Source: Calothrix sp. PCC 7507
GTDB taxonomy: Bacteria; Cyanobacteriota; Cyanobacteriia; Cyanobacteriales; Nostocaceae
Direction: 5' to 3'
DNA length: 64,000 bases
Assembly (NCBI RefSeq): GCF_000316575.1
Contig: NC_019682.1
Coordinates: 744,001-808,000 of the forward strand
The translations under genes were made by a program, and so were the position numbers. A model generated the notes under the pieces. It was given only the letters and a program-made list of their open reading frames with translations, was not told the DNA's origin and ran no database searches. Every line of letters begins with the position of its first letter. The stretch's first letter is position 1. Below, piece after piece: positions 1 to 64,000 of this stretch.

Positions 1-375
1 GAAAAGATGGAAAACGGATTGTCAGGGAAAATAATTAGGGAGATAGTGAGAGACAATTTGGCGTTGGTGACAGGGAAGGTTGTGAGTGAGGCGGCGGCTT
101 TAGGGGATGAGTTGGCACAGGAGATTTTATATCGCAGTGCTTGGGGCTTGGGTGTGGGGATTGGTAACGTGGCAAATTTGGTTAACCCGCAGTTGTTTGT
201 GCTGGGCGGGAGTGTGACGAAGGCGGGGACTCGTTGGTGGGATGTAGTGAGGAAGATAGCCAGGGAGACGGCGTTACCAGAAGTTGATTTTGCCATTGTC
301 CCGGCGGCTTTAGGGGATGATGCACCGTTGTGGGGAGCCGTGGCGTTGGCTGAAATTCACAGAACCAGCGCTTGA
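1..375 (+). CDS. ROK family sugar kinase (glucokinase-like), C-terminal part
   Basis: The frame is open from base 1, so the gene begins outside the window; about 125 C-terminal residues are present. The stretch GVGIGNVANLVNPQLFVLGG is the conserved helix-strand segment of ROK kinases that packs against the ATP site, and GDDAPLWGAVALAE is the usual C-terminal helix. ROK proteins of this length in cyanobacteria are ATP-dependent glucokinases or related hexose kinases in the cytoplasm. The N-terminal ATP-binding and zinc-binding ROK motifs are not in view, so substrate and completeness cannot be judged. Ends with TGA; no terminator hairpin seen. Confidence 0.85.
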   Translation, partial: EKMENGLSGKIIREIVRDNLALVTGKVVSEAAALGDELAQEILYRSAWGLGVGIGNVANLVNPQLFVLGGSVTKAGTRWWDVVRKIARETALPEVDFAIVPAALGDDAPLWGAVALAEIHRTSA

Positions 376-418
376 CTATGCACTTACGTGGCTCAATCCA
401 AAATCCAAAATGGTATAA

Positions 419-805
419 CTATACCCCATAGACGGCAGCCATTCCCTGTGGCTCATGGCTATACTTCCCACTTTTTGAGGGATGGTAAGTTTCGTTATAG
501 AGGCAAAGGCTATTGGGATGACGGGTGGTGAATTGCATCATCTGGCGATGGGCTGCACCTCGGAAAAAGTCCATCAAATAACGATCGGATTCCCAGTAAC
601 TCACCATGACGATTTCTTTGGGACTGCAAATTCCTGCTTTCACTTGAATGCAGCCTGGTGCTTTAGCAGTCGATTGGCGAACACTGTTCAGGTTACGCCA
701 CAGCCAGAGAAAGCCTGAGCGATCGCGGGCAATCATTCCATTCACAAAGACGATCGCACTTGGATGTTCAGGTAGTTGGATTTGATAAACCGCAGATTTC
801 AGCAT
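419..805 (-). CDS. DUF4188 (monooxygenase af470-like) protein
   Basis: 128 residues. The pattern of a short ferredoxin-like dimeric alpha-beta fold, with WLWRNLNSVRQSTAKAPGC and later YWESDRYLMDFFRGAAHRQM, matches the DUF4188 family, related to heme-degrading and antibiotic-biosynthesis monooxygenases. Substrate and reaction are unknown for the family. It is transcribed away from the PadR-type gene at 910, sharing a 100-bp control region full of inverted repeats, so it is the likely main target of that repressor. This head-to-head arrangement is typical of a small substrate-induced detoxification pair. Family call fairly sure, function unknown. Confidence 0.75.
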   Translation of the reverse strand: MLKSAVYQIQLPEHPSAIVFVNGMIARDRSGFLWLWRNLNSVRQSTAKAPGCIQVKAGICSPKEIVMVSYWESDRYLMDFFRGAAHRQMMQFTTRHPNSLCLYNETYHPSKSGKYSHEPQGMAAVYGV

Positions 806-825
806 GGTGATGTCTCCCAGAAAAT

Positions 826-885
826 TTACATATTCAATTAGTTGACTATACTAAACACTGTATAATCAATTAATTGAATATGTCA
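826..885. promoter_or_regulatory. Divergent operator/promoter region for PadR pair
   Basis: Two nested palindromes lie between the divergent genes. The outer one pairs TTACATATTCAATTA (826-840) with TAATTGAATATGTCA (871-885), 14 of 15 positions complementary. The inner one is TATAC (847-851) and GTATA (860-864) separated by 8 bases. A TATAAT-like -10 (861-866) sits inside. PadR repressors bind AT-rich dyads of this type in their own promoters; assignment here is by position and symmetry only. Confidence 0.5.
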
Positions 886-909
886 ACTAGATGGGAGAAC
901 TGATTGGCG

Positions 910-1446
910 ATGGCACTGGCTCATGCAATTTTGGCGACACTGATGGATTGTCCATGCAGTGGGTATGACCTGAGGAAGAGGTTTGAAGGATCGGTAGGAT
1001 TTTTCTGGCAGGCTAGTTTCCAGCAGATTTATCGCGAACTGGGAAAGTTGGAGGAACAGGGGCTAGTGCAGAGTCAGGCGATCGCCCAGCAGGGTCGCCC
1101 AGATAAGAAGGTTTTTGCTGTCACGAGGGATGGTGAAGGGTTTTTAGAGGCTTGGATTCAAACTCCTTGTGAGATCGCACCATTGCGGGATGATCTGCTG
1201 GTGAAGATGTTTGCCGGGTTTGTGGTGCCAAGGGAGACGATACTGACCGAAATCAGGGAGCATCGAGGGCTACACCAAGAGCGGCTGGCAGTTTATCAAC
1301 AGATTCAACAGAATGCCTTTGCCAATCCTGGGAATTTGTCAGAGAAGGATCTGTTTCGCTACTTGACTCTCCGCAATGGCATCCAGTTTGAGATCGGGTG
1401 GCTTGCTTGGTGTGAGGAGGCGATCGCTATATTAAGTGAGAAATAA
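910..1446 (+). CDS. PadR family transcriptional regulator
   Basis: About 178 residues. The N-terminal winged helix (HAILATLMDCPCSGYDLRKR, then SFQQIYRELGKLEEQGLV and GRPDKKVFAVTRDG) is diagnostic of PadR proteins. The C-terminal half (about residues 90-175) is the coiled helical dimerisation domain called Vir_act_alpha_C. PadR proteins usually repress a neighbouring gene until a ligand, often a phenolic or a drug, is bound. An upstream TTG at 904 is in frame; the ATG at 910 is preferred, with GGGAGA about 12 bases upstream. The divergent DUF4188 gene is the probable target. Confidence 0.85.
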   Translation: MALAHAILATLMDCPCSGYDLRKRFEGSVGFFWQASFQQIYRELGKLEEQGLVQSQAIAQQGRPDKKVFAVTRDGEGFLEAWIQTPCEIAPLRDDLLVKMFAGFVVPRETILTEIREHRGLHQERLAVYQQIQQNAFANPGNLSEKDLFRYLTLRNGIQFEIGWLAWCEEAIAILSEK

Positions 1447-1508
1447 AACTAACCATGATTTTCCTGCTTGGGAAATTGTAGCGATCGCACCCAATTGTTA
1501 AGCTAACC

Positions 1509-3704
1509 TCAACTTCCCAATTTTCTCAAGAAATCTGCCAACAGAGTCTTAGTCTGAAAACTTGCTCGAATTGTGTCGCTATTGCTGTAATCAACGATGA
1601 CTTCAAATCTTTCAAATTCACCACTTGGATTGTCAACGTTAAGTGTATTCAGTCCGGCAATTGCATCATCAATCCGCTCAAATTCATATTTGATGCCAAA
1701 AAGCGGTACAAGAATTACCTTGGTGATATAACGCTCAAGACAGTTTCTCAGGGTATCCATGAATCTATCGACTTCTTGTTTTGAAACTCGCATTAAAGCT
1801 TGTCGAAGTTTTTCTTTATCTAAAGTAGTAAGAGCAGCCAACTTCTTTGAGGCTTCGGTATAGCTTTCATCGGGAGTTTCTTCGTCAAATTCAATATCAA
1901 AATCAATCTCCTTAAATGCTGCTACTACATCTTTATAAGGGATATAAATAATTGTAAATCCATTATTTCTCAATTGATCTAAAGCTGGTTTTGTGAAATC
2001 TCCAGCCAATATCGCGCCGTAAAATGGTGCTGACAAATGATGAAGCTCAATGATGGGTAATATAGCACCCTGGATTTCTTGAGCTTTATTTTTTGAATGT
2101 TTTGTATATCTCCGCCATGCAGACTCGATAAATGCAACAGGTCTACCAATTTGATCATCCGTACCATCGATTTCAATTACAAAATCCAAATCATGTTTGT
2201 TTCCATATTTGTCTTCCCAGGTAACTTTTTTGCCGCTTCTAGCTGGACGAGAGCGTTGCCAATCAAGATAGTAGTTTTTGGTTTGTGCAAACTGTTGTAG
2301 TCGAGGTTTAAGAATATCGTACTCGACTATATCCTCAAGAAGCTTTCCTAAATCCTGCCCAAATTTGTGTGATGGAGATTGTGCCATACATTCACCTTCG
2401 ATCCAAAGTCTTCCTTCCTGTAGTGGAACATTATGCTTTCTGTTTTTCCACTTGACGTTACGCTGTCTAATTTGGTCAAAAGACCAGAAATCAAATCCTG
2501 CTGCAATAGCCAGTTTACCGAGCCACTGCTCAACTGGAACATATACTCCATAGGGAGCCGAATCTCCCACCACAAAACAAATTTTGCAATTAGACGATGC
2601 AACTCGACGCAGCGCACGAAAGACGAATGCCATATCGGTAAAATAAGCAGCAATCATTGTGTGATATGCCTTATTACCACCCTTAGTTCCTCGAATATTT
2701 GCTAGTTCCTGACAAACAGGAAGTAGTTCGTCTCGAATCGGTTCAATAATCGATTCAGCTATCAAAGAATCTAAGTTCAGCCGCTCCTTTGAAACATGTT
2801 GTGAACTTGAACGAACTAAAAATTTACGAACCGTTTCATGTAAATCTCCCCAAGAATTCACTTCGCCCCAAAAGGTCATTTCCAGGCGTGTAGCATCTGC
2901 ATAGTCATAGTTGTTTGCGTAAGGAGGAGAAGTTATTACTAAATCTATTAAATTATCAGGAAGACTTTTTAAGCTTCTTGCATCGTCTTGAACGAGTGTA
3001 GACAGGCTTGATCTAGTGATAGATTGCATTTGACACATATCTTCTTGCATCATAGCCACCTGCTTTTCTAGCGCCTCAAATGGCTCACCAGTTTTAGCTT
3101 TGCGCTTGTTGGGAAGAATATATTGCCACTGCGCTGTGCCGACATAACTAGTTGATCTGAGAATGGCACAAATTGCTAAAAAAATTAGAGATTGTACCTC
3201 TTCAGATAAAAAAGGAGCTAGTTCAAGATAGGCTTGCTTAATTCTCAAGAGGTCTGTTAATGTCTCTTCTGTATAACACTTACTTAATAGTATCGGAATT
3301 TTTTCTGGAAGCTTTGGCTGAAGCATAGCAGCAGAATGCTTAATTTTATTAGCTGCTTCTAAAAACTCATGAATATGTACTACCCACGCCAGCTTTCCTT
3401 TTGCCAGCCTATGAACGAAAGGATGTGCTTCAATACCATAAGAGGTTACGCCCAGCTTATCAGCAGCAACACAAACAGTACCAGAACCTGCAAATGGATC
3501 AAGAATAATTTTAGGTTCTAACTCTGTAATTACCCCTTCAACCCAAGCTGCTGAAAATCCAGCAGAATAGCGAAACCACCGATGGATAGGCAATTTCATA
3601 TTGTCTGTGAAAGTTCCTGTCCGCTCTTTAATAATCCTTGATTGAATATTTTCGTGGGATTCAGGTGTTGAGTTGAAAAGCTGAAGCTGATAAGGCTTAG
3701 TCAT
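1509..3704 (-). CDS. DNA methyltransferase with nuclease-like C-terminal domain
   Basis: 731 residues. The N-terminal half is an amino-methyltransferase: motif I DPFAGSGTV (residues 69-77) binds S-adenosylmethionine and motif IV TSPPY (258-262) is the catalytic loop of N4-cytosine or N6-adenine enzymes. The roughly 180 residues between them could hold the target-recognition domain. Residues about 495-570 read like a PD-(D/E)XK nuclease core: DLDFVIEIDG, then VAFIESAWRRYTKHSKNK. This would make it a single-chain restriction-modification enzyme or a methylase with a degraded nuclease. No separate endonuclease or specificity subunit is adjacent. The methylase call is sure; the nuclease call is inference. 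Confidence 0.82.
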   Translation of the reverse strand: MTKPYQLQLFNSTPESHENIQSRIIKERTGTFTDNMKLPIHRWFRYSAGFSAAWVEGVITELEPKIILDPFAGSGTVCVAADKLGVTSYGIEAHPFVHRLAKGKLAWVVHIHEFLEAANKIKHSAAMLQPKLPEKIPILLSKCYTEETLTDLLRIKQAYLELAPFLSEEVQSLIFLAICAILRSTSYVGTAQWQYILPNKRKAKTGEPFEALEKQVAMMQEDMCQMQSITRSSLSTLVQDDARSLKSLPDNLIDLVITSPPYANNYDYADATRLEMTFWGEVNSWGDLHETVRKFLVRSSSQHVSKERLNLDSLIAESIIEPIRDELLPVCQELANIRGTKGGNKAYHTMIAAYFTDMAFVFRALRRVASSNCKICFVVGDSAPYGVYVPVEQWLGKLAIAAGFDFWSFDQIRQRNVKWKNRKHNVPLQEGRLWIEGECMAQSPSHKFGQDLGKLLEDIVEYDILKPRLQQFAQTKNYYLDWQRSRPARSGKKVTWEDKYGNKHDLDFVIEIDGTDDQIGRPVAFIESAWRRYTKHSKNKAQEIQGAILPIIELHHLSAPFYGAILAGDFTKPALDQLRNNGFTIIYIPYKDVVAAFKEIDFDIEFDEETPDESYTEASKKLAALTTLDKEKLRQALMRVSKQEVDRFMDTLRNCLERYITKVILVPLFGIKYEFERIDDAIAGLNTLNVDNPSGEFERFEVIVDYSNSDTIRASFQTKTLLADFLRKLGS

Positions 3705-3918
3705 TGAGCTTCATAAATCCAATAATCTTATAGGAAACTATGACATCTTACCCCAATCTTTTCGTTACCAAACTTTATCCCTGTTAAAAATCTCCATCGA
3801 AGCCTACATTTTCATTATTTACGGACTATTGAGAATTCTCCTTCTTTTTCTGAGGATCATCTACTGGATCTCTAAGGTGGGCAATAATATACGGTGACTT
3901 GTTAGGCGATACCAGGAA

Positions 3919-4335
3919 TCACGACTGCGGGAAGCCACGGAAAATCCCATCTTGATCAACGCTAACCGCAAACTCACAGTATTCCATGTTTGCTATTGAA
4001 AGGTTGTTCTCCACACTCCACATTTCGCGTGGGATGACCCTAAACGTCCTACCAGGCTCATCATACAAATCGACGACCAAAATCGGATGCTCGACATGCG
4101 TGAGCGCAGTCCGATCAACGATGAATACGAAAGAATGATCCGAGCCTTTCGGCGCGATCGCGATCAACTGCTCAATGGTCAACCCTTCATAGTCCGAATC
4201 GTTGATGCAGTCTACGAATGCTCGAAATTCTCCCACCGGTTCTCGAATCGCCGCACAGATCGACTCCCACGCAGAGTCATCAGAGAAGTCACTCCGAAGC
4301 ACCAAGGAGTTGTCTGTCTTCGGGAGTTTCTTCAC
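3919..4335 (-). CDS. DUF6924 domain protein
   Basis: 138 residues starting at GTG 4335, chosen because GGAGG lies 8 bases upstream. The protein shows the DUF6924 pattern: LVLRSDFSDDSAWESICAAI near the N-terminus, the central HSFVFIVDRTAL and a C-terminal DGIFRGF. Function is unknown; family members are common in actinobacteria and scattered elsewhere. The gene looks richer in G and C than its AT-rich neighbours and sits between a restriction-type gene and a MITE, which suggests horizontal acquisition. No signal peptide or membrane segment. Confidence 0.7.
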   Translation of the reverse strand: MKKLPKTDNSLVLRSDFSDDSAWESICAAIREPVGEFRAFVDCINDSDYEGLTIEQLIAIAPKGSDHSFVFIVDRTALTHVEHPILVVDLYDEPGRTFRVIPREMWSVENNLSIANMEYCEFAVSVDQDGIFRGFPQS

Positions 4336-4376
4336 GAGAGCCGCCTCCTTCGCCTAACTACTATATGGAAATTCTT

Positions 4377-4480
4377 CGTATTAGGACTTACGCAAAATGT
4401 GACCGAAAACCTGATTTTTGCGTAGGGGTAATTCATTAATTACCCCTACTGTCGTTGTGTTGTGCGTAAGTCCTACGTAT
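4377..4480. mobile_element. 94-bp MITE with target-site duplication
   Basis: Perfect 13-bp terminal inverted repeats, TAGGACTTACGCA (4382-4394) and TGCGTAAGTCCTA (4463-4475), are flanked on both sides by CGTAT (4377-4381 and 4476-4480), a 5-bp target duplication. Inside is a second perfect palindrome with 12-bp arms, GTAGGGGTAATT and AATTACCCCTAC (4422-4449), so the element can fold into a long hairpin. It encodes nothing and would need a transposase in trans. Confidence 0.8.
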
Positions 4481-4486
4481 ATCAAA

Positions 4487-5371
4487 TCATTCGTCTTGAT
4501 GCCAATTTTTGTTTTTGAGATGTTCATCAACCCAATATTCATAGCCTTTCTTTAGGAAGCCTAACGGTAATGGAGTCGTGGCTAGAGGATTATGGAACAA
4601 TAAGAGTGCCTTACTAATCTCTGTTGGATAATTGAAAGCGTCAACACATGAATAAATGACAGCACTTATTCCAGAATATTCTGGATTCAAAAAGGAAGTA
4701 GTCTCTATTCTTGTGCCAGATTCTTTAATTACTTCCCCTTGATACTCATAGCTGGTTCCAGTCACCTCCGAAGTCTCTCTACTCAAATGTAAAACTTGAA
4801 ATCCAAAGGGTAAAAGAGATCTGACAATTCTAGGAATTTCAAGCTCAAGCCTTGCTGAAGGGACTTGAGCCGCATTGATGGCAATGATATATGGTTCTTT
4901 TGAACTAACCCAATTCTTCTCTCTATAGCGTTTGTATTTTCTACTTTTTTCGGCAAATGCATTCAGTAACCGAAGTTTTATTTGGTCGTCGGGGACAGAT
5001 ATTACAGCACCAATTTCTGCCTCTTGAACGGCATCATTTCCTTTCCCTGGGGATGCTGTTACAGCTTCTACCCATACTTTTGATCCATCATCAGCTTTGA
5101 TACAAATGTCTGGGCCATCTCGACCACTGCTATGTTGAAGGTTCAAACCTGTCTCAAGCAATGATGCCGCCAGATAAATTTCCCAGAAACGCTGGTGAAA
5201 CTGAACTGGTAGCTCTTTCAGGATATCTGAGTCAAGATATTTGTGTGCTTTTCTCCAAAGCTCTTCAACAAATATCTTGGCTTCCTGGCAATGAGAATTT
5301 ATTTCATCTTTAATGGCGCAGTAAACTTCATCAGTGCCATTTGTTCTAAAAATACCGTCCGTTCCAGTCAT
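4487..5371 (-). CDS. Hypothetical protein, possible PD-(D/E)XK nuclease fold
   Basis: 294 residues, no named family recognised. Residues about 60-115 (RFWEIYLAASLLETGLNLQ, then GPDICIKADDGSKVWVEAVT) have the spacing of a restriction-endonuclease-like core: helix, strand ending in Asp, then strand with Glu. The usual Lys after the Glu is not obvious (EAV). No signal peptide or membrane span. The gene lies beside a MITE and the methyltransferase/DUF6924 pair in an AT-rich accessory stretch, compatible with a defence-related or selfish role, but that is inference from context. Confidence 0.6.
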   Translation of the reverse strand: MTGTDGIFRTNGTDEVYCAIKDEINSHCQEAKIFVEELWRKAHKYLDSDILKELPVQFHQRFWEIYLAASLLETGLNLQHSSGRDGPDICIKADDGSKVWVEAVTASPGKGNDAVQEAEIGAVISVPDDQIKLRLLNAFAEKSRKYKRYREKNWVSSKEPYIIAINAAQVPSARLELEIPRIVRSLLPFGFQVLHLSRETSEVTGTSYEYQGEVIKESGTRIETTSFLNPEYSGISAVIYSCVDAFNYPTEISKALLLFHNPLATTPLPLGFLKKGYEYWVDEHLKNKNWHQDE

Positions 5372-5618
5372 ATTTCTCTCAGTAGATGAGACAGTTAACT
5401 ATTTATTATGCAGGAAACTTCCGTATATCAAACTGATATATCCAGTGAGAGAATGTGTTACAAGGATTTTGATCATAAAATCAACAAATGTTCTGGATAT
5501 CGTTACTATTTAAATTTTATACTGACTTGATAAGTATATTGACTTAACTTAGGGTAGATGGATATCTAGAATTTTTCTGGATATTATCCAAAAAATCATA
5601 AGAAGAGTATGTTGTTTA

Positions 5619-6728
5619 TTAAGTCAAAACTAAATTATCCCGATGCACCACGGTTTCTACACCTGCGTATCCCAAAAGTGTGGGAATTTCCCGCGAGTGA
5701 CAACCGCGAATTTTTTGCAATTCAACGCTGCTGTAGTTGACTAATCCTCTGGCGATTTCGTTACCGTTGATATCACACAATTGCACTGCTTCCTGAGGAT
5801 CAAATTCTCCTTCTACTGTTTTGATACCAGCCGCTAACAATGATTTTCCTGCTTGAGAAATTGCAGCGATCGCACCCACATCTAAATATAATTTTCCCGC
5901 AGGCACAAGACCATAAGCTATCCAGCGTTTTCTGGCTGATGTTGGTTCTGGTTGCGGTTCAAAGTGTGTCCCTAATAATTCACCTTGTAATATTTTTTCT
6001 ATATTTCGGGGATATTTTCCCTCGGTTATCACGGTACGCACACCAGCAGCAGTGGCAATTCTAGCTGCAGAGATTTTAGTCGCCATACCACCTGTACCCC
6101 ATTGGGAACCTTGAGTACCTGTTTGGATTTGTAATTCTGCTAATTCTTTAATGCTACTCACTAAAGCGATCGGTTGAGCATCCGGCACAGAACGCGGATC
6201 AGCGGAGTATAGCCTATCTACATCGGTGAGCAAGAATAGCCAATCTGCTTCTACTAAGCTAGCGACCAATGCCGAAAGGGTGTCATTGTCGCCAAATTTC
6301 AGTTCATCAACTGCTACCGTATCATTTTCATTCACCACGGGAATCACTCCCAGTCCCAGCAGTTCTTGAAAGGTATTGTAAATGTTGAGATAGCGGCTAC
6401 GTTGCACTAAGTCGCTGCGAGTTAGCAAAACTTGGGCAATGGGTTGTTGCAGGGTAGTAAATAAATCGTCATACACCCGCATTAGTCTACCTTGTCCGAC
6501 TGCTGCAACTGCTTGTTTGAGAGCGATCGCTTTGGGACGTTCAGTTAAGCCCAACCTAGCACAACCAACCCCCACAGCACCAGAGGAAACCAAAATCACG
6601 CGATGGCGCTGCTGTCTTAAATCAGAGAGTGTTTCCGCTAAAGTCGCAATGGTGGAAAGCGCTAGTTTTCCAGTTGCTGGTTGCGTCAGGCTAGATGTAC
6701 CGATTTTGACGACAATTGTTTTTGTCAA
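5619..6728 (-). CDS. proB: Glutamate 5-kinase
   Basis: 369 residues. It phosphorylates L-glutamate with ATP, the first step of proline synthesis, in the cytoplasm. The amino-acid kinase domain runs from [10 protein letters not shown] through SSGAVGVG and [17 protein letters not shown] to about residue 260; a PUA domain (about 275-355, [18 protein letters not shown]) follows and normally takes part in proline feedback. Length is typical. The start is TTG at 6728: an in-frame TGA lies two codons upstream, and the expected N-terminus [10 protein letters not shown] begins there. This TTG belongs to the last unit of a TTGACCC heptamer array. Order with yqeG, DUF3727 and ruvX is a common cyanobacterial arrangement. 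Confidence 0.95.
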
Positions 6729-6803
6729 GGGTCAAGGGTCAAGGGTCAAGGGTCAAGGGTTAAGGGTTAAGGGTCAAGGGTCAAGGGTCAAGGGTTAAGG
6801 GTC
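6724..6803. repeat. Heptameric short tandem repeat (TTGACCC/TTAACCC)
   Basis: About ten copies of a 7-bp unit, TCAAGGG with TTAAGGG variants on the plus strand, run without interruption into the proB start codon. Because 7 is not a multiple of 3 the array carries stops in the proB frame. Such heptamer arrays are characteristic of heterocystous cyanobacteria. It occupies the place where a ribosome-binding site for proB would be expected. Confidence 0.85.
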
Positions 6804-6809
6804 ATAACT

Positions 6810-6953
6810 CTAGCCCTTTCAATGTGGTGAAATTTGGAACGAAAAAACGAAAATTGGTTATTTCAACCTTTAAAAATCCCAAAATCTGAGCGGATAACTC
6901 AGGATGATCACACTAAAACAACGTATCTTCGTTTATCACCTTGAAAGGGCTAG
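6810..6953. mobile_element. Probable MITE, about 144 bp
   Basis: CTAGCCCTTTCAA at 6810-6822 and TTGAAAGGGCTAG at 6941-6953 form perfect terminal inverted repeats, with weaker complementarity continuing inward. The ends can be read as TA / GCCCTTTCAA, compatible with a TA-duplicating IS630/Tc1-type element. It encodes no protein. It takes up part of the 560-base non-coding stretch between proB and yqeG. Confidence 0.55.
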
Positions 6954-6981
6954 TAATCTGTCAGGGTTGAAATGAGGGACT

Positions 6982-7026
6982 GTAGTGTGAGCGTCTCGCT
7001 CACGCGGGCTTTTCGGCCCGCACTAC
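6982..7026. repeat. Palindromic interspersed repeat, three-way-junction type
   Basis: Outer arms GTAGTG and CACTAC enclose two hairpins, TGAGCG-tct-CGCTCA and GGGC-ttttcg-GCCC. The single strand would fold into a compact cruciform. It resembles dispersed palindromic repeats of Nostoc genomes. The remaining bases to 7289 hold AT-rich sequence without a recognisable gene. Confidence 0.55.
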
Positions 7027-7289
7027 CAAAAACCCCTCAAAACAAAATTGACAAACCACTAGGTCATAACTCTTAAATTTGGACTTTGGACTCTTGACTC
7101 TTGACTAAATTGTAAAGCGCCAGTTCTTCTATATGTGAAGGCTGACGCTCTACGGGTTTATGTTTATTTTTTATGAGTTAGGGTCTTTATTTTGCTGAAC
7201 CCCATGTTATTAATACTTATGATCCCCGATTTTTGCTATGAATAAAGATTTCTTAATTATTTCTTTAGATTTACTTTTTTGGTGATTTG

Positions 7290-7829
7290 TTACTTTTTGT
7301 GAATTTTTGTGCGCTTGGGGGTAATTGTAGCCCCTAGGATTTCCGATACCAAGACTTCAAAATTCCGGATGGGATGGGAGCGGAGAACAGCATCGGGATG
7401 GATAATTGGCTCGACTAAGATGGTAAACATCCCCAAGCGATTACCAGCCAAGACATCGGTGAATAAGCGATCGCCTACCATCCCCACTTGATGAACTGGT
7501 AACTCCATAGATCTGAGTGCAGCCCTGATTTTGCGTCGTGAGGGTTTGGCGGCACCCAGATAATAAGGCAAATCGAGCGATCGGGCGATGCCACCAATGC
7601 GTGCTTCACTTAGGTTATTACTTACCAACCACAAAGCAGTGCAGGCGCGGATTTGCTCTACCCACTGTCGTAGTTCTGGTGAAACCGCCCCTACTCTCAT
7701 GGGTACTAAGGTTTCATCCACATCTAACACCAGCCCCCTAAGCTCATATCGCTGGATAATATCTGGTGTTAAATTCAAAACTGAACCTTTCAAAATCAAA
7801 TCCGGCTGTAAAAGATTGTTCCAGGGCAT
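7290..7829 (-). CDS. YqeG-family HAD-type phosphatase
   Basis: 179 residues. HAD motif I is DVDETLVPMR with both aspartates, motif II is the SNN of LWLVSNNLSE, motif III the Lys in AAKPSRRKI, and motif IV VGDRLFTDVLAGNR. This is the compact YqeG / HAD-IIIA subfamily without a cap, usually 170-180 residues. Substrate is unproven; some relatives are phosphatidylglycerophosphate phosphatases and others act on small phosphates. Cytoplasmic. Transcribed in the same direction as proB, DUF3727 and ruvX, but separated from proB by 460 bases of repeats, so probably its own unit. Confidence 0.88.
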   Translation of the reverse strand: MPWNNLLQPDLILKGSVLNLTPDIIQRYELRGLVLDVDETLVPMRVGAVSPELRQWVEQIRACTALWLVSNNLSEARIGGIARSLDLPYYLGAAKPSRRKIRAALRSMELPVHQVGMVGDRLFTDVLAGNRLGMFTILVEPIIHPDAVLRSHPIRNFEVLVSEILGATITPKRTKIHKK

Positions 7830-8149
7830 AATCGAGAAATAAAAGTCAGAATTCAGAATTCAAGAAACGCGATTAATCGTGTAAAAGAGTCAAGAGTAGA
7901 GACGCGATTAATCGCGCACAAGAGTCAAGAATTATTCTCCTACTCCTCTAGTCCCTCATATTTTCAGTTACTAGCTACTAATCCCTAGTCCCCGTATCAG
8001 CGGACATGATTAATAAATCACCTGCTACAACGGCTGCTTGACTCTTGGTAAATGCAAAAGGGTGGATCTTGTTTGCGATTATAATTAAAAATTCCTAATT
8101 AAAAATTTAAAAATGTGACATTTTAATTTTTAATTTTTAATTTTTAATG
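7830..8149. other. Intergenic stretch with short repeats, no gene
   Basis: Two 35-bp-spaced copies of ACGCGATTAATCG (7867 and 7902), each followed by AAGAGTCAAGA, and at the left end a TTTTTAA array (about 8080-8147) that pairs with upstream AATTAAAAATT. The second CGCGATTAATCGCG is a perfect palindrome. The AT-rich hairpin may end transcription of the DUF3727 gene. No open frame with a credible start. Confidence 0.5.
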
Positions 8150-8722
8150 CTACTCAACCTCATTAAAAAGGTGTTCTTCTAGCAACGGCTGTACTTTACG
8201 AAACTCTTCTGGAGAGAGTAATTCTGGTAAACCTGCTTTTGATATACGTGCAAAAAACAGCAGTGGATCGAGGGGGGTATAAATTGCATACTCTTGTTCT
8301 TCATCGTAGAAGCTAGCGAGTAGCTGTAATTGCTCCGGCTCTAAATCTGCTTCGTCATCTTCAATTTCTAAGGTGAAGAGTTCTGACTCTTCTACAGGTG
8401 GCAAATCACCTGCAACCGTTAGAGCATAAGCAGTATTCTTCAAGATCAGGTTCTGCTCAGATAGTACTGCTTGAGCAGTGGCAAAAATTGTGTCAATGGT
8501 GTCGTCATCTTCTACTAGAACAGCTTCTTCCTCTTCACCCTCACCTTGCCAAGCAAAAATCTCTACAGGTGAGTCAACGGGGAGAAGTAATACGTATTCT
8601 TGACCATCCACTGCGAGGGAATGCTCAATGTAACATTCGAGGGTTCGCCCTTTGTCGTCGGTCAAAGTGATGGAACCCGAATGAGCGTGATCATTTTCTT
8701 CAGGAAATTCAGAGGAAAACAT
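8150..8722 (-). CDS. DUF3727 family protein
   Basis: About 190 residues, strongly acidic. It is the DUF3727 (with DUF1292-like N-terminal half) protein shared by cyanobacteria and plant chloroplasts: SGSITLTDDKGRTLECYIEH, a central acidic linker, then LASFYDEEQEYAIYTPLDPL. Biochemical role is not established. The ATG at 8722 gives the conserved N-terminus MFSSEFPEEN; an in-frame TTG at 8764 would add 14 unlikely residues. It follows ruvX by about 140 bases in the same direction, an order often kept in cyanobacteria. Confidence 0.85.
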   Translation of the reverse strand: MFSSEFPEENDHAHSGSITLTDDKGRTLECYIEHSLAVDGQEYVLLLPVDSPVEIFAWQGEGEEEEAVLVEDDDTIDTIFATAQAVLSEQNLILKNTAYALTVAGDLPPVEESELFTLEIEDDEADLEPEQLQLLASFYDEEQEYAIYTPLDPLLFFARISKAGLPELLSPEEFRKVQPLLEEHLFNEVE

Positions 8723-8862
8723 AGCCGAAGTGTGGAACTTTATAAATACCAGCGACGTTGTCAATCGCTTAACTATTTAATAACAGATAATGTCAAACAA
8801 ATAGCTTTAGACTTACATACAACCGCTGGGGAATAGTTTTCAGAATATCATGTTAAAAGGTA

Positions 8863-9360
8863 TCAATACTCAACAGCTACCACTGAGCTATGAAATTTAG
8901 CCCGTCGGATATCTAGCCATTGTTGCAAAATTAGAGATGCTGCCTTGCGGTCAATTAAAGCTTTATGCCTTGAGGGGGAGCGCTTTTCAGCTATTAGCAG
9001 TTGCTCTGCTTGGTATGAAGTTAATCGCTCATCCACATATTCCACAGGCAGTTTTAGCGCCTTAGCCAGTCTAGTAGCAAACTTTTGCACTTGTCGCGCC
9101 TGAAACCCCAAGGAACCATCCATTGAATAAGGCAAACCCATAACTAGTATTTCCACCTGGCGCTCATGCACTAGCAGGCGTAGCTGCTCGACATCTTGCT
9201 CAAAAGATGATCGTTCAATTGTAGTGATTCCTGTGGCAATCAAACCCGTGCGATCGCACCCAGCAACACCAATCCGCTTGCGACCGAAATCTAATCCCAA
9301 CGCTGAAATCAACGGTCTTGGTTGCTCTTGGGGTGTCATACTACTGCTCTGGCTGTGCAT
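8863..9360 (-). CDS. ruvX: Putative Holliday junction resolvase, YqgF/RuvX family
   Basis: 165 residues. RNase H-like fold of YqgF proteins: ALGLDFGRKRIGVAGCD (first catalytic Asp), LVMGLPYSMDGSLG, VEYVDERLTS, and a final IDRKAASLILQ with the last Asp. The family resolves Holliday junctions and in bacteria is also tied to 16S rRNA 5'-end processing. Cytoplasmic. Its first 20 bases overlap the end of the upstream GNAT gene in another frame, so the two are translationally linked; the in-frame ATG at 9336 (MTPQEQPRPL) could also be the start. Confidence 0.92.
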   Translation of the reverse strand: MHSQSSSMTPQEQPRPLISALGLDFGRKRIGVAGCDRTGLIATGITTIERSSFEQDVEQLRLLVHERQVEILVMGLPYSMDGSLGFQARQVQKFATRLAKALKLPVEYVDERLTSYQAEQLLIAEKRSPSRHKALIDRKAASLILQQWLDIRRAKFHSSVVAVEY

Positions 9361-10600
9361 CTGCTGATTCAGGCTGGCAAGATGCTTCCATGTTACAGTT
9401 TTTGCCGCTGAAGTTTATCGGTTCCGATTTTGCTGGTACTGGTCTTTCTGGTGCTGGCTGTTGTTGTACTTGTTGTACCCATGACATCCCGCCGGGGATC
9501 GGTTTACGAGCCGGTTGTAGACCTTGCAAAACTTCCGGCCACTGAATCCCTTCTAAGGAGACAAATTTAGACTCACGGAGTTTATGCCAAACTGAGCGCG
9601 ACATGATTAGGGTATGTTCGATGCGATTGGCTCCAATACTTTCTAAATACTCTTCTCGCTCTGGCTGATAGTCTGAGGAAGCCAGTTGTAACCCTTGCTG
9701 TGGAAAATCTTGAGCAATGCGAGCCAGTTGGGATAATAATTCTGGATATAGCCAAGTGTAGGCAGGGTGAACGGTGAGCGTTGCTACGTGGGGCGCAATA
9801 CCCTTACGGTCAAGTTGCACCTGAAAATGTCCGATCGCGGCTTTACGTTGGGGTTCAAATACATAGCCACTCACGACTTCTGTTTTAGTCACCCACTGTT
9901 TGACAGCATCGGTTAAAACGCCAAACAAACTGGTTTTAAAATCGCGGGTGTTGCGGTCAAATACCTGACGCACCAAAGGAGGCATGGATGCCGTATCTAA
10001 TTGATAGAGTAACTGGGCATCAGCATTACTGACAGGCAACAGATTAGGTAGGTCTGGCTCTCCCTGTGCCAGTTCAGACAACAATTCTGGGGAAATTTCC
10101 CAATATGTCATTTCTGCTAGCCGCTGAAATCCATTTTGTCGATACAGCGCTAGGGCTTCCATGTCGCTGACATTAACTTCTAGTATCCATGTACGCGCTT
10201 CCAAAACCGACTCAAAGCAGTGGCGCATGAGTTGCGAGCCAATCCCCTGCTTATCGGCACCACGCTCTAGCATTACTCGGTCAATGCGCCAAGTACTGCG
10301 CGTCCGGTTAAACGGTGACACTTGAATCATCCCCAGTAGCGTCCGTCCTTGCTCTGCTACATAGGAACAAAATAAGTACTGTAATGGGTTGGGAATCCAA
10401 CTCAAACATTTGATGAACCCATACCAGCGACGCAGCCATTGCATCTGGCGTACGGCAAAACAACCTCCCTTGGGAGTGAGGGCTGCGAATGACTCTTGAG
10501 TTAGGCGTTCAATACCGTCCAGATCCCGATATTGGACTGGTCGAATAACAACGCTGAGATTTCGTGGAAGTAATGAAGTCATTTTGATTCGAGCCGCCAT
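9341..10600 (-). CDS. GNAT family N-acetyltransferase
   Basis: 419 residues. Residues about 12-170 form a GNAT domain: VIRPVQYRDLDGIERLTQ at the start and the acetyl-CoA loop RGADKQGIGSQLMRHCFE (motif A), then NVSDMEALALYRQNGFQRL (motif B). The second half (about 190-350) looks like a further degenerate GNAT-type fold. The C-terminus is rich in Gln, Pro and Ala and overlaps ruvX. Cyanobacterial proteins with this layout are conserved but uncharacterised; the acetyl acceptor is unknown. Start ATG 10600, with an alternative at 10582. Confidence 0.85.
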   Translation of the reverse strand: MAARIKMTSLLPRNLSVVIRPVQYRDLDGIERLTQESFAALTPKGGCFAVRQMQWLRRWYGFIKCLSWIPNPLQYLFCSYVAEQGRTLLGMIQVSPFNRTRSTWRIDRVMLERGADKQGIGSQLMRHCFESVLEARTWILEVNVSDMEALALYRQNGFQRLAEMTYWEISPELLSELAQGEPDLPNLLPVSNADAQLLYQLDTASMPPLVRQVFDRNTRDFKTSLFGVLTDAVKQWVTKTEVVSGYVFEPQRKAAIGHFQVQLDRKGIAPHVATLTVHPAYTWLYPELLSQLARIAQDFPQQGLQLASSDYQPEREEYLESIGANRIEHTLIMSRSVWHKLRESKFVSLEGIQWPEVLQGLQPARKPIPGGMSWVQQVQQQPAPERPVPAKSEPINFSGKNCNMEASCQPESADAQPEQ

Positions 10601-10718
10601 CTAGCCTTAACTAACTGCCTTTGCTGAGTAGGTGTTGCAATAACAATTTTAACGGCTTTCCGTTGCTTGCTATTGCTTCAAAAGAGTGATTTTCTTAACC
10701 TGATACTTAAAAAATGTG

Positions 10719-10778
10719 AAAAAAGCAGACTTTCTGGGAACGTTATGGAATGTTGACCCAATCATAGCCTGCTTTTAT
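10719..10778 (-). terminator. Possible terminator hairpin after the 71-aa gene
   Basis: AAAAGCAG (10721-10728) pairs with CTGCTTTT (10769-10776). On the minus strand the right-hand arm is followed by a T run, as in an intrinsic terminator, and it lies just downstream of the small gene at 10811-11020. The 40-base loop is long, so the call is weak. Confidence 0.35.
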
Positions 10779-10810
10779 TTTATGTGAAATTAGATTAATA
10801 TTTGTATCTT

Positions 10811-11020
10811 TTACAGCCCTTGCCGAGAAATTAGCTTTTCAAAGTTAGCTTGAGTTTGATGGAGTAATTGTTCTCGACTACCTTCTTGGGTCTGTTTGAG
10901 AGATGGAACCAGATTGCGAGCTTGCAGAGTCATGTGTAGCTGTAAATGGGCAACATACTCACTAAAATCATCGTTTGCTGCACTTACTGCACCAGTGCCC
11001 GTTAGTAAATTTGATTCCAT
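10811..11020 (-). CDS. Small hypothetical protein (about 69 aa)
   Basis: A short soluble, helical protein with no family I can name: NDDFSEYVAHLQLHMTLQAR in the middle and a Gln-rich second half. An AAGAGGAGAG purine tract just upstream (11031-11040) is a good ribosome-binding site and supports translation from ATG 11020 (GTG 11026 also possible). It stands alone between ruvX/GNAT and folE, with a hairpin just downstream. Probably a genus- or order-level conserved protein. Confidence 0.55.
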   Translation of the reverse strand: MESNLLTGTGAVSAANDDFSEYVAHLQLHMTLQARNLVPSLKQTQEGSREQLLHQTQANFEKLISRQGL

Positions 11021-11026
11021 TGCCAC

Positions 11027-11375
11027 TTTCCTCTCCTCTTTTAATCTTATGCTATTGCTTCACATGAGTAGAACTTATCATGTTGTTGAGAATAGCTTTT
11101 TAATTTGCAATGAAGTTTAACGGTTCTTAGGATTGTGGATGGGGAATGAGGAAAGTTCGTGATACTTAATTTAACAATATGAAACTTCAACTGCACCCAG
11201 AGTTAACAAATCTGATTTTGGTACTTCTGTCAAGCCCATAACTTGATATTGGCAGCCAGCCGATTTCAGTCACAACTATAAAAATGTTTGGTATGATTAA
11301 GAAGTGTTAAGCAATTCTCATTTAGTTAATCATCTTGAGTCATTAGTCTAAAGACTGACTACTGGCTCTTGAATA
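11027..11375. other. Upstream region of folE, no gene
   Basis: About 350 bases between divergent genes. AT-rich, with a small dyad AGTCTaaAGACT at about 11347-11358. No riboswitch fold or open frame recognised. It must hold the promoters of the small leftward gene and of folE. Confidence 0.4.
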
Positions 11376-11414
11376 TTGGCAACTTCAATAATCTCCAACA
11401 ATCAAACACAGACT

Positions 11415-12065
11415 ATGACTTTATCGATTAGTCCCGATATGAATTCTGTTGCTCAAGTAGTTTCATCTTTATCTACTCAGCAGTCACCAACGGTAACGGA
11501 AGCAGAAATGGTGCAGGCTGTACGTACGTTGCTGCTTGGATTGGGAGAAAATCCTGACCGTGAAGGGCTAAAAGATACACCTAAGCGAGTTGTCAAAGCT
11601 TTAAAGTTTCTGACTAAGGGATATAACGAATCCCTAGATGAACTGCTAAATGGAGCAGTTTTTACAGAAGATGCCAACGAAATGGTATTGATTCGGGACA
11701 TTGATATTTTCAGTTCCTGTGAGCATCATATCTTACCAATTATTGGTCGTGCTCATGTTGCATATATTCCCAATGGGAAGGTGATTGGTTTATCTAAAAT
11801 TGCTAGGGTTTGTGAAATGTATGCACGACGCTTGCAAGTGCAAGAACGTCTGACTCTGCAAATTGCTGATGCGCTGCAAGGGTTACTCAAACCCCAAGGG
11901 GTAGCAGTAGTGGTGGAAGCAACTCACATGTGTATGGTGATGCGAGGTGTACAAAAACCAGGTTCTTGGACTGTCACCAGTGCTATGCGCGGTATATTTG
12001 CAGAGGATGCACGAACCCGCGAAGAGTTTATGAATTTAATCCGACACAAATCTAATTTTCGTTAG
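11415..12065 (+). CDS. folE: GTP cyclohydrolase I
   Basis: About 216 residues. Converts GTP to 7,8-dihydroneopterin triphosphate, entry to folate and, in cyanobacteria, pterin-glycoside synthesis. Clear family features: [20 protein letters not shown], the zinc ligands in [11 protein letters not shown] and the later Cys in [13 protein letters not shown], and the GTP-binding [15 protein letters not shown]. Forms a cytoplasmic decamer. The frame opens at a TTG (11376) but the ATG at 11415 gives the normal MTLSISPD-type N-terminus. Monocistronic by appearance, followed by a strong G/C hairpin. Confidence 0.95.
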
Positions 12066-12076
12066 ACAGAAACTAT

Positions 12077-12097
12077 GGGGCGGGGAAACCCCGCCCC
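12077..12097. terminator. GC-rich hairpin after folE
   Basis: Perfect 9-bp stem GGGGCGGGG-aaa-CCCCGCCCC begins 11 bases after the folE stop, with TATTTTTTATGG about 15 bases further on. The same hairpin occurs as a dispersed repeat in Nostoc genomes; here it could end folE transcription. Confidence 0.5.
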
Positions 12098-12173
12098 AAC
12101 GGGAATTATGGGTATTTTTTATGGAAAACTTATGGTGTGGCGATCGCCAAATCTCAAAAACACAGTTTGGATA

Positions 12174-13394
12174 TTAAATCAATGTTAATTGTTGAGTTGG
12201 GGTGTAACTTGGCAAAACTCGATTGATTTTGGCTGTGTTGAGATTCAGATGGCGTTCTAACACCGCAGAAATCACATCCCGAAAATCGGTGGTGATTGCT
12301 AAGTCTCTCCCTTGGTAAAGTTGCGCTGTCGATAAACCAGGCCATTTTCCGTAAACTTTACCACCGCGAACTTTACCACCCAATACCCACATGACATTTC
12401 CGTGTCCGTGATCGGTACCACCGTTATTATTTTCGTTGACTGTGCGACCAAATTCGGACATGACCACAATTACTGTGTTGGCATAAACAGACCCTAAACC
12501 TGTCACCAAAGCAGTTAAACCATCACCCAACTTCCTTAAATTATTAGCTAAACTTCCCTGGCTTCCACCCTGATTGATATGGGTATCCCAACCACCCAAA
12601 GCCATAAATCCTAGCTCAATTCTAGGGTCTTTGACCATGAGTTTTGCAAGTTTTTGGGCATTACCAGCAAAGGTGTTGGGTAAAGGCGCACCATTATTGG
12701 CCATTTTCATTTCGCTATCCAGGTCACTCATTAAAACCTGACGTGATATTCGTCCTTCACGATAAGTTTGACTTAGTTCATCTTTACCGCTGTAGAGTCG
12801 ATCAAATGCGGCTCCAACTTGTGGACGATCTAGAGAACTTTTGGCATCTCTACCTAATGCTACATTAGCTACTGGCATCCGACCAGATAAAATATGCGGT
12901 GTCGTTACACCTAAACTCACTGCTTGAATGGGTGTATTGTTAGACATCACACCTAGTAAACGATTCATCCAACCATCGGCAGTATTTTGTTTACCAGGGA
13001 TACCGCTTTCCATGTAATATTGAGCATCGAAGTGGGAGCGAGTCTGATCAGGAGAACCACAAGCATGGATAAATGCTAGGTTGCCTTGCTGCCATAGGGG
13101 GATGAGGGAGGATAAGGCTGGATGTAATCCAAAACGTCCATCTAAATCTAAGACTCCCCCGTCTTTGCCTGGTTGGGGAATGGCAATTCTCCGTCGTGCT
13201 TGATAGTAAGCTGTCTCTGAGTAGGGAACTACTATATTTAAGCCGTCCACTGCGCCGCGCAGGAAGATGACAATCAAACGCTGCTGATTACTTTTTTGGG
13301 TGGCGGATCTAGCAACCCAAGCATTGCTGCTGAGAGTGGCGATCGCCGAAGCTGAAAACATGCCAGCTTGAATGAGAAAGTTGCGTCTGTTCAT
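12174..13394 (-). CDS. DUF1501 domain protein, exported by Tat
   Basis: 406 residues. A twin-arginine signal (NRRNFLIQAG, hydrophobic stretch to about residue 30) points to export folded. The body is the DUF1501 fold, a sulfatase/alkaline-phosphatase relative: IVIFLRGAVDGLNIVVPY, HACGSPDQTRSHFDAQYYME, GWDTHINQGG, and VIVVMSEFGRTVNENNNGGTDHGHG with His and Asp typical of metal ligands. Substrate unknown. It follows the DUF1800 gene by 39 bases in a five-gene operon headed by an ECF sigma factor. DUF1501 and DUF1800 genes are found together in many bacteria. Confidence 0.88.
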   Translation of the reverse strand: MNRRNFLIQAGMFSASAIATLSSNAWVARSATQKSNQQRLIVIFLRGAVDGLNIVVPYSETAYYQARRRIAIPQPGKDGGVLDLDGRFGLHPALSSLIPLWQQGNLAFIHACGSPDQTRSHFDAQYYMESGIPGKQNTADGWMNRLLGVMSNNTPIQAVSLGVTTPHILSGRMPVANVALGRDAKSSLDRPQVGAAFDRLYSGKDELSQTYREGRISRQVLMSDLDSEMKMANNGAPLPNTFAGNAQKLAKLMVKDPRIELGFMALGGWDTHINQGGSQGSLANNLRKLGDGLTALVTGLGSVYANTVIVVMSEFGRTVNENNNGGTDHGHGNVMWVLGGKVRGGKVYGKWPGLSTAQLYQGRDLAITTDFRDVISAVLERHLNLNTAKINRVLPSYTPTQQLTLI

Positions 13395-13433
13395 AATTTA
13401 GGGACTGATGACTGTTAACTGATAACTGATTTC

Positions 13434-14933
13434 CTAACGCCGCATAAATTCTGGACTACCCAAGATTAATGCTGCATGGAGATTGGGGGGGCTGGAGGCG
13501 ATCGCACTTTGGGTTTTAGCTGAAAAGAAATTACCTAGTGTATTCGCTAGCTGTAAAGCATCCACAGGCTGAGTTGGACTGATTTGGTTATTTTTATTTT
13601 GGTTATTGGGGATTTCCGCTAGGGGTACACGTCCAGAAGCGATCGCTGTGGCAAAGTTGAGGCGGCGGTTTATGGCTTCAGGATTTAACCATGTATCTTC
13701 TGTGTTTTTATAACCATCTGGAGTGCGACAACCGTAGAGGGGCATTTCCAAATTTGTGAGAATTTGGGATATTGGTCTGGTATTTTTCACCTCAACACCT
13801 GTAGCCCGTACTGCCGAAATTGCGTATTGTAGTGGTGTTTTAAATTTGGTATTAAAATTTTTCGCGTCCCAAAACTCAGGACTGTGAAATAAAGTATCAA
13901 GGACAGTACGAATATTGCCATCAGTGGCGATAAACTTCTGGGTGAGACGTTTGACCAAAGCATCCGGTGGGCGATCGCTGATGAAGTACTGGGCTAATTT
14001 GTAGCTAATATGACGCGCTGTAGCCGGACTGCGTGCCAAAATATCTAGGGCTGCTTCTCCTTCTGCTTCACCACTACCTTTGATGGTATGTCCTAGGAAA
14101 ACTTTGTCGCTCAAATCATGACGTTTTGGGTCGAAGTAAAATAAGGAACTACCATTTGTCTGCTGATTGAGACGACTTAATCCCCAACCAGTGAAAATCC
14201 GTGCTAACGCAATGACATCTTGCTGGCTGTAGCCTCCTTTGACACCCAGAGTGTGTAATTCCATCAACTCACGGGCGTAGTTTTCATTGACAGTTTGTAA
14301 TTTTCCCTTGGCGTTGGGTCGATTGTTAACTTGATTTTGCCAGTTATCTAAATAAACCAGCATGGCTGGATGGTGGGCGGTTGCTCCCAATAAGTCACGA
14401 AAGCGACCTAGGGCATAGGGTCTAATCGCTTCTTGTTCATAGGCTCCTACCAAATAGCGATCGCGTCCTTTCTCTGAATAAACGTTGAAGTGGTTATACC
14501 AAAAGTCCACCATCACCTCTTGGAGTTGTCGAGGACTAGCAGCGCTTCTGAATAACCTTGCTTGGACAGCCTCTTGAAAAATCTGATCAATTTTCTTTTG
14601 GGCAGCTTTTTTTTCTTCTCGGCTTGGTTTTGGCTGAGGTCTAATATATTGTGAGATTTCTACCGTATTTAGCCGGAGAGTTTCTAGCTGTGAAATTTGG
14701 CTAGTCAGACTTTGCGGCTCCGAGATGGTATCTGGCGAAAGTTGCTCTTTGATGTAGCGGTCTACACCCATAGACTTCACCCGTTGCATATCTCCGGGGC
14801 GAGGCCCAAAACTCAGGCGATTAATGACATGTATTACTTTTGGGTCAACAGATGCGGGAGCTGCACTACTAGGGTCAATTCCTCCCACTAATATCAACAG
14901 CGATAATACCCAGAATTTAGGTTGCACAATCAT
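13434..14933 (-). CDS. DUF1800 domain protein, secreted
   Basis: 499 residues, with an N-terminal Sec-type signal (hydrophobic residues about 8-24, cleavage near SSAAPA). The rest is DUF1800: VIHVINRLSFGPRPGDMQRV, VDFWYNHFNVYSEKG, NENYARELMELHTLGVKGGY and YKNTEDTWLNPEAINRRLNF. Function is unknown. It precedes the DUF1501 gene and follows the Spy-like gene by 27 bases. By context an exported partner of DUF1501 under sigma-factor control. Confidence 0.88.
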   Translation of the reverse strand: MIVQPKFWVLSLLILVGGIDPSSAAPASVDPKVIHVINRLSFGPRPGDMQRVKSMGVDRYIKEQLSPDTISEPQSLTSQISQLETLRLNTVEISQYIRPQPKPSREEKKAAQKKIDQIFQEAVQARLFRSAASPRQLQEVMVDFWYNHFNVYSEKGRDRYLVGAYEQEAIRPYALGRFRDLLGATAHHPAMLVYLDNWQNQVNNRPNAKGKLQTVNENYARELMELHTLGVKGGYSQQDVIALARIFTGWGLSRLNQQTNGSSLFYFDPKRHDLSDKVFLGHTIKGSGEAEGEAALDILARSPATARHISYKLAQYFISDRPPDALVKRLTQKFIATDGNIRTVLDTLFHSPEFWDAKNFNTKFKTPLQYAISAVRATGVEVKNTRPISQILTNLEMPLYGCRTPDGYKNTEDTWLNPEAINRRLNFATAIASGRVPLAEIPNNQNKNNQISPTQPVDALQLANTLGNFFSAKTQSAIASSPPNLHAALILGSPEFMRR

Positions 14934-14960
14934 AAGCTTTTGGCGACGATTAGAGAAAAT

Positions 14961-15407
14961 TTATTGTTTGTACATCCGCTCGGCAAACTTCTGTCGCTGC
15001 TCTGGAGTTAAGATTTCCCGAATAGCCAAGGTATTTTCAAACTGGACATCGGCGAGTTGTTGTTTGAGTAACTTGAGTTGATTATATTTCTCGCTGACCT
15101 TTTCCTTAGGGGCTTTCCCCGCCAATAGGTCGCGTAATTCTAGCTGAACTCGACGTACAGGCTCTCTCTTTTGTACTATTTGGTTTTTAGATTGATTACG
15201 AATATTTTTAATCTTTTCCGTTTGCTCACGTGTCAGATTCAAATCCTTGAGCCACCCTGTTTGACGCTGGGGCTTTTGAGGTGAATTTGTTGGGGGAGTT
15301 TGGGCTAAAACCTGGAGAGGTGACAGTGCAGGCTGGGCAAAGATGTTAGCACAACCGAAGACAATAACTATAGTTGCAGCGATCGCCACACGACGTAGAA
15401 ACATCAA
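14961..15407 (-). CDS. Spy/CpxP-like periplasmic protein
   Basis: 148 residues with a signal peptide (hydrophobic 6-24, then FAQPALS). The mature part is basic and helical; LNLTREQTEKIKNIRNQSK and EILTPEQRQKFAERMYKQ are the paired LTxxQ motifs of Spy/CpxP proteins, which chaperone envelope proteins or damp an envelope stress sensor. It lies 15 bases after the anti-sigma-like gene, so it may modulate or be a target of the sigma factor. Confidence 0.8.
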   Translation of the reverse strand: MMFLRRVAIAATIVIVFGCANIFAQPALSPLQVLAQTPPTNSPQKPQRQTGWLKDLNLTREQTEKIKNIRNQSKNQIVQKREPVRRVQLELRDLLAGKAPKEKVSEKYNQLKLLKQQLADVQFENTLAIREILTPEQRQKFAERMYKQ

Positions 15408-15422
15408 ACTGACCTCCTAAAA

Positions 15423-15767
15423 CTAGTCATTACTGAAATTTGTAAAATGCCACACATAGCTCTCTGTATGTTCACTGAGTGTACCTTGCCAATTATTTTC
15501 GATGAAAGTCTCCAAAGAAGCCAATTCAGCGGCACTGGGTTGAGCAGGCACTAAACTACGGTGTATCACCACAGTAGCCAATAATCCCGCAGCAATCATC
15601 GGCGGAACTAACCAAAATGGCGATCGCTGACGGCGGGATTGTACTGATGAAGCTTGCACCTGTTGTAAAATTTGCTGTTCCAAATTAGCAGCGGCTGGGG
15701 GAACTTGAGGGCGATGTTGACGAAGAAAATTAACTAGGTCTTTGTCATCGTTGGGAAATTGATTCAT
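15423..15767 (-). CDS. Anti-sigma-factor-like membrane protein
   Basis: 114 residues. A cytoplasmic N-terminus (about 1-50, acidic then basic) is followed by one membrane helix (about 52-70, FWLVPPMIAAGLLATVVI) and a 45-residue outside tail. It overlaps the sigma-factor stop codon by four bases (ATGA), the usual coupling of an ECF sigma factor to its anti-sigma factor. No zinc HxxxCxxC motif is present, so it is not a classical ZAS protein. Role assigned mainly from position and topology. Confidence 0.7.
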   Translation of the reverse strand: MNQFPNDDKDLVNFLRQHRPQVPPAAANLEQQILQQVQASSVQSRRQRSPFWLVPPMIAAGLLATVVIHRSLVPAQPSAAELASLETFIENNWQGTLSEHTESYVWHFTNFSND

Positions 15768-16360
15768 AGCTGCACTCCTTGTTGCTGGAGAAATTGACGC
15801 ATACCAGCACGAGCGTGGAATAGGCGTGACTTGACGGTTCCTAAAGGAATATCTAAGATTTCTGCAACCTCTTTTTGAGGTACTTCTTCTAAGTCATGCA
15901 AAACCAGTATCGTCCGATGGTCAAAGCTTAAGTTTGCTAGTCCCCGCTGCACTAAGTCTTGATAATGCAAATCCATCAGATCTAGCGCTTGCTGTTGGGT
16001 AGAAGACTTTTCAGTCAGGCTTTGTAATTGATTTCGCCTTTGCACAGACGCCTGTCGTTGATCAGTCGCCAAGTTCCAAGCAATGCGGTAGAGCCAGGTA
16101 GAGAATTTGGCCGTTTGGCGAAACTTGGGTAATCCTTTCCAAGCTCGCAAAAATACCTCCTGCACTAAATCATCTAAGCTGGATGGTTCACACAGTTGAT
16201 AGAGGATGGATCTCACACGTTGTTGATGGCGACGGTAAAGCTGTCCGTAGCTGTGGGTATCACCTTGCAAGCACTGCTGTACCAAATAACCATCACATTC
16301 GCTCGTGGATTTGTTTGGGAATTGACCGTCCTTTGAGACTCTTATGGGTACAACTAACAC
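15764..16360 (-). CDS. ECF-type RNA polymerase sigma factor
   Basis: 198 residues. Region 2 (about 35-100) has DLVQEVFLRAWKGLPKFR and TWLYRIAWNLATDQRQ, which bind core polymerase and the -10 element. Region 4 (about 135-190) has the helix-turn-helix VPQKEVAEILDIPLGTVKSR. No region 1 or 3, as in ECF (group 3) sigmas. The start is GTG 16360, with GGAGG 12 bases upstream. It heads a tight five-gene leftward operon and probably drives it. It may correspond to the SigG-type ECF sigma of other cyanobacteria, but I cannot confirm orthology. Confidence 0.9.
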   Translation of the reverse strand: MLVVPIRVSKDGQFPNKSTSECDGYLVQQCLQGDTHSYGQLYRRHQQRVRSILYQLCEPSSLDDLVQEVFLRAWKGLPKFRQTAKFSTWLYRIAWNLATDQRQASVQRRNQLQSLTEKSSTQQQALDLMDLHYQDLVQRGLANLSFDHRTILVLHDLEEVPQKEVAEILDIPLGTVKSRLFHARAGMRQFLQQQGVQL

Positions 16361-16501
16361 CTGAAGCGTTTTCCTCCATCTGTCTTGTTGCTTGTAGTTA
16401 TTAGACCGGATGGGTGAGATAAAGGTTCAAAGTAGTCCCAAGGAAAAATTTTCAGATGCTGATGTGCTTGACTGAATTAGGGTAATTAGGAGTCAGAATT
16501 T

Positions 16502-16625
16502 AGGGACTTCCAACTAAAAAAATATCCTATCGCTATGTAGGCAGGGGGGCAGGGAGCAGGGGGCAGGGGGAGAAAGAAAAATATTATCTGAGTAAATTTG
16601 GATAATTTATTTTCTGGAAGTCCCT
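16502..16625. mobile_element. MITE with 11-bp perfect ends and a G-rich core
   Basis: AGGGACTTCCA (16502-16512) and TGGAAGTCCCT (16615-16625) are perfect inverted ends; a second complementary block (ATATCC and GGATAA) extends them. TTA lies directly outside GGGACTTCC on both sides and may be a 3-bp target duplication. The core (16542-16571) has four runs of three or more G on the plus strand. Most of the 305-base gap between the sigma operon and the dehydratase is this element. Confidence 0.6.
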
Positions 16626-16665
16626 TAGGAGATTTCCAGATGAGATTGTCGGTGAACCGTAGGGG

Positions 16666-17643
16666 CTAACGGTCATCTTCAGCAAACAATTTACCCACTT
16701 CCGCCAAATCCACATTTCCACCACTAATAATTACACCAATCCTCGCTCCTGGTGCTGTGATTACACCTTCTAATAAAGCGGCGGCTGCTAATACCCCTGT
16801 GGGTTCAACGACGATTTTCAGGCGTTCCCATAACAAAAACATGGTGCGAAGAATTGCGGCTTCTGATACTGTCACCATGTCATCGACATAATTTAATACT
16901 AGGGGAAAAGTAATTTTACCTAAGCTGGGAGTGCGTGCGCCGTCGGCGATGGTGTTGGGATTGGTGACAGTTTGCAAAGTTTTGCTGTGAAAGGAACGGG
17001 TAGCATCGTCTGCTAGTTCTGGTTCGACTCCAATCACTCTACAGTTAGGTAAAAGTGCTTTAGTGGCGATCGCACTACCGGAAATTAATCCACCACCCCC
17101 ACAACAAACCAATATTAAATCCAATTGCCCCACCGCTGCAATCAGTTCTAATGCCGCCGTACCCTGTCCCGCCACTACATGGGGATGATCATAAGGCGGA
17201 ATTAGCGTGAGATGGCGATCGCCTGCTAAACTTTGAGCTAATTCTTCCCGATTTGTGGTGTGTCGATCATACAAAATTACCTCAGCACCATATCCACGAG
17301 TCGCAGTTTGCTTGACAAATGGTGCATCATTAGGCATAACAATCGCAGTGGGAATATTTAATAGTTTTCCCGATAGGGCGATCGCTTGTCCATGATTTCC
17401 CGAAGAAAAAGCCAGAACACCCCGTTGTTTTTCTAAACTAGATAGTTGCGTGAGTGCATTGTATGCACCTCGGAACTTAAACGATCCTGTGCGTTGGAAA
17501 TTTTCGCATTTAAAAAACACCTGGCTATCGGTGCGTTGATTGACAGTTGTGGAAGTTAGTACAGGTGTCCGATGAGCAATCCCAGAAAGGCGCTTTTTGG
17601 CTGCTTGTACATCATTTACAGTGATAGCGTTATCTTGTTGCAT
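16666..17643 (-). CDS. PLP-dependent threonine/serine dehydratase family protein
   Basis: 325 residues. Fold-type II PLP enzyme: the Schiff-base Lys56 lies in TGSFKFRGAYNAL, Asn in SSGNHGQAIAL holds the cofactor ring, and the phosphate loop is CCGGGGLISG (181-190). There is no C-terminal ACT regulatory domain, so it is the short catabolic/racemase-like type (threonine dehydratase, serine racemase or threo-3-hydroxyaspartate ammonia-lyase) rather than full-length IlvA. Exact substrate cannot be fixed from sequence. Cytoplasmic, apparently single-gene unit. Confidence 0.88.
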   Translation of the reverse strand: MQQDNAITVNDVQAAKKRLSGIAHRTPVLTSTTVNQRTDSQVFFKCENFQRTGSFKFRGAYNALTQLSSLEKQRGVLAFSSGNHGQAIALSGKLLNIPTAIVMPNDAPFVKQTATRGYGAEVILYDRHTTNREELAQSLAGDRHLTLIPPYDHPHVVAGQGTAALELIAAVGQLDLILVCCGGGGLISGSAIATKALLPNCRVIGVEPELADDATRSFHSKTLQTVTNPNTIADGARTPSLGKITFPLVLNYVDDMVTVSEAAILRTMFLLWERLKIVVEPTGVLAAAALLEGVITAPGARIGVIISGGNVDLAEVGKLFAEDDR

Positions 17644-17729
17644 TGATGGAAGTCTCGAAAATTCTTGCGGCTTATTGCGGATAAATCGCTACTAATTCCT
17701 GGCTGATATGATAGGCGATCGCATTCTTA

Positions 17730-17954
17730 TATAGGAATCCGATTTGATTATTGAAAAAATCTCAGTATTTGTAGTATTTGTAGGGTGGGCAATGCCCACC
17801 AAAACCATGATACGGTGGGCAATTCCTCTCAACGCGGGAAACTCCTCCGGATTCGGCAGTCCACCCGGTGCTTCAGATGCACGTGTGGCTGCGCTCACCG
17901 CGCACGAGGGTGGCTCCCCTACGTGTATTTCAGAAATCAAATATAAGTCCTATA
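17730..17954. mobile_element. Composite repeat with imperfect terminal inverted repeats
   Basis: TATAGGA-N5-ATTTGATT (17730-17749) and AATCAAAT-N5-TCCTATA (17935-17954) are inverted ends; 15 of 20 positions pair. Inside are the hairpin GGTGGGC-aat-GCCCACC (near 17780), a second partial copy of it, and a GC-rich cassette unlike the AT-rich surroundings. Open frames across it on both strands are not credible genes. It fills most of the gap 17644-18017. Confidence 0.5.
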
Positions 17955-18017
17955 GGAAAGGAGAAAAGAGAGATGAGGGAAAAATAATTCTTGACCAATG
18001 GCAAAATTCTTTACTCC

Positions 18018-19220
18018 CTAAACATACTTCTGGGTAAACTCAGTCATCAAATCTACCCTTCCTTTACGTAGCATTGCTGGATCTAATCGTTCCGTCGTAT
18101 TGCAAGTCATCAAGATAACTAAACGCTGTTTAATCTGAATCCCAGATTCGTCAATTACACTTTGGTATAAAGTTCCATCTAGCAAACTCAAAATATGCTC
18201 TGTTCTGTTGTTGTATTGCGCTACTTCATAAGCACGATTTTGAGCTAAGTTATCAGCCTCATTGATAATGATGCAAATCCGCTCTAAATAGGTGGGTGGC
18301 ACAAAGTTAGTGATGGCATCATGATCCAAAATAAAAATTACATACCCCAAGGGCATGAGAATCTCTTTGGCTACAGCCTGAGTCCATGCTGTTTTACCTG
18401 TACCCGGTTCTCCATGTACCACCACAGCTAATTGATTTTGATTGAGAATTGCCTGCTGTACTGTGTCAGTAAAGTTTTGAATATCTGTAGGAAATGTGCG
18501 GATTGGGAATTGACTATGCACTTTGCCTACACGACTTTGATATCCACTTAACATGACTGCTAAATCATAAGTCCCTTTATTAATGAGAGGCGCGAGATTT
18601 TTCGCCATTAAAGTATATTGTCGTCGCCCGCGATCGTAAGGGTCAATTTGTAACCAAACATCATATTTAACCCAGTAAGCATAAACAGTATTAATAACTT
18701 CTAATCGTTCCCAATTGACAAACTTTTCTACGGGAAAATAAAAGTCTCTTTCAGAGTAATACTGTGTAATAATATCAGGGCGTTCTAATAATTTTAAAAC
18801 TCGTAATACAGTAATTTCTTGCAGTCGGTTTAGTACATATTCAATGGGAATACTCTGACGGCTAACAAATTGTGTAATCGGTGTTTCTGTACTCAGAACG
18901 TCTTTGTAACGGTTATCTGGTGTCAGTGGATCTGGGGTAATATAGTTCCAAAATTTCTCTAATTCGCCACGAGTATAATCTGAAGCGACATTCAACAAGT
19001 TTGCCCACCAACTATAATCTCTTCTTCCTAAAGCATCAGCATAATAACTTGCGAGATTAATACCTTTTTGGGTTAATTCCTGCGTGTCATGAAACAGAAT
19101 TTGACCAAAAAATCTCCAATCAAAGTCACGGTGAAATGGTCGCCAGCCACTGGAAAGTAAATTTTGACGGTTGTTATTTGCAGAATTGCCTTCGTTATTT
19201 CTAAAATCATCAAAATTCAT
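18018..19220 (-). CDS. AAA family ATPase
   Basis: 400 residues. One AAA module in the C-terminal half: Walker A VHGEPGTGKTAW (about 262-273), Walker B-like ERICIIINEADNL (with Asn-Glu-Ala instead of Asp-Glu) and sensor/arginine region LVILMTCNTTERLDPAMLRKGRVD. The first 240 residues are a cyanobacteria-type N-terminal region with no recognised domain. The overall layout recalls moxR- or BCS1-like remodelling ATPases, but the client is unknown. No partner gene adjacent. ATG at 19220. Confidence 0.85.
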   Translation of the reverse strand: MNFDDFRNNEGNSANNNRQNLLSSGWRPFHRDFDWRFFGQILFHDTQELTQKGINLASYYADALGRRDYSWWANLLNVASDYTRGELEKFWNYITPDPLTPDNRYKDVLSTETPITQFVSRQSIPIEYVLNRLQEITVLRVLKLLERPDIITQYYSERDFYFPVEKFVNWERLEVINTVYAYWVKYDVWLQIDPYDRGRRQYTLMAKNLAPLINKGTYDLAVMLSGYQSRVGKVHSQFPIRTFPTDIQNFTDTVQQAILNQNQLAVVVHGEPGTGKTAWTQAVAKEILMPLGYVIFILDHDAITNFVPPTYLERICIIINEADNLAQNRAYEVAQYNNRTEHILSLLDGTLYQSVIDESGIQIKQRLVILMTCNTTERLDPAMLRKGRVDLMTEFTQKYV

Positions 19221-20204
19221 ATTTTTATTGCTGTGGCGATGGTTGTTTTATTCTGTCCTGATAATCGTAGCGAATTGTCTTGAGAAAGACTCTGCGTTAA
19301 CAAACTCTACGATTTTAGGTAATACGCTACTTAGGAGATTTGAAAGCTTCGGCTCCGCTTGAACATTGAGCGCAGCCGAGATGTTAAAAAGTTTTCTCGT
19401 AATATAATCCACTTATCCGCAATTCGCCAGAGTAGAATTGTCTACTACCGGAAAGTAGCTGTTTTAGTGAGTTGGAAATTATGTATAAGATCAATCTTAA
19501 ATTGCGTAGTGGACTGACACGACTAAAATGATGCATAAAGTATAGCTCTTGTGGGGTGGGTAATCTCCCCTCCAAGAATAGCTAAAACACCGGTTATACA
19601 AGAAATGTGCCTTCTTTAGCAGTGCCTATCTTCTATCTATGTCAAAAATGAAATTTAATGATTATGTTAGTTACATTTAATATACTACAGATATACTACA
19701 GAAAAGTCAAGTATCTCGAAAATTTTTGCGTATACCCTGTGATAAAAAATAAGCAATATTTATGCAATCACTGAGTATCTCGAATTGCTATAACTGAGAA
19801 TAGAAAGAGTATTCGAGGTTTAGCTGATATTTTGTTATACAGCATTAACAGTGATGAATATAACACTGTTTATTGAGCGATAGGGCGTAGCTTGTATCTT
19901 TAACTTCTGGATATATCTGTAATAGTAGGGTTTTTACTGTCTTAAATTTTTAGATATTAAAGTTAATATAAAGTCTGTGGGAAAAAATTCTGTAATTTTG
20001 CTTATAATCGAGGGGTGTCTGCTAAGGCTATCTGATTAAGGTTTTCTACCATCGAAGCTTGTTTTGTGTAGGCCAAGATGATCAACTCAACAAAAGCGAA
20101 ACGAGCCAATCTTAAATAAGTGCGTTATTGCTGTTTGCCCCCTGAATGCCGCGTCTGCTTTTCAAGCAAGACGGTGAATCCCAATTAAATCTTCTGGAGA
20201 AGAG
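19221..20204. other. 984-base non-coding region
   Basis: No credible gene. AT-rich with a direct repeat of GTATCTCGAA (about 19712 and 19773), a doubled ATACTACAG, and a sequence near 19502 (GCGTAGTGG...ACGACTAAAATGATG) that partly matches 44220-44246. Just before the response-regulator gene there is a hairpin CGTCTGCTT-ttc-AAGCAAGACG (about 20150-20172). The rightward promoter probably includes TATAAT near 20002. A small RNA is possible but nothing identifies one. Confidence 0.4.
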
Positions 20205-20660
20205 ATGTATTTGGCACATTCATTCATGAGTGATGAGAAGAAGCAGGACTCTCAACAGCCTTTAATTTTGGCTGTTGAGGATCATGATGATAGTCTATTG
20301 CTGATTAGTTATGCTCTTGAGTCACTTGGCTGCAGATTCATTTGTCAAACAAATAGTACAACGACGGTGCTAGTGGCGAAGGAGTATCAGCCGGACTTAA
20401 TTATGTTAGATATTTTGTTGCCAGGTCTGAATGGAATCCAAGTGGTGCGTCATCTGAAGCAAGAACCACTGACTAGGGATATTCCTGTATTGGCAGTTAC
20501 TGCTTTAGCTACTAGGGAAGATCGAGACCGGATTCTGAAGGCAGGTTTTAATGACTACATCAGCAAACCCTATATGATTGAGGATTTAGAAGCTGTAATT
20601 CGCCGTTTGCTCTGTGGGAAACTCAAGGCTCACACAGCTTTTGAGTTATGTCAAGAGTAG
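20205..20660 (+). CDS. CheY-like single-domain response regulator
   Basis: 151 residues, one receiver domain: acidic pair in LAVEDHDDS, phosphoacceptor Asp69 in DLIMLDILLPGLNG, Thr in LAVTALAT, and Lys in DYISKPY. There is no output domain. GGAGAAGAG directly before ATG 20205 supports this start; ATG 20226 is also in frame. It converges on two hybrid kinases and may receive phosphate from them. Confidence 0.9.
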   Translation: MYLAHSFMSDEKKQDSQQPLILAVEDHDDSLLLISYALESLGCRFICQTNSTTTVLVAKEYQPDLIMLDILLPGLNGIQVVRHLKQEPLTRDIPVLAVTALATREDRDRILKAGFNDYISKPYMIEDLEAVIRRLLCGKLKAHTAFELCQE

Positions 20661-20691
20661 TTTGTCAGTGGTCATCCGTCAACCTTCCCAT

Positions 20692-21819
20692 TTATGTTTC
20701 CTTGGGTAGTCGGACTGTAAAGATGCTACCTCGACCTAGTTCGGAAGTGACTTCAATTTTGCCACCATGTGCTTCTACAATTCTGCTTGATAGATGTAAT
20801 CCTAAGCCACTACCGGAACGTTTATTTCTACCTTGGCGGAATCGCTCAAAAATAGTTGTCTGATCTTCTGGAGCAATGCCATATCCTGTATCTGCAACTT
20901 CAATTGTGAGCCAATTTTGATCTGTAGGATTAGCTGATTGTTCAAAAATGCGAATTTCTACACCTCCTGTATCTGTAAATTTAATGGCATTACCGAGTAG
21001 GTTGTTCAAAACTCGGCGAAATTCTAAGGGGTCACCCATTAAGAAACCAGCTGTTTCTCCTTGTTTGTCTAATTGATGGACATCTAGTTTGAGTGTTAAA
21101 TTTTTCTCACTAGCAAGGGGAGATAGTTCGCTGACTACTTCTTGAGCTATTTCTCGTAGATTGCAACTTTCCCAGTTTAATGTTTTTTTACCTGCTTCAA
21201 AGCGAGAGACTTCAAGGAGGGTATTGACCATCTGGGTCAAGTTTTGGTTACTGCGAATCATGACACTGATGGCTTGCTTCATTTCTGGTGAAATCTTGCA
21301 GAAAGTTTCTTCCAGAAATAAAGTGAGCATCCTGTCTGCGGCTACTAGGGGAGTCCGCAAATCGTGGGTGAGACGTGAAACAAAGTCTTCTCGCTGACGG
21401 GTCATTTTTTGTTGTTCGTCAAGACTATGTTTCAGGCGCAAAAGCGATCGCACTCTGGCGGATAATTCGTCAGTGTCAAATGGTTTGCGAATAAAATCGT
21501 CAGCCTCAGCGTCTAAACCTTCAGCCACACTAGCTTCATGAAAAGCAGTGATCAGCAAAATGGGAATATAGCTTTTAATCTCAGGATTATTGCGGATGCG
21601 GCGTGTGACTTCGTAGCCATCCATACCTGGCATCATCACATCTAGGAGAATCAGGTCGGGTGGAGATTGGGCGACATATTCTAAAGCTGCTATGCCATTT
21701 TCTGCTAAGTCAACCTCATAACCCTCACTCTCTAAAATTGTTTGCACTAAAATGAGATTGTCTTTAGTATCATCAACGGCGAGAATACGATCAATCTTAG
21801 AATTTGCGACAACAGACAT
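20692..21819 (-). CDS. Response regulator / histidine kinase hybrid
   Basis: 375 residues, no membrane span. An N-terminal receiver domain (Asp60 in DLILLDVMMPGMDG) is followed by a HisKA helix with His152 in SRLTHDLRTPL and a HATPase domain with the N box (VLNNLLGNAIKF), G1 (DTGYGIAPED) and G2 (GSGLGLHLSS). The receiver-first order lets another kinase tune this kinase. It lies 26 bases after the gene for another hybrid kinase, so they probably form one transcript and one phosphorelay. The signal is unknown. Confidence 0.92.
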   Translation of the reverse strand: MSVVANSKIDRILAVDDTKDNLILVQTILESEGYEVDLAENGIAALEYVAQSPPDLILLDVMMPGMDGYEVTRRIRNNPEIKSYIPILLITAFHEASVAEGLDAEADDFIRKPFDTDELSARVRSLLRLKHSLDEQQKMTRQREDFVSRLTHDLRTPLVAADRMLTLFLEETFCKISPEMKQAISVMIRSNQNLTQMVNTLLEVSRFEAGKKTLNWESCNLREIAQEVVSELSPLASEKNLTLKLDVHQLDKQGETAGFLMGDPLEFRRVLNNLLGNAIKFTDTGGVEIRIFEQSANPTDQNWLTIEVADTGYGIAPEDQTTIFERFRQGRNKRSGSGLGLHLSSRIVEAHGGKIEVTSELGRGSIFTVRLPKET

Positions 21820-21845
21820 GATTTATCAACTTTTGGGAGATTAAT

Positions 21846-23183
21846 TTATAGTTTGAAGTTGGGATAACCGACGGGTGCTTTATTAGTAGATTGAGGATGA
21901 GGCTGATGAGGGTTCTGAGTAGAGCAGAAAATCTCATCGTTATCCAAGTATAAAGCTGGATTATCGCCGCCTGTAGTTGGTAATTTTACCTGACGTGGCA
22001 ACTCAATTTTAAACATAGAACCAACCCCCAATTGACTTTCGAGAATTATTTTGCCGCCCATCATTCGCACTAGCGAATCGATAATTGCTAAACCCAGTCC
22101 TGTGCCGGGATATTTGCGGGTGATGCTCTGATCGACTTGTCGGAAGGCTTCAAAAATATATTTAAAATCTTTAGCAGCTATACCAATACCTGTATCCCGA
22201 ACTGCGATCGCTACTCGATTACCAGGAAGTTCGCTGACTTCCACCCAAATCCCCCCAGAGTCTGTAAATTTAATAGCGTTGGAGAGGAGGTTAACTAAAA
22301 TTTGTCGTACACGAACTGAATCATTAAAGACTAAAGGATTTTCTAAGTCTGTTTGCACTACCAAAGATAGCTTTTTTGCCTCTAGTAAAGAACGCATTTC
22401 GGCGACAGTGCTATTGATGACTTTTGATAGATCAAATAATTCTGGCTTTAATTCTAATCGTCCTGTTTCTAACCGGGAAAAATCGAGAACTTCGTTTAAC
22501 AACATCAGCAGGTTCTTACCATTGTTCAGGATACGCTCAACCATATCTGTTTGCTGATTGGTAAGTTGACCAAATTTGGGACGCAACAAAATCTGGGAGA
22601 ACCCAATAATCGCGTTCATCGGTGTTCGCAACTCGTGAGACATAGTGGCTAAAAACTGTGATTTTAACCGAGACGCCTCCAATAGCTTCAAGTTTTGCAG
22701 ATGAATCTGTTGTCTTTGTCTTTCTAGTTCTTGATTTTTCCGCATGAGAAGTTCATGACTTTCTCGGAGTTGCTGATTTGCTAAAGCTACTTGCATTTCT
22801 GCATGGTGTACCCGCAGTGCATGTCGCAAAACCTGGGCTAGTGTTTCTGAGGAGACTCTAGATTTAGAGAGGTAGTCTGTAGCACCAGCTTTCATCAACT
22901 CTACAGCGATTTGTTCATCTCCTTGACCAGTGAGGACTACTAAAGGAATTTTAATTTCTGAAGAGCGTAGCTTGTGAATCAGAGTCAAACCATCCTGATC
23001 TGGTAAACGATAGTCGAGGAAAACGCAGTCATAGTTGGTATTCGCAAGAGCGGAGATAGCATCATTGCCATTTCCTACCTCCGACAATTCCATCTGTACA
23101 CCTGCCTTAGTCAAGGCTCGACGGACAGTCATGCGATCGACTTCATCGTCGTCTACAACCAAAATTTTCAGCGTTTCTTCCAT
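21846..23183 (-). CDS. Response regulator / histidine kinase hybrid
   Basis: 445 residues, soluble. Receiver domain with Asp57 (YDCVFLDYRLPDQDG), a coiled-coil linker (about 128-172, rich in Glu, Gln and Arg), HisKA with His183 in TMSHELRTPMNAI, and HATPase (NLLSNAIKF, DTGIGIAAKD, GTGLGLAI). A 50-residue tail is low complexity. First gene of a leftward pair with the 375-aa hybrid kinase. Resembles cyanobacterial bacteriophytochrome- or redox-linked cytosolic hybrid kinases, but no sensory domain is present. Confidence 0.92.
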   Translation of the reverse strand: MEETLKILVVDDDEVDRMTVRRALTKAGVQMELSEVGNGNDAISALANTNYDCVFLDYRLPDQDGLTLIHKLRSSEIKIPLVVLTGQGDEQIAVELMKAGATDYLSKSRVSSETLAQVLRHALRVHHAEMQVALANQQLRESHELLMRKNQELERQRQQIHLQNLKLLEASRLKSQFLATMSHELRTPMNAIIGFSQILLRPKFGQLTNQQTDMVERILNNGKNLLMLLNEVLDFSRLETGRLELKPELFDLSKVINSTVAEMRSLLEAKKLSLVVQTDLENPLVFNDSVRVRQILVNLLSNAIKFTDSGGIWVEVSELPGNRVAIAVRDTGIGIAAKDFKYIFEAFRQVDQSITRKYPGTGLGLAIIDSLVRMMGGKIILESQLGVGSMFKIELPRQVKLPTTGGDNPALYLDNDEIFCSTQNPHQPHPQSTNKAPVGYPNFKL

Positions 23184-23478
23184 CGGCTTTTATTTTCGCT
23201 GTCAAATACAGGTTGATGTGTAACATTGCTCTGTTCAACTATCCAAATAATAAAGGGGTATTTAGAACACAGGCAATTGATTGGGGTAGAAACAGTAAGC
23301 GGGCAGTTAAAGACTAATTGCCCATGCCCAAAGATTAACCCTGATCAAATCATTAGCAACTCAGAAGCTGACAACAATTTATTATTCACCGAAGTAGACA
23401 GACTTAAACTACGGTAAAATAAAATACTTATCAAGCTTCAACACAATTGTAAATGAGTGGATAAGCAGCCGTCCTCAG

Positions 23479-23892
23479 TCATTGGTGAGAGTTGCACACG
23501 AACATTGTGCGCCGTGAACTTGAGCAAGTTTGCTCATCGGGGTGCTTGGTCCAGATCAAGCGAAAAGTGCTTTCAGTACCTAGGGTGGATGCCAAACTGA
23601 TCGTACCTCCTACTTTGGCAAAAATTTTCTCAGCGATCGCCCGACTGATGTTATTATGGAATGCCATGAAGGGCTGAGTGACAAAATCAACGGTAGAAAC
23701 GCTGTCACCAGCAGCCAAAACATCGGCTTTGCTAAAAATCAGGAGCCAGAATATGGAACTATCATGAATTCTGAATGCTGACTCCCCCATCAATAACAAC
23801 CGCCAGATAAATTCAAATACCTGCCTTTGAGTGGCACCAAATCCTATTTTACTTTCTTCTATGTCAGCTTCGGTTTGTTCTATATTGTCCAT
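23479..23892 (-). pseudogene. Degenerate histidine-kinase fragment
   Basis: 137-residue frame without a complete domain. Residues about 75-115 (FVTQPFMAFHNNISRAIAEK then GGTISLASTLGTESTFRL) look like the last part of a HATPase domain, with FTTKP-type and GG-type motifs but the G2 glycine box (GTGLGL) lost. The N-terminal part matches nothing. Next to intact kinases and a truncated regulator, it is best read as the remains of a third kinase gene. Confidence 0.45.
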
Positions 23893-24017
23893 TTTTCAAA
23901 GCTTTTTCCCAAGCCTTATAAAAGATGCAATTAAATCAGTGAACATTGATCACGGTTTCGTCCTGGGATTTAACATTTCGACTGTAGCTCGCTTCCCGCA
24001 GGGTAACCCACCAATTT

Positions 24018-24515
24018 GCAGAAACTGGGCAATTAGGGACGAAAATTCTGATCCTGACTATGGATCACACTGAGGATGCAGTACTAGCTGCTTTTGCGGC
24101 TGGGGCAGACTCATATTATATGAAAGAGACGAGTATTAATAAGTTAACAGAAGCGATCCAAGCAACTCATGCAGGTAACTCCTGGATTGATCCAGCGATC
24201 GCTAATGTGGTGCTACGCAAGATGCGCCAAGGTTTCCCCGGTGAGGTGCAGTCAGGTGATAAGCCAAAAACTGTGAAAATCGAGGCGCTAGCGACGGAGT
24301 ATGAACAAGTTTTAGAGACTTATCCTCTAACTCAACGGGAACTCGAAATTTTGGAGTTGATTGTTGGTGGGTGTAGCAATGGGCAAATTGCTGAGAAACT
24401 ATATATTACAGTTGGCACAGTTAAGACACATGTGCGGAATATCTTAAATAAACTCTGTGCTGATGACCGGACTCAAGCTGCTGTTCGCGCCTTACGTTCT
24501 GGGTTAGTGGGTTAA
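24018..24515 (+). pseudogene. NarL/LuxR-type response regulator lacking its N-terminus
   Basis: The frame from ATG 24060 gives 151 residues: the last third of a receiver domain (AFAAGADSYYMKETSINKL) and a complete LuxR helix-turn-helix (YPLTQRELEILELIVGGCSN, then EKLYITVGTVKTHVRNILNK). Homology-like coding continues upstream of this ATG (FAETGQLGTKILILTMDHTE, from about 24018) but then meets a TAG at 23985 and a dispersed-repeat-like block (about 23983-24006). The phosphoacceptor Asp and the first half of the receiver are missing. If translated, it would be a phosphorylation-independent DNA-binding protein. Confidence 0.65.
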
Positions 24516-24532
24516 ATGGGGATGGGGATTCC

Positions 24533-25915
24533 CTATTCCCTATTCCCCATACCTAATTTTTCCTGCAAACAATCAGCAATTCGTCTTGCGGCTCCTGGTT
24601 TACCCATGCGCTGTAAACCATTGTGAGCAATTAGTTGTAAGCTGTCAGGATTTTTGAATAGTGATTGCACGACTTTGGCAACTTTTCCTGGCTGGTCTAC
24701 TAAAATTAGGGATGGGCCTAAAAGACGGCTTTGAGCTTCAGCGAAGCTGGGATTATATTGGGGGCCATGACCTGGAATGGCGATCGCCGGTTTTCCTAAA
24801 CCCACAAATTGCTCTGTTGCTGTCCCTGCCATAGCGATCGCTAAATCTGCCAAATGCAAGCAGTTGTTATAGGCTTGTTGCGTCACTATTAAATAGGCGT
24901 TTTTTTGTTTAAATATCAAAGCATTCGCATCATCAAGTGCAATAGGAGACTCTGAATCAGGTCGCCAGCCTTGGATTTTCAAAGTTTGACATAAAATATT
25001 GCTATCCAAACCGGGAGCGATCGCCCCTAAAAACACCAATGTACCAGAAGTGTGAAAGACAGAATCGCGCTCCCGAAAACTAGCTATCAATGCAGACACC
25101 GCCACCAAAATTAATTCCCAATTCCTATAGGCCTCTGGTGGACGAGAACCAGGAAGCAGCGTCACAATCAGAGGCCGAGTTATTTCTTGCTGTTGAATAT
25201 CCGCACTATAAAAGCGTTGGGTGGGAAACGTCGCCTCCAAACCATCCATCATCGGATTACCCAAATCAAAAGCCGGAATTGGCCATTTTTTTAAAAAATT
25301 TGTCGTTAATGTATCCCTAGGGAACACCGCCTGACAACGGCGGCGACTCATCAACCATCGTTCCCAAGGATGGTAAATAGAACCAGAAAAGTTTTCCCAA
25401 CTAGCACCTTTAGTTTTACGTGGTATTAAACCGACTTCATCTCGCACATAATACTCTGATTTCGCCGTACCAACAAAAGCATAATTAGCACCACTGAAAG
25501 TTGCAAACAACAGCGGTATGATATCTCCCACGGCTAAGATAGCGCTTTGATTACCTAATTGTTGTTGATATTTGACCCAACGACGTACAGCTTGAATCTG
25601 ACTCAGGGTAAGTTGTAATAAACCGCCACGGACATCTCTAACAAGCTGGCGTCCCCCATCCATATAAATAAAACCACCAGAAGGCATAGCGCGTACCGCA
25701 CCGATGAGGGGAATATTCAACTGTTGATAAGCACGTCCTTCACCTACCAATGGTAAAGCACAGATATCTGGTGGGTTTGCTTGTTGCTGGAGTTCCTGCA
25801 AAATCCGCACAGCAATGATATCCTCTCCATGTCCATTGCTTAAAACGAGCAACTGCAAACGGGAAGAGGTGGATTGAGGGTTAGATGCTAGGGATAACTG
25901 GGATACATCATTCAT
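24533..25915 (-). CDS. Lipid-A-disaccharide synthase-related glycosyltransferase
   Basis: About 460 residues. Pattern of the cyanobacterial LpxB-related family (GT-B type): LLVLSNGHGEDIIAVRILQE at the start, GDIIPLLFA, FVGTAKSEYYVRDE, VTLLPGSRPPEAYRN and the C-terminal MAGTATEQFVGLGKPAIAIPG. True LpxB joins UDP-diacylglucosamine to lipid X; these relatives are a separate group whose acceptor is not known, and many cyanobacteria lack normal lipid A. ATG 25915 is preferred (AAAAGG 5 bases upstream) over GTG 25948. Confidence 0.88.
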   Translation of the reverse strand: MNDVSQLSLASNPQSTSSRLQLLVLSNGHGEDIIAVRILQELQQQANPPDICALPLVGEGRAYQQLNIPLIGAVRAMPSGGFIYMDGGRQLVRDVRGGLLQLTLSQIQAVRRWVKYQQQLGNQSAILAVGDIIPLLFATFSGANYAFVGTAKSEYYVRDEVGLIPRKTKGASWENFSGSIYHPWERWLMSRRRCQAVFPRDTLTTNFLKKWPIPAFDLGNPMMDGLEATFPTQRFYSADIQQQEITRPLIVTLLPGSRPPEAYRNWELILVAVSALIASFRERDSVFHTSGTLVFLGAIAPGLDSNILCQTLKIQGWRPDSESPIALDDANALIFKQKNAYLIVTQQAYNNCLHLADLAIAMAGTATEQFVGLGKPAIAIPGHGPQYNPSFAEAQSRLLGPSLILVDQPGKVAKVVQSLFKNPDSLQLIAHNGLQRMGKPGAARRIADCLQEKLGMGNRE

Positions 25916-26241
25916 ATAACCTTTTAGTATAGTGTGCAAACCATGCACCTTAAAATACTACATTTTGCAGTGCGGAATATGGACTGCAACAATCTAATTA
26001 CCTCTACGGATATAGCGTTTCTCACTCCAGTAAGGTACGGTATAAAATAATTAAACGCAGATAAACGCAGATAAACGCAGATAAATTTGTACTTCAGTAG
26101 CCTAGGAAAGGCTATACAGTCATTGACTTATCAACACTTGTCGTTTAATTATAGCTTTACTACTCTTCAAGTCGATTTGATCGCAGTCGCAATCTCTGCA
26201 ATGAGAGCTAGAAACAGGTGTAGCCAATTATATTTATCTTT

Positions 26242-26592
26242 TTACCAATTTTTATCCATCAGAGATTCAAATTCGGCTTTTAAAGCTTTGATATCTGCGA
26301 TTCTTGCCACTAGTAAATTATCCTGACCGGCATCATTTAAGCGTAATTTCCAATAACTAATACTTTCTGAGTTATCCAACCAAAACTGAACTACAGTATC
26401 TACTACTTGATCCAAATTCCAACCCCATTTTGCTGGGACTATTTCCACAGATTTGATGAATGCATCTAGTGTGCAAGTATGAGTACTCAAGTATTCCACT
26501 CCTTGATGTTGTGGTTGATTTATACTTTGCTGTTGGTGATTAAAAAAGTTCAAAACTGGGGATATTCCTACAATGTCAAATGTGTATTTCAT
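26242..26592 (-). CDS. Conserved hypothetical protein (116 aa)
   Basis: Start ATG 26592 has a good GGAGG 6 bases upstream. The protein is soluble, with STHTCTLDAFIKSVEIVPAK in the middle and a helical C-terminal half ending in a Glu/Lys-rich segment; no named family recognised. The orphan CIRCE element at 26730-26756 lies about 140 bases upstream on the sense side, so heat-shock control is possible but not shown. No operon partner: the next leftward gene is the LpxB-related one 330 bases away. Confidence 0.6.
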   Translation of the reverse strand: MKYTFDIVGISPVLNFFNHQQQSINQPQHQGVEYLSTHTCTLDAFIKSVEIVPAKWGWNLDQVVDTVVQFWLDNSESISYWKLRLNDAGQDNLLVARIADIKALKAEFESLMDKNW

Positions 26593-26729
26593 ACCAGTCC
26601 TCCAATTGTTAATCGGTTGTATATCAGGTTGGTTTTATAGAAAAGTTACCTGGGAAAAACTCCTGGGATTCGATTTGAAAAAAGTAGGGCGATCGCACAT
26701 CGCGATAGGTGTTTAAGCTCTGTTGAAAA

Positions 26730-26756
26730 TTAGCACTTGCGACCTATGAGTGCTAA
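26730..26756. promoter_or_regulatory. CIRCE heat-shock operator (HrcA site)
   Basis: TTAGCACTT (26730-26738), nine bases, GAGTGCTAA (26748-26756). This is the canonical TTAGCACTC-N9-GAGTGCTAA arrangement with one change in the left arm; symmetry extends three bases on either side (AAA / TTT). HrcA binds CIRCE to repress groESL and groEL2 in cyanobacteria. Neither chaperonin gene is in the window. A purine tract (TCAGGAGAATAA, about 26804-26815) follows on the plus strand without any start codon in the usual place. Confidence 0.85.
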
Positions 26757-27050
26757 TTTTGATTCAATTGTGTGATGTATTATTAGATAGTTTCAGGCAT
26801 TATATCAGGAGAATAAATTATTTTTAATATTTTTTTTAACTATGGTTAATGATTGCCAGTATCAACTAGAGCCAGGGCGAATGGAATTCACGGCTACACA
26901 GACAAAGTCCGCCTCCGCGGACTCACAATAAATTAAGGTTTTTAACCCACGGAGGCGGTCACTGAGCTTGTCGAAGTGTGGGTTTTGTTTATGTAGTTGC
27001 GGTTTCTAACCGCCGATTTCACTACGCCCCTACGGTGAAATGAAGAGGTT
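26757..27050. repeat. Interspersed-repeat region after the CIRCE
   Basis: GAATGGAATTCACGGCTACACA and CAAAGTCCGCCTCCGCGGACT (from about 26878), with reverse-complement parts CGGAGGCGGTC...GTGTGGG and GTAGTTGCGGTTTCTAACCGCC downstream, form a palindromic repeat of the kind dispersed in Nostoc genomes. ACTGAGCTTGTCGAAG (near 26960) belongs to the family also present at 56960 and 58725. No gene. Confidence 0.5.
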
Positions 27051-28178
27051 TTAAACTTTAATAAACCAGCGTTGTCGATACATGAAGACGCCGACTAATA
27101 ACCAGAACAGAACGGTGACGATGCCAAATAAGAGCGAACCATTGAACGTACCCGCCCAAGATGCGAAAACATTTTGATAAATCCAATTGTAAGTACTGGG
27201 TGCAGTTTCTCCAGTGCCGATATTGGTTTTAGCTAAAACTTTAATTAGCAAGACAGAAGCAACAAAAAGAGCGATCGCATTTAGTCCCATAATTTCAAAA
27301 GGCTTACTCCAACGTCGGATCAGCCGCACTTCGATCAGTTCGTAGCAAGCAGCTAGCAGCAACAAAGCCCAACCACTGCTAAAAACAACATAAGAACTCG
27401 TCCACAACTTTTTGTTAATGGGAAATGTCCACCCCCAAGCCCAACCAATAATTAAGCAACCAATGCCAAATAATGCTAATCCTATACTTGTGCGCGATCT
27501 CACTGGTTGCGATCGTATCCACAATCCTGCAAAGTATCCAGCCAGGACGCTAACTATAGCGGGAATAGTGCTAAACAGTCCCTCTGGATCTCCCATAAAG
27601 TTAAATTTATCCCCCTTATATAGATGCGCTTTGGGTATAATCAAGCGGTCAATATAAGCCCCTAAATTGCCTTCCCGTGTCAGAACTCCCGCACCATGAC
27701 CGGGAACTGGTAGATACATCATCGTCAACCAGTAACCAATGAGTAACACTGCAGCCAGTATCCATTGTCCTTTACGTGGTAGGTTGAGAACTGTAACAGA
27801 GGCGACTAAATAGCTCAAGCTAATCCGCTGCAACACTCCCATCAAGCGAATGCTACTTAAGTCAAAAGTCCACACACCTTTATTCCAAAAACCGTTGAGT
27901 AATAAACCCAACGCCAACAGAATTGCGGCGCGGCGTAAAATCCGCCAATAAACAGAAGAATTAGGTTTATTACCTTCGGTATACTTTGACAAAGAGAAAG
28001 TCATTGCTACACCGACAATGAATAGAAAGAAGGGAAATACTAAGTCCGTGGGTGTACAGCCGTTCCATTCAGCATGGTCTAAAAGCGGATATTTATCATC
28101 CGCGACTCCCACCATATTGACGAGAATCATAGCAGCGATTGTGATGCCGCGAAAAACATCAAGAGAAGTCAGGCGCAT
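27051..28178 (-). CDS. Multi-pass acyltransferase-like protein (DUF5009/HGSNAT type)
   Basis: 375 residues with about ten membrane helices. The start LTSLDVFRGITIAAMILVNM and the first-loop LVFPFFLFIVGVAMTFSL are typical of the heparan-alpha-glucosaminide N-acetyltransferase / YeiB group (DUF5009, COG4299), which carries acetyl groups across a membrane to sugar acceptors. The acceptor in bacteria is not known; exopolysaccharide or cell-wall sugar is plausible. Sits in the plasma membrane. Stand-alone gene. Confidence 0.85.
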   Translation of the reverse strand: MRLTSLDVFRGITIAAMILVNMVGVADDKYPLLDHAEWNGCTPTDLVFPFFLFIVGVAMTFSLSKYTEGNKPNSSVYWRILRRAAILLALGLLLNGFWNKGVWTFDLSSIRLMGVLQRISLSYLVASVTVLNLPRKGQWILAAVLLIGYWLTMMYLPVPGHGAGVLTREGNLGAYIDRLIIPKAHLYKGDKFNFMGDPEGLFSTIPAIVSVLAGYFAGLWIRSQPVRSRTSIGLALFGIGCLIIGWAWGWTFPINKKLWTSSYVVFSSGWALLLLAACYELIEVRLIRRWSKPFEIMGLNAIALFVASVLLIKVLAKTNIGTGETAPSTYNWIYQNVFASWAGTFNGSLLFGIVTVLFWLLVGVFMYRQRWFIKV

Positions 28179-28265
28179 AGGCGATATTTTTTATTTTTAA
28201 TCACGTTTTCTAGACCAATGGCAAGTGCCCCTAATTTACACTTAAGTGGGAGCGGCACAGCATGA

Positions 28266-28565
28266 ATGTCTCTAGAATCTTACATTGAAGACCTTGAGCG
28301 GGATACAAAAAACCAAACAGGCGACTATTTTGCCTATGTGATGAAAGGTAGTAAAGAAGAAGCTGATACCTACCATTTAGTCACTTGGCAAGTTTGTATC
28401 CCCCAAGATAATACATATGAGGCTGTAATTATCAAATATTACGCACCTATTAACCATTATCTGACTCTCAAAAAATATTTTGGAGAAGATAGCGCGCAGG
28501 AATATCTTGATGAAATCAGGGCTAGGAATGCAGTTGTTAATGCACGAGCTGAAGTGTTGGATTAA
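28266..28565 (+). CDS. Conserved small hypothetical protein (99 aa)
   Basis: Soluble and rich in Tyr and charged residues: SLESYIEDLERDTKN at the start, a beta-rich middle (TYHLVTWQVCIPQDN, YEAVIIKYYAPINHY) and a helical tail. No family recognised, but composition and codon use are those of a real protein. It lies 64 bases before prxQ in the same direction and may share its transcript. Confidence 0.6.
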   Translation: MSLESYIEDLERDTKNQTGDYFAYVMKGSKEEADTYHLVTWQVCIPQDNTYEAVIIKYYAPINHYLTLKKYFGEDSAQEYLDEIRARNAVVNARAEVLD

Positions 28566-28629
28566 GTTGTTAGACTAGATGATGTTTTTGCATAATTTTA
28601 AACCTTGAATTGGGAATTTTTTAGCAACT

Positions 28630-29091
28630 ATGGCAATTAAAGTTGGAGATACTGCTCCCGATTTCTCTCTACCTGCTCAAGATGGCTCGACTGTGAGTCT
28701 CTCACAGTTTCGCGGGCAAAAAGCTGTTGTCCTCTATTTTTATCCGAAGGATGACACGCCAGGATGCACGGCGGAATCGTGTGCTTTTCGCGATCAATAT
28801 GAAGTGTTTAAATCTGCTGGTGCTGAAGTGATTGGCGTGAGTGGTGATTCTAGCGCGTCACATCAGCAATTTGCTACCAAGTACAATTTACCTTTTACTC
28901 TCTTGAGTGATCAAGGCGATCGCATACGCAAGCTTTATGGAGCGACTGCGGCTTTTGGTTTGTTCCCAGGGCGAGTTACTTATGTGATTGACAAACAGGG
29001 GGTTGTACAGTATGTGTTTGACTCAATGTTCAATTTTAAAGGTCACGTTGAGGAAGCGTTGACAAAGTTACAAGGTTTGGTAAGTAAGTAA
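28630..29091 (+). CDS. bcp: Thioredoxin-dependent peroxiredoxin, BCP/PrxQ type
   Basis: 153 residues. Reduces hydrogen and alkyl peroxides with thioredoxin. Peroxidatic Cys46 and resolving Cys51 lie in [16 protein letters not shown], the one-turn-apart pair of PrxQ proteins. [14 protein letters not shown] and the C-terminal [15 protein letters not shown] fit the family. No signal peptide, so cytoplasmic. Followed by a good terminator-like hairpin. Confidence 0.95.
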
Positions 29092-29124
29092 TATTTTTTT
29101 AACGCAGAGGGGCGCGGAGGTAAT

Positions 29125-29172
29125 CGCAGAGGAACGCAAGAGTAATTACTCTCTGTTCCTCTGCGTTTTAAT
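29125..29172 (+). terminator. Terminator between prxQ and lrtA/hpf
   Basis: CGCAGAGGAAC (29125-29135) pairs perfectly with GTTCCTCTGCG (29155-29165), with an inner AGAG/CTCT extension and TTTTAATT after it. It lies between two convergent genes and ends 7 bases before the lrtA stop codon, so it could serve both directions. The nearby AACGCAGAGGGGCGCGGAGG is a partial copy of the left arm. Confidence 0.7.
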
Positions 29173-29837
29173 TAGGTTTTATTGGAGTGTGACTTTTCTG
29201 GCATGATGATATTAGCTTGGACTGCTTTACCGTTTTTGCCGTTGCTATGGCCGTTGGTGTGGCCATTGTTTTGGCGGGGTTGAATTACACCATAACCGCC
29301 GTGGTTGCGTTCATAAATGACGTTGATTTCTCCGGTTTCTGCGTTGTGGAACATATAAAAGTCATGTCCGACTAGTTGCAGCTGTTCTAAGGCTTCTGCC
29401 AGAGTCATAGGTGGCATGGAAAAGTATTTGGTGCGGACGACCTCGTTGGGTAGTTCGGGAGTGCGATCGCCTATTAAATCGGCTGCTACTGGTTCTGGGA
29501 CTAATACATCTGTTGTGGGTGGAGACTGAGTGATTTTATCTTGTCGCCTTTCCTTATATTTACGCAGTTGACGAGCAATTTTATCTGCAACCAAGTCAAT
29601 ACTTGCGTATAAGTTTTCGCTGCTTTCCTCAGCACGAATGACGCTACCATTTGCATAAATAGTGACTTCAGCCGCTTGTCTAGTATTAATTCGGGGATTG
29701 CGGGCTACGCTAAGGTGAACATCTACTTCATTGGTGATGTTCTGAAAGTGGTTAACTGCCTTTTCTATTTTTTGATGCACATATTCCCGAATTGCATCGG
29801 TGATTTCAATATTTTTGCCGTGGATGACAAGCTTCAT
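29172..29837 (-). CDS. hpf: Ribosome hibernation promoting factor, long form (LrtA)
   Basis: About 221 residues from ATG 29837, the start giving the usual [16 protein letters not shown]. The S30AE domain (1-105) binds the decoding centre of idle 30S subunits; a linker of about 60 residues leads to the C-terminal dimerisation domain ([19 protein letters not shown], then [19 protein letters not shown]) that joins two ribosomes as 100S. The Gly/Asn-rich tail is unusual but harmless. In cyanobacteria this gene is lrtA, a light-repressed transcript with a long leader. The frame opens 47 codons upstream but those are not part of the conserved protein. Confidence 0.93.
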
Positions 29838-30343
29838 GTAAAATCCCCCGCTAAATATATGATGTGAAGTTGTTTGGAGTGAAACGAAGTTGCGGTAAGG
29901 TCTATCACTGCCACCAAAACAATATGCGAAGTGTTTCTCTTTACTGCTGGTGTACTTAAAATCATGTTTTGTTAACACCCATCTTTTTTATTAAGTTCTC
30001 TATCTCTGCACCACTCTCTAACTGCTTGTCAGGCAATTGGATAACTATACAGAAAACGTGAGTAAGGTAGTCTTCGTAGATTCCTCACCGAGTCTTGTGG
30101 GATGCAAACATTATATTAGGCGTCATCAGCCAGTATTTTCCTTTTTCTTGTTTTGGCGTGATGCTTATTGCAGAGAATTCCTCCTAACACCGTTGAGGTT
30201 ATTTATATATTCAACCTAGCACTTTGTATTTTCCAAAGCAGATTCCCTTGACGTTCCTTTAAAATCCTTTGCAAAGCTTGACATTTGCTGACTTTAGGTT
30301 GCTTACTTGCAATATATTTTGTTATTCTAATTGATTTTTAGCA
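29838..30343. other. Shared upstream region of hpf/lrtA and lipB
   Basis: About 500 bases between divergent genes, no credible protein gene. The half next to hpf probably contains a long untranslated leader, as reported for cyanobacterial lrtA. I see no strong dyad or riboswitch fold. Confidence 0.4.
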
Positions 30344-31018
30344 ATGATCCGTAGTTCTGAGTCGCAAAAATATAATTGTTTGTTATATAACCAAGGATTA
30401 ATACCTTACTTAGAGGCGTGGGAATGGCAACGATCGCTTTTGGGCGATCGCATTCGTAATCCCAGCCTGGATGACGTGTTAATCTTGCTAGAGCATCCTC
30501 CCGTCTACACTTTGGGACAAGGCGCTAGTCCAGAATTTCTCAAATTCAACCCGGATGAAATTCCTTACGAGGTACACAGAGTTGAACGAGGCGGTGAAGT
30601 CACATACCATTGTCCTGGTCAACTAGTAGGGTATCCAATTTTAAATCTGCAACGTTATCGCCAGGATCTGCATTGGTATTTGCGCCAACTAGAAGAAGTT
30701 TTAATTCGCGTCTTAGCTGTTTACGGGTTACAGGGGGAAAGGATTGCAGCTTTTACTGGCGTGTGGGTAGAAGGACGGAAAGTAGCGGCTATTGGGATTA
30801 AAGTCAGCCGTTGGATTACCATGCATGGCTTTGCACTAAACGTCTGTCCCGAAATGTCAGGCTTTCAACAAATTGTACCGTGCGGGATTACTGATAAGCC
30901 TGTAGGCAGTTTAGCCGAATGGATTCCAGGTATCACTTGTGAAGAAGTACGTTCTCATGTAGCACAATCCTTTGCTGGAGTGTTTGGCGTCGAATTTATT
31001 AATTCACTGCGTGTATAA
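30344..31018 (+). CDS. lipB: Lipoyl(octanoyl) transferase
   Basis: 224 residues. Moves octanoate from acyl carrier protein to lipoyl domains of pyruvate dehydrogenase and glycine cleavage H protein. Conserved [18 protein letters not shown], the Lys in [13 protein letters not shown] and the acyl-carrying Cys in IVPCGITDK are all present. The HCPGQ variant (HGPGQ in many bacteria) is usual in cyanobacteria. Cytoplasmic; single gene. Confidence 0.95.
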
Positions 31019-31119
31019 TTCTTCCGGTTTGAGGAGATTCATAGTGTAATTACTGAATAAGTAGATATCAAAATCTGGCTAAAATATTCACTTAAACTAT
31101 GTTTGTCAAAACTAGAATT

Positions 31120-31308
31120 ATGAATATAGAGGTACACGCTGCACCATCAACTGCTTTAAGAACCCGTGACTGGAAAGCCTTGTTAGAACTGTTTGACAGA
31201 GAAGATGTAGATGAAATTGATGCTGATGTTCATGGTAGCTTGCGTTTGCTACCACCTGAACCCTGTTGGGAAGATGATCCCTTTGATTTCTTGCGTGAAT
31301 ATCTTTAA
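31120..31308 (+). CDS. Small acidic hypothetical protein (62 aa)
   Basis: Frame opens at ATG 31099; ATG 31120 (MNIEVHAAPSTALRTRDWKA) is the more protein-like start. Very acidic and Trp/Pro-containing (WEDDPFDFLREYL at the end). No family and no clear ribosome-binding site. Kept because the composition is unlike random translation and the frame fits the gap neatly; could be wrong. Confidence 0.45.
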   Translation: MNIEVHAAPSTALRTRDWKALLELFDREDVDEIDADVHGSLRLLPPEPCWEDDPFDFLREYL

Positions 31309-31431
31309 ATTGGGGAATAGGGAATGGGGCATGGGAAAATAAATTAAGAGATTTTTAAAAGACTATATTAAGGGACTATTTATCTCATTAAAAATCTAGA
31401 ACCATAACTTTTGTCAAGAGTTCCCAATTGT

Positions 31432-32187
31432 CTATTCCCTATTAAGACGACTGAGAAAAGAACGTAAGCGATCGCTTGTTGGATTTGTCAACACTTCGTG
31501 TGCTGAACCTTGTTCGGCTATCAAGCCTTGATCCATAAAGATCACACGATGGGCGACTTCTCTGGCAAATTGCATTTCGTGGGTGACAACTACCATCGTC
31601 ATCCCCTCTGCAGCTAATTGCTGCATCACTTGCAAAACTTCACCTACGAGTTCTGGATCTAGGGCGCTGGTAGGTTCATCAAACAGCATAATCTGAGGAT
31701 TCATACATAAACTGCGGGCGATCGCTACACGCTGTTTTTGTCCACCAGAAAGTTGCTCAGGATAAGCAGAGGCCTTATCAAAAAGACCGACTTTTTCGAG
31801 ATATAATCCCGCTAGTTGGGCACTTTCCTTCGGCGTTTTTCCCAAAACTTTACGCGGTGCGAGCGTCAAATTCTCCAGTACACTGAGATGGGGAAACAAG
31901 TTAAATTGCTGAAAGACCATCCCTACTTGTGTTCTTAGCTGCCGTAGTTGATGATAGTTATTCAGGGTTCTGGACAAGTCGATTCCATTGACTACTAATC
32001 GTCCACCGTTAATGCTTTCCAATCGATTAAAGCAACGTAGTAAGGTACTTTTACCACAGCCAGAAGAACCAATCACCGCAATGACTTCTCCCCGGTTGAT
32101 TTCACCACTAATTCCTTTGAGAACTTTGAGAGGACCAAAGCTTTTTTCGATATTTTCAAAAGCGATCGCCGGGGTAGAATTATTCAT
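31432..32187 (-). CDS. Polar amino-acid ABC transporter, ATP-binding subunit
   Basis: 251 residues, GlnQ type. Walker [11 protein letters not shown] loop [15 protein letters not shown], signature [15 protein letters not shown], Walker [15 protein letters not shown] and switch His in VVVTHEMQ are all intact. Powers uptake through the fused binding-protein/permease encoded 18 bases away on the other strand. The divergent pair must share a very short promoter region. Substrate (Gln, Glu, basic amino acids) not decided. Confidence 0.92.
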
Positions 32188-32205
32188 TGGCTGTTTTAAA
32201 TAAAT

Positions 32206-33711
32206 ATGACTAAATTTAGTTTTATTCGTTGGTGTTTGGTAGTTAGCTTGAGTTTATTACTCGCTAGCTGTGCTGTGAACCCTAGCGCGGGGAAGACACT
32301 GCGGGTGGCGACAGAACCGGCGTTTCCACCTTTTGAATTTCAAGGAACTGGCGGAGAGTTACAGGGTTTTTCGATTGATTTGATGAGAGCGATCGCTTCT
32401 GCTGCCAACTTTAAAGTAAACTTTCAGAGTCTACCCTTCGATGGCATTATCCCCGCTTTGCGAGCCAAAACAGTAGATGCGGCCATTAGTTCCATCACGA
32501 TTACAGAAGAGAGGGCTAAAACCATTGCCTTTTCCCGTCCTTATTTTAAAGCAGGATTGGCGATCGCCATTCGAGTAGATAATCAAGATATTACAGGCTT
32601 TGACAGTCTCAAGAACAAAAAAATCGCCGTACAACTTGGCACAACTGGCGCGAAAAAAGCCCAGAGTATTCCAGGGGTAAAAATTCGCAGCTTTGATGCA
32701 GCACCCTTAGCGCTGCAAGAATTGCTCAATGGGAATGTGGATGCAGTCATTAATGATGCACCAGTGACTTTGTATGCCATTAATACAGGCAATTTGCAGG
32801 GTATTAAAGTAGTCGAGCAATTACTGACAGAAGAATATTATGGCATTGTTACCGCTCAAAATTCTGCGAATTTGGCACTGATTAACCAAGGTTTGACAAA
32901 GGTGTTAAAAGATAGCACCTATAACCAGATTTATCAAAAGTGGTTTAAAGCAACACCGCCACAATTACCAGAAAAATTAGCAATTGGTAATCAGACTAAT
33001 AGTGGTAAATCGGGAATATTTACTTCTATAGGCATCATTTTGCAATCCTTTCCCACCTTATTATGGGGAGCATTGGTAACATTACAACTAACAGTATTTT
33101 CTGTAGTCCTGGGTTTAGTTGGGGGTTCTTTGATTGGCATAATTCGCCTTTCTCATATTGTATATTTGCGTTGGCTTGCTAGGGCTTATATAGATTTTTT
33201 CCGGGGAACACCTCTGCTAGTGCAGATTTTTATGATTTACTTTGGATTACCAGCAGTTGCTCAAGAATTGGGTTTCACATTTAACTTTGATCGTCTCGTA
33301 GCTGGGATACTGGCCTTAAGTTTAAATAGCGCTGCTTACATTGCTGAAATTGTGCGTGCGGGGATTCAATCAATTGAACCAGGACAAGCAGAAGCTTCAC
33401 AGTCAATGGGTTTAAGTTCTGTGCAAACCATGCGCTATGTGATTTTTCCCCAAGCCTTTCGGCGGATGATTCCACCTTTAGGAAATGAGTTTATTAGTTT
33501 GTTAAAAGACACTAGTTTAGTTTCTGTGATTGGATTTGAAGAATTGGTACGTAAAGGACAGCTAATAGTCGCTGATAACTATCGCGCCTTTGAAATTTAC
33601 GCAGGTGTAGCAGTGATTTATTTATGTTTGACGCTGCTTTCTTCACAGGCGTTTAGCAAATTAGAAGCGTGGATGAATCCAGTGCAGCGACAGAAGAAAT
33701 ACGATACATAA
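32206..33711 (+). CDS. Amino-acid ABC transporter, substrate-binding and permease fusion
   Basis: 501 residues. A lipoprotein-type signal (LLASC, Cys22) leads to a type-3 periplasmic binding domain (about 30-255: [34 protein letters not shown]). Residues about 280-495 form a HisM/GlnP permease with about five helices and the EAA loop [20 protein letters not shown]. The fusion tethers the binding protein to the pore, known for some glutamine/polar amino-acid systems. Works with the divergent ATPase at 31432. Confidence 0.92.
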
Positions 33712-33783
33712 TAATTTTTCCGTAGGGAAGTGAAATCGGCGGTAGAAACCGCTTTATGATATTGAAAAAGAGGTGATTGTCAG

Positions 33784-34119
33784 ATGGATAACTTAGAGAA
33801 ATATAGAAAATATATCAAGCAGCTATTAACAGTATATAGTCAGCATGAAAAATCCGAGAGTCAAGTGGAAGCACAGACTATCTTTGACACTGAACACGAC
33901 CACTACCAATTAGTATACGTGGGTTGGGAAAACAAGCGGCGTGTATATGGTTGTGTATTACATTTAGATCTTAAGAAAGGGAAAGTTTGGATTCAACATA
34001 ATGGGACGGAAGCTAATATTGGTGATGAATTAGTCGCTTTAGGAATTCCTAAACAAGATATTGTGTTAGGATTTCACTCGCCTTATAAAAGACAGTTTAC
34101 AGATTTTGCTGTAGGTTAA
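33784..34119 (+). CDS. XisI family protein
   Basis: 111 residues. Matches XisI, named after the fdxN-element excision controlling factor of Anabaena: NLEKYRKYIKQLLTVYS, DHYQLVYVGWENKRRVYGC, KVWIQHNGTEANIGDELV and GIPKQDIVLGFHSPYKR. XisI is normally encoded right after xisH; here no xisH is present on either side. The pair is very widespread in Nostocales genomes away from the fdxN element and its general role is unclear. AGAGGTGA about 10 bases before ATG is a fair ribosome-binding site. Confidence 0.9.
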   Translation: MDNLEKYRKYIKQLLTVYSQHEKSESQVEAQTIFDTEHDHYQLVYVGWENKRRVYGCVLHLDLKKGKVWIQHNGTEANIGDELVALGIPKQDIVLGFHSPYKRQFTDFAVG

Positions 34120-34151
34120 TATTTGGTTGCACCTTCATTAAGCGAAAATGT

Positions 34152-34793
34152 ATGATAATTCTCAACGCTCGTAATTTATCCCTAGAAGAAGTTCAACGTC
34201 TGTTTGGCTTTCAAGAACAGTATAGTGACTCATTCTCTCCCCTGTTATCTCTAGAACCTCTCCTCGAAGTAGAACAACAAGAACTTCAGCAAATTAGAAA
34301 TGACTTTCAACGCTACCTTACAGCAGGTAAAGTTTCTGAAGGACAGGTGAAGTTTCTGGCAGTTGCGCCATTACTAAGATTAGCGGGTTTTTATCGCTAT
34401 CCTATTGAGATTGTTTTAGAAGAGAATATTGCTGATATTGAAGTTGAAGATGAAGATATCAAAATTAAAGGCAGATTTGATATCTTAGCTATTAGTAAAG
34501 CTAAACATACAAAACCTCAAACATATTTTTGGGTACTGTTAATTGAATCTAAAAATTGTCAAATTGATATCTCAACAGGTTTACCCCAGCTACTTACATA
34601 TGCTTATAAAAATTTAGATAATCAAAAATCAGTTTGGGGATTAACGACTAATGGTAGAAGTTATCAGTTTGTCTATATAGAACAAGGAAATCCGCCTATT
34701 TATTACCTGCTGCCAGAATTAAATTTAATGGAAAAAGAGCGTTCAAGTCAGTTGCTACAAGCTTTAAAATCAATTTGTCAATTATCTTTGTGA
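34152..34793 (+). CDS. Nuclease-like protein (HsdR N-terminal / PD-(D/E)XK type)
   Basis: 213 residues. The core GRFDILAISKAK then FWVLLIESKN gives the Asp...Glu-x-Lys triad of PD-(D/E)XK nucleases, and GLPQLLTYAYKNLD with WGLTTNGRSYQFVYIE matches the type I restriction R-subunit N-terminal domain. No helicase part follows. Solo versions are abundant in cyanobacteria; target unknown. It lies 32 bases after xisI and may be cotranscribed. Confidence 0.75.
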   Translation: MIILNARNLSLEEVQRLFGFQEQYSDSFSPLLSLEPLLEVEQQELQQIRNDFQRYLTAGKVSEGQVKFLAVAPLLRLAGFYRYPIEIVLEENIADIEVEDEDIKIKGRFDILAISKAKHTKPQTYFWVLLIESKNCQIDISTGLPQLLTYAYKNLDNQKSVWGLTTNGRSYQFVYIEQGNPPIYYLLPELNLMEKERSSQLLQALKSICQLSL

Positions 34794-35226
34794 TAATATA
34801 TTTGCGCTTCTGTTTGGTGAATTTATAAATCTAACTCTGCAAATACAGTATCTCCTTGCATAAATCTTTTTTTGCCTCACGCAATCGCTTTTAGCGATCC
34901 CACAGGGTAGGCGCATTCGCGTAGCGTCTCGTAGAGAAGACGCAAAGAAGAACACGAAAATGACCACTTTTGCAAGAAGTCTATTGTAAAAATTGGACAG
35001 AAGTCTGTTGTGATGATCCAAAATTGAATGTTGAGTCTTGAACAATAACCTTTCCACTCTGGGTGATTATCCCTTGCAAATTCTCAATGTTCGTTTGCTG
35101 CAAAAGTTAAATGTGGAACCCCCAGCCACGATATTCTTTGTTCTCAGCCGGAGTCTAGAAATAATTTTTTAACCAGATGTTATGCGCTTGAGTCTTTTAG
35201 CTCAGTGAACAAGGCTTTGAACTTTT
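34794..35226. other. Non-coding stretch with a palindromic dispersed repeat
   Basis: Contains GCGTAGCGTCTC-gta-GAGAAGACGC (about 34918-34942), a hairpin repeat of the kind seen throughout Nostoc genomes, preceded by GATCCCACAGGGTAGGCGCA. A related copy lies near 55995-56030. The minus-strand frame across this stretch is not a convincing gene. Confidence 0.5.
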
Positions 35227-35790
35227 TTATTTATTCAAACTACGGTACTCCCAAGGATTGGTAAACTTAGTATCTCCCCAAACACCGCGCTTTTGCTGCT
35301 GTGCTTCTGCTTCGGCTTGCAGAACTAAGTCTTTACTAGGACACTTATTTAAATAAGGGCGATAGGCTTTTGCCAAACCCTCCCGCAATAAGACTTGTTG
35401 CACAAAAGTGCCATCTTTTAACCTGACTTCGGCAACTTTCCTCCCATAGCGATCGCTATCTGTAATATTTAAAGTCACGCGATCGCCTCCTTTGCTCACC
35501 AACTGCTGCAATCTTGCTTGCGCTTTCGCACCCCAACTAAATTGATTGCGATCGCCGATGCGTTTACTTTGCTTCTCTTGATTGGTATGGGGGATTTCTG
35601 GCGCATCCATACAAGCAAAGCGCACAGTGAAATTTTTACCGTTGGTGTCTTTCACTACTAATGTATCCCCATCACTGACTCGCTCAACCAAGTCTCCCGC
35701 AGCGCCAAAAAAACGGTTACAGCCCATCAAACCGAAAATCATGGTGGCTGCACCCAGCCAAATCAGCATTTGTTTATTTAGCTTTTTCAT
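35227..35790 (-). CDS. Thermonuclease (SNase-like) lipoprotein
   Basis: 187 residues. Lipoprotein signal with lipobox LMGC (Cys24). The SNase beta-barrel follows: RVSDGDTLVVKDTNGK (Asp41, Thr43 region binds calcium), VRFACMDAPE with catalytic Arg57, and DSDRYGRKVAEVRL with the second catalytic Arg. Such enzymes cut DNA and RNA outside the cytoplasm, probably to recycle nucleic acids. Signal and catalytic residues appear intact. Single gene. Confidence 0.9.
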   Translation of the reverse strand: MKKLNKQMLIWLGAATMIFGLMGCNRFFGAAGDLVERVSDGDTLVVKDTNGKNFTVRFACMDAPEIPHTNQEKQSKRIGDRNQFSWGAKAQARLQQLVSKGGDRVTLNITDSDRYGRKVAEVRLKDGTFVQQVLLREGLAKAYRPYLNKCPSKDLVLQAEAEAQQQKRGVWGDTKFTNPWEYRSLNK

Positions 35791-35940
35791 CCCAACCCGC
35801 CAAATTACCCTTGATGGATGATACTAGCTTTCATCAAACAAATTGAATTTTTTCTTCCTGAATTTGAAAATTTTCCAGCTATCTAGCTTAGGATAAGCAT
35901 TGTATTGTTAAATACATGTAAAAGCCAAAAAATCTAGTAC

Positions 35941-36834
35941 ATGAAAATTAAGAAGCTGCAAATTTCAGTATCTATGATGTTCAATTTGCTACTTTTGGTA
36001 ATGATGGTTGCAGCGATCGCCTACTGTGGATTTTGTTTACTGCTATTTGTTCAGCAACCTCGTTTTATTTTCTTCCCTACTAGTGAGATCAAAAAAACAC
36101 CCAAATTGTTTAATCTTCCATACGAAGAGGTTTGGATACCAGTAAAACTGCGATCAGGTAAAGTGGAGCGTATTCACGGCTGGTGGATCAAAGGCAAACA
36201 AGGCAATTCCCAAGTATTGTTATATTTACATGGAAATGGTCTGAATATTGGTGCAAACGTTGCCCACGCCAGTCGGTTTTACAAATTAGGCTTTTCAGTC
36301 TTGCTGATTGATTATCGGGGTTACGGCTTGAGTGAAGGCGCTTTCCCCAATGAAATGCAGGTTTATCAGGATGCAACCACAGCTTGGAATTACTTAGTAC
36401 AACAGCGACAGGTTCCACCCAGCCACATTTTCATTTATGGACATTCTCTAGGTGGTGCGATCGCGATCGATTTAGCCGTCAAACACCCAGACTCCGCCGG
36501 CTTAATTGTCGAAAGTTCTTTTACTTCCATCCGAGATATTGTGACATATAGGAACTCATTCCGGATATTCCCCGTCGATTTGATTCTGACACAACGGTTT
36601 GAATCTATTAAAAAATTACCAAATTTGAAAATGCCAGTTTTATTTATTCATGGCATTGCCGATTCTACAATACCTTATTTCATGAGCCAAAAGCTTTATG
36701 CTGCTGCGCCTGAACCTAAAAAACTGATTTTGGTTCCAGGTGCAGAACATAATGACTCAGCAGACATAGCTGGTGAGAAATATCTGCAATGGGTAGATAC
36801 TTTTACTCAACAAGTACATGCTCGCAAGTATTGA
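35941..36834 (+). CDS. Alpha/beta hydrolase, membrane anchored
   Basis: 297 residues. One N-terminal membrane helix (about 13-37), then an alpha/beta hydrolase of the BEM46/YfhR type: LLYLHGNGLNIG (oxyanion region), LLIDYRGYGLSEG, nucleophile Ser169 in IYGHSLGGAIA, Asp in HGIADSTIP and His in GAEHNDSAD. Probably an esterase acting at the periplasmic face; substrate unknown. Followed by GGCAATA short repeats (36839-36866). Confidence 0.88.
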   Translation: MKIKKLQISVSMMFNLLLLVMMVAAIAYCGFCLLLFVQQPRFIFFPTSEIKKTPKLFNLPYEEVWIPVKLRSGKVERIHGWWIKGKQGNSQVLLYLHGNGLNIGANVAHASRFYKLGFSVLLIDYRGYGLSEGAFPNEMQVYQDATTAWNYLVQQRQVPPSHIFIYGHSLGGAIAIDLAVKHPDSAGLIVESSFTSIRDIVTYRNSFRIFPVDLILTQRFESIKKLPNLKMPVLFIHGIADSTIPYFMSQKLYAAAPEPKKLILVPGAEHNDSADIAGEKYLQWVDTFTQQVHARKY

Positions 36835-37061
36835 AGAAGGCAATAGGCAATAGGCAATAGGCAATGGGGAATGGGATAATTCTTCTCTAATACCCAGTCA
36901 ACAGTCATCAAAATGAAAAGATGAAGACAGCAACAATTTTTACACTTTTTTTTAAGACGGTAGAAAAATGATACCAAAGAATCCGGTTATGCCAAAAACC
37001 AGCGGAAGAAATGATACAGGTAAAATAACTTTTTGTTCAAGTACGAGAAGAGAATAGAACT

Positions 37062-38153
37062 ATGACTACAACGCCCATGTACTTGTTAAAAACTCCTGGA
37101 AATCATACTATTGAAATTTCTCAAGACCAATTGCGATCGCTACTCGGTGAAATTGAGGCAGAATTGCATCGCAGTAAAGTTTATCGCCGTGTTTTAGCTA
37201 CCTTGCAAAAGATGCTGGGTTCCTCAGCAGAACAAGCCAAAATTTTGGTTAAAGCTGTCAGCAGAGAAGCTATAGGTTTGGCATTTCAACAATTCTCCCA
37301 ACAGCACGAGCAAGTTGCAGCGGTGAGTCAACAAATAGGTGTTGCTAGCGTTGCTCCTAAAGTAGCACAAGAGACTAATGAATTATCACAGTGCTTAACA
37401 AGCGTTAAATTACAATCTAAAAAAACAAATATAAATACTAGCGAAGATAGCTTACCTTCAGAAAATAAGGTAGTAGCAAATAAGGCACAAAATCCGGTAA
37501 TCAGCCCCGAACAGAAATCTCCAGAAGCGAGACGGATGAGGTGGCTGAACGTCCATAAAAAATCTTCTCATACTAAATTAACTGAGCAAATCACAGTAGA
37601 ACAGCACTTAGAAATTATTCGCCAAATTGGCCAGCAACTAAAAAAGGCTCGTGAGTCTAAAGGGATGTCTCTTAGCCAACTGAAAACTTACACTCACATA
37701 CCAATCCATCACATGGAGGCATTAGAAAATGGCAACTTAGAGTTGTTACCAGAAGATGTCTTTGTTCGTGGCTTTATCCGGATTATGGGGAATACATTAG
37801 GACTCAATGGCACAGCTTTAGCTGCTTCTTTACCCGCATCTGATACCGTCAAATCAGTTTTACCCTCTTGGTGTAAGTCAAAAAATACTCCTACAGGGAT
37901 AGGATGGGATATCCGTCCTGTGCATCTGTATCTGGGTTATGCAACCCTTGTAGCTGGAGCCGTGGGAGGATTATCCTTCATGTCTCAGCAAGCCAATTCT
38001 GACCAAACACATCGTTCAGATGCAGAGATACAGCCTGCTTCATCCCGATCTCAGTCAGCCCAGAAGACGGAAACAACGGTTAAACCAGGACTAAAATCTA
38101 GTAACGCTGGTATTGTTGTCGGCTCAGATATTTCCCCACCAGAAGCATTTTAG
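37062..38153 (+). CDS. RodZ-like helix-turn-helix membrane protein
   Basis: 363 residues. A Cro-type helix-turn-helix of the RodZ kind (about 185-262: IIRQIGQQLKKARESKGMSL, then GNLELLPEDVFVRGFIRIMG) precedes one membrane helix (about 287-306). In rods RodZ links MreB to the cell-wall machine; here a 180-residue N-terminal extension with helical segments (SQDQLRSLLGEIEAELHRSK) is added and the C-terminal domain is short and disordered-looking. The extension resembles part of cyanobacterial DNA-binding/coiled-coil proteins. Function by similarity only. Confidence 0.8.
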   Translation: MTTTPMYLLKTPGNHTIEISQDQLRSLLGEIEAELHRSKVYRRVLATLQKMLGSSAEQAKILVKAVSREAIGLAFQQFSQQHEQVAAVSQQIGVASVAPKVAQETNELSQCLTSVKLQSKKTNINTSEDSLPSENKVVANKAQNPVISPEQKSPEARRMRWLNVHKKSSHTKLTEQITVEQHLEIIRQIGQQLKKARESKGMSLSQLKTYTHIPIHHMEALENGNLELLPEDVFVRGFIRIMGNTLGLNGTALAASLPASDTVKSVLPSWCKSKNTPTGIGWDIRPVHLYLGYATLVAGAVGGLSFMSQQANSDQTHRSDAEIQPASSRSQSAQKTETTVKPGLKSSNAGIVVGSDISPPEAF

Positions 38154-38165
38154 GCAATAGGCAAT

Positions 38166-38194
38166 AGGCAATAGATGATAATTCTCTATTGCCT
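38166..38194. terminator. Hairpin built from GGCAATA repeats between convergent genes
   Basis: AGGCAATAGA (38166-38175) pairs with TCTATTGCCT (38185-38194). It lies between the stop codons of two convergent genes, partly made from a short GGCAATA repeat array, and could act as a bidirectional terminator. No long T run. Confidence 0.4.
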
Positions 38195-38202
38195 GCGGAA
38201 TG

Positions 38203-39015
38203 TTAAAATACCCGATGTTGCAGGGAGGGCATTTGACGGCGGACTTGTTCTAGACGAGAGGGTTTGATTTCTGCGATCGCAATTCCTGGTTGTTCGCCAG
38301 CATCGGCGAGAATTACCCCCCAAGGGTCGATAATCATGGCGTGTCCGTGGGTTTGGCGACGGGCATAATTATTACCAGTTTGGGCGGCCGCAATCACATA
38401 ACAGGTATTTTCAATAGCTCTTGCTTGTAGTAATATTTGCCAGTGGTCTTTGCCAGTGAAGGCAGTAAAGGCAGCTGGAACAAACAAAACATCAGCTAGC
38501 TTATCTGATAGATGTCGGTAAAGTTCTGGGAAACGGACATCATAGCAAATAGAAAGTCCCAGATTACCGAATTTTTCTGAGAAATATACGGGAGGTAGTT
38601 GCTGTCCAGCCATCACCGTGCTGGATTCTCGATAGGTGTTACCATCAGGAACATTCACATCAAATAGATGTACTTTTTGGTAGCGAGCAATTTCCTGACC
38701 GTTGGGGTCAATTAGTATAGTTGTATTATAAGCTTTGCCTGTGTCGCCAACAGGGACTGGAAAGCTGCCGCCCAAGATAGTAACTTGAAAGCGTTGAGCC
38801 ATTTTTTTGAGAAATATTTCACTTTCGCGGGCGATCGCATCTCCTTGGGCAAGTTTGTCTTCTTCCTCTCCCATAAAGGAAAAATTTTCTGGCAAACTCA
38901 CCAACTCAGCACCTCGACGCACGGCGAGATCAATTAATTCTTCTGCCTGTGCCAAGTTTTTGTGTAGATCTGGCACACTTGTCAATTGAATAGCGGCGGC
39001 TAAATACGACTTCAT
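38203..39015 (-). CDS. Carbon-nitrogen hydrolase (nitrilase superfamily)
   Basis: 270 residues. Catalytic Glu in SLPENFSFMG, Lys in RYQKVHLFDV and Cys in LGLSICYDVRFPELYR are in place. Closest in pattern to the Nit1/Nit2 omega-amidase and deaminated-glutathione amidase branch (WQILLQARAIENTCYVIAAA, THGHAMIIDPWG). Likely cleans up damaged glutathione or alpha-ketoglutaramate in the cytoplasm; exact substrate not proven. Confidence 0.9.
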   Translation of the reverse strand: MKSYLAAAIQLTSVPDLHKNLAQAEELIDLAVRRGAELVSLPENFSFMGEEEDKLAQGDAIARESEIFLKKMAQRFQVTILGGSFPVPVGDTGKAYNTTILIDPNGQEIARYQKVHLFDVNVPDGNTYRESSTVMAGQQLPPVYFSEKFGNLGLSICYDVRFPELYRHLSDKLADVLFVPAAFTAFTGKDHWQILLQARAIENTCYVIAAAQTGNNYARRQTHGHAMIIDPWGVILADAGEQPGIAIAEIKPSRLEQVRRQMPSLQHRVF

Positions 39016-39359
39016 AGATTCAAGAACAAACAGTGGATGTGTGCGGGGTAGATTCTCAATATATCGTTACTTAAACAGATCTGGAGCTTAATTAGAATTG
39101 TTGAATAGTAACGAACTATTGCCAACTTGTCTGCCCTATTGTCCATATTTCCTGACAATGACGGGAACCTCAGTTAAACCTGCCATCAATACCGCTCTGT
39201 AGCGTCGTTCCCTCGTTGCCAATTCATCACCGCCTGAGAGTCGAAGAGGGTTTGAGAGACTGGATATACTTTGAGAGAGGGTCAAAATTAAAGTAGTTGC
39301 AGCAAGGGATAGAAAATACTCATATGATTTATTTATCAAATGTGTAAAGGTCAGAGACA
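39016..39359. other. Non-coding stretch, no supported gene
   Basis: A minus-strand frame (39136-39360) has a hydrophobic segment but no family, poor start context and overlaps the next rightward frame. Otherwise AT-rich sequence with no repeat I can identify. Confidence 0.35.
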
Positions 39360-39710
39360 ATGCAAGTTCTAAAAAGAGCCATCAAACCAGAAACCTACAT
39401 ATCATTCCTCCATATCTACTCAACTACTTGGGGGACTGCTGGTGATATCTGCTTAATCCGTGAATCTGTAGCTAATTCCAGCGCCTCGAAGTTTGTAGGT
39501 CACAAACTCCAATTAGCACTGCCAAAAGGGTTGGAGCGCGATCGATTAGCGGGCTTTCCGGTGATCAAAGTTGCAGGTCATGTCGGCGACGGACACCCTA
39601 AAGATAAACAGTCCGAATGGGAGGCTTATGTAGGTGTAGATAGAGAAATAGTGATTGCAGCGATGAAACCTTGGGGCTTCAATTTAATTGAGTCTGATGT
39701 GGCGATCTGA
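39360..39710 (+). CDS. Hypothetical protein (116 aa)
   Basis: The C-terminal half (LERDRLAGFPVIKVAGHVGD, then AYVGVDREIVIAAMKPWGF) reads like a folded domain, while the first 50 residues are less convincing. No family recognised. A clear rightward terminator lies 165 bases downstream, which supports rightward transcription. Could be a genuine orphan or the remains of a larger gene. Confidence 0.4.
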   Translation: MQVLKRAIKPETYISFLHIYSTTWGTAGDICLIRESVANSSASKFVGHKLQLALPKGLERDRLAGFPVIKVAGHVGDGHPKDKQSEWEAYVGVDREIVIAAMKPWGFNLIESDVAI

Positions 39711-39875
39711 TAAAAGTCCCCACCGCTACCCCAGATAACCAATCAGGCATTGTACTGAAATCTTGTCAACACAATGATCAAATATTCCCAGATATCTGAT
39801 CAAGGTGCGATCGCACTGAGAGTGCTGAATATAAATTACTTCTATAAATAGCCTGGGGAATATACCTCACTAAAG

Positions 39876-39900
39876 CCCAGTCACAACGACTGGGTTTTTT
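39876..39900 (+). terminator. Intrinsic terminator
   Basis: CCCAGTC-acaac-GACTGGG (39876-39894) is a perfect 7-bp stem followed by six T. Classic rightward terminator; the nearest rightward gene upstream is the 116-aa hypothetical. Confidence 0.75.
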
Positions 39901-40027
39901 GACCCAGCGACTCGTAGTAGTATCAAGTTCTAACCACTTGTCCATCTGATCTATTATTTGAGAACACAAAATTCATCTACATGGGTTTTGTCAGAAAATA
40001 TCGGCGGACGTTAAGGAGGTAAATATC

Positions 40028-40219
40028 ATGCAAAAAGAATATATGGAGATTTTAGAAGCATTAATTGATAAATTGACATTATCCGCAATCTTAGAAATGT
40101 TAGAGCGAATATGTCACAAAAAAGCGGAAAATCTGAGAACTCATTGGCAAGATGAAACCTCAGCAAAGCTTTGGGAGAAAGCTGCTAGACAGATAGAACA
40201 GATAAATGTTGATGTTTAA
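40028..40219 (+). CDS. Small hypothetical protein (63 aa)
   Basis: AAGGAGGTAAATATC directly precedes ATG 40028, one of the best ribosome-binding sites in the window. The protein is all helical and highly charged (DKLTLSAILEMLERICHKKA, then QDETSAKLWEKAARQIEQIN), no membrane span. No family I can name. Starts about 125 bases after a terminator, so it is its own unit. Confidence 0.6.
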   Translation: MQKEYMEILEALIDKLTLSAILEMLERICHKKAENLRTHWQDETSAKLWEKAARQIEQINVDV

Positions 40220-40296
40220 GTGAACGATCACGCCTCGTAAATAAAAGAGATTGGGTACTCGGAAGATTCATTATGTGCCTATTTCTTACCCAGTTC

Positions 40297-40602
40297 TCAG
40301 TCTCCTTTGTAAGTTGTAGCTGAATACCTAAGCGCTCCAGTTCGGAGATTTAATCTGCGTACTCCCGGTAAATCTGCCAGCTTCACGATAACTGCCTTCT
40401 GCCAATTGTAGAATGGCGATCGCTGCTTGTTTCCTTGCTGAGATCGAGAATGAGCCGACATGGTTTGAAAAAGCGATCGCACTTGTCTGTGATGATTACA
40501 ATTTGAATCAGCAGGCAATTCTAACTTCTGGAAGCCTTGTGGCTGAAGGGTGGTTAGATATCTCTCCAATTCGGTTGGTGACATTTGTCGGTTGCAGTTC
40601 AT
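40297..40602 (-). CDS. Possible small basic hypothetical protein (101 aa)
   Basis: Basic, Gln-rich frame ending LADLPGVRRLNLRTGALRYS. No family and no clear ribosome-binding site; two GCGATCGC sites fall inside. The overlapping plus-strand frame (40413-40604) is an alternative reading. Listed because the C-terminal part looks protein-like; low certainty. Confidence 0.3.
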   Translation of the reverse strand: MNCNRQMSPTELERYLTTLQPQGFQKLELPADSNCNHHRQVRSLFQTMSAHSRSQQGNKQRSPFYNWQKAVIVKLADLPGVRRLNLRTGALRYSATTYKGD

Positions 40603-40793
40603 AATTGGGGCGATCGCCCAATTGAAAACTTTACCTGCTGACCGAAGAGGCTCTTGTGCAGGGAGCAGGGGGGAGTTTTGGAATTCCCCTTCAAATTGGG
40701 CTACTTAACGTCAGTTCACAGGAAGGATGGATACGATTATGCCTATACCTGTACAAGATAACTAGAAATTTACAGATGTGTCCAGCAATTAAG

Positions 40794-41831
40794 TTACAGT
40801 TTCAAGCCCGCCATTTCCACTTGTTCAACAGCATCCAGTTCATCCAGAATGCGCCAAAGTTCCTGTAACATCGGTTCTAACCCCGTACGAGTCACCGCTG
40901 AAATTATAAAAACAGGAGCGAGAGAGAGATGATTAAGTTGGGTGGACAGTGCTTCTAAATCCACAGTTTCCCGATCAACTGCATCAATTTTGTTCAGCGC
41001 CAAAATTTGCGGACGCTGTGCTAAACCCCTTCCATATGCTTGCAATTCTTGTTTAATTGTGTTGAAGTCACCCACCACATCTTCACTAGTGGCATCAATT
41101 AAATGCAAAAGTACCCGCGTGCGCTCAATGTGGCGCAAGAAATCGTGTCCTAACCCCGCCCCGTGGGATGCACCTTCAATTAGTCCAGGAATATCAGCAA
41201 AAACCGTGCCATCTCCAGAGGGTTTGCGGACTACACCTAAATTTGGGATTAAAGTAGTGAAAGGGTAATCAGCGATTTTAGGACGTGCTGCTGACAAAGA
41301 TGAAATTAAGGTGGATTTCCCAGCATTTGGTAATCCAATAATTCCCACTTCCGCCAAGAGTTTTAACTCTAAACGCAGCACCTTCATTTCCCCTGGTAGT
41401 CCGGGGAGGGAATATTCTGGGGCGCGGTTGCGGTTACTTAAGAAATGTTGATTTCCCAATCCACCTTTACCACCTTCAGCAACCCGAAAAACTTGTCCAG
41501 GCTCAATTAAATCGCCGAGTACAGCACCTGTACTGGCATCATAGATAGTGGTACCACAAGGGACTTCGACAATCAAGTCTTTTCCGGCGGCACCAGTACA
41601 ATTATTTGGCCCACCACGAGTGCCATTTTGTGCTTTAAAAAGATGATTGTATCTAAAATCTAATAGGGTTTGGAGATTTTCCACCGCTACAAAAATTACC
41701 GAACCACCGCGCCCACCATTACCACCAGAAGGGCCACCAGCTGGTACATACTTCTCACGCCGGAAGGCGACAATACCATCGCCACCTTTGCCAGCTTCAA
41801 CTTCAATTACTGCTTGATCGATAAATTGCAT
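40794..41831 (-). CDS. obgE: GTPase ObgE/CgtA
   Basis: 345 residues. The Gly-rich Obg domain (1-158, [19 protein letters not shown]) is followed by the G domain: P loop GLPNAGKS (166-173), switch [11 protein letters not shown] and [13 protein letters not shown] specificity and SAVTRTG. Obg acts in 50S ribosome maturation and stringent signalling. The variable C-terminal domain is very short, as in other cyanobacteria. Preceded by the TCATTAGT-type short repeats. Confidence 0.96.
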
Positions 41832-41914
41832 ATTTTGTCCTTTGTCATTAGTCGTTGGTCATTTGTCAAAAGTCTTTTGCTGATGACAAACGACTAATGA
41901 CTAATGACTACTAA

Positions 41915-42580
41915 CTAAATATATGCTGAAACATCTTCCCCACAATCATCTGCCAGAAAGGAGAGGGCACGAAAACGCAAGCCTACCATTTGTTCATAGA
42001 GGGGATTAATCTTACATAATGGTGGAATGTGAACAATTTTGCGTTTAAAGAGGGTGACATCTCGCTCAAAGGGGCATTGAGAAGGAATCATTTTACACAA
42101 AAAGCGAGCAAGTCTGGGGTCTTGAATGTCTAATCCATCCAACCAGTCGCGTAATGGGCTGAGAGTGTCTGCTGGAGGTGCTTTGGGTGTAGTTAACACC
42201 GCTAGCTGCTCTTTATGTTCTAATGTCTGGCGTAGAGCAATTAGTATGTCCTTTGGCTGGTCTAAGGCTTGGCACAATTGATGTAAAACTTGATCTTCGC
42301 TAGGTGAATATGTACCATCGGCGATCGCTACCATCACTGCTGTGCGTAAAAAATTCTCTGCTGCTGTCGTACCTTTACCTAAAATTGTCGCTAATTCTTC
42401 AGGAGCAATTACCTCTAGTGATTCTAAGTTAATCCCCGGCGCTAATTCATCCTGAGTAATGCTAGCAATCAATTGTTGTTCTTGACTATCAAAGTTACCA
42501 TCTGCCCAAGCAATAGTCAGAAGTCCACGCAGCCAAGCAGAAATTTGTTCGCTGCTGTAGGGAGATTGAATGACACTTTT
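41915..42580 (-). CDS. TerB-like / Mo-dependent nitrogenase C-terminal domain protein
   Basis: About 221 residues (ATG 42580 or 42598). The N-terminal half is a TerB-like helical domain (LRGLLTIAWADGNFDSQEQQ, AVMVAIADGTYSPSEDQVLH). The C-terminal half (about 145-225, PLRDWLDGLDIQDPRLARFL, then CPFERDVTLFKRKIVHIPPL) is the Mo-nitro_C domain seen in cyanobacteria and originally annotated from nitrogenase-associated proteins. Despite the name, no nif genes are here. Function unknown; Cys and His residues may bind metal. Confidence 0.85.
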   Translation of the reverse strand, partial: KSVIQSPYSSEQISAWLRGLLTIAWADGNFDSQEQQLIASITQDELAPGINLESLEVIAPEELATILGKGTTAAENFLRTAVMVAIADGTYSPSEDQVLHQLCQALDQPKDILIALRQTLEHKEQLAVLTTPKAPPADTLSPLRDWLDGLDIQDPRLARFLCKMIPSQCPFERDVTLFKRKIVHIPPLCKINPLYEQMVGLRFRALSFLADDCGEDVSAYI

Positions 42581-42719
42581 CATAAGTTTATGCCTCAAGC
42601 TGTCCTCATTCCATAAAGTCCATACTAAGCTACCTCTAAGGTGGATAAACTGTTACACAGTTGACTTAAAGGCTCTGAAAATTTGTTCTTTATGAAAAAA
42701 ACAGATAAAACTTAACAAA

Positions 42720-42820
42720 CTGCGGAGCGGGAAAAGGGAATTAAACTCAACGAGATGGTCACCAATCCCGTTGGTCTTCAAAACCGTGCGTAACAGTTTC
42801 CCGTTACACGGCTCCTCAAT
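42720..42820 (-). ncRNA. Group II intron 3'-end fragment (domains V-VI)
   Basis: Read on the minus strand, 42814-42779 is a textbook domain V: GAGCCGTGTAACGG, GAAA tetraloop, then CTGTTACGCACGGTTTTG. It contains the catalytic AGC triad and a GAAA loop, and the two arms pair. The following 50 bases (ACCAACGGGATTGGTGACC and onward) can fold as domain VI. No intron-encoded reverse transcriptase or domains I-IV are present upstream, so this is a remnant. It abuts the transposase fragment on the other strand. Confidence 0.75.
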
Positions 42821-42860
42821 GATGCGATGCTTGTCATGCATACCTGCAGTTAGATGGCTT

Positions 42861-43016
42861 GGGGAAATAGTTGGTTATTTTGACGACAGAAATACGAGTG
42901 GTACTGTAGAAGGAATTAATAATAAACTCAAGTTAATTAAAAGGCTTAGATATGGCTTTCGTAACTTTAGTAATTTTAGATTACGCAGTTTATTAAACTG
43001 GCATTTTACTATTAAT
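42861..43016 (+). pseudogene. ISL3-family transposase remnant (C-terminal end)
   Basis: About 50 residues, DRNTSGTVEGINNKLKLIKR and RNFSNFRLRSLLNWHF, are the C-terminal end of ISL3-type DDE transposases (last catalytic Glu in VEGINNK). Everything upstream has been replaced by the group II intron scrap. The fragment ends a few bases before the DUF711 gene. Non-functional. Confidence 0.75.
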
Positions 43017-43057
43017 TCTCCATGAAAGTAACCGAAGAGCCAAAATCTTTTTTAACC

Positions 43058-44218
43058 ATGAAAATTAGAACCATCACAACAGGAATTTCTCTACAGTCTC
43101 CAGCAGATGTAGAAAAAATTAGACAAGCGGCTGAATTTAATCAGCAAGCGAAGGAAGTCTTTGAACACCAAGGTTATGAAGTGCAAACAAAGAGAATATC
43201 TACTAACTCTTGGGAAGAATATTTAGCTGGATTGTCAAATAGAGAAATTATCAATCAAATTCAAAATATAGAACGAATTTGTCAAAGCCTAGATGTCAGC
43301 TTCTTTAACATTGGTTATGCCAATCAACCAGCAAGCATCGCCTTAATTCCAGATATTAATCAACATACCTCGCTGATTTTCTGTTCCAGCAAAATTGGAG
43401 ATATAAAAACTGGTATCAACTTTGAAAACATTCAGGAATCTGCAAAACTTATTCAACGTATTTCTCAAGAAACTGAAAATGGTTATGGGAACTTTCGCTT
43501 TTGTGCATGGGCAAACTGTCCACCAACTATCCCATTTTTCCCTACCTCATACCATGAAGGTAACACAGCCTTTGCTATCGGTTTAGAGTGCTGTGATTTA
43601 GTAATGCAAGCCTTCTCTCAAACTGAAAATATCCAAACAGCAGAAAAAATACTGCAAGAAATCTTAGAAATTGAATTAAATAAAACAGCAGCGATTGCCC
43701 AAAAAATATCTAAAAATTTTGCTATTGCATATCATGGAATTGATACCTCACTTGCACCATCATTAGACAAAAATTATAGCATTGCTTTTGCTTATGAAAA
43801 ACTCTTAAATGGTAAATTTGGACAGCCGGGAACCTTAGCAATTTCTGGGATGTTAACCCGTATTTTAAAAAGTCTATCAGTCAAAATCTGTGGTTATTCT
43901 GGCTTAATGCTTCCAGTTTGTGAAGATGTCGGTTTAGCTATGAGAGCAAATGAGCAAACCTATGATATTACTAATTTATTGTTGTATTCAGCAGTGTGTG
44001 GCTGTGGACTTGATACAGTACCAATTCCAGGTAATATCACAGTCGAGAAAATTGCAGCAATATTAACTGATCTGGCAACTTTAGCCATCAAGTTAGATAA
44101 ACCATTATCAGCCAGATTATTTCCCATACCAGGTAAAAAAGCCGGGGAAATGACTAACTTCAATTCCCCCTATCTTGTGGATTGTCAAATATTTGCAGTA
44201 GATTATACTAATTCATAA
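43058..44218 (+). CDS. DUF711 family protein
   Basis: About 386 residues from ATG 43058 (MKIRTITTGISLQ, the usual start); an upstream ATG at 43022 adds 12 residues bordering the transposase remnant. Matches DUF711 (UPF0210 relatives): NIGYANQPASIALIPDI, NCPPTIPFFPTSYHEGNTAF, GLECCDLVMQAF and AVCGCGLDTVPIPGN. The fold is related to glycyl-radical/formate lyase-like barrels; role unknown, though some relatives bind metal. Codon use is more AT-rich than nearby housekeeping genes. Confidence 0.85.
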   Translation: MKIRTITTGISLQSPADVEKIRQAAEFNQQAKEVFEHQGYEVQTKRISTNSWEEYLAGLSNREIINQIQNIERICQSLDVSFFNIGYANQPASIALIPDINQHTSLIFCSSKIGDIKTGINFENIQESAKLIQRISQETENGYGNFRFCAWANCPPTIPFFPTSYHEGNTAFAIGLECCDLVMQAFSQTENIQTAEKILQEILEIELNKTAAIAQKISKNFAIAYHGIDTSLAPSLDKNYSIAFAYEKLLNGKFGQPGTLAISGMLTRILKSLSVKICGYSGLMLPVCEDVGLAMRANEQTYDITNLLLYSAVCGCGLDTVPIPGNITVEKIAAILTDLATLAIKLDKPLSARLFPIPGKKAGEMTNFNSPYLVDCQIFAVDYTNS

Positions 44219-44394
44219 TTCGTAGTGGCGCGACAAGAATAAAATGATGGATTTGACTAATCACCGATTCCCAATTACAAAAAATACACCCGTCTTAAGT
44301 TAAGTAAGTTGGCGGGACTAAACCAAATTATGTTACGAAATATAAAAAGGCTGGAAACCCTTGCCAATTAGCTTTAATTGCGCCGATCTACTTA

Positions 44395-44979
44395 CTAACT
44401 TTGTTCCTGTGCAACTTGTCCTATTTGTGCTGTGAGCTTTTCCTTATCTTGCCTGCGTTTTTTCGCATACAGTTGAATACTTACCGCCATTAAAATCACA
44501 GTCCCAAAAATTATCCAGACGGTGATATCTGTGGGGAGATTGTTCTTAAACACAGCCAGTAATACAATCACTAATAACATGACTGTAGGTGCTTCATTTA
44601 AAGCCCGTAATTGCTGTCCACTCCAACGACATTCGTCTGCTGCTAACTTTTTCATGAGACGAGAACAGTAATAATGGTAGCCAATTAACAAGGCTACAAA
44701 TAGCAGTTTGATATGTAACCAACCCTCTTTTAAAACTTCTGGTTCAGTACTTAATAAACCGATAGCCATTGCTACTGTCACCAACATTCCTGGGGTGGTG
44801 ATGATGTTGTAGAGGCGTTTTTCCATAATCTGATACTGGTTCTTCAGTATCGTGCGTGCTGGTTCCGGTTCTTGGTTAGCTTCAGCGTGATAGATAAAAA
44901 GACGTACTAGGTAGAATAAGCCAGCAAACCAAACGACAAAGCCGATAATATGAAATGCTTTAAACCACGAATAAGCCAT
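44395..44979 (-). CDS. hemJ: Protoporphyrinogen IX oxidase HemJ
   Basis: 194 residues with four or five membrane helices. Begins WFKAFHIIGFVVWFAGLFYL with the conserved His, and has ARTILKNQYQIMEKRLYNII and GWLHIKLLFVALLIGYHYYC, as in Synechocystis HemJ (slr1790 type). Oxidises protoporphyrinogen IX in heme and chlorophyll synthesis; uses heme b itself. Membrane enzyme. Often mis-annotated as CopD or TIGR00701 protein. Confidence 0.92.
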   Translation of the reverse strand: MAYSWFKAFHIIGFVVWFAGLFYLVRLFIYHAEANQEPEPARTILKNQYQIMEKRLYNIITTPGMLVTVAMAIGLLSTEPEVLKEGWLHIKLLFVALLIGYHYYCSRLMKKLAADECRWSGQQLRALNEAPTVMLLVIVLLAVFKNNLPTDITVWIIFGTVILMAVSIQLYAKKRRQDKEKLTAQIGQVAQEQS

Positions 44980-45243
44980 GAATCGTAACCTGCCTTTCTC
45001 AACTTGTTGTAGAGTAGCTATTGCCTAAATGTCTGCAAGTACCCTTACTATCAGGTTACGGCAAAACTTCATGCGGCAATTAATTGTCAGACTAGAGATA
45101 GATTAAGAAGTGTAACGCATCCTACGGACAAATCAGGGGGCTTTTAGCTGAGAAACAGAAATAGCGGCTTGGTTGTGGTGTGGGTTCTGAAACTTACTCC
45201 CTGAATTTCTAAATTCGGCACTTTTGCAGAGGATGACTCATCC

Positions 45244-45576
45244 CCAAGTCCACAATCAATAAACGTGAAGGCAAAACTTGCAAACGGGTTCGCATTTGCG
45301 ATAAATGCTTACGCAAAACCAATGAACATGAAAGCAAAACTTATGAATGGGTTGACATTTGCAATAAATGCTTACGCAAAACCAATAAACTTGAAAGCAA
45401 AACTTATGAATGGGTTGACATTTGCGATAAATGCTTACGCAAAACCAATAAACTTGAAAGCAAAACTTATGAATGGGTTAACATTTGCAATAAATGCTTA
45501 TACAAAATCAATAAACGTGAAAGCAAAACTTATGAATGGGGTCACATTTGCGATAAACGTCAACACAAATTTATGA
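45244..45576 (+). repeat. 63-bp in-frame tandem repeat, about five units, coding-like
   Basis: Units start at 45265, 45328, 45391, 45454 and 45517, with a partial unit before the first. The unit is 63 bases, a multiple of three, so one frame stays open throughout (GTG 45265 to TGA 45576, 103 residues) and encodes repeats of KAKLMNGLTFAINAYAKPIN. The last unit overlaps the start of the next gene by four bases. No ribosome-binding site precedes the GTG, so translation is unproven. The peptide would be basic and amphipathic. Confidence 0.75.
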
Positions 45577-46610
45577 TAGATGACTACATCCGGGACATAA
45601 TGACCCAGAAACAGATTCCGGGACTCTCTGTTGCTGTGCTGCGGGAGGGTGAACCTGTTTTGCTTAAAGGTTATGGGTTGGCGAATGTGGAACACGCGGT
45701 TTCAGCATCCGAAAACACAGTTTATGAAATTGCGTCTATAGGTAAAACGTTCACCGCTACAGTCACCATGATGTTGGTGGAGTCAGGGGAGATTTTACTT
45801 GATGAACCAGTATCACACTATCTCGATAATCTACCTTTAGCTTGGCAGAGTGTGACAATCAAGCAGATTTTATCTCACCAGTCTGGAATTCCCAGCTATA
45901 CGGATGCTCCAAACTACTGGGAAATTACCCGTCTTGATTTATCCAAATCTGAAATTTTGGCTTTAGTTAGTGATTTACCTCTCAAGTTCCCACCGGGTGA
46001 GTTTAGCGCTTATGACAACACAGGCTATTACTTGCTGGGGTTGATGCTGGAAAAGGTAACGGGACAATCCTATGGAGATTTATTAGCAGAACGAATTTTT
46101 ACTCCTTTAGGAATGAATGCAACCATGATGAATCATCCTAGGGATATTGTGCCAAACCGATCTGCTGGCTACCGTTTGTTAAATAATAAGCTCGTAAATA
46201 AACCGTACTACAGCCCCTCTGTTACCTATTCAGCCGGAGGTCAAATTTCCAGCATAGCGGATATGGTGAAATGGGAGCAGGGTCTGTACGGTGCAACTTT
46301 ACTCAAGCAATCAACTCTTGATGTGATGTGGAGTCCCCATCCGCCAAATCGGGGGAATGATTGGGAAAAGCTGAGATATGTAGCTGGTTTAGGTTGGTGG
46401 GTGTTGAATTATGATGGTCGTCAAGTCGTTGGCCACAATGGCTCAATTTTAGGATTTGCTAGTAATATCACCCGCTTTATTGATGATAAAATTACTGTAA
46501 TTTTGTTGTGCAATTTGGATGTAATTTCACGACCAGATGCGATCGCTAAAGAAATCGCAGGATATTATTGTCCAGTTTTGGCGGAATTGCCCCTCCCGCC
46601 TCCACTGTAG
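45573..46610 (+). CDS. Serine hydrolase, beta-lactamase/DD-peptidase family
   Basis: 345 residues. Active-site motif SxxK as SIGK (IASIGKTFTATV, near residue 50), Tyr-x-Asn as YDNTGYYLLG, and VGHNGSILGF near the C-terminus in place of HTG. Family of class C-like esterases, DD-carboxypeptidases and penicillin-binding-protein relatives. No signal peptide, so a cytoplasmic esterase is more likely than a true lactamase. Its ATG overlaps the stop of the 63-bp repeat frame. Confidence 0.88.
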   Translation: MIDDYIRDIMTQKQIPGLSVAVLREGEPVLLKGYGLANVEHAVSASENTVYEIASIGKTFTATVTMMLVESGEILLDEPVSHYLDNLPLAWQSVTIKQILSHQSGIPSYTDAPNYWEITRLDLSKSEILALVSDLPLKFPPGEFSAYDNTGYYLLGLMLEKVTGQSYGDLLAERIFTPLGMNATMMNHPRDIVPNRSAGYRLLNNKLVNKPYYSPSVTYSAGGQISSIADMVKWEQGLYGATLLKQSTLDVMWSPHPPNRGNDWEKLRYVAGLGWWVLNYDGRQVVGHNGSILGFASNITRFIDDKITVILLCNLDVISRPDAIAKEIAGYYCPVLAELPLPPPL

Positions 46611-46623
46611 ACAAATTCAACTG

Positions 46624-47475
46624 TCAACTAGATTCAGCGCGACGCACAAAGGGTAAAAGGTCTTCTAAAATTGTTTCGTGATAGTGTTCTTGTGGGTAAT
46701 GCCCGACGTTATTAAGTTTTATTAATTCGGCATTGGGAACAGAATTGGCAAACTCTTGTGCTGTGTCTACGGATAACCAAGGGTCTATCATACCCCATTG
46801 AATTAAAATGGGTTGTTGCCATTCTTTAAACCCAGATGTGATTTCTGTCATGGCTGGTTCGAGTTGCAAATTACGAATAGTTGCTAACAGGGCGCGACCA
46901 GGAGCAGAACTTTTCAAAAATGGTTTACGATAAACATCTAAATCTTTATCTGCGATGCGATAACGGCTACCTCCTTCTAGAGTGCGGTCAACTAAAAGGG
47001 GGTCTTGAGTCATCATTTCACCGGCTAAAGGTAAACCCATTTGTTTGATTTTCCAGGGTAATTTAGCAGCGGTGGAAATGGGTGTATTCAGGATAGCTAA
47101 ATTGGCAATTTGTTCGGGGTGGCGTAAGGCATATTGTAATCCTACAGAACCTAAAAAGCCTTGCACAACTAAGGAAAAACGTTCAAGTTCTAAGGTTTTG
47201 ACAAATGCTGCTAAAGCTGTGATAAATGCTTCAGGTGTATAAGCAAAATATCGTTTTTCTGGGGTTGCAGAAAAGCCATAGCCAATCCAATCTGGGGCGA
47301 TCGCTCTTGTACCTTGGTTCGCCAAAGCAGGTAAAATATGGCGCCAACTGTAACTTTGTGAGACTATACCATGCAGGAACAACACAGGTAATAAGTCAGT
47401 TCTGCCAATTGGCGCAGCTTCGCGATAAAACCATTCGAGAGAATCTACTTTTATTTTATTTTCTGTTGACGACAC
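46624..47475 (-). CDS. Alpha/beta hydrolase-fold protein with altered nucleophile site
   Basis: 283 residues. Layout of haloalkane-dehalogenase-like hydrolases: PVLFLHGIVSQSYSWRHILP, RAIAPDWIGYGFS, and a C-terminal His in LNNVGHYPQEH with Asp in GMIDPWLSVD. At the nucleophile elbow the sequence is LVVQGFLGSVG, where dehalogenases have VQDWGG and esterases GxSxG, so no Ser or Asp is in the expected place. Similar proteins exist in other cyanobacteria and chloroplasts, so this is probably a real subfamily, perhaps non-hydrolytic. Confidence 0.82.
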   Translation of the reverse strand: MSSTENKIKVDSLEWFYREAAPIGRTDLLPVLFLHGIVSQSYSWRHILPALANQGTRAIAPDWIGYGFSATPEKRYFAYTPEAFITALAAFVKTLELERFSLVVQGFLGSVGLQYALRHPEQIANLAILNTPISTAAKLPWKIKQMGLPLAGEMMTQDPLLVDRTLEGGSRYRIADKDLDVYRKPFLKSSAPGRALLATIRNLQLEPAMTEITSGFKEWQQPILIQWGMIDPWLSVDTAQEFANSVPNAELIKLNNVGHYPQEHYHETILEDLLPFVRRAESS

Positions 47476-47556
47476 GTTATTTTCCTATAGATTGGCATAT
47501 GAGGCATCAGACATTGGTTATTTGTCCTCGATGCCCCATGCCCCATGCCCCATGCC

Positions 47557-48702
47557 CTAAAGAATAATCATCTCACGAATTGCATAACCGGTGGCAGGTG
47601 CTAATAAAACGCCATTGCGATAATGTCCGGTGGCTAAGAGGACATTACTAAATCCTGGTAGGTTGGCAACAATTGGGGCTGGGCGCGCTTCGGGACGGGG
47701 GCGTAAACCTGACCAAGTGCGGACAATATCAGCTTGTGCTAATTCAGGACAAAAAGCGATCGCTTGTTTTCTCACAGACTCTAATAGTTCGTCGTTCGGC
47801 GGAATGTCATTCCCATTATGGGGAAACTCTACTGTCGCACCCACCCAGTAATCTCCGCCGCCCACAGGGACTATATGCACATCATTACCAGTAATTGCAG
47901 GTTGGAAGTCAGGATTACCCAATGGATGCCCTAAGCTCACTTGCAAAGCTTGTCCTAATACTGGGCGGATATCAACCATCTGGTTGAATTTTGCCGTTAT
48001 TGGTGTTGAACCTAAGCCAGCGGCAATAACAAACCAATCTGCGGCAATTTTTCCCTCTGTAGTCTCAATTGCATCACATTTTGTTGTTGCTTCAGATTCT
48101 CTGGGGATTTGTCCCAAAACAGTGACATCAAACTTAAAAGTAACACCGTTGTGCTGGGCGGCAGCAACTAAAGCTAATGTCAAAGCTGTGGGGTCAAGTT
48201 GGCGGTCTTGAGGAGAGTAGACAGCGCCAATTATTTTTTGATTATCTATCTGTGGACAGATGTTTTTGAGTTTGTTACTGTCCCAAATTTCTAATTCCCA
48301 GCCTTGAGCGTGGCGAATTGCCTGGAGGTTTTGCCATTTTTCTAACGGTTCGGCTTCGCTCACCGTTAGCCCTGAGCGGAGCCGAAGGGCTAAATTCACT
48401 TCCTCTTCCAAACAAAGACTGAGGATTCCTTGGCGATTGAAAGGGATTTTATGCCCCGTTATGGCTTCTAGTTCGGGAATCAAGGTTTCATAGCGTTGGA
48501 TGCTAGTTTGTCGCCACTGCCAGGCCTTACCCTTGGTTTTTTGGCTAATCACGCCCACTAAAACGCCCAGGGCAGCGCCTGTAGAAGCTTGTGCTGGTGG
48601 TTGACGGTCTAAAACAGTGATTTTTAAACCTGGAACTTGACTGAGTTCATAGGCGATCGCTGCCCCAACCACGCCACAACCGATAATTACGACATGACTC
48701 AT
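47557..48702 (-). CDS. FAD-dependent oxidoreductase (DAO/ThiO type)
   Basis: About 381 residues from ATG 48702 (SHVVIIGCGVVGAAIAYEL, the Rossmann FAD motif); the frame opens 30 codons earlier in repeat DNA that is not part of the protein. C-terminal TWSGLRPRPEARPAPIV and ATGHYRNGVLLAPATG are typical of glycine oxidase/D-amino-acid oxidase (DAO) enzymes such as ThiO, which feeds thiamine thiazole synthesis. Residues RLRSGLTVSEAEP come from a palindromic repeat inserted in frame (48342-48393). Confidence 0.85.
   Translation of the reverse strand: MSHVVIIGCGVVGAAIAYELSQVPGLKITVLDRQPPAQASTGAALGVLVGVISQKTKGKAWQWRQTSIQRYETLIPELEAITGHKIPFNRQGILSLCLEEEVNLALRLRSGLTVSEAEPLEKWQNLQAIRHAQGWELEIWDSNKLKNICPQIDNQKIIGAVYSPQDRQLDPTALTLALVAAAQHNGVTFKFDVTVLGQIPRESEATTKCDAIETTEGKIAADWFVIAAGLGSTPITAKFNQMVDIRPVLGQALQVSLGHPLGNPDFQPAITGNDVHIVPVGGGDYWVGATVEFPHNGNDIPPNDELLESVRKQAIAFCPELAQADIVRTWSGLRPRPEARPAPIVANLPGFSNVLLATGHYRNGVLLAPATGYAIREMIIL
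48342..48393. repeat. Palindromic repeat inserted inside a coding sequence
   Basis: Two overlapping hairpins: CTAACGGT (48342) with ACCGTTAG (48362), and TTAGCCCT (48366) with AGGGCTAA (48386). The two loops (TCGGCTTCGCTC and GAGCGGAGCCGA) also pair with each other at 11 of 12 positions. It belongs to the GAGC-GNAG-CCGAAG family of dispersed repeats seen near 19345, 26960, 56965 and 58725, but here sits within an open frame. Confidence 0.7.
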
Positions 48703-48811
48703 TACTTTTTTGTGGAGGAGTGGGGGAAGTAGAGGAAGATGAGGGAGCAGAGGGAGATAATTATTTTCCCTCGTCCTCCTCATCTTCCTCATCCCATCTT
48801 AAACTTTGTGC

Positions 48812-49261
48812 TTAACTTGTTTGAGGGAGCAGTTCGAGGAATTTGTCAATGTCTGCGAAAGCAGCTTTGTAATTACTCAAAGCTTGTTGAGTATTGCCGA
48901 CTTTAGCAGCTTGATCGATTTTAATCAGGTGATTGAATAAATCTCGCGTGATCTGGCGGGCTGTGGGTTGCTCCTTGGGTAGGAGGTTAGGAGTGATATA
49001 AGTTAGGGTGAGTTTAGCTTCTGTGATTGGTCCATGTATAAAATTCCCCACATTTATCCAATCTTGGTTTTTGATCAGCTGTTGTAGTTCTTCTGCGCGA
49101 TCGCGTACAGCCTGAATATCAGGAACGTATTCCTGAATTTTCTCCAGTTGAGCTGCTGTGTAAGTGGGAGGTGTAACTGCCACACTAGGGCCACCGCAAC
49201 TAATCAGGAATGTTGCCAAAATTACTAGAATTAATGAAAAAATTGAGCGTTGACGCGCCAT
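48812..49261 (-). CDS. psbQ: Photosystem II protein PsbQ (CyanoQ)
   Basis: 149 residues. Lipoprotein signal with LISC (Cys22) and a four-helix bundle as in cyanobacterial PsbQ: YTAAQLEKIQEYVPDIQAVR, DWINVGNFIHGPITEAKLTL, ITRDLFNHLIKIDQAAKVGN and YKAAFADIDKFLELLP. It is bound to the lumen side of photosystem II by its lipid anchor and stabilises the oxygen-evolving centre. Single gene on the minus strand. Confidence 0.93.
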   Translation of the reverse strand: MARQRSIFSLILVILATFLISCGGPSVAVTPPTYTAAQLEKIQEYVPDIQAVRDRAEELQQLIKNQDWINVGNFIHGPITEAKLTLTYITPNLLPKEQPTARQITRDLFNHLIKIDQAAKVGNTQQALSNYKAAFADIDKFLELLPQTS

Positions 49262-49818
49262 ATACTGAAATATTTTGCTGTTTGTTTGCCGACTAACAGT
49301 GTAATTTTAGATCGCTAGCGCAATTTATCCTTCTCGTCAGCAAAGTATTTTACTGAAAAATTTTTCTCTTTACTTCATATTTTTCAAAATCGGTGCAGTT
49401 CGCGCTAACTTTCCCAGAAAATTAAGTATAATTACTCAAGATGTCTTACGCAATCCAAAAACCTCTAATACCAATTTGCAAAAAGAATGCGAAGGATAAA
49501 TCATAGGGTAGCGGAAACCCCGCCCTTCACAACAATCCATATGTCACAAACATTATTTAAATTGGTATAACAAGCAGTTGATTATTCAATACAGTTCAGT
49601 TAAGGATAAATGTAGGTTAGGTTAAGGTTTTTGGCACAAAATGAGCCAGATTAGTTTATTATTAGTTTTTAGTAAAAATGATTATTCAAAAAGCATTATT
49701 TATAGTTACTAAACACAAAAGGAATTGATAATTTGAGACAACCATAAAATAAGCCTTCTGGCGGTTTTTGTGTTTTCACATTTTCCATACGCCGACACAA
49801 TATTAGGAGTGTTTTTTA
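49262..49818. other. Intergenic region containing a 101-bp inverted-repeat element
   Basis: ATACCAATTT (49468-49477) and AAATTGGTAT (49559-49568) are perfect 10-bp inverted ends of a probable MITE, with an internal GCGGAAACCCCGCCC segment. The rest is AT-rich; no credible gene. It holds the psbQ promoter and that of the next rightward gene. Confidence 0.5.
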
Positions 49819-50247
49819 GTGAACGCATCTGAACAGGCAACCAACCTTGAACTTACGAGCAAGATTGCTACAGTGGTTAATTTGTTCAAATTCGAGTTTC
49901 CTGATGCCAAATCGGATCTAAAACCTTGGAAGAATGACCCAGAAACCAGGGAGTTAGTTGATCCAGATTCTATAGACATCGGTTTTCACTTTCCTGGGAT
50001 CAGCAAATCTTGGCGAAGTCGCAGTATTTTGATTCAAATCCGTTTTTATCAAGACCCCATTAATCATTCCCGACGTGCAATTGGTGTTGAAGTAGCTGCA
50101 TTTGATCATCGCGGCGAAGTGTGGCGACTTTCTACTATAGAAGACTGGAGTTTTGCTGGTGTGTCTGTGCCTTCCTCGGAAGTTGGAGATAAGCTAAAAC
50201 AGATTTGCCGTCAGATTTTGGATGTGTTTAATCATCAGATTAGTTAG
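49819..50247 (+). CDS. Conserved hypothetical protein (142 aa)
   Basis: Starts at GTG 49819 with TAGGAG 10 bases upstream. Soluble mixed alpha-beta protein: EFPDAKSDLKPWKNDPETRE, GFHFPGISKSWRSRSILIQI, and EVWRLSTIEDWSFAGVSVPS. No named family recognised. Stand-alone rightward gene before the Uma2 pair. Confidence 0.6.
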   Translation: MNASEQATNLELTSKIATVVNLFKFEFPDAKSDLKPWKNDPETRELVDPDSIDIGFHFPGISKSWRSRSILIQIRFYQDPINHSRRAIGVEVAAFDHRGEVWRLSTIEDWSFAGVSVPSSEVGDKLKQICRQILDVFNHQIS

Positions 50248-50490
50248 GGCTTACTAAAAAAGTCATAAAACAGCAGGAGAAGGATTGATTAGTAAATGCT
50301 CATAGACCATATATAAGGTCTAATTAAAAAAATAGACATAAAAAAGCACACAACAAGCGTGACAGTTGAGTAGTTGGTTGCCATATTCCTACAGTGAAGT
50401 ATAGAACTTAACAGAAAGAGTGCGATCGCCCCTCAGCCTTTTCATTGCTAAACTAAAAAACAACCCTCACCTCCAAGCAAAGGTAGCCTT

Positions 50491-51279
50491 ATGACCTCTG
50501 CAACCAACCTAGATACTGATCTCACACCGTTCCCAGACCACACGCAGCTACCAGACTCGGACGGAAAGTTTGTGAAAAACTGGCAAGAGCATCCGCAAAG
50601 TATCTTACTGACTGACTCTATTACACCCGTACTCAAGCAATTGCAACCTGATGGTCAATATTGTATTGGTCAAGACTTAGGCATTTACTGGCGGTTGACT
50701 GATCCTCCGGAGAAAGGAGCAGAAGCACCAGATTGGTTTTATGTCGGGAATGTACCACCCATGCTCGATGGGATAACACGCCGTTCTTATGTATTGTGGC
50801 GAGAATTTATCGCCCCATCCATTGCCTTAGAATTTGTCTCTGGGGATGGTAGCGAGGAACGAGATAAAACCCCTTGGAAAGGGAAATTTTGGGTTTATGA
50901 GCAGGTGATTCATCCGGCTTTTTATGGCATTTATGAAGTGAATAAAGCCAGTGTGGAAGTATATGAATTAGTTGGTGGACAATATCAGTTATTAATAGCA
51001 AATGAACGGGGACATTATCCCATCGCACCTTTAGGAGTTGAGTTAGGTATTTGGCAAGGAGAATATCAGAGTGCGGAGTTACCCTGGCTACGCTGGTGGG
51101 ATTCGCAAGGTAATTTGTTGCTGACTGGGGATGAAAGAGCTGAACAAGAACGCCAACGGGCTGAACAAGAACGCCAACGGGCTGAACAAGAACACCAACG
51201 GGCTGAACAAGAACGCCAACGGGCCGATCGCCTAATTGCTCAATTGCGATCACTTGGTGTGGAACCAGAAGCTGATTAA
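50491..51279 (+). CDS. Uma2 family protein, first tandem copy
   Basis: 262 residues. Uma2 (DUF820) is a PD-(D/E)XK-fold family greatly expanded in cyanobacteria: EKGAEAPDWFYVGNVPP, LEFVSGDGSEERDKTPWKGK, YEQVIHPAFYGIYEVNKASV. The C-terminus is a charged helix with four copies of AEQERQR (coiled coil) before RADRLIAQLRSLGVEPE. Nuclease activity has not been demonstrated for most members. Duplicate of the next gene, including about 70 bases of upstream DNA. Confidence 0.88.
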   Translation: MTSATNLDTDLTPFPDHTQLPDSDGKFVKNWQEHPQSILLTDSITPVLKQLQPDGQYCIGQDLGIYWRLTDPPEKGAEAPDWFYVGNVPPMLDGITRRSYVLWREFIAPSIALEFVSGDGSEERDKTPWKGKFWVYEQVIHPAFYGIYEVNKASVEVYELVGGQYQLLIANERGHYPIAPLGVELGIWQGEYQSAELPWLRWWDSQGNLLLTGDERAEQERQRAEQERQRAEQEHQRAEQERQRADRLIAQLRSLGVEPEAD

Positions 51280-51350
51280 CTGCGATCGCCCCTCCGCCTT
51301 TTCATTGCTAAACTAAAAAACAATCCTCACTGCCAAGCAAAGGTAGCCTT

Positions 51351-52094
51351 ATGACCTCTGCAACCAACCTCGATACTAATCTTACCCCTTTCCCCGATCA
51401 TACGCAGCTACCAGAGTCCGACGGCACTTTCGTGAAAAACTTTCAGGAACATCCCCAAAGCATTCTCATCACGGACTCGATTAAACCGATATTGCAAAAA
51501 CGTCATCCTGATGGGCAATACTGTATTGGTCAAGATTGTGGGATCTACTGGCGGATGACTGATCCCCCGGAAAAAGGAGCAGAAGCACCAGACTGGTTTT
51601 ATGTAGGTAATGTACCACCCTTACTGGATGGGCAAACACGAAGGTCTTATGTATTGTGGCGAGAATTTATTGCTCCTCTGATTGTCTTAGAATTTGTCTC
51701 TGGGGATGGTAGCGAGGAGCGAGATAAAACCCCTTGGAAGGGGAAATTTTGGATTTATGAGCAGGTAATTCATCCGGCTTTTTACGGTATTTATGAAGTG
51801 AATAAAGCCAGTGTAGAAGTTTATCACTTAGTTGAAGGACAGTATCAGCTTTTAGCAGCAAATGAACAGGGACATTATCCCATACATCCTTTAGGCGTTG
51901 AGTTAGGCATTTGGCTAGGAGTCTACCAGAATATGGAATTACCCTGGCTACGCTGGTGGGATTTGCAAGGTAATTTGTTGTTGACTGGTGAGGAAAGAGC
52001 CGAACGAGAATCTCAACGGGCTGAACAGGAACGCCAACGGGCCGATCGCCTCACTGCTCAATTGCGTGCTTTGGGAATAGAACCAGAAGCCTAA
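51351..52094 (+). CDS. Uma2 family protein, second tandem copy
   Basis: 247 residues, most positions identical to the preceding copy, including the sequence before the start (GCTAAACTAAAAAACAA and AGCAAAGGTAGCCTT). The C-terminal AEQERQR coiled-coil repeat is shorter (about two units). Differences are spread through the domain (for example SIALEFV versus LIVLEFV), so the duplication is not brand new. Likely same fold and unknown role. Confidence 0.88.
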   Translation: MTSATNLDTNLTPFPDHTQLPESDGTFVKNFQEHPQSILITDSIKPILQKRHPDGQYCIGQDCGIYWRMTDPPEKGAEAPDWFYVGNVPPLLDGQTRRSYVLWREFIAPLIVLEFVSGDGSEERDKTPWKGKFWIYEQVIHPAFYGIYEVNKASVEVYHLVEGQYQLLAANEQGHYPIHPLGVELGIWLGVYQNMELPWLRWWDLQGNLLLTGEERAERESQRAEQERQRADRLTAQLRALGIEPEA

Positions 52095-52144
52095 TATTTT
52101 GGGACTTTGCTTTAAATAGAAATTCTATTCCCTATTCCCTAATT

Positions 52145-53809
52145 CTAAATATCTAACCCCACAACTGTTAACTCTGGCGGATGCTCAACAGTGAACTGGT
52201 AATATATTTCCCTTTGTTCTTCAGGCGCAAGAGTTAATACCCATTCCAAAATCCCCATTTCGCCGAGTTGAATGTGTGGGTTGCTGCGGGTGAGGCGGAC
52301 TTTAATCTGTTCGCTGCGGCTGACTGGTAATTGTTCTGTTAATTTTAGATGAGTTTCTTGATTGAGCAAGTTAGTAATGATCAATCGATAACCATAAGTA
52401 ATTCGCCGCTGGTTGCTAATTAACTTTTTATCTACCTGACGCTCAACTAAGTCACGCTCAATTTTTAAACTTTCATCAATTCCTAAGTTCAATTTAAATT
52501 CTTGTCCTGGTGCAATATTTTCTAGCTGAGTAGTACCCACAAAAATATCATCACGGAAAATATTGGCTTTACCGGGTAAAAAAGTTGCACCATTTGGGCT
52601 ATTTTTGACGTTAGCTTGCAAATAAGCAAAGCTCACTAAGCGTGGCACGGCTACATAATCGAAACTACTGGGATAATCATCTTGGAAGATTGTCGTTTTA
52701 TGGGGTGCGCCATCACTGGGAATATTCCCACCACTATTGAGTTTAAAGGTAACTACACTCCCTTGTTTTGTAACTTCTGCAACGACAGTTTCTGCTTTGA
52801 TAGGGCTGCTTTCTGCAACTTCATCTTCTTCTTGTCCATAGGCTTCAGCAGCAGAAGAAGGTTTAAGCATTATGGTAGGAGCAGATGGGAGTCGTCTTCT
52901 GTCCATGAATTCCACTGGTGGACGTGGAGTTCCTATATACCAGGGTTCAAGTTTGGGTGGGAGTGTACCTAATCCTGGTTTGGCGGTGGAAAGGGTGAGA
53001 GCAACCCCAAGCCAATCTTCGCCTGTGCTTTGGGTAACTTCTGCCAAGTAGCTTAGATGTACCATATTGCTGGTACTGTGAAAGCGCAAGTCATAAAGCG
53101 GAGTCCAACTGGCGCGATTCACCATATAAGACACCTCTAGCTCAAATTCGCTTTCCCCTGCAACTTCAGTTGCAATAATCAAGCTGAAGCTTTCTTTGGG
53201 ATGAGGTGTTTGGATTTTTTGCAATGAGGCGTAGAGGACTTGTAACTGCTTGTCTAATTCTTGTTCTTGGCTTTTGCACTCTCCAGCAGCGATCGCATAT
53301 TCACCATACTGACTACCCAAAAAGTTGAGAAAATCCAGAGTTTCACTCAGGCTGAGATTTTTCCTTGCCAAACTCTGAGCAAAGGGTTCTTCTGTTTTTT
53401 CCCGTAAGCCAGCGATAAAACTCGATTGCAGAACTAAAGCATCTACTTGCGCCTGTAAATGGCGTTTATCTGCTTCTATCTGCTGAATTTGCCGTGTCAA
53501 CTGCGCGACTCGTTCGGCGACGGGTTCGGTGGTGTAGATGCGATCGCTACTCACTCCCAGCAAACGCACTCCCACAGTACCCGCACCGCGAACCCTAACG
53601 GATTCAGGTTCTAGAGTCACTGGTAGTGAGGGGATGACTAATTCCTGTTCCATTCCTGTTAGGGAAACTGTGCCTAGTCTTGTCACTAAGGCTTTGTTCC
53701 CGTACACTGTCACAGCAACAATCTGGCTGAAAATTATTCTGCGTGAAGATGACGTTTCCGGGTTAACCACTACCAGTTTTCCCCCTTTTTTTATGGTTCT
53801 GCTGGTCAA
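52145..53809 (-). CDS. Mucoidy inhibitor MuiA family (DUF4139) protein
   Basis: 554 residues. N-terminal DUF4140 (VTVYGNKALVTRLGTVSLTG), a coiled coil (about 85-115), then DUF4139 (SYMVNRASWTPLYDLRFHST, and a Gly/Pro-rich linker before VVTFKLNSGGNIPSDGAPHK). No signal peptide seen. Members include MuiA of Salmonella and eukaryotic F37C4.5; molecular role unknown. Followed upstream on the genome by AGTTATC repeats (53836-53890). Confidence 0.85.
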   Translation of the reverse strand: MTSRTIKKGGKLVVVNPETSSSRRIIFSQIVAVTVYGNKALVTRLGTVSLTGMEQELVIPSLPVTLEPESVRVRGAGTVGVRLLGVSSDRIYTTEPVAERVAQLTRQIQQIEADKRHLQAQVDALVLQSSFIAGLREKTEEPFAQSLARKNLSLSETLDFLNFLGSQYGEYAIAAGECKSQEQELDKQLQVLYASLQKIQTPHPKESFSLIIATEVAGESEFELEVSYMVNRASWTPLYDLRFHSTSNMVHLSYLAEVTQSTGEDWLGVALTLSTAKPGLGTLPPKLEPWYIGTPRPPVEFMDRRRLPSAPTIMLKPSSAAEAYGQEEDEVAESSPIKAETVVAEVTKQGSVVTFKLNSGGNIPSDGAPHKTTIFQDDYPSSFDYVAVPRLVSFAYLQANVKNSPNGATFLPGKANIFRDDIFVGTTQLENIAPGQEFKLNLGIDESLKIERDLVERQVDKKLISNQRRITYGYRLIITNLLNQETHLKLTEQLPVSRSEQIKVRLTRSNPHIQLGEMGILEWVLTLAPEEQREIYYQFTVEHPPELTVVGLDI

Positions 53810-53835
53810 TTCTTAATGGTTATTGGTCTAGTCGT

Positions 53836-53935
53836 CAAGTACCAGTTATCAGTTATCAGTTATCAGTTATCAGTTATCAGTTATCAGTGTGTTTACTGTT
53901 TACTGTTTACTGTTTACTGTTCACTGTTCCCTCTT
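53836..53935. repeat. Heptameric repeats between muiA-type gene and ccm regulator
   Basis: Array of CAGTTAT (about seven copies) followed by GTTTACT (about five copies) and TTCACTG. Same class of short tandem repeats as at 6724. It covers the end of the LysR gene region, whose stop codon lies inside the second array. Confidence 0.7.
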
Positions 53936-54872
53936 CTTGTTTTTCCTCAAATGTACCCCAAGCGATATGAGTATTTTGCTGGATAAATTTCTTGGCTGCG
54001 TCTAGTAGATACTCAAAGTATGTCCGAGCGACGATAGATAATTGTTTGCCGGATGGGTGAACCATGTACCATGTTCGCTTAATGGGAAAGTGTTCTACAT
54101 CCAGAATCGTCACCTCTGATGACTCTGCTATTAAGGTGTGGAGAGATAAAACAGAAATTCCTAAACCACCAGCGATCGCTTGTTTAATTGCTTCATTACT
54201 CCCCAACTCCAGCTTAACTTTTACGGATATTCCTTCTTGATCGAACAGGCTTTGAACAGCACGGCGTGTTCCTGAACCCGGTTCCCGCATAATAAAAGGT
54301 TCTTCGGCTAGGCGTTGGATAGGGATATTTTTTTCCTTTGCTAATGGATGATTAACGGGTGCAAACACTACCAAGGGATTATCTAAAAAAGGTTGACAAT
54401 TTACATCCATATTTTCTGGAACTTGACTCATAATATACAAGTCGTCCAGGTTATTACTCATCCTGTCTAAAATGCCTTCATGATTTGTTACTTGCAGCGA
54501 AATTTCAATCCCCGGATAAAGTTGGCAGAATGGCCCCAACAAACGGGGGATAAAGTACTTAGCTGTTGTGATTGCAGCCAAGCGCAATTGCCCTTGTTTG
54601 AGACCTTTTAAATCTGCTACCTTCATTTCAAATTGAGCTATGGTCTCAAAAATTTGCCGACATGTAGCAAATAATTCTCGTCCTGCTTCTGTCAAATAAA
54701 GGCGTTTACCCACCTGCTCAAATAATGGTAATCCTACCGATTTTGTGAGCTGCTTGATCTGCATGGAAACGGTGGGTTGGGTGAGAAATAATTCCTCAGC
54801 AGCACGAGTAAAGCTGCTGTGTCGTGCTGCAGCCTCAAATACCTTTAACTGGTGTAGTGTTGCTTGGTTCAA
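53907..54872 (-). CDS. LysR-type regulator of carbon metabolism (CcmR/CmpR/RbcR group)
   Basis: 321 residues. N-terminal winged helix (LHQLKVFEAAARHSSFTRAA, LTQPTVSMQIKQL) and an effector domain of type-2 binding-protein fold with REPGSGTRRAVQSLF and AIAGGLGISVLSLHTL. The sequence belongs with CbbR-like cyanobacterial regulators of CO2 acquisition, which sense 2-phosphoglycolate, RuBP, NADP or 2-oxoglutarate. Position beside ccm and ndhF/D genes supports that role. Which of CcmR, CmpR or RbcR it equals cannot be settled here. Confidence 0.88.
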   Translation of the reverse strand: MNQATLHQLKVFEAAARHSSFTRAAEELFLTQPTVSMQIKQLTKSVGLPLFEQVGKRLYLTEAGRELFATCRQIFETIAQFEMKVADLKGLKQGQLRLAAITTAKYFIPRLLGPFCQLYPGIEISLQVTNHEGILDRMSNNLDDLYIMSQVPENMDVNCQPFLDNPLVVFAPVNHPLAKEKNIPIQRLAEEPFIMREPGSGTRRAVQSLFDQEGISVKVKLELGSNEAIKQAIAGGLGISVLSLHTLIAESSEVTILDVEHFPIKRTWYMVHPSGKQLSIVARTYFEYLLDAAKKFIQQNTHIAWGTFEEKQEEGTVNSKQ

Positions 54873-54902
54873 GAGTGATTCTCCTCGAAGTAGCGATTCA
54901 TA

Positions 54903-54954
54903 GATATAAATCTAGTATCACTGAACACTACCCCCTGATGGAACTATGGTTCCA
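54903..54954. promoter_or_regulatory. Dyads upstream of the LysR gene
   Basis: TGGAAC-TATG-GTTCCA (54939-54954) is a perfect palindrome, and AGAT-ATAA-ATCT lies nearer the gene. Both are in the 288-base gap before ccmO and are reasonable autoregulatory LysR sites. Function inferred from position. Confidence 0.4.
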
Positions 54955-55160
54955 CAAAAATTATGACTTATATGTATAGATAAAACTCTACTCTCCCTAT
55001 TACGATAAAGGTATTTTACTTATAGAGTTGACCAGCTATGATCGTAACAACAAGCAAAGTGTAAGATGCCTTCCAACCGACGAATGCTGAATGATGAATA
55101 TTAAATACTGGGTGAGAATTGCCTACAATTCATCATTCATGATTTATAGTTCACCATTCA

Positions 55161-55946
55161 TCATTCTTCCATAATTTCTTCCACAATTTTGATGGGTAAC
55201 TTGCCTAAATCTGGTAACTGAAGCACTTCTATTTCGGCAACTTGTTCTTTGATATTGATTGGTAAATTGAATGGTTGACGCTGTTCTATCCAACAACTTG
55301 CTAGTGGTAAAGTTTGCTCTAGTTCATCTAGTGGGCGCGGAATCACCATGACTGCATTTAACTCCCCAATGCGTTCTGCTTCATACATCCCAGCTTCCAC
55401 GGCTACCGCTACATTTGCCACGGTACCGCGAATAATAGCTGTACATAGACCGGCACCAATTTTTTCATAGGCTGCCAAATGGACATCAGCAGCTTTGAGC
55501 ATGGCATCACAAGCACCCACCATCGCCGGAAACCCTCGCGTCTCGACTAAACCCACTGCTTGATTACTCAGACGGCTATAGTTGCCTTCTTCCATGATTT
55601 TAGTGAGACGAGTGGTGATAGGCAGCACAACGTCCAGGTTAGGATAAGGTCGGGGAATCACTAAGCTAGAAATCAACTGACCAAACTGTTCGGCAGTTTG
55701 CACACCAGCTTCTACCGCCAGACGAACATCAGCGATACCACCTCTGACAATTGCAGTACAATGACCACTCCCAGTTTTTTCATAGCCAACTAGATGAACC
55801 CCTGCCGATTTCAGCATCATGTCAGCTGTTCCCACGATCGCCGGAAAGCTACTGGTAGATACTAAACCCAAAGCAGTGTCCTGGAAGCTCTCTCGCCGCC
55901 GGGATGCCTGGACTGTGGTAAAAGGCTGTTGATTATATGTTTCCAT
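55161..55946 (-). CDS. ccmO: Carboxysome shell protein CcmO (tandem BMC)
   Basis: 261 residues with two bacterial-microcompartment domains (about 25-100 and 130-205: ALGLVSTSSFPAIVGTADMM and AVGLVETRGFPAMVGACDAM), so a trimer gives a pseudohexameric tile. Part of the beta-carboxysome facet. In many cyanobacteria ccmO is separate from the main operon; here it follows ccmN by 179 bases. Pore residues resemble those of CcmO proteins, but transport is not known. Confidence 0.93.
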   Translation of the reverse strand: METYNQQPFTTVQASRRRESFQDTALGLVSTSSFPAIVGTADMMLKSAGVHLVGYEKTGSGHCTAIVRGGIADVRLAVEAGVQTAEQFGQLISSLVIPRPYPNLDVVLPITTRLTKIMEEGNYSRLSNQAVGLVETRGFPAMVGACDAMLKAADVHLAAYEKIGAGLCTAIIRGTVANVAVAVEAGMYEAERIGELNAVMVIPRPLDELEQTLPLASCWIEQRQPFNLPINIKEQVAEIEVLQLPDLGKLPIKIVEEIMEE

Positions 55947-56125
55947 ATGAAGTCTTGAAGATACTCACAGAAAGGATAAAAGCTGTACCCCTGTGGGGAA
56001 GTAAGCTACGCCTAGCGTCTCTCATAAGAGAAGAATGAAAATAGCGAAACCTCAGCCCTTACTTACACTCTAGGCTTAATTTCAGAATTCAGACTTCATA
56101 CTTTCAGACTTCATACTTCAGACTT

Positions 56126-56914
56126 CTATTTTGAATGCTCGTCAGAGGTGGGTTCACTTAAAGATTGTCGATGGGGAAACAATGTGATCAAAAGCCTTTG
56201 TATACTCCCTTGACCATAAATTTGAGTACCGATACCGTTAGAAGATTCAGCGATCGCCTGATCGGGTTGTGAGTCTGGATTGGTTTCTGTGGAGTCAGCA
56301 AGTTTGGGAGTTGACTCTATAGCAGGAGACTCACTTTCTGGAGTGTCAGATGAGGATGAAAGGGGAACAGACTCGTGTTGTAACTCCAGGAATGCTGTAG
56401 CGGAGAACTTAGTTGAGGAAATTGTCTTACCTTCTTTAGTTTCCGTTTTACTGTGTCCTTCTGCCCAGTAGTCCTCTTCTCCATGATCAAGTATTTTTGC
56501 GGAAGCAGAATTAGTTGTAGATGTTTCCAGTTGCTTTGTTTCCACAATACTGCGACTAGTGTCTCCGATAATTGACCCAGGTGGAATTACTTGTCCAGGT
56601 GCAACCAAAGAGTTAAAAACGGTTGTGGCTGAACCAATACAAGCATTTGTTCCTATTTTACCTGGGCCAATCATCAAAAACCCTGCTCCTAGGCTTGCTC
56701 CTGCTTCAACTTCTAGAGTGCCTTCATTGACTTGGAGAATTGACCCCATGCCAACACAGACCCCCGAACCGATGATGATCTTGCTGTTTGTAGCCGCTTG
56801 GAGTATCACCCCTGGTGCGATGACTGCACTGGGATGAATAATTACCTCGCCACTAATATAAGGATCAAAGTTATTACTGAGGCGCAGTGGCGGCACAGAC
56901 ATGGAAATTGTCAC
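56126..56914 (-). CDS. ccmN: Carboxysome assembly protein CcmN
   Basis: 262 residues. N-terminal left-handed beta-helix (about 20-115, hexapeptide repeats such as VIHPSAVIAPGVILQ and IGPGKIGTNACIGSATTV), a long low-complexity linker rich in Ser, Glu and Pro, and the C-terminal encapsulation peptide (IYGQGSIQRLLITLFP, last 27 residues). CcmN binds CcmM through the helix and the shell through the peptide, closing the carboxysome. All parts are intact. Confidence 0.95.
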   Translation of the reverse strand: MTISMSVPPLRLSNNFDPYISGEVIIHPSAVIAPGVILQAATNSKIIIGSGVCVGMGSILQVNEGTLEVEAGASLGAGFLMIGPGKIGTNACIGSATTVFNSLVAPGQVIPPGSIIGDTSRSIVETKQLETSTTNSASAKILDHGEEDYWAEGHSKTETKEGKTISSTKFSATAFLELQHESVPLSSSSDTPESESPAIESTPKLADSTETNPDSQPDQAIAESSNGIGTQIYGQGSIQRLLITLFPHRQSLSEPTSDEHSK

Positions 56915-57024
56915 CTCGGAAGCCAGTTATCAGTTATCAGGGATCAGTTAACAGTTACTTGTACTGAGCGTAGTCGAAGTATCAGTTGTCGAGTTAACTG
57001 TTAACTGTTAACTGTTCCTTGGGA

Positions 57025-58677
57025 CTACGGACGTTGAATAATTGTTTCTAGTACCCGGCGCTTGGCTTTGGAGTCAATCCCAATTAAGCGGACATATTCC
57101 CCTGGGTATTCGGCAAGGTTTGCTTCCAAGGCGGCGATCGCGGCTCTTTCGGAAGTTGCCTCGATTGGCCCGGTACTAGTCCAAGAACCAGTGCGGAAAC
57201 GCCTTTGGTCTACGTGTTCAACGCTAATTTTGTACCCACCAGCCAATAGTTGCCGTAACTGATCCACTACCTCAGTACTCAAGCGGGTGCTGGTTGCTGT
57301 CGCTGTTGCAGTTGCTGTTGTCGAGACAAATGATTTTTGGCTACCAGATGGGCTAGCTTGGCCGTTGGGTCGTTGGATAATGCTTTCTAACACCCGCCGT
57401 TTGGCTTTGGTGTCAATGCCAATCAACCGCACATACTCGCCTTGATGGTTGTTAATGCAGTCTTCTAAGGCAGCAACAACATCATTGGCGGAATTGGCGT
57501 TAATTGCTTCACAACTTTGCCAAGAACCAGTACGGAATCGTCGCTCATCTACATGTTCTGTGCCGATTTTGTAACCACCTGCTAACAGCTGGCGGATTTG
57601 ATCGACGGTTTCAGAGCTGATACGTCCACTACCATTACCGTTACTGCTACCGTTGCCACCGCCGTTGTAACTGTGATGAGATTGAGTAGCAGGCGCTCTA
57701 AAGTTAGCAGGTGCGCCAACTGTGCCATCGGGACGTTGAATAATTGTCTCCAGCACACGCCGTCTACCTTTGTCAATACCAAATAAACGGACATATTCAC
57801 CACTATGGTCTCTCAGACAAGATTCCAAAGCAGCGATCGCTTCACCTATGCTTCTCGGTTCAATTGGCTGGCAACTAGTCCAAGAGCCAGTACGGAACCT
57901 TCTTTGGTCTACGTGTTCGGTGCCAATTTTATAACCTTGCTCCAATAGATAGCGTATCTGCTCTATTGTTTCTGCACCCAAGCGATTGCTCGACACTTCA
58001 CTACTCCTTTCTAACTCTAAAACAGTAACACCATTACTTGTATAAGATTTAGTATTCTCATCCCGAATGGGAGCAATACATTTGCTATCTGCAGCACAGC
58101 GATAACCAGCCCGCAAAGCTTGATTAATCCCAACCACATGATGGGCAAATTCTTCATCCTGCTCTTGCACATCTGGCAAGCGGTCAGCTTGCTGTTGGTT
58201 AGTGATGATCGCTCCCGAAGGTACATATTTACCTGGGGGAATTTCTACATCTTGAATCAAAGCGTGCATCATCACGATGCAACCAGCACCCACCCTGGCA
58301 TTAAATACCGTGGAGCGAAAACCAATGAAGGAATTATCCCCAACATAGGCTGGCCCGTGAATTAGAGCCATGTGGGTAATGCAAGTGTTTTTACCAATCC
58401 ATACAGAGTATTGGTTTTGGTCATCGCCAATTACTCGTCCTTGCTCTAACCCATGAATGACAACACCATCTTGAATATTAGTATTTTCACCAAGATAAAA
58501 AGGTGTACCTTCATCCGCTCTAATCGTAGTCCCCGGAGCAACGATTACATTTGCACCTATTCGTACATCCCCAATCAGATTGGAGAACGAATGTACAAAA
58601 GAAGTTTCATGGATTTGGGGTTCAGCCAAACTCCTTGACCACGGGGTTGGGGGTGCCGCCGTGCTGCGGACTGCCAT
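57025..58677 (-). CDS. ccmM: Carboxysome scaffold protein CcmM
   Basis: 550 residues. A gamma-carbonic-anhydrase domain (1-200) has its zinc/catalytic His75, His102 and His107 and the redox pair Cys194/Cys200. Three Rubisco-small-subunit-like (SSUL) repeats follow (about 230-316, 352-437, 465-550), each with the [19 protein letters not shown] type core, joined by Gly/Ser/Asn or Ala/Thr linkers. SSUL1 and SSUL2 each carry a Cys pair (269/287, 389/407) and SSUL3 none. It links Rubisco into a condensate and binds CcmN. An internal start yields a short form. Confidence 0.96.
57994..58011 (-). promoter_or_regulatory. Internal ribosome-binding site and GTG start for short CcmM
   Basis: GAAAGGAG (58011-58004 on the minus strand) lies 7 bases before an in-frame GTG (57996-57994), codon 228 of ccmM. 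Translation from it would give a 323-residue protein of the three SSUL repeats alone, the equivalent of M35 known from Synechococcus elongatus. Confidence 0.8.
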
Positions 58678-58798
58678 CGCGAGATTCCTCCTAATATTTT
58701 CAGTTATCAGTTACCAGTTACTTGTACTGAGCGACTTGTGCCGAGCGAAGTCGAGGTAAGTCGAAGTATCAGCCTGTGCACTGTTCACTGTTCACTGA

Positions 58799-59101
58799 CT
58801 ATCTGTATTGGTCTTTTTTGCTGTAAATGAGACGATCTTCCACGTGAATAGTATCTATAATCGCCACCACTGCTGCATCCAAAGGACGCTGTTCATTACC
58901 CTGAATTTGACGAGCGGCACTGCCTCTACTGACCAGTACCCACTCATCTACTCCAGCACCGACAATATCTGCCGCAACTTCGTATGTTGGCAGGGGGTTG
59001 CCATCTTCGTCTACTAATTGCAACAACAGTAATTTCACACCGCGAAGACTTGGATCTTTTTGAGTGCTGACTACTGTGCCACGAACTTTAGCAACTTGCA
59101 T
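58799..59101 (-). CDS. ccmL: Carboxysome vertex protein CcmL
   Basis: 100 residues. Pentamer-forming EutN/CcmL fold: MQVAKVRGTVVSTQKDPSLR at the start, DIVGAGVDEWVLVSRGSAAR, DAAVVAIIDTIHVEDRLIYS. CcmL pentamers cap the 12 vertices of the icosahedral shell. Follows the second ccmK by 6 bases; a heptamer-repeat stretch of 121 bases separates it from ccmM. Confidence 0.95.
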   Translation of the reverse strand: MQVAKVRGTVVSTQKDPSLRGVKLLLLQLVDEDGNPLPTYEVAADIVGAGVDEWVLVSRGSAARQIQGNEQRPLDAAVVAIIDTIHVEDRLIYSKKDQYR

Positions 59102-59107
59102 TATGCG

Positions 59108-59452
59108 TTATGGTCTTCTACCAAAAGGACGGATGGCGTTGACATTTTCCCGGAACTGTTCTACGTCTTCGGTATAACGAATTGGCAGGACGTACTCTAA
59201 GTTTTCATGAGGACGAGCAATGATGTGGGTAGACAGAACTTGTCCGCCGTTGACTCGCTTCACTGATTCCACGCCAGCCGCTACAGAAGCTTGCACTTCG
59301 GAAACGTCTCCTCTGACGATGACTGTGACTCGACCACTGCCGATTTTTTCATAGCCTACTAAGGTGACGCGAGCTGCTTTCACCATTGCATCCGCTGCTT
59401 CTACAACCGCTGGAAATCCCAGCGTTTCTACCATTCCCACTGCAATTGACAT
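59108..59452 (-). CDS. ccmK1: Carboxysome shell protein CcmK, longer paralog (CcmK1-like)
   Basis: 114 residues. Single BMC domain: [40 protein letters not shown], ending in a 12-residue longer tail than its neighbour. Hexamers tile the shell facets and their central pore is thought to pass bicarbonate. Second gene of the operon, 77 bases after the first ccmK. The order of a shorter then a longer CcmK matches ccmK2-ccmK1 in Synechocystis. Confidence 0.93.
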
Positions 59453-59529
59453 GAGTTTTAACCCTTAAATTAAGTTTCTAAACCTGGCTCACAGAAGCAC
59501 GCAATCAAATTACTTTGTTAAACCAGTTT

Positions 59530-59838
59530 CTAGGTACGGAACTGTTCTACAGCTTCCGTATAACGAATCGGTAAGACATATTCTAGGTTTTCATGGGGAC
59601 GAGCAATGATGTGAGTAGATACTACTTCACCACCATTGACTCTCCTGGCTGCTTCTACCCCGGCTGCAACTGAGGCTTGCACCTCAGACACGTCTCCACG
59701 CACAATCACTGTGACGCGAGCGCTACCGATTTTTTCATAACCTACCAGCGTGACACGGGCTGCTTTCACCATTGCATCAGCAGCTTCTACTACTGCCGGA
59801 AAGCCTTTAGTCTCAATCATTCCAACTGCAATTGGCAT
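59530..59838 (-). CDS. ccmK2: Carboxysome shell protein CcmK, shorter paralog (CcmK2-like)
   Basis: 102 residues, a single BMC domain very similar to the next gene ([34 protein letters not shown]). Main shell-facet hexamer by analogy with CcmK2. First gene of the leftward ccm operon; its promoter must lie in the 590-base region shared with ndhF. Confidence 0.94.
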
Positions 59839-60429
59839 CGCAGAACTCCTAAAAAATTAATCCGAACAGTACTGTTGTTTGAAATCTTTGACGGGGAAGC
59901 CGATCTTAAGCTAAGAAAACACTTCTAAATTAAGCATAGGAAAGCTTGGCGTCCCTGGCAATATAACTTACCATAATAGTTTATGATAAAACTGTTTAAG
60001 AAAACTTAATAAAAATTAATATTGCCATCTAGTTAATGAAAATTCACGGATTGCTAGAGCAGCCAAATCAGCTTTATAATTTTTTAATTACATTTGTTAA
60101 TCCGTGGTTAATAAACCCTATAATTCCAGATCGGGAGGCCTAATCTGAGTCTGAATGTTTTGCCATAACTATCTTTTCGTGATTTTGGCTACCTGTACAT
60201 TTACAAGCTAAAAGGTATATAAGTTTTTATAATAATCGATATAAATTGACGATGTAGAGGTAAGAATTCCAATGTTATAAGTAAAGTGTAATGGAGCAAT
60301 TAAATATTTTTATTTCGTGAAATACAGTTCTTTTAACTGTGTAATGTCAAGCTAAATATAGAAATCATATTTTACATCAGCTGATTTTAAAATCAAGCAT
60401 TTCATTCTGAGTCGTCAAAGGAATTTTCA
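59839..60429. promoter_or_regulatory. Shared control region of the ccm operon and ndhF-ndhD
   Basis: 590 bases, AT-rich, no gene. Two overlapping TTA-N8-TAA motifs (59996-60009 and 60006-60019), the first within the dyad TTAAG-aaaa-CTTAA, lie about 160 bases upstream of ccmK2. This form matches the TTA-N7/8-TAA consensus described for CmpR-type regulators. A further GTTAAT repeat (about 60095 and 60108) lies between. AAAGGAA precedes the ndhF start. Confidence 0.5.
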
Positions 60430-62286
60430 ATGAATCATTTTCTCTATATAACAAGTTGGTTGGTGCCTTTTTACGGTTTAGTCGGCGCGATTCTAACCTT
60501 GCCGTGGGCAATGGGAATTATTCGGCAGACAGGGCCTAGACCTGCGGCATACTTAAACTTGTTGACGACTCTTTTGGCTTTTGCCCATAGCCTGTTGGTG
60601 TTTAAAGATATTTGGGATAAAGAACCAGAAAGCCTGTTGATTCATTGGTTTAAAGCTGCCAATTTAGATTTATCCATTGCTTTGGAAATTTCGCCAGTCA
60701 GTGTTGGGGCGACAGTTTTAATTACAGGATTAAGTTTGCTGGCACAAATTTATGCCCTGGGCTATTTGGAAAAAGACTGGGGATTGGCGCGTTTTTTTGC
60801 GTTGATTGGTTTTTTTGAAGCGGCTTTGAGTGGTTTAGCAATCAGTGATTCCTTGTTTCTCAGCTATGCCTTGTTGGAGGTTTTGACACTTTCTACCTAC
60901 TTGTTAGTGGGATTTTGGTATGCACAACCTTTAGTAGTAACGGCGGCGCGGGATGCATTTTGGACTAAGCGTGTGGGAGATTTATTACTCCTCATGGCTG
61001 TAGTCACACTTTCCACTTTAGCCGGTAGTTTGAATTTTTCTGATTTATATGAGTGGGCACAAACAGCCAACCTTGACCCAGTCACATCAACATTGTTAGG
61101 TTTAGCATTGATTGCGGGACCGGCGGGTAAATGTGCCCAGTTTCCCCTGCATCTATGGCTAGATGAAGCTATGGAAGGGCCAAACCCCGCATCAATTATG
61201 AGGAACTCGTTGGTGGTAGCTGGTGGTGCTTATCTGCTGTATAAACTCCAGCCTTTATTGGTACTGTCGCCAGTCGCTTTGAATGCGTTAGTCATTATGG
61301 GGACAGTGACGGCAATTGGTGCAACATTGGTGTCCTTAGCGCAAATTGATATTAAGCGATCGCTATCCCATTCCACAAGTGCATACATGGGTTTGGTATT
61401 CTTGGCAATGGGGTTAGAGCAAGGAGGTGTAGCCTTGATGTTGCTATTAACTCATGCGATCGCTAAAGCTCTATTATTTATGAGTTCAGGTTCAATCATC
61501 CATACTACCCACACCCAGAATTTAACTGAAATGGGTGGACTGTGGTCAAAAATGCCGGCAACCACTACCGCCTTTGTTGTCGGTTCAGCAGGGATGGTAA
61601 CTCTATTACCCCTAGGTAGCTTTTGGGCAATGTTGGCATGGGCTGACGGTTTTGTGAGAATTAACCCTTGGGTGATTGGAGTATTAGTCTTAGTCAATGG
61701 CTTAACCACATTAAATTTAACGCGGGTGTTCAGATATATTTTTTGGGATACACCGCAACAAAAAACTCGCCGCGCCCCAGAAGTAGGTTGGCAGATGGCA
61801 TTCCCAATGGTGTCCCTCACCATAGTGGCACTGCTATTACCTCTGATGTTACAGCAATGGTACTTGCTGCCTGATTGGGAAGGAATTGATTGGTATGTAT
61901 TATTAACATTGCTTTCTTCTACCCTAATCGGGTTGGGTGTCGGTTCGACAATGTATTTGGATAAAGCATGGTCGCGATCGAGAATCCTGGCATGGAGATT
62001 TATGCAGGACTTGTTGGGTTATGATTTTTACATAGACCGAGTTTATCGGGTGACTGTGGTCAGTGCAGTAGCCCTACTTTCTAGGATTTCAGCATGGAGC
62101 GATCGCTATTTAATTGATGGCCTAGTCAACTTGGTCGGGTTCGCCGCAATTTTTAGTGGACAAAGTTTAAAATACAGCATTTCTGGTCAATCCCAAGGGT
62201 ACATGTTGACGATTTTAGTCGTCGTCAGCGCACTGGGATTTTTTATTAGCTGGTCATTAGGTTTACTAGATAAGTTGCCTTTTTAA
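60430..62286 (+). CDS. ndhF: NDH-1 subunit NdhF of CO2-uptake type (NdhF3/NdhF4)
   Basis: 618 residues with about 16 membrane helices. Antiporter-like subunit of the thylakoid NDH-1MS complex: FFALIGFFEAALSGLAISDS, KRVGDLLLLMAVVTLS, LWLDEAMEGPNPASIMRNS and LLTHAIAKALLFMSSGSIIH carry the conserved Glu/Lys proton path. Shorter than respiratory NdhF1, as in F3 and F4. Divergent from ccm; with ndhD and a downstream cup gene it forms a CO2-hydrating complex. F4 (constitutive) is slightly preferred from gene neighbourhood, but F3 cannot be excluded. Confidence 0.93.
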   Translation: MNHFLYITSWLVPFYGLVGAILTLPWAMGIIRQTGPRPAAYLNLLTTLLAFAHSLLVFKDIWDKEPESLLIHWFKAANLDLSIALEISPVSVGATVLITGLSLLAQIYALGYLEKDWGLARFFALIGFFEAALSGLAISDSLFLSYALLEVLTLSTYLLVGFWYAQPLVVTAARDAFWTKRVGDLLLLMAVVTLSTLAGSLNFSDLYEWAQTANLDPVTSTLLGLALIAGPAGKCAQFPLHLWLDEAMEGPNPASIMRNSLVVAGGAYLLYKLQPLLVLSPVALNALVIMGTVTAIGATLVSLAQIDIKRSLSHSTSAYMGLVFLAMGLEQGGVALMLLLTHAIAKALLFMSSGSIIHTTHTQNLTEMGGLWSKMPATTTAFVVGSAGMVTLLPLGSFWAMLAWADGFVRINPWVIGVLVLVNGLTTLNLTRVFRYIFWDTPQQKTRRAPEVGWQMAFPMVSLTIVALLLPLMLQQWYLLPDWEGIDWYVLLTLLSSTLIGLGVGSTMYLDKAWSRSRILAWRFMQDLLGYDFYIDRVYRVTVVSAVALLSRISAWSDRYLIDGLVNLVGFAAIFSGQSLKYSISGQSQGYMLTILVVVSALGFFISWSLGLLDKLPF

Positions 62287-62421
62287 GTTATTTGGCATTT
62301 GTCATTTGGCATTTGGCATTTGTCATTTGTCATTTGTTCCCCAATCCCCAATCCCCAGTCCCCAGTCCCCAGTACCCAATCCCCAGTCCCCAATCCCCAA
62401 TCCCCAATCCCCTAACTGCTT
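62287..62421. repeat. Heptamer repeats between ndhF and ndhD
   Basis: First TTTGGCA/TTTGTCA units (62290-62337), then CCAATCC/CCAGTCC units (62339-62412), filling the whole spacer of an evident operon. Typical heterocystous short tandem repeats; the pyrimidine-rich second array leaves little room for a normal ribosome-binding site before ndhD. Confidence 0.8.
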
Positions 62422-63918
62422 ATGCTTAGTGTGTTAATTTTAGTGCCGTTAATTGGTGCGGCTTTAATTGGTTTCTGGCCTGCTGAAATCACAGGGAAGC
62501 GTTCCCGGTGGGTAGCTTTGGGATTTGCCAGTATTATTTTTTTTTGGACGATTGTCCTAGCAATTCAATTTAATCCAGCGGAAGTTGGTCAACAGTTCGC
62601 TGAGTCTCTACCGTGGGTAGATGCCTTAGGCTTGAACTATAACCTGGGAATAGATGGGTTATCTTTACCTTTGCTAGTTTTGCAGGGTCTGTTGACTTGT
62701 ATCGCCATCTATAGTAGTGATGAATCTCTGCAACGCCCCAGATTTTATTACTCTTTGATACTGCTGCTGACTGCTGGGGTGACTGGAGCCTTTTTAGCAC
62801 AGGATTTACTATTATTTTTCCTGTTTTATGAGTTGGAGCTGATTCCCCTATATCTGTTAATTGCTATTTGGGGTGGTGAAAAGCGGGGTTACGCGGCGAC
62901 AAAATTCCTCATTTACACCGCTGTTTCGGGAATCCTGATTTTAGCAAGTTTCCTCGGACTGGTGTGGTTGAGTGGTGGTTCTAACTTTGCCCTAGCAACG
63001 TTGAATGCTAAATCTCTACCTTTGGCGACTCAACTTTTACTGCTAGGGGGAATCTTGGTCGGTTTTGGAATTAAAATTCCTTTAGTTCCCTTCCATACTT
63101 GGTTACCCGATGCTCACGTTGAAGCCTCCACACCAATTTCGGTGCTGTTGGCTGGGGTATTGTTGAAGTTGGGAACCTATGGCTTACTGCGGTTTGGCAT
63201 GAACTTGTTACCAGAAGCTTGGACTTATTTGGCTCCTTGGTTAGCGAGTTGGGCAGTAGTCAGTGTATTGTATGGTGCATCTTGTGCGATCGCCCAAAAA
63301 GATATGAAAAAAATGGTGGCGTACAGTTCCATCGGCCACATGGGTTTCATCCTGTTAGCCGCCGCCGCTGCGACACCATTAAGTGTGTTGGGTACTGTGA
63401 TGCAAATGGTTAGTCACGGCTTAATTTCCGCACTCCTATTTCTGCTGGTGGGGGTGATTTATAAAAAAGCTGGTAGCCGCAATTTAGATGTCATCCGGGG
63501 ACTGATGAATCCAGAACGGGGTATGCCGGTAATCGCCACTTTGATGGTTTTGGGTGTCATGGCTAGTGCAGGTATTCCCGGAATGGTTGGGTTTATTTCC
63601 GAATTCATCATTTTTCGGGGGAGTTTCCCAGTTTTTCCCGTTCAGACCTTACTATGTATGGTTGGTACCGGATTAACTGCAGTTTACTTCTTAATTCTCG
63701 TTAATAATGCCTTCTTTGGGCGCTTGTCTCCACAAGTCATCAACCTACCACGCTTATATTGGAGCGATCGCATACCTTCGCTAATTTTAGCTGTGCTAAT
63801 TGTAATTTTTGGTATCCAACCCGCTTGGTTAGCCCGCTGGACAGAACCCACAATCACGGCGATGGTAAATACACAAAACGTAGTAGCAACAGTGTCTTTG
63901 GAGAAAGACGGGCAATAG
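62422..63918 (+). CDS. ndhD: NDH-1 subunit NdhD of CO2-uptake type (NdhD3/NdhD4)
   Basis: 498 residues, about 14 membrane helices. LLFFLFYELELIPLYLLIAI with the conserved Glu, KIPLVPFHTWLPDAHVEAST, and IAQKDMKKMVAYSSIGHMGF are hallmark NdhD/NuoM motifs. Pairs with NdhF in the distal arm of the NDH-1MS complex that drives CO2 conversion to bicarbonate. Third gene begins at 63995. D3 versus D4 not resolved from motifs seen. Confidence 0.94.
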   Translation: MLSVLILVPLIGAALIGFWPAEITGKRSRWVALGFASIIFFWTIVLAIQFNPAEVGQQFAESLPWVDALGLNYNLGIDGLSLPLLVLQGLLTCIAIYSSDESLQRPRFYYSLILLLTAGVTGAFLAQDLLLFFLFYELELIPLYLLIAIWGGEKRGYAATKFLIYTAVSGILILASFLGLVWLSGGSNFALATLNAKSLPLATQLLLLGGILVGFGIKIPLVPFHTWLPDAHVEASTPISVLLAGVLLKLGTYGLLRFGMNLLPEAWTYLAPWLASWAVVSVLYGASCAIAQKDMKKMVAYSSIGHMGFILLAAAAATPLSVLGTVMQMVSHGLISALLFLLVGVIYKKAGSRNLDVIRGLMNPERGMPVIATLMVLGVMASAGIPGMVGFISEFIIFRGSFPVFPVQTLLCMVGTGLTAVYFLILVNNAFFGRLSPQVINLPRLYWSDRIPSLILAVLIVIFGIQPAWLARWTEPTITAMVNTQNVVATVSLEKDGQ

Positions 63919-63994
63919 GGAATGGTGGCAGGGAAGAGTGGGAGAATAATTAATGTCCCTGTCCCCATTCCCTATACTTTTTGGAGAAATAGCA

Positions 63995-64000
63995 ATGCCA
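63995..64000 (+). CDS. Start of a third gene, probably cupA/cupB (chpY/chpX)
   Basis: Only ATGCCA is in the window. TTTGGAGAAATAGC precedes it, with GGAG 8 bases before the ATG, a good start. In cyanobacteria the gene after CO2-type ndhF-ndhD encodes the Cup/Chp protein, a carbonic-anhydrase-like subunit. Identity is inferred from gene order only. Confidence 0.45.

Follow-up and report, generated by a model that had tools for sequence, protein, structure and literature searches.

A CIRCE element ahead of an uncharacterised 116-aa gene in Calothrix sp. PCC 7507, very probably a third HrcA target in Nostocaceae

CIRCE elements are best known from groE loci, and a CIRCE that stands apart from any chaperonin gene therefore raises the question of what it controls. 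Such an element occurs at positions 26730-26756 of the window analysed here, a 64,000-nucleotide stretch of the genome of Calothrix sp. PCC 7507. The initial annotation of this DNA described it as an orphan HrcA operator and offered two explanations, namely that a chaperonin locus had been lost from this place, or that an uncharacterised 116-aa gene nearby is a new HrcA target. Control of groESL and groEL2 by CIRCE and HrcA in cyanobacteria (Synechocystis, Nostoc/Anabaena) has been reviewed (PMC7760821, PMC5381637). The publications consulted tie cyanobacterial CIRCE elements to groE genes, and the 116-aa gene would be a third target, family-wide; a search of the open-access literature, with subscription papers and supplements outside its range, found no paper naming this gene as a CIRCE target. 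The analysis presented here argues that the element is no orphan once genes other than chaperonins are considered, and that it is probably (at a probability of about 0.87, judged from sequence comparison) a working HrcA operator of the 116-aa gene.

The dyad, its leader and the groE loci of the same genome

The dyad at 26730-26756 has the form TTAGCACTT-N9-GAGTGCTAA (plus-strand letters TTAGCACTTGCGACCTATGAGTGCTAA). It departs from the CIRCE consensus, TTAGCACTC-N9-GAGTGCTAA, at one of the 18 fixed bases and matches the TTAGCACT-N11-AGTGCTAA core pattern with no mismatch, which bears out the near-perfect dyad first described. Read on the minus strand, in the direction of the 116-aa gene, the operator is TTAGCACTC-ATAGGTCGC-AAGTGCTAA. 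The extended symmetry noted at the outset is also present, but it covers four bases on each side (AAAA/TTTT, at 26726-26729 and 26757-26760) rather than three. No other CIRCE match with three or fewer mismatches occurs in the window, and shuffled sequences average 0.03 matches at the same leniency.

The gap that holds the CIRCE and the distance of about 140 bases to the 116-aa gene are as first described: the gap is 458 bp, from the start of the 116-aa gene (26242-26592, minus strand; the proposed HrcA target) at 26592 to the end of the next gene at 27051, and 137 nt separate the CIRCE from the ATG. The next gene is NagX-like (27051-28178, minus strand), with a match to NCBIfam NF046061 that falls below the cut-off of that model. 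Read with the 116-aa gene, the order of elements is a promoter-like stretch, about 22 bp, the CIRCE, a leader of about 137 nt, GGAGGA and the ATG. The promoter-like region (26779-26804, minus strand) was recognised by pattern match and includes TATAAT (26804-26799), GAAACT (26794-26789) and AATAAT (26784-26779), the last of which ends 22 bp from the CIRCE. A consensus promoter scan gave promoter-like sites that were no more numerous than in shuffles, and the promoter assignment therefore rests on the GAAACTcTTTAATAATACA stretch, which is conserved in single-site relatives, and not on the scan. The leader (26593-26729, minus strand) is mostly kept in length among the single-site relatives, and it contains a Shine-Dalgarno-like GGAGGA (26598-26603, minus strand) that is retained as GGAgGAct in the leader alignment. 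The plus-strand AGGAGAA that had been likened to a ribosome-binding site does occur, at 26807-26813 and with no gene behind it, but it overlaps and complements the minus-strand promoter region (TTCTCCTGATATAAT) and is not a ribosome-binding site.

The 7,023,215-bp (7.02 Mb) genome contains three sites that match TTAGCACT-N11-AGTGCTAA at zero mismatches: the one in the window, one before groES of the groESL operon and one before groEL2. CIRCE-like sites with two mismatches also occur elsewhere. The perfect CIRCEs lie 17 nt from the start of groES and 32 nt from that of groEL2, and both arms are intact in both operators. The genome carries only two groEL genes, at 1171797 and 5487159, both of them intact and both away from 26730-26756; the search for groEL2 in the rest of the genome that had been recommended thus located it, intact and with its own CIRCE 32 nt upstream. 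Neither groEL, groES nor a remnant of them was found adjoining the CIRCE of the window, and neither GroEL protein gave a significant match when searched against 26000-27100 (best E 0.33). A single hrcA gene is present (PF01628 match at G000:C1:3705211, G000 being the genome of the window; E 8.8e-59, in a stop-free open frame).

Conservation of the site with the 116-aa gene

Orthologues of the 116-aa gene are found in 134 of 145 sampled Nostocaceae genomes, raw counts of this kind being inflated by kinship among genomes, and they cover 53 of 56 genera; hrcA was found in 144 of the 145 genomes. Conservation of the dyad in relatives had been named as one of the points on which the initial annotation should stand or fall, and a CIRCE with at most three mismatches in 18 lies within 1 kb upstream at all 133 readable orthologous loci, mostly with a single mismatch. 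Only one of 402 shuffled upstream controls reached three or fewer mismatches, and the best CIRCE match in the 1 kb downstream of the orthologues had five to nine mismatches, never fewer. At single-site loci the distance from the CIRCE to the ATG is most often 133-142 nt, and the position of the CIRCE between the promoter-like stretch (a promoter inferred from sequence) and the start codon is conserved at all 133 loci. Among the 57 loci with a single dyad located 125-145 nt before the ATG, the commonest base has a mean share of 96% in the arms, compared with 51% in the nine-base spacer and 60-65% in the flanks. Near-invariant arms beside a variable spacer and variable flanks point to selection maintaining the site beyond what kinship alone would preserve.

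The genes around the site are less constant. The window's neighbours, NagX and TIGR03492, recur at no other examined locus, while an EamA-like (EamA/DMT-like) transporter lies divergently across the shared intergenic region at 90 Nostocaceae loci and an FGGY-like carbohydrate kinase is the neighbour at 17 other loci, both identified by eye from sequence. An operon partner of the 116-aa gene was sought among the neighbours of the examined loci and none was found, the neighbours being variable. Since the neighbouring genes differ between loci, the CIRCE evidently travels with the 116-aa gene. The genome-wide tally points the same way: three or more strict CIRCEs occur in none of the 11 genomes that lack the gene and in 82 of the 134 that have it (hand counts from a table; Fisher p 6e-5, uncorrected for kinship). 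A coordinate check in seven genomes (G003, G033, G053, G087, G107, G131 and G132) showed that one of the three strict CIRCEs precedes the 116-aa orthologue. The same site ahead of the same gene in nearly every sampled Nostocaceae genome makes the 116-aa gene, very probably, the third HrcA target besides the two chaperonin operons, and strongly supports its original nomination as a candidate.

Two or three dyads are present at 50 of the 133 loci, most often 43-46 bp apart (about 45 bp). Across the 133 loci the left arm is almost invariant and the right arm is commonly off consensus, position 19 being A where the consensus has G in 85 of the 133 proximal dyads, and position 21 having C in place of G in 46 of the 62 further dyads (the tandem copies). 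The departure of the right arm (A for G at position 19) suggests that the operator of the 116-aa gene binds HrcA more weakly than the groE operators do, with earlier or leakier derepression, and the tandem arrangements suggest that dyad number may compensate for a weaker operator in some lineages. Since the loci range naturally from one dyad to three and include weakened right arms, comparison among them can test the effect of operator strength and number. At one locus, L165, three identical CIRCE-like dyads (TTAGCAGTCAAGCCTTATAAGTGCTAA) with 57-bp spacing lie upstream of the gene at 1001-1327, an arrangement that has the look of an operator recently duplicated in tandem.

Beyond the Nostocaceae, a profile search detected the 116-aa family in 170 of 390 Cyanobacteriia genomes and 89 of 160 genera, so the gene, judged by these searches, is spread more widely than its CIRCE control. 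Only 12 of 68 non-Nostocaceae loci have a site clearly above the shuffled controls, which argues against HrcA control as an inherent property of the family. These 12 include two perfect CIRCEs (L188 and L251) as well as a set of variant dyads whose distance to the ATG is 75-99 nt. At L219, L222 and L228 the ATG of the orthologue is preceded, at a distance of about 90 nt, by variant dyads of which TTAGCAGTC-N9-ACTGCTTA is an example; they are either diverged CIRCEs or sites of another regulator.

A putative heat-inducible protein under HrcA control

HrcA represses at CIRCE, heat inactivates HrcA, and GroEL regenerates it (PMC7760821). Binding, repression and heat induction at 26730-26756 are inferred from this established behaviour of HrcA and CIRCE. 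Under normal conditions, HrcA bound to the CIRCE, just downstream of the likely promoter, would block initiation or early elongation. Under heat or light stress, HrcA activity would be lost and the 116-aa gene would be derepressed together with groESL and groEL2; as GroEL rises, HrcA would be reactivated and the operator closed again. On the best reading of the sequence data, the 116-aa gene codes for an HrcA-repressed, heat-inducible small protein that is uncharacterised.

The protein has a mass of 13.4 kDa and a pI of about 4.9, and among the residues that hardly vary are a CTLD motif (40-43), F70-W71, W81 and G89. It belongs to a cyanobacterial family with no Pfam or NCBIfam name: searches of both collections with 124 members gave no credible match, only scattered weak ones in one to five members. 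AlphaFold2 with 124 diverse sequences yielded a confident alpha/beta model (pLDDT 90.6, pTM 0.81), and a model from 58 close sequences had a pLDDT of 46. The predicted chain opens with a strand, a helix and a strand, is helical in its middle part and closes with a strand and a helix. Foldseek against the PDB gave a best E of 0.34 and no match with E below 0.001, a result that does not in itself make the fold new, and the best VIA-align scores (Z 4.2 to HutP, 4.0 to baculovirus p35) are both below a trustworthy level. The best sequence match to a solved chain is to E. coli YbaQ (PDB 2eby, an HTH-type regulator), a weak local likeness of about 60 residues (E 0.0005). A helix-turn-helix was sought in the 116-aa protein and no Pfam HTH match was found, the YbaQ profile match being weak; the predicted model differs from YbaQ in its mixed alpha/beta arrangement and has no significant Foldseek match in the PDB. 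The expectation is of a small acidic soluble stress protein, induced with the chaperonins and working alongside them.

Compared with the CIRCEs of cyanobacterial groESL and groEL2, the proposed operator is alike in its dyad, its spacer length, the presence of hrcA in the genome and its place near a likely transcription start. It differs in that its proposed target codes for something other than a chaperonin, in the longer leader (137 nt versus 17 at groES and 32 at groEL2), and in that operators of the 116-aa gene usually have an off-consensus right arm and up to three dyads in tandem. HrcA also has non-chaperonin targets in other bacteria. The present case resembles those in extending the regulon past groE/dnaK and differs in the gene concerned, whose family was met here in cyanobacterial genomes, the set searched. 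The 116-aa gene is thus a new member of a regulon and not a new kind of system. A conserved third target with an unnamed protein would open a direct route to a new heat-shock protein of heterocyst formers, including Anabaena and Nostoc. A more speculative proposal, against which the odds are somewhat weighted, is that the 116-aa family could be an unrecognised part of the chaperonin-stress circuit, with a fold lacking a clear solved relative, controlled by HrcA throughout the Nostocaceae by way of an operator that is weakened and, in many lineages, present in several copies, and with a stress threshold that differs from that of groE.

Other explanations of the dyad

Four other explanations were weighed against an HrcA operator of the 116-aa gene. 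The one that survives best, though still improbable, is that a different repressor, recognising a related motif, uses the asymmetric dyads (those whose right arm is ACTGCTAA), at least among lineages with tandem dyads and outside the Nostocaceae. The variant arms are indeed consistent among tandem copies and at L219, L222 and L228, but the variant dyads often have near-perfect CIRCEs as regularly spaced neighbours and the same left arm as these, and weakened HrcA sites are the simpler explanation. Genome G013 (locus L159; a one-contig, complete-looking Nostocaceae genome) has no hrcA detectable by profile or protein search, and its sister G062 has one. Both keep the same three dyads, two of which are perfect CIRCEs in G013, the third being that of the 116-aa gene; the absence of hrcA from G013 cannot separate the explanations, because the groE-type sites are kept there too.

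It is quite unlikely that the operator mainly serves the divergent neighbour, commonly the EamA/DMT-like transporter in relatives, or both genes together. The transporter-like gene on the far side at 90 loci could be co-controlled there, but the genome of the window and others without that neighbour still keep the CIRCE, which lies downstream of a promoter-like stretch aimed at the 116-aa gene, and the extra dyads extend within the same leader. Equally unlikely is a hairpin in the mRNA leader (a thermometer, stabiliser or attenuator) in place of a protein-binding DNA site. In favour of a hairpin, transcription probably runs through the dyad, and the leader does contain tandem copies; however, the arms keep their sequence and not just their pairing, position 19 being mostly A opposite C9, and in the tandem copies the C at position 21 stands opposite C7, so that the pair is broken in those 46 of 62. 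Furthermore, no conserved RNA fold was found in the leader alignment, whose consensus fold is only about -2.6 kcal/mol, and an Rfam search gave no match above threshold, with one sub-threshold CRISPR-repeat match at 26901-26924; on these grounds an RNA thermometer or structured leader was rejected.

The idea that a chaperonin (groEL2) gene was lost or moved and left its operator behind, encouraged by the usual association of CIRCE with groE and by the repeat-bearing gap on the plus-strand side, was rejected and has a negligible probability, given the intact groESL and groEL2 with perfect CIRCEs of their own, the presence of hrcA, the lack of GroEL similarity near 26730-26756, and the near-invariant arms at 133 loci, where every readable relative has its CIRCE before the 116-aa gene and not, at the orthologous place, before a chaperonin. 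The dispersed repeats reported beside the CIRCE are real: an unstranded element of about 114 bp (26901-27014), which has 42 matches in the genome and contains the CRISPR-like Rfam match, lies between the CIRCE and the next gene, outside the regulatory unit. It occupies the gap where most relatives have another neighbour, and possibly marks a rearrangement breakpoint. On the other side, downstream of the 116-aa gene, a short tandem repeat at 26055-26084 consists of three copies of the 10-base unit ACGCAGATAA.
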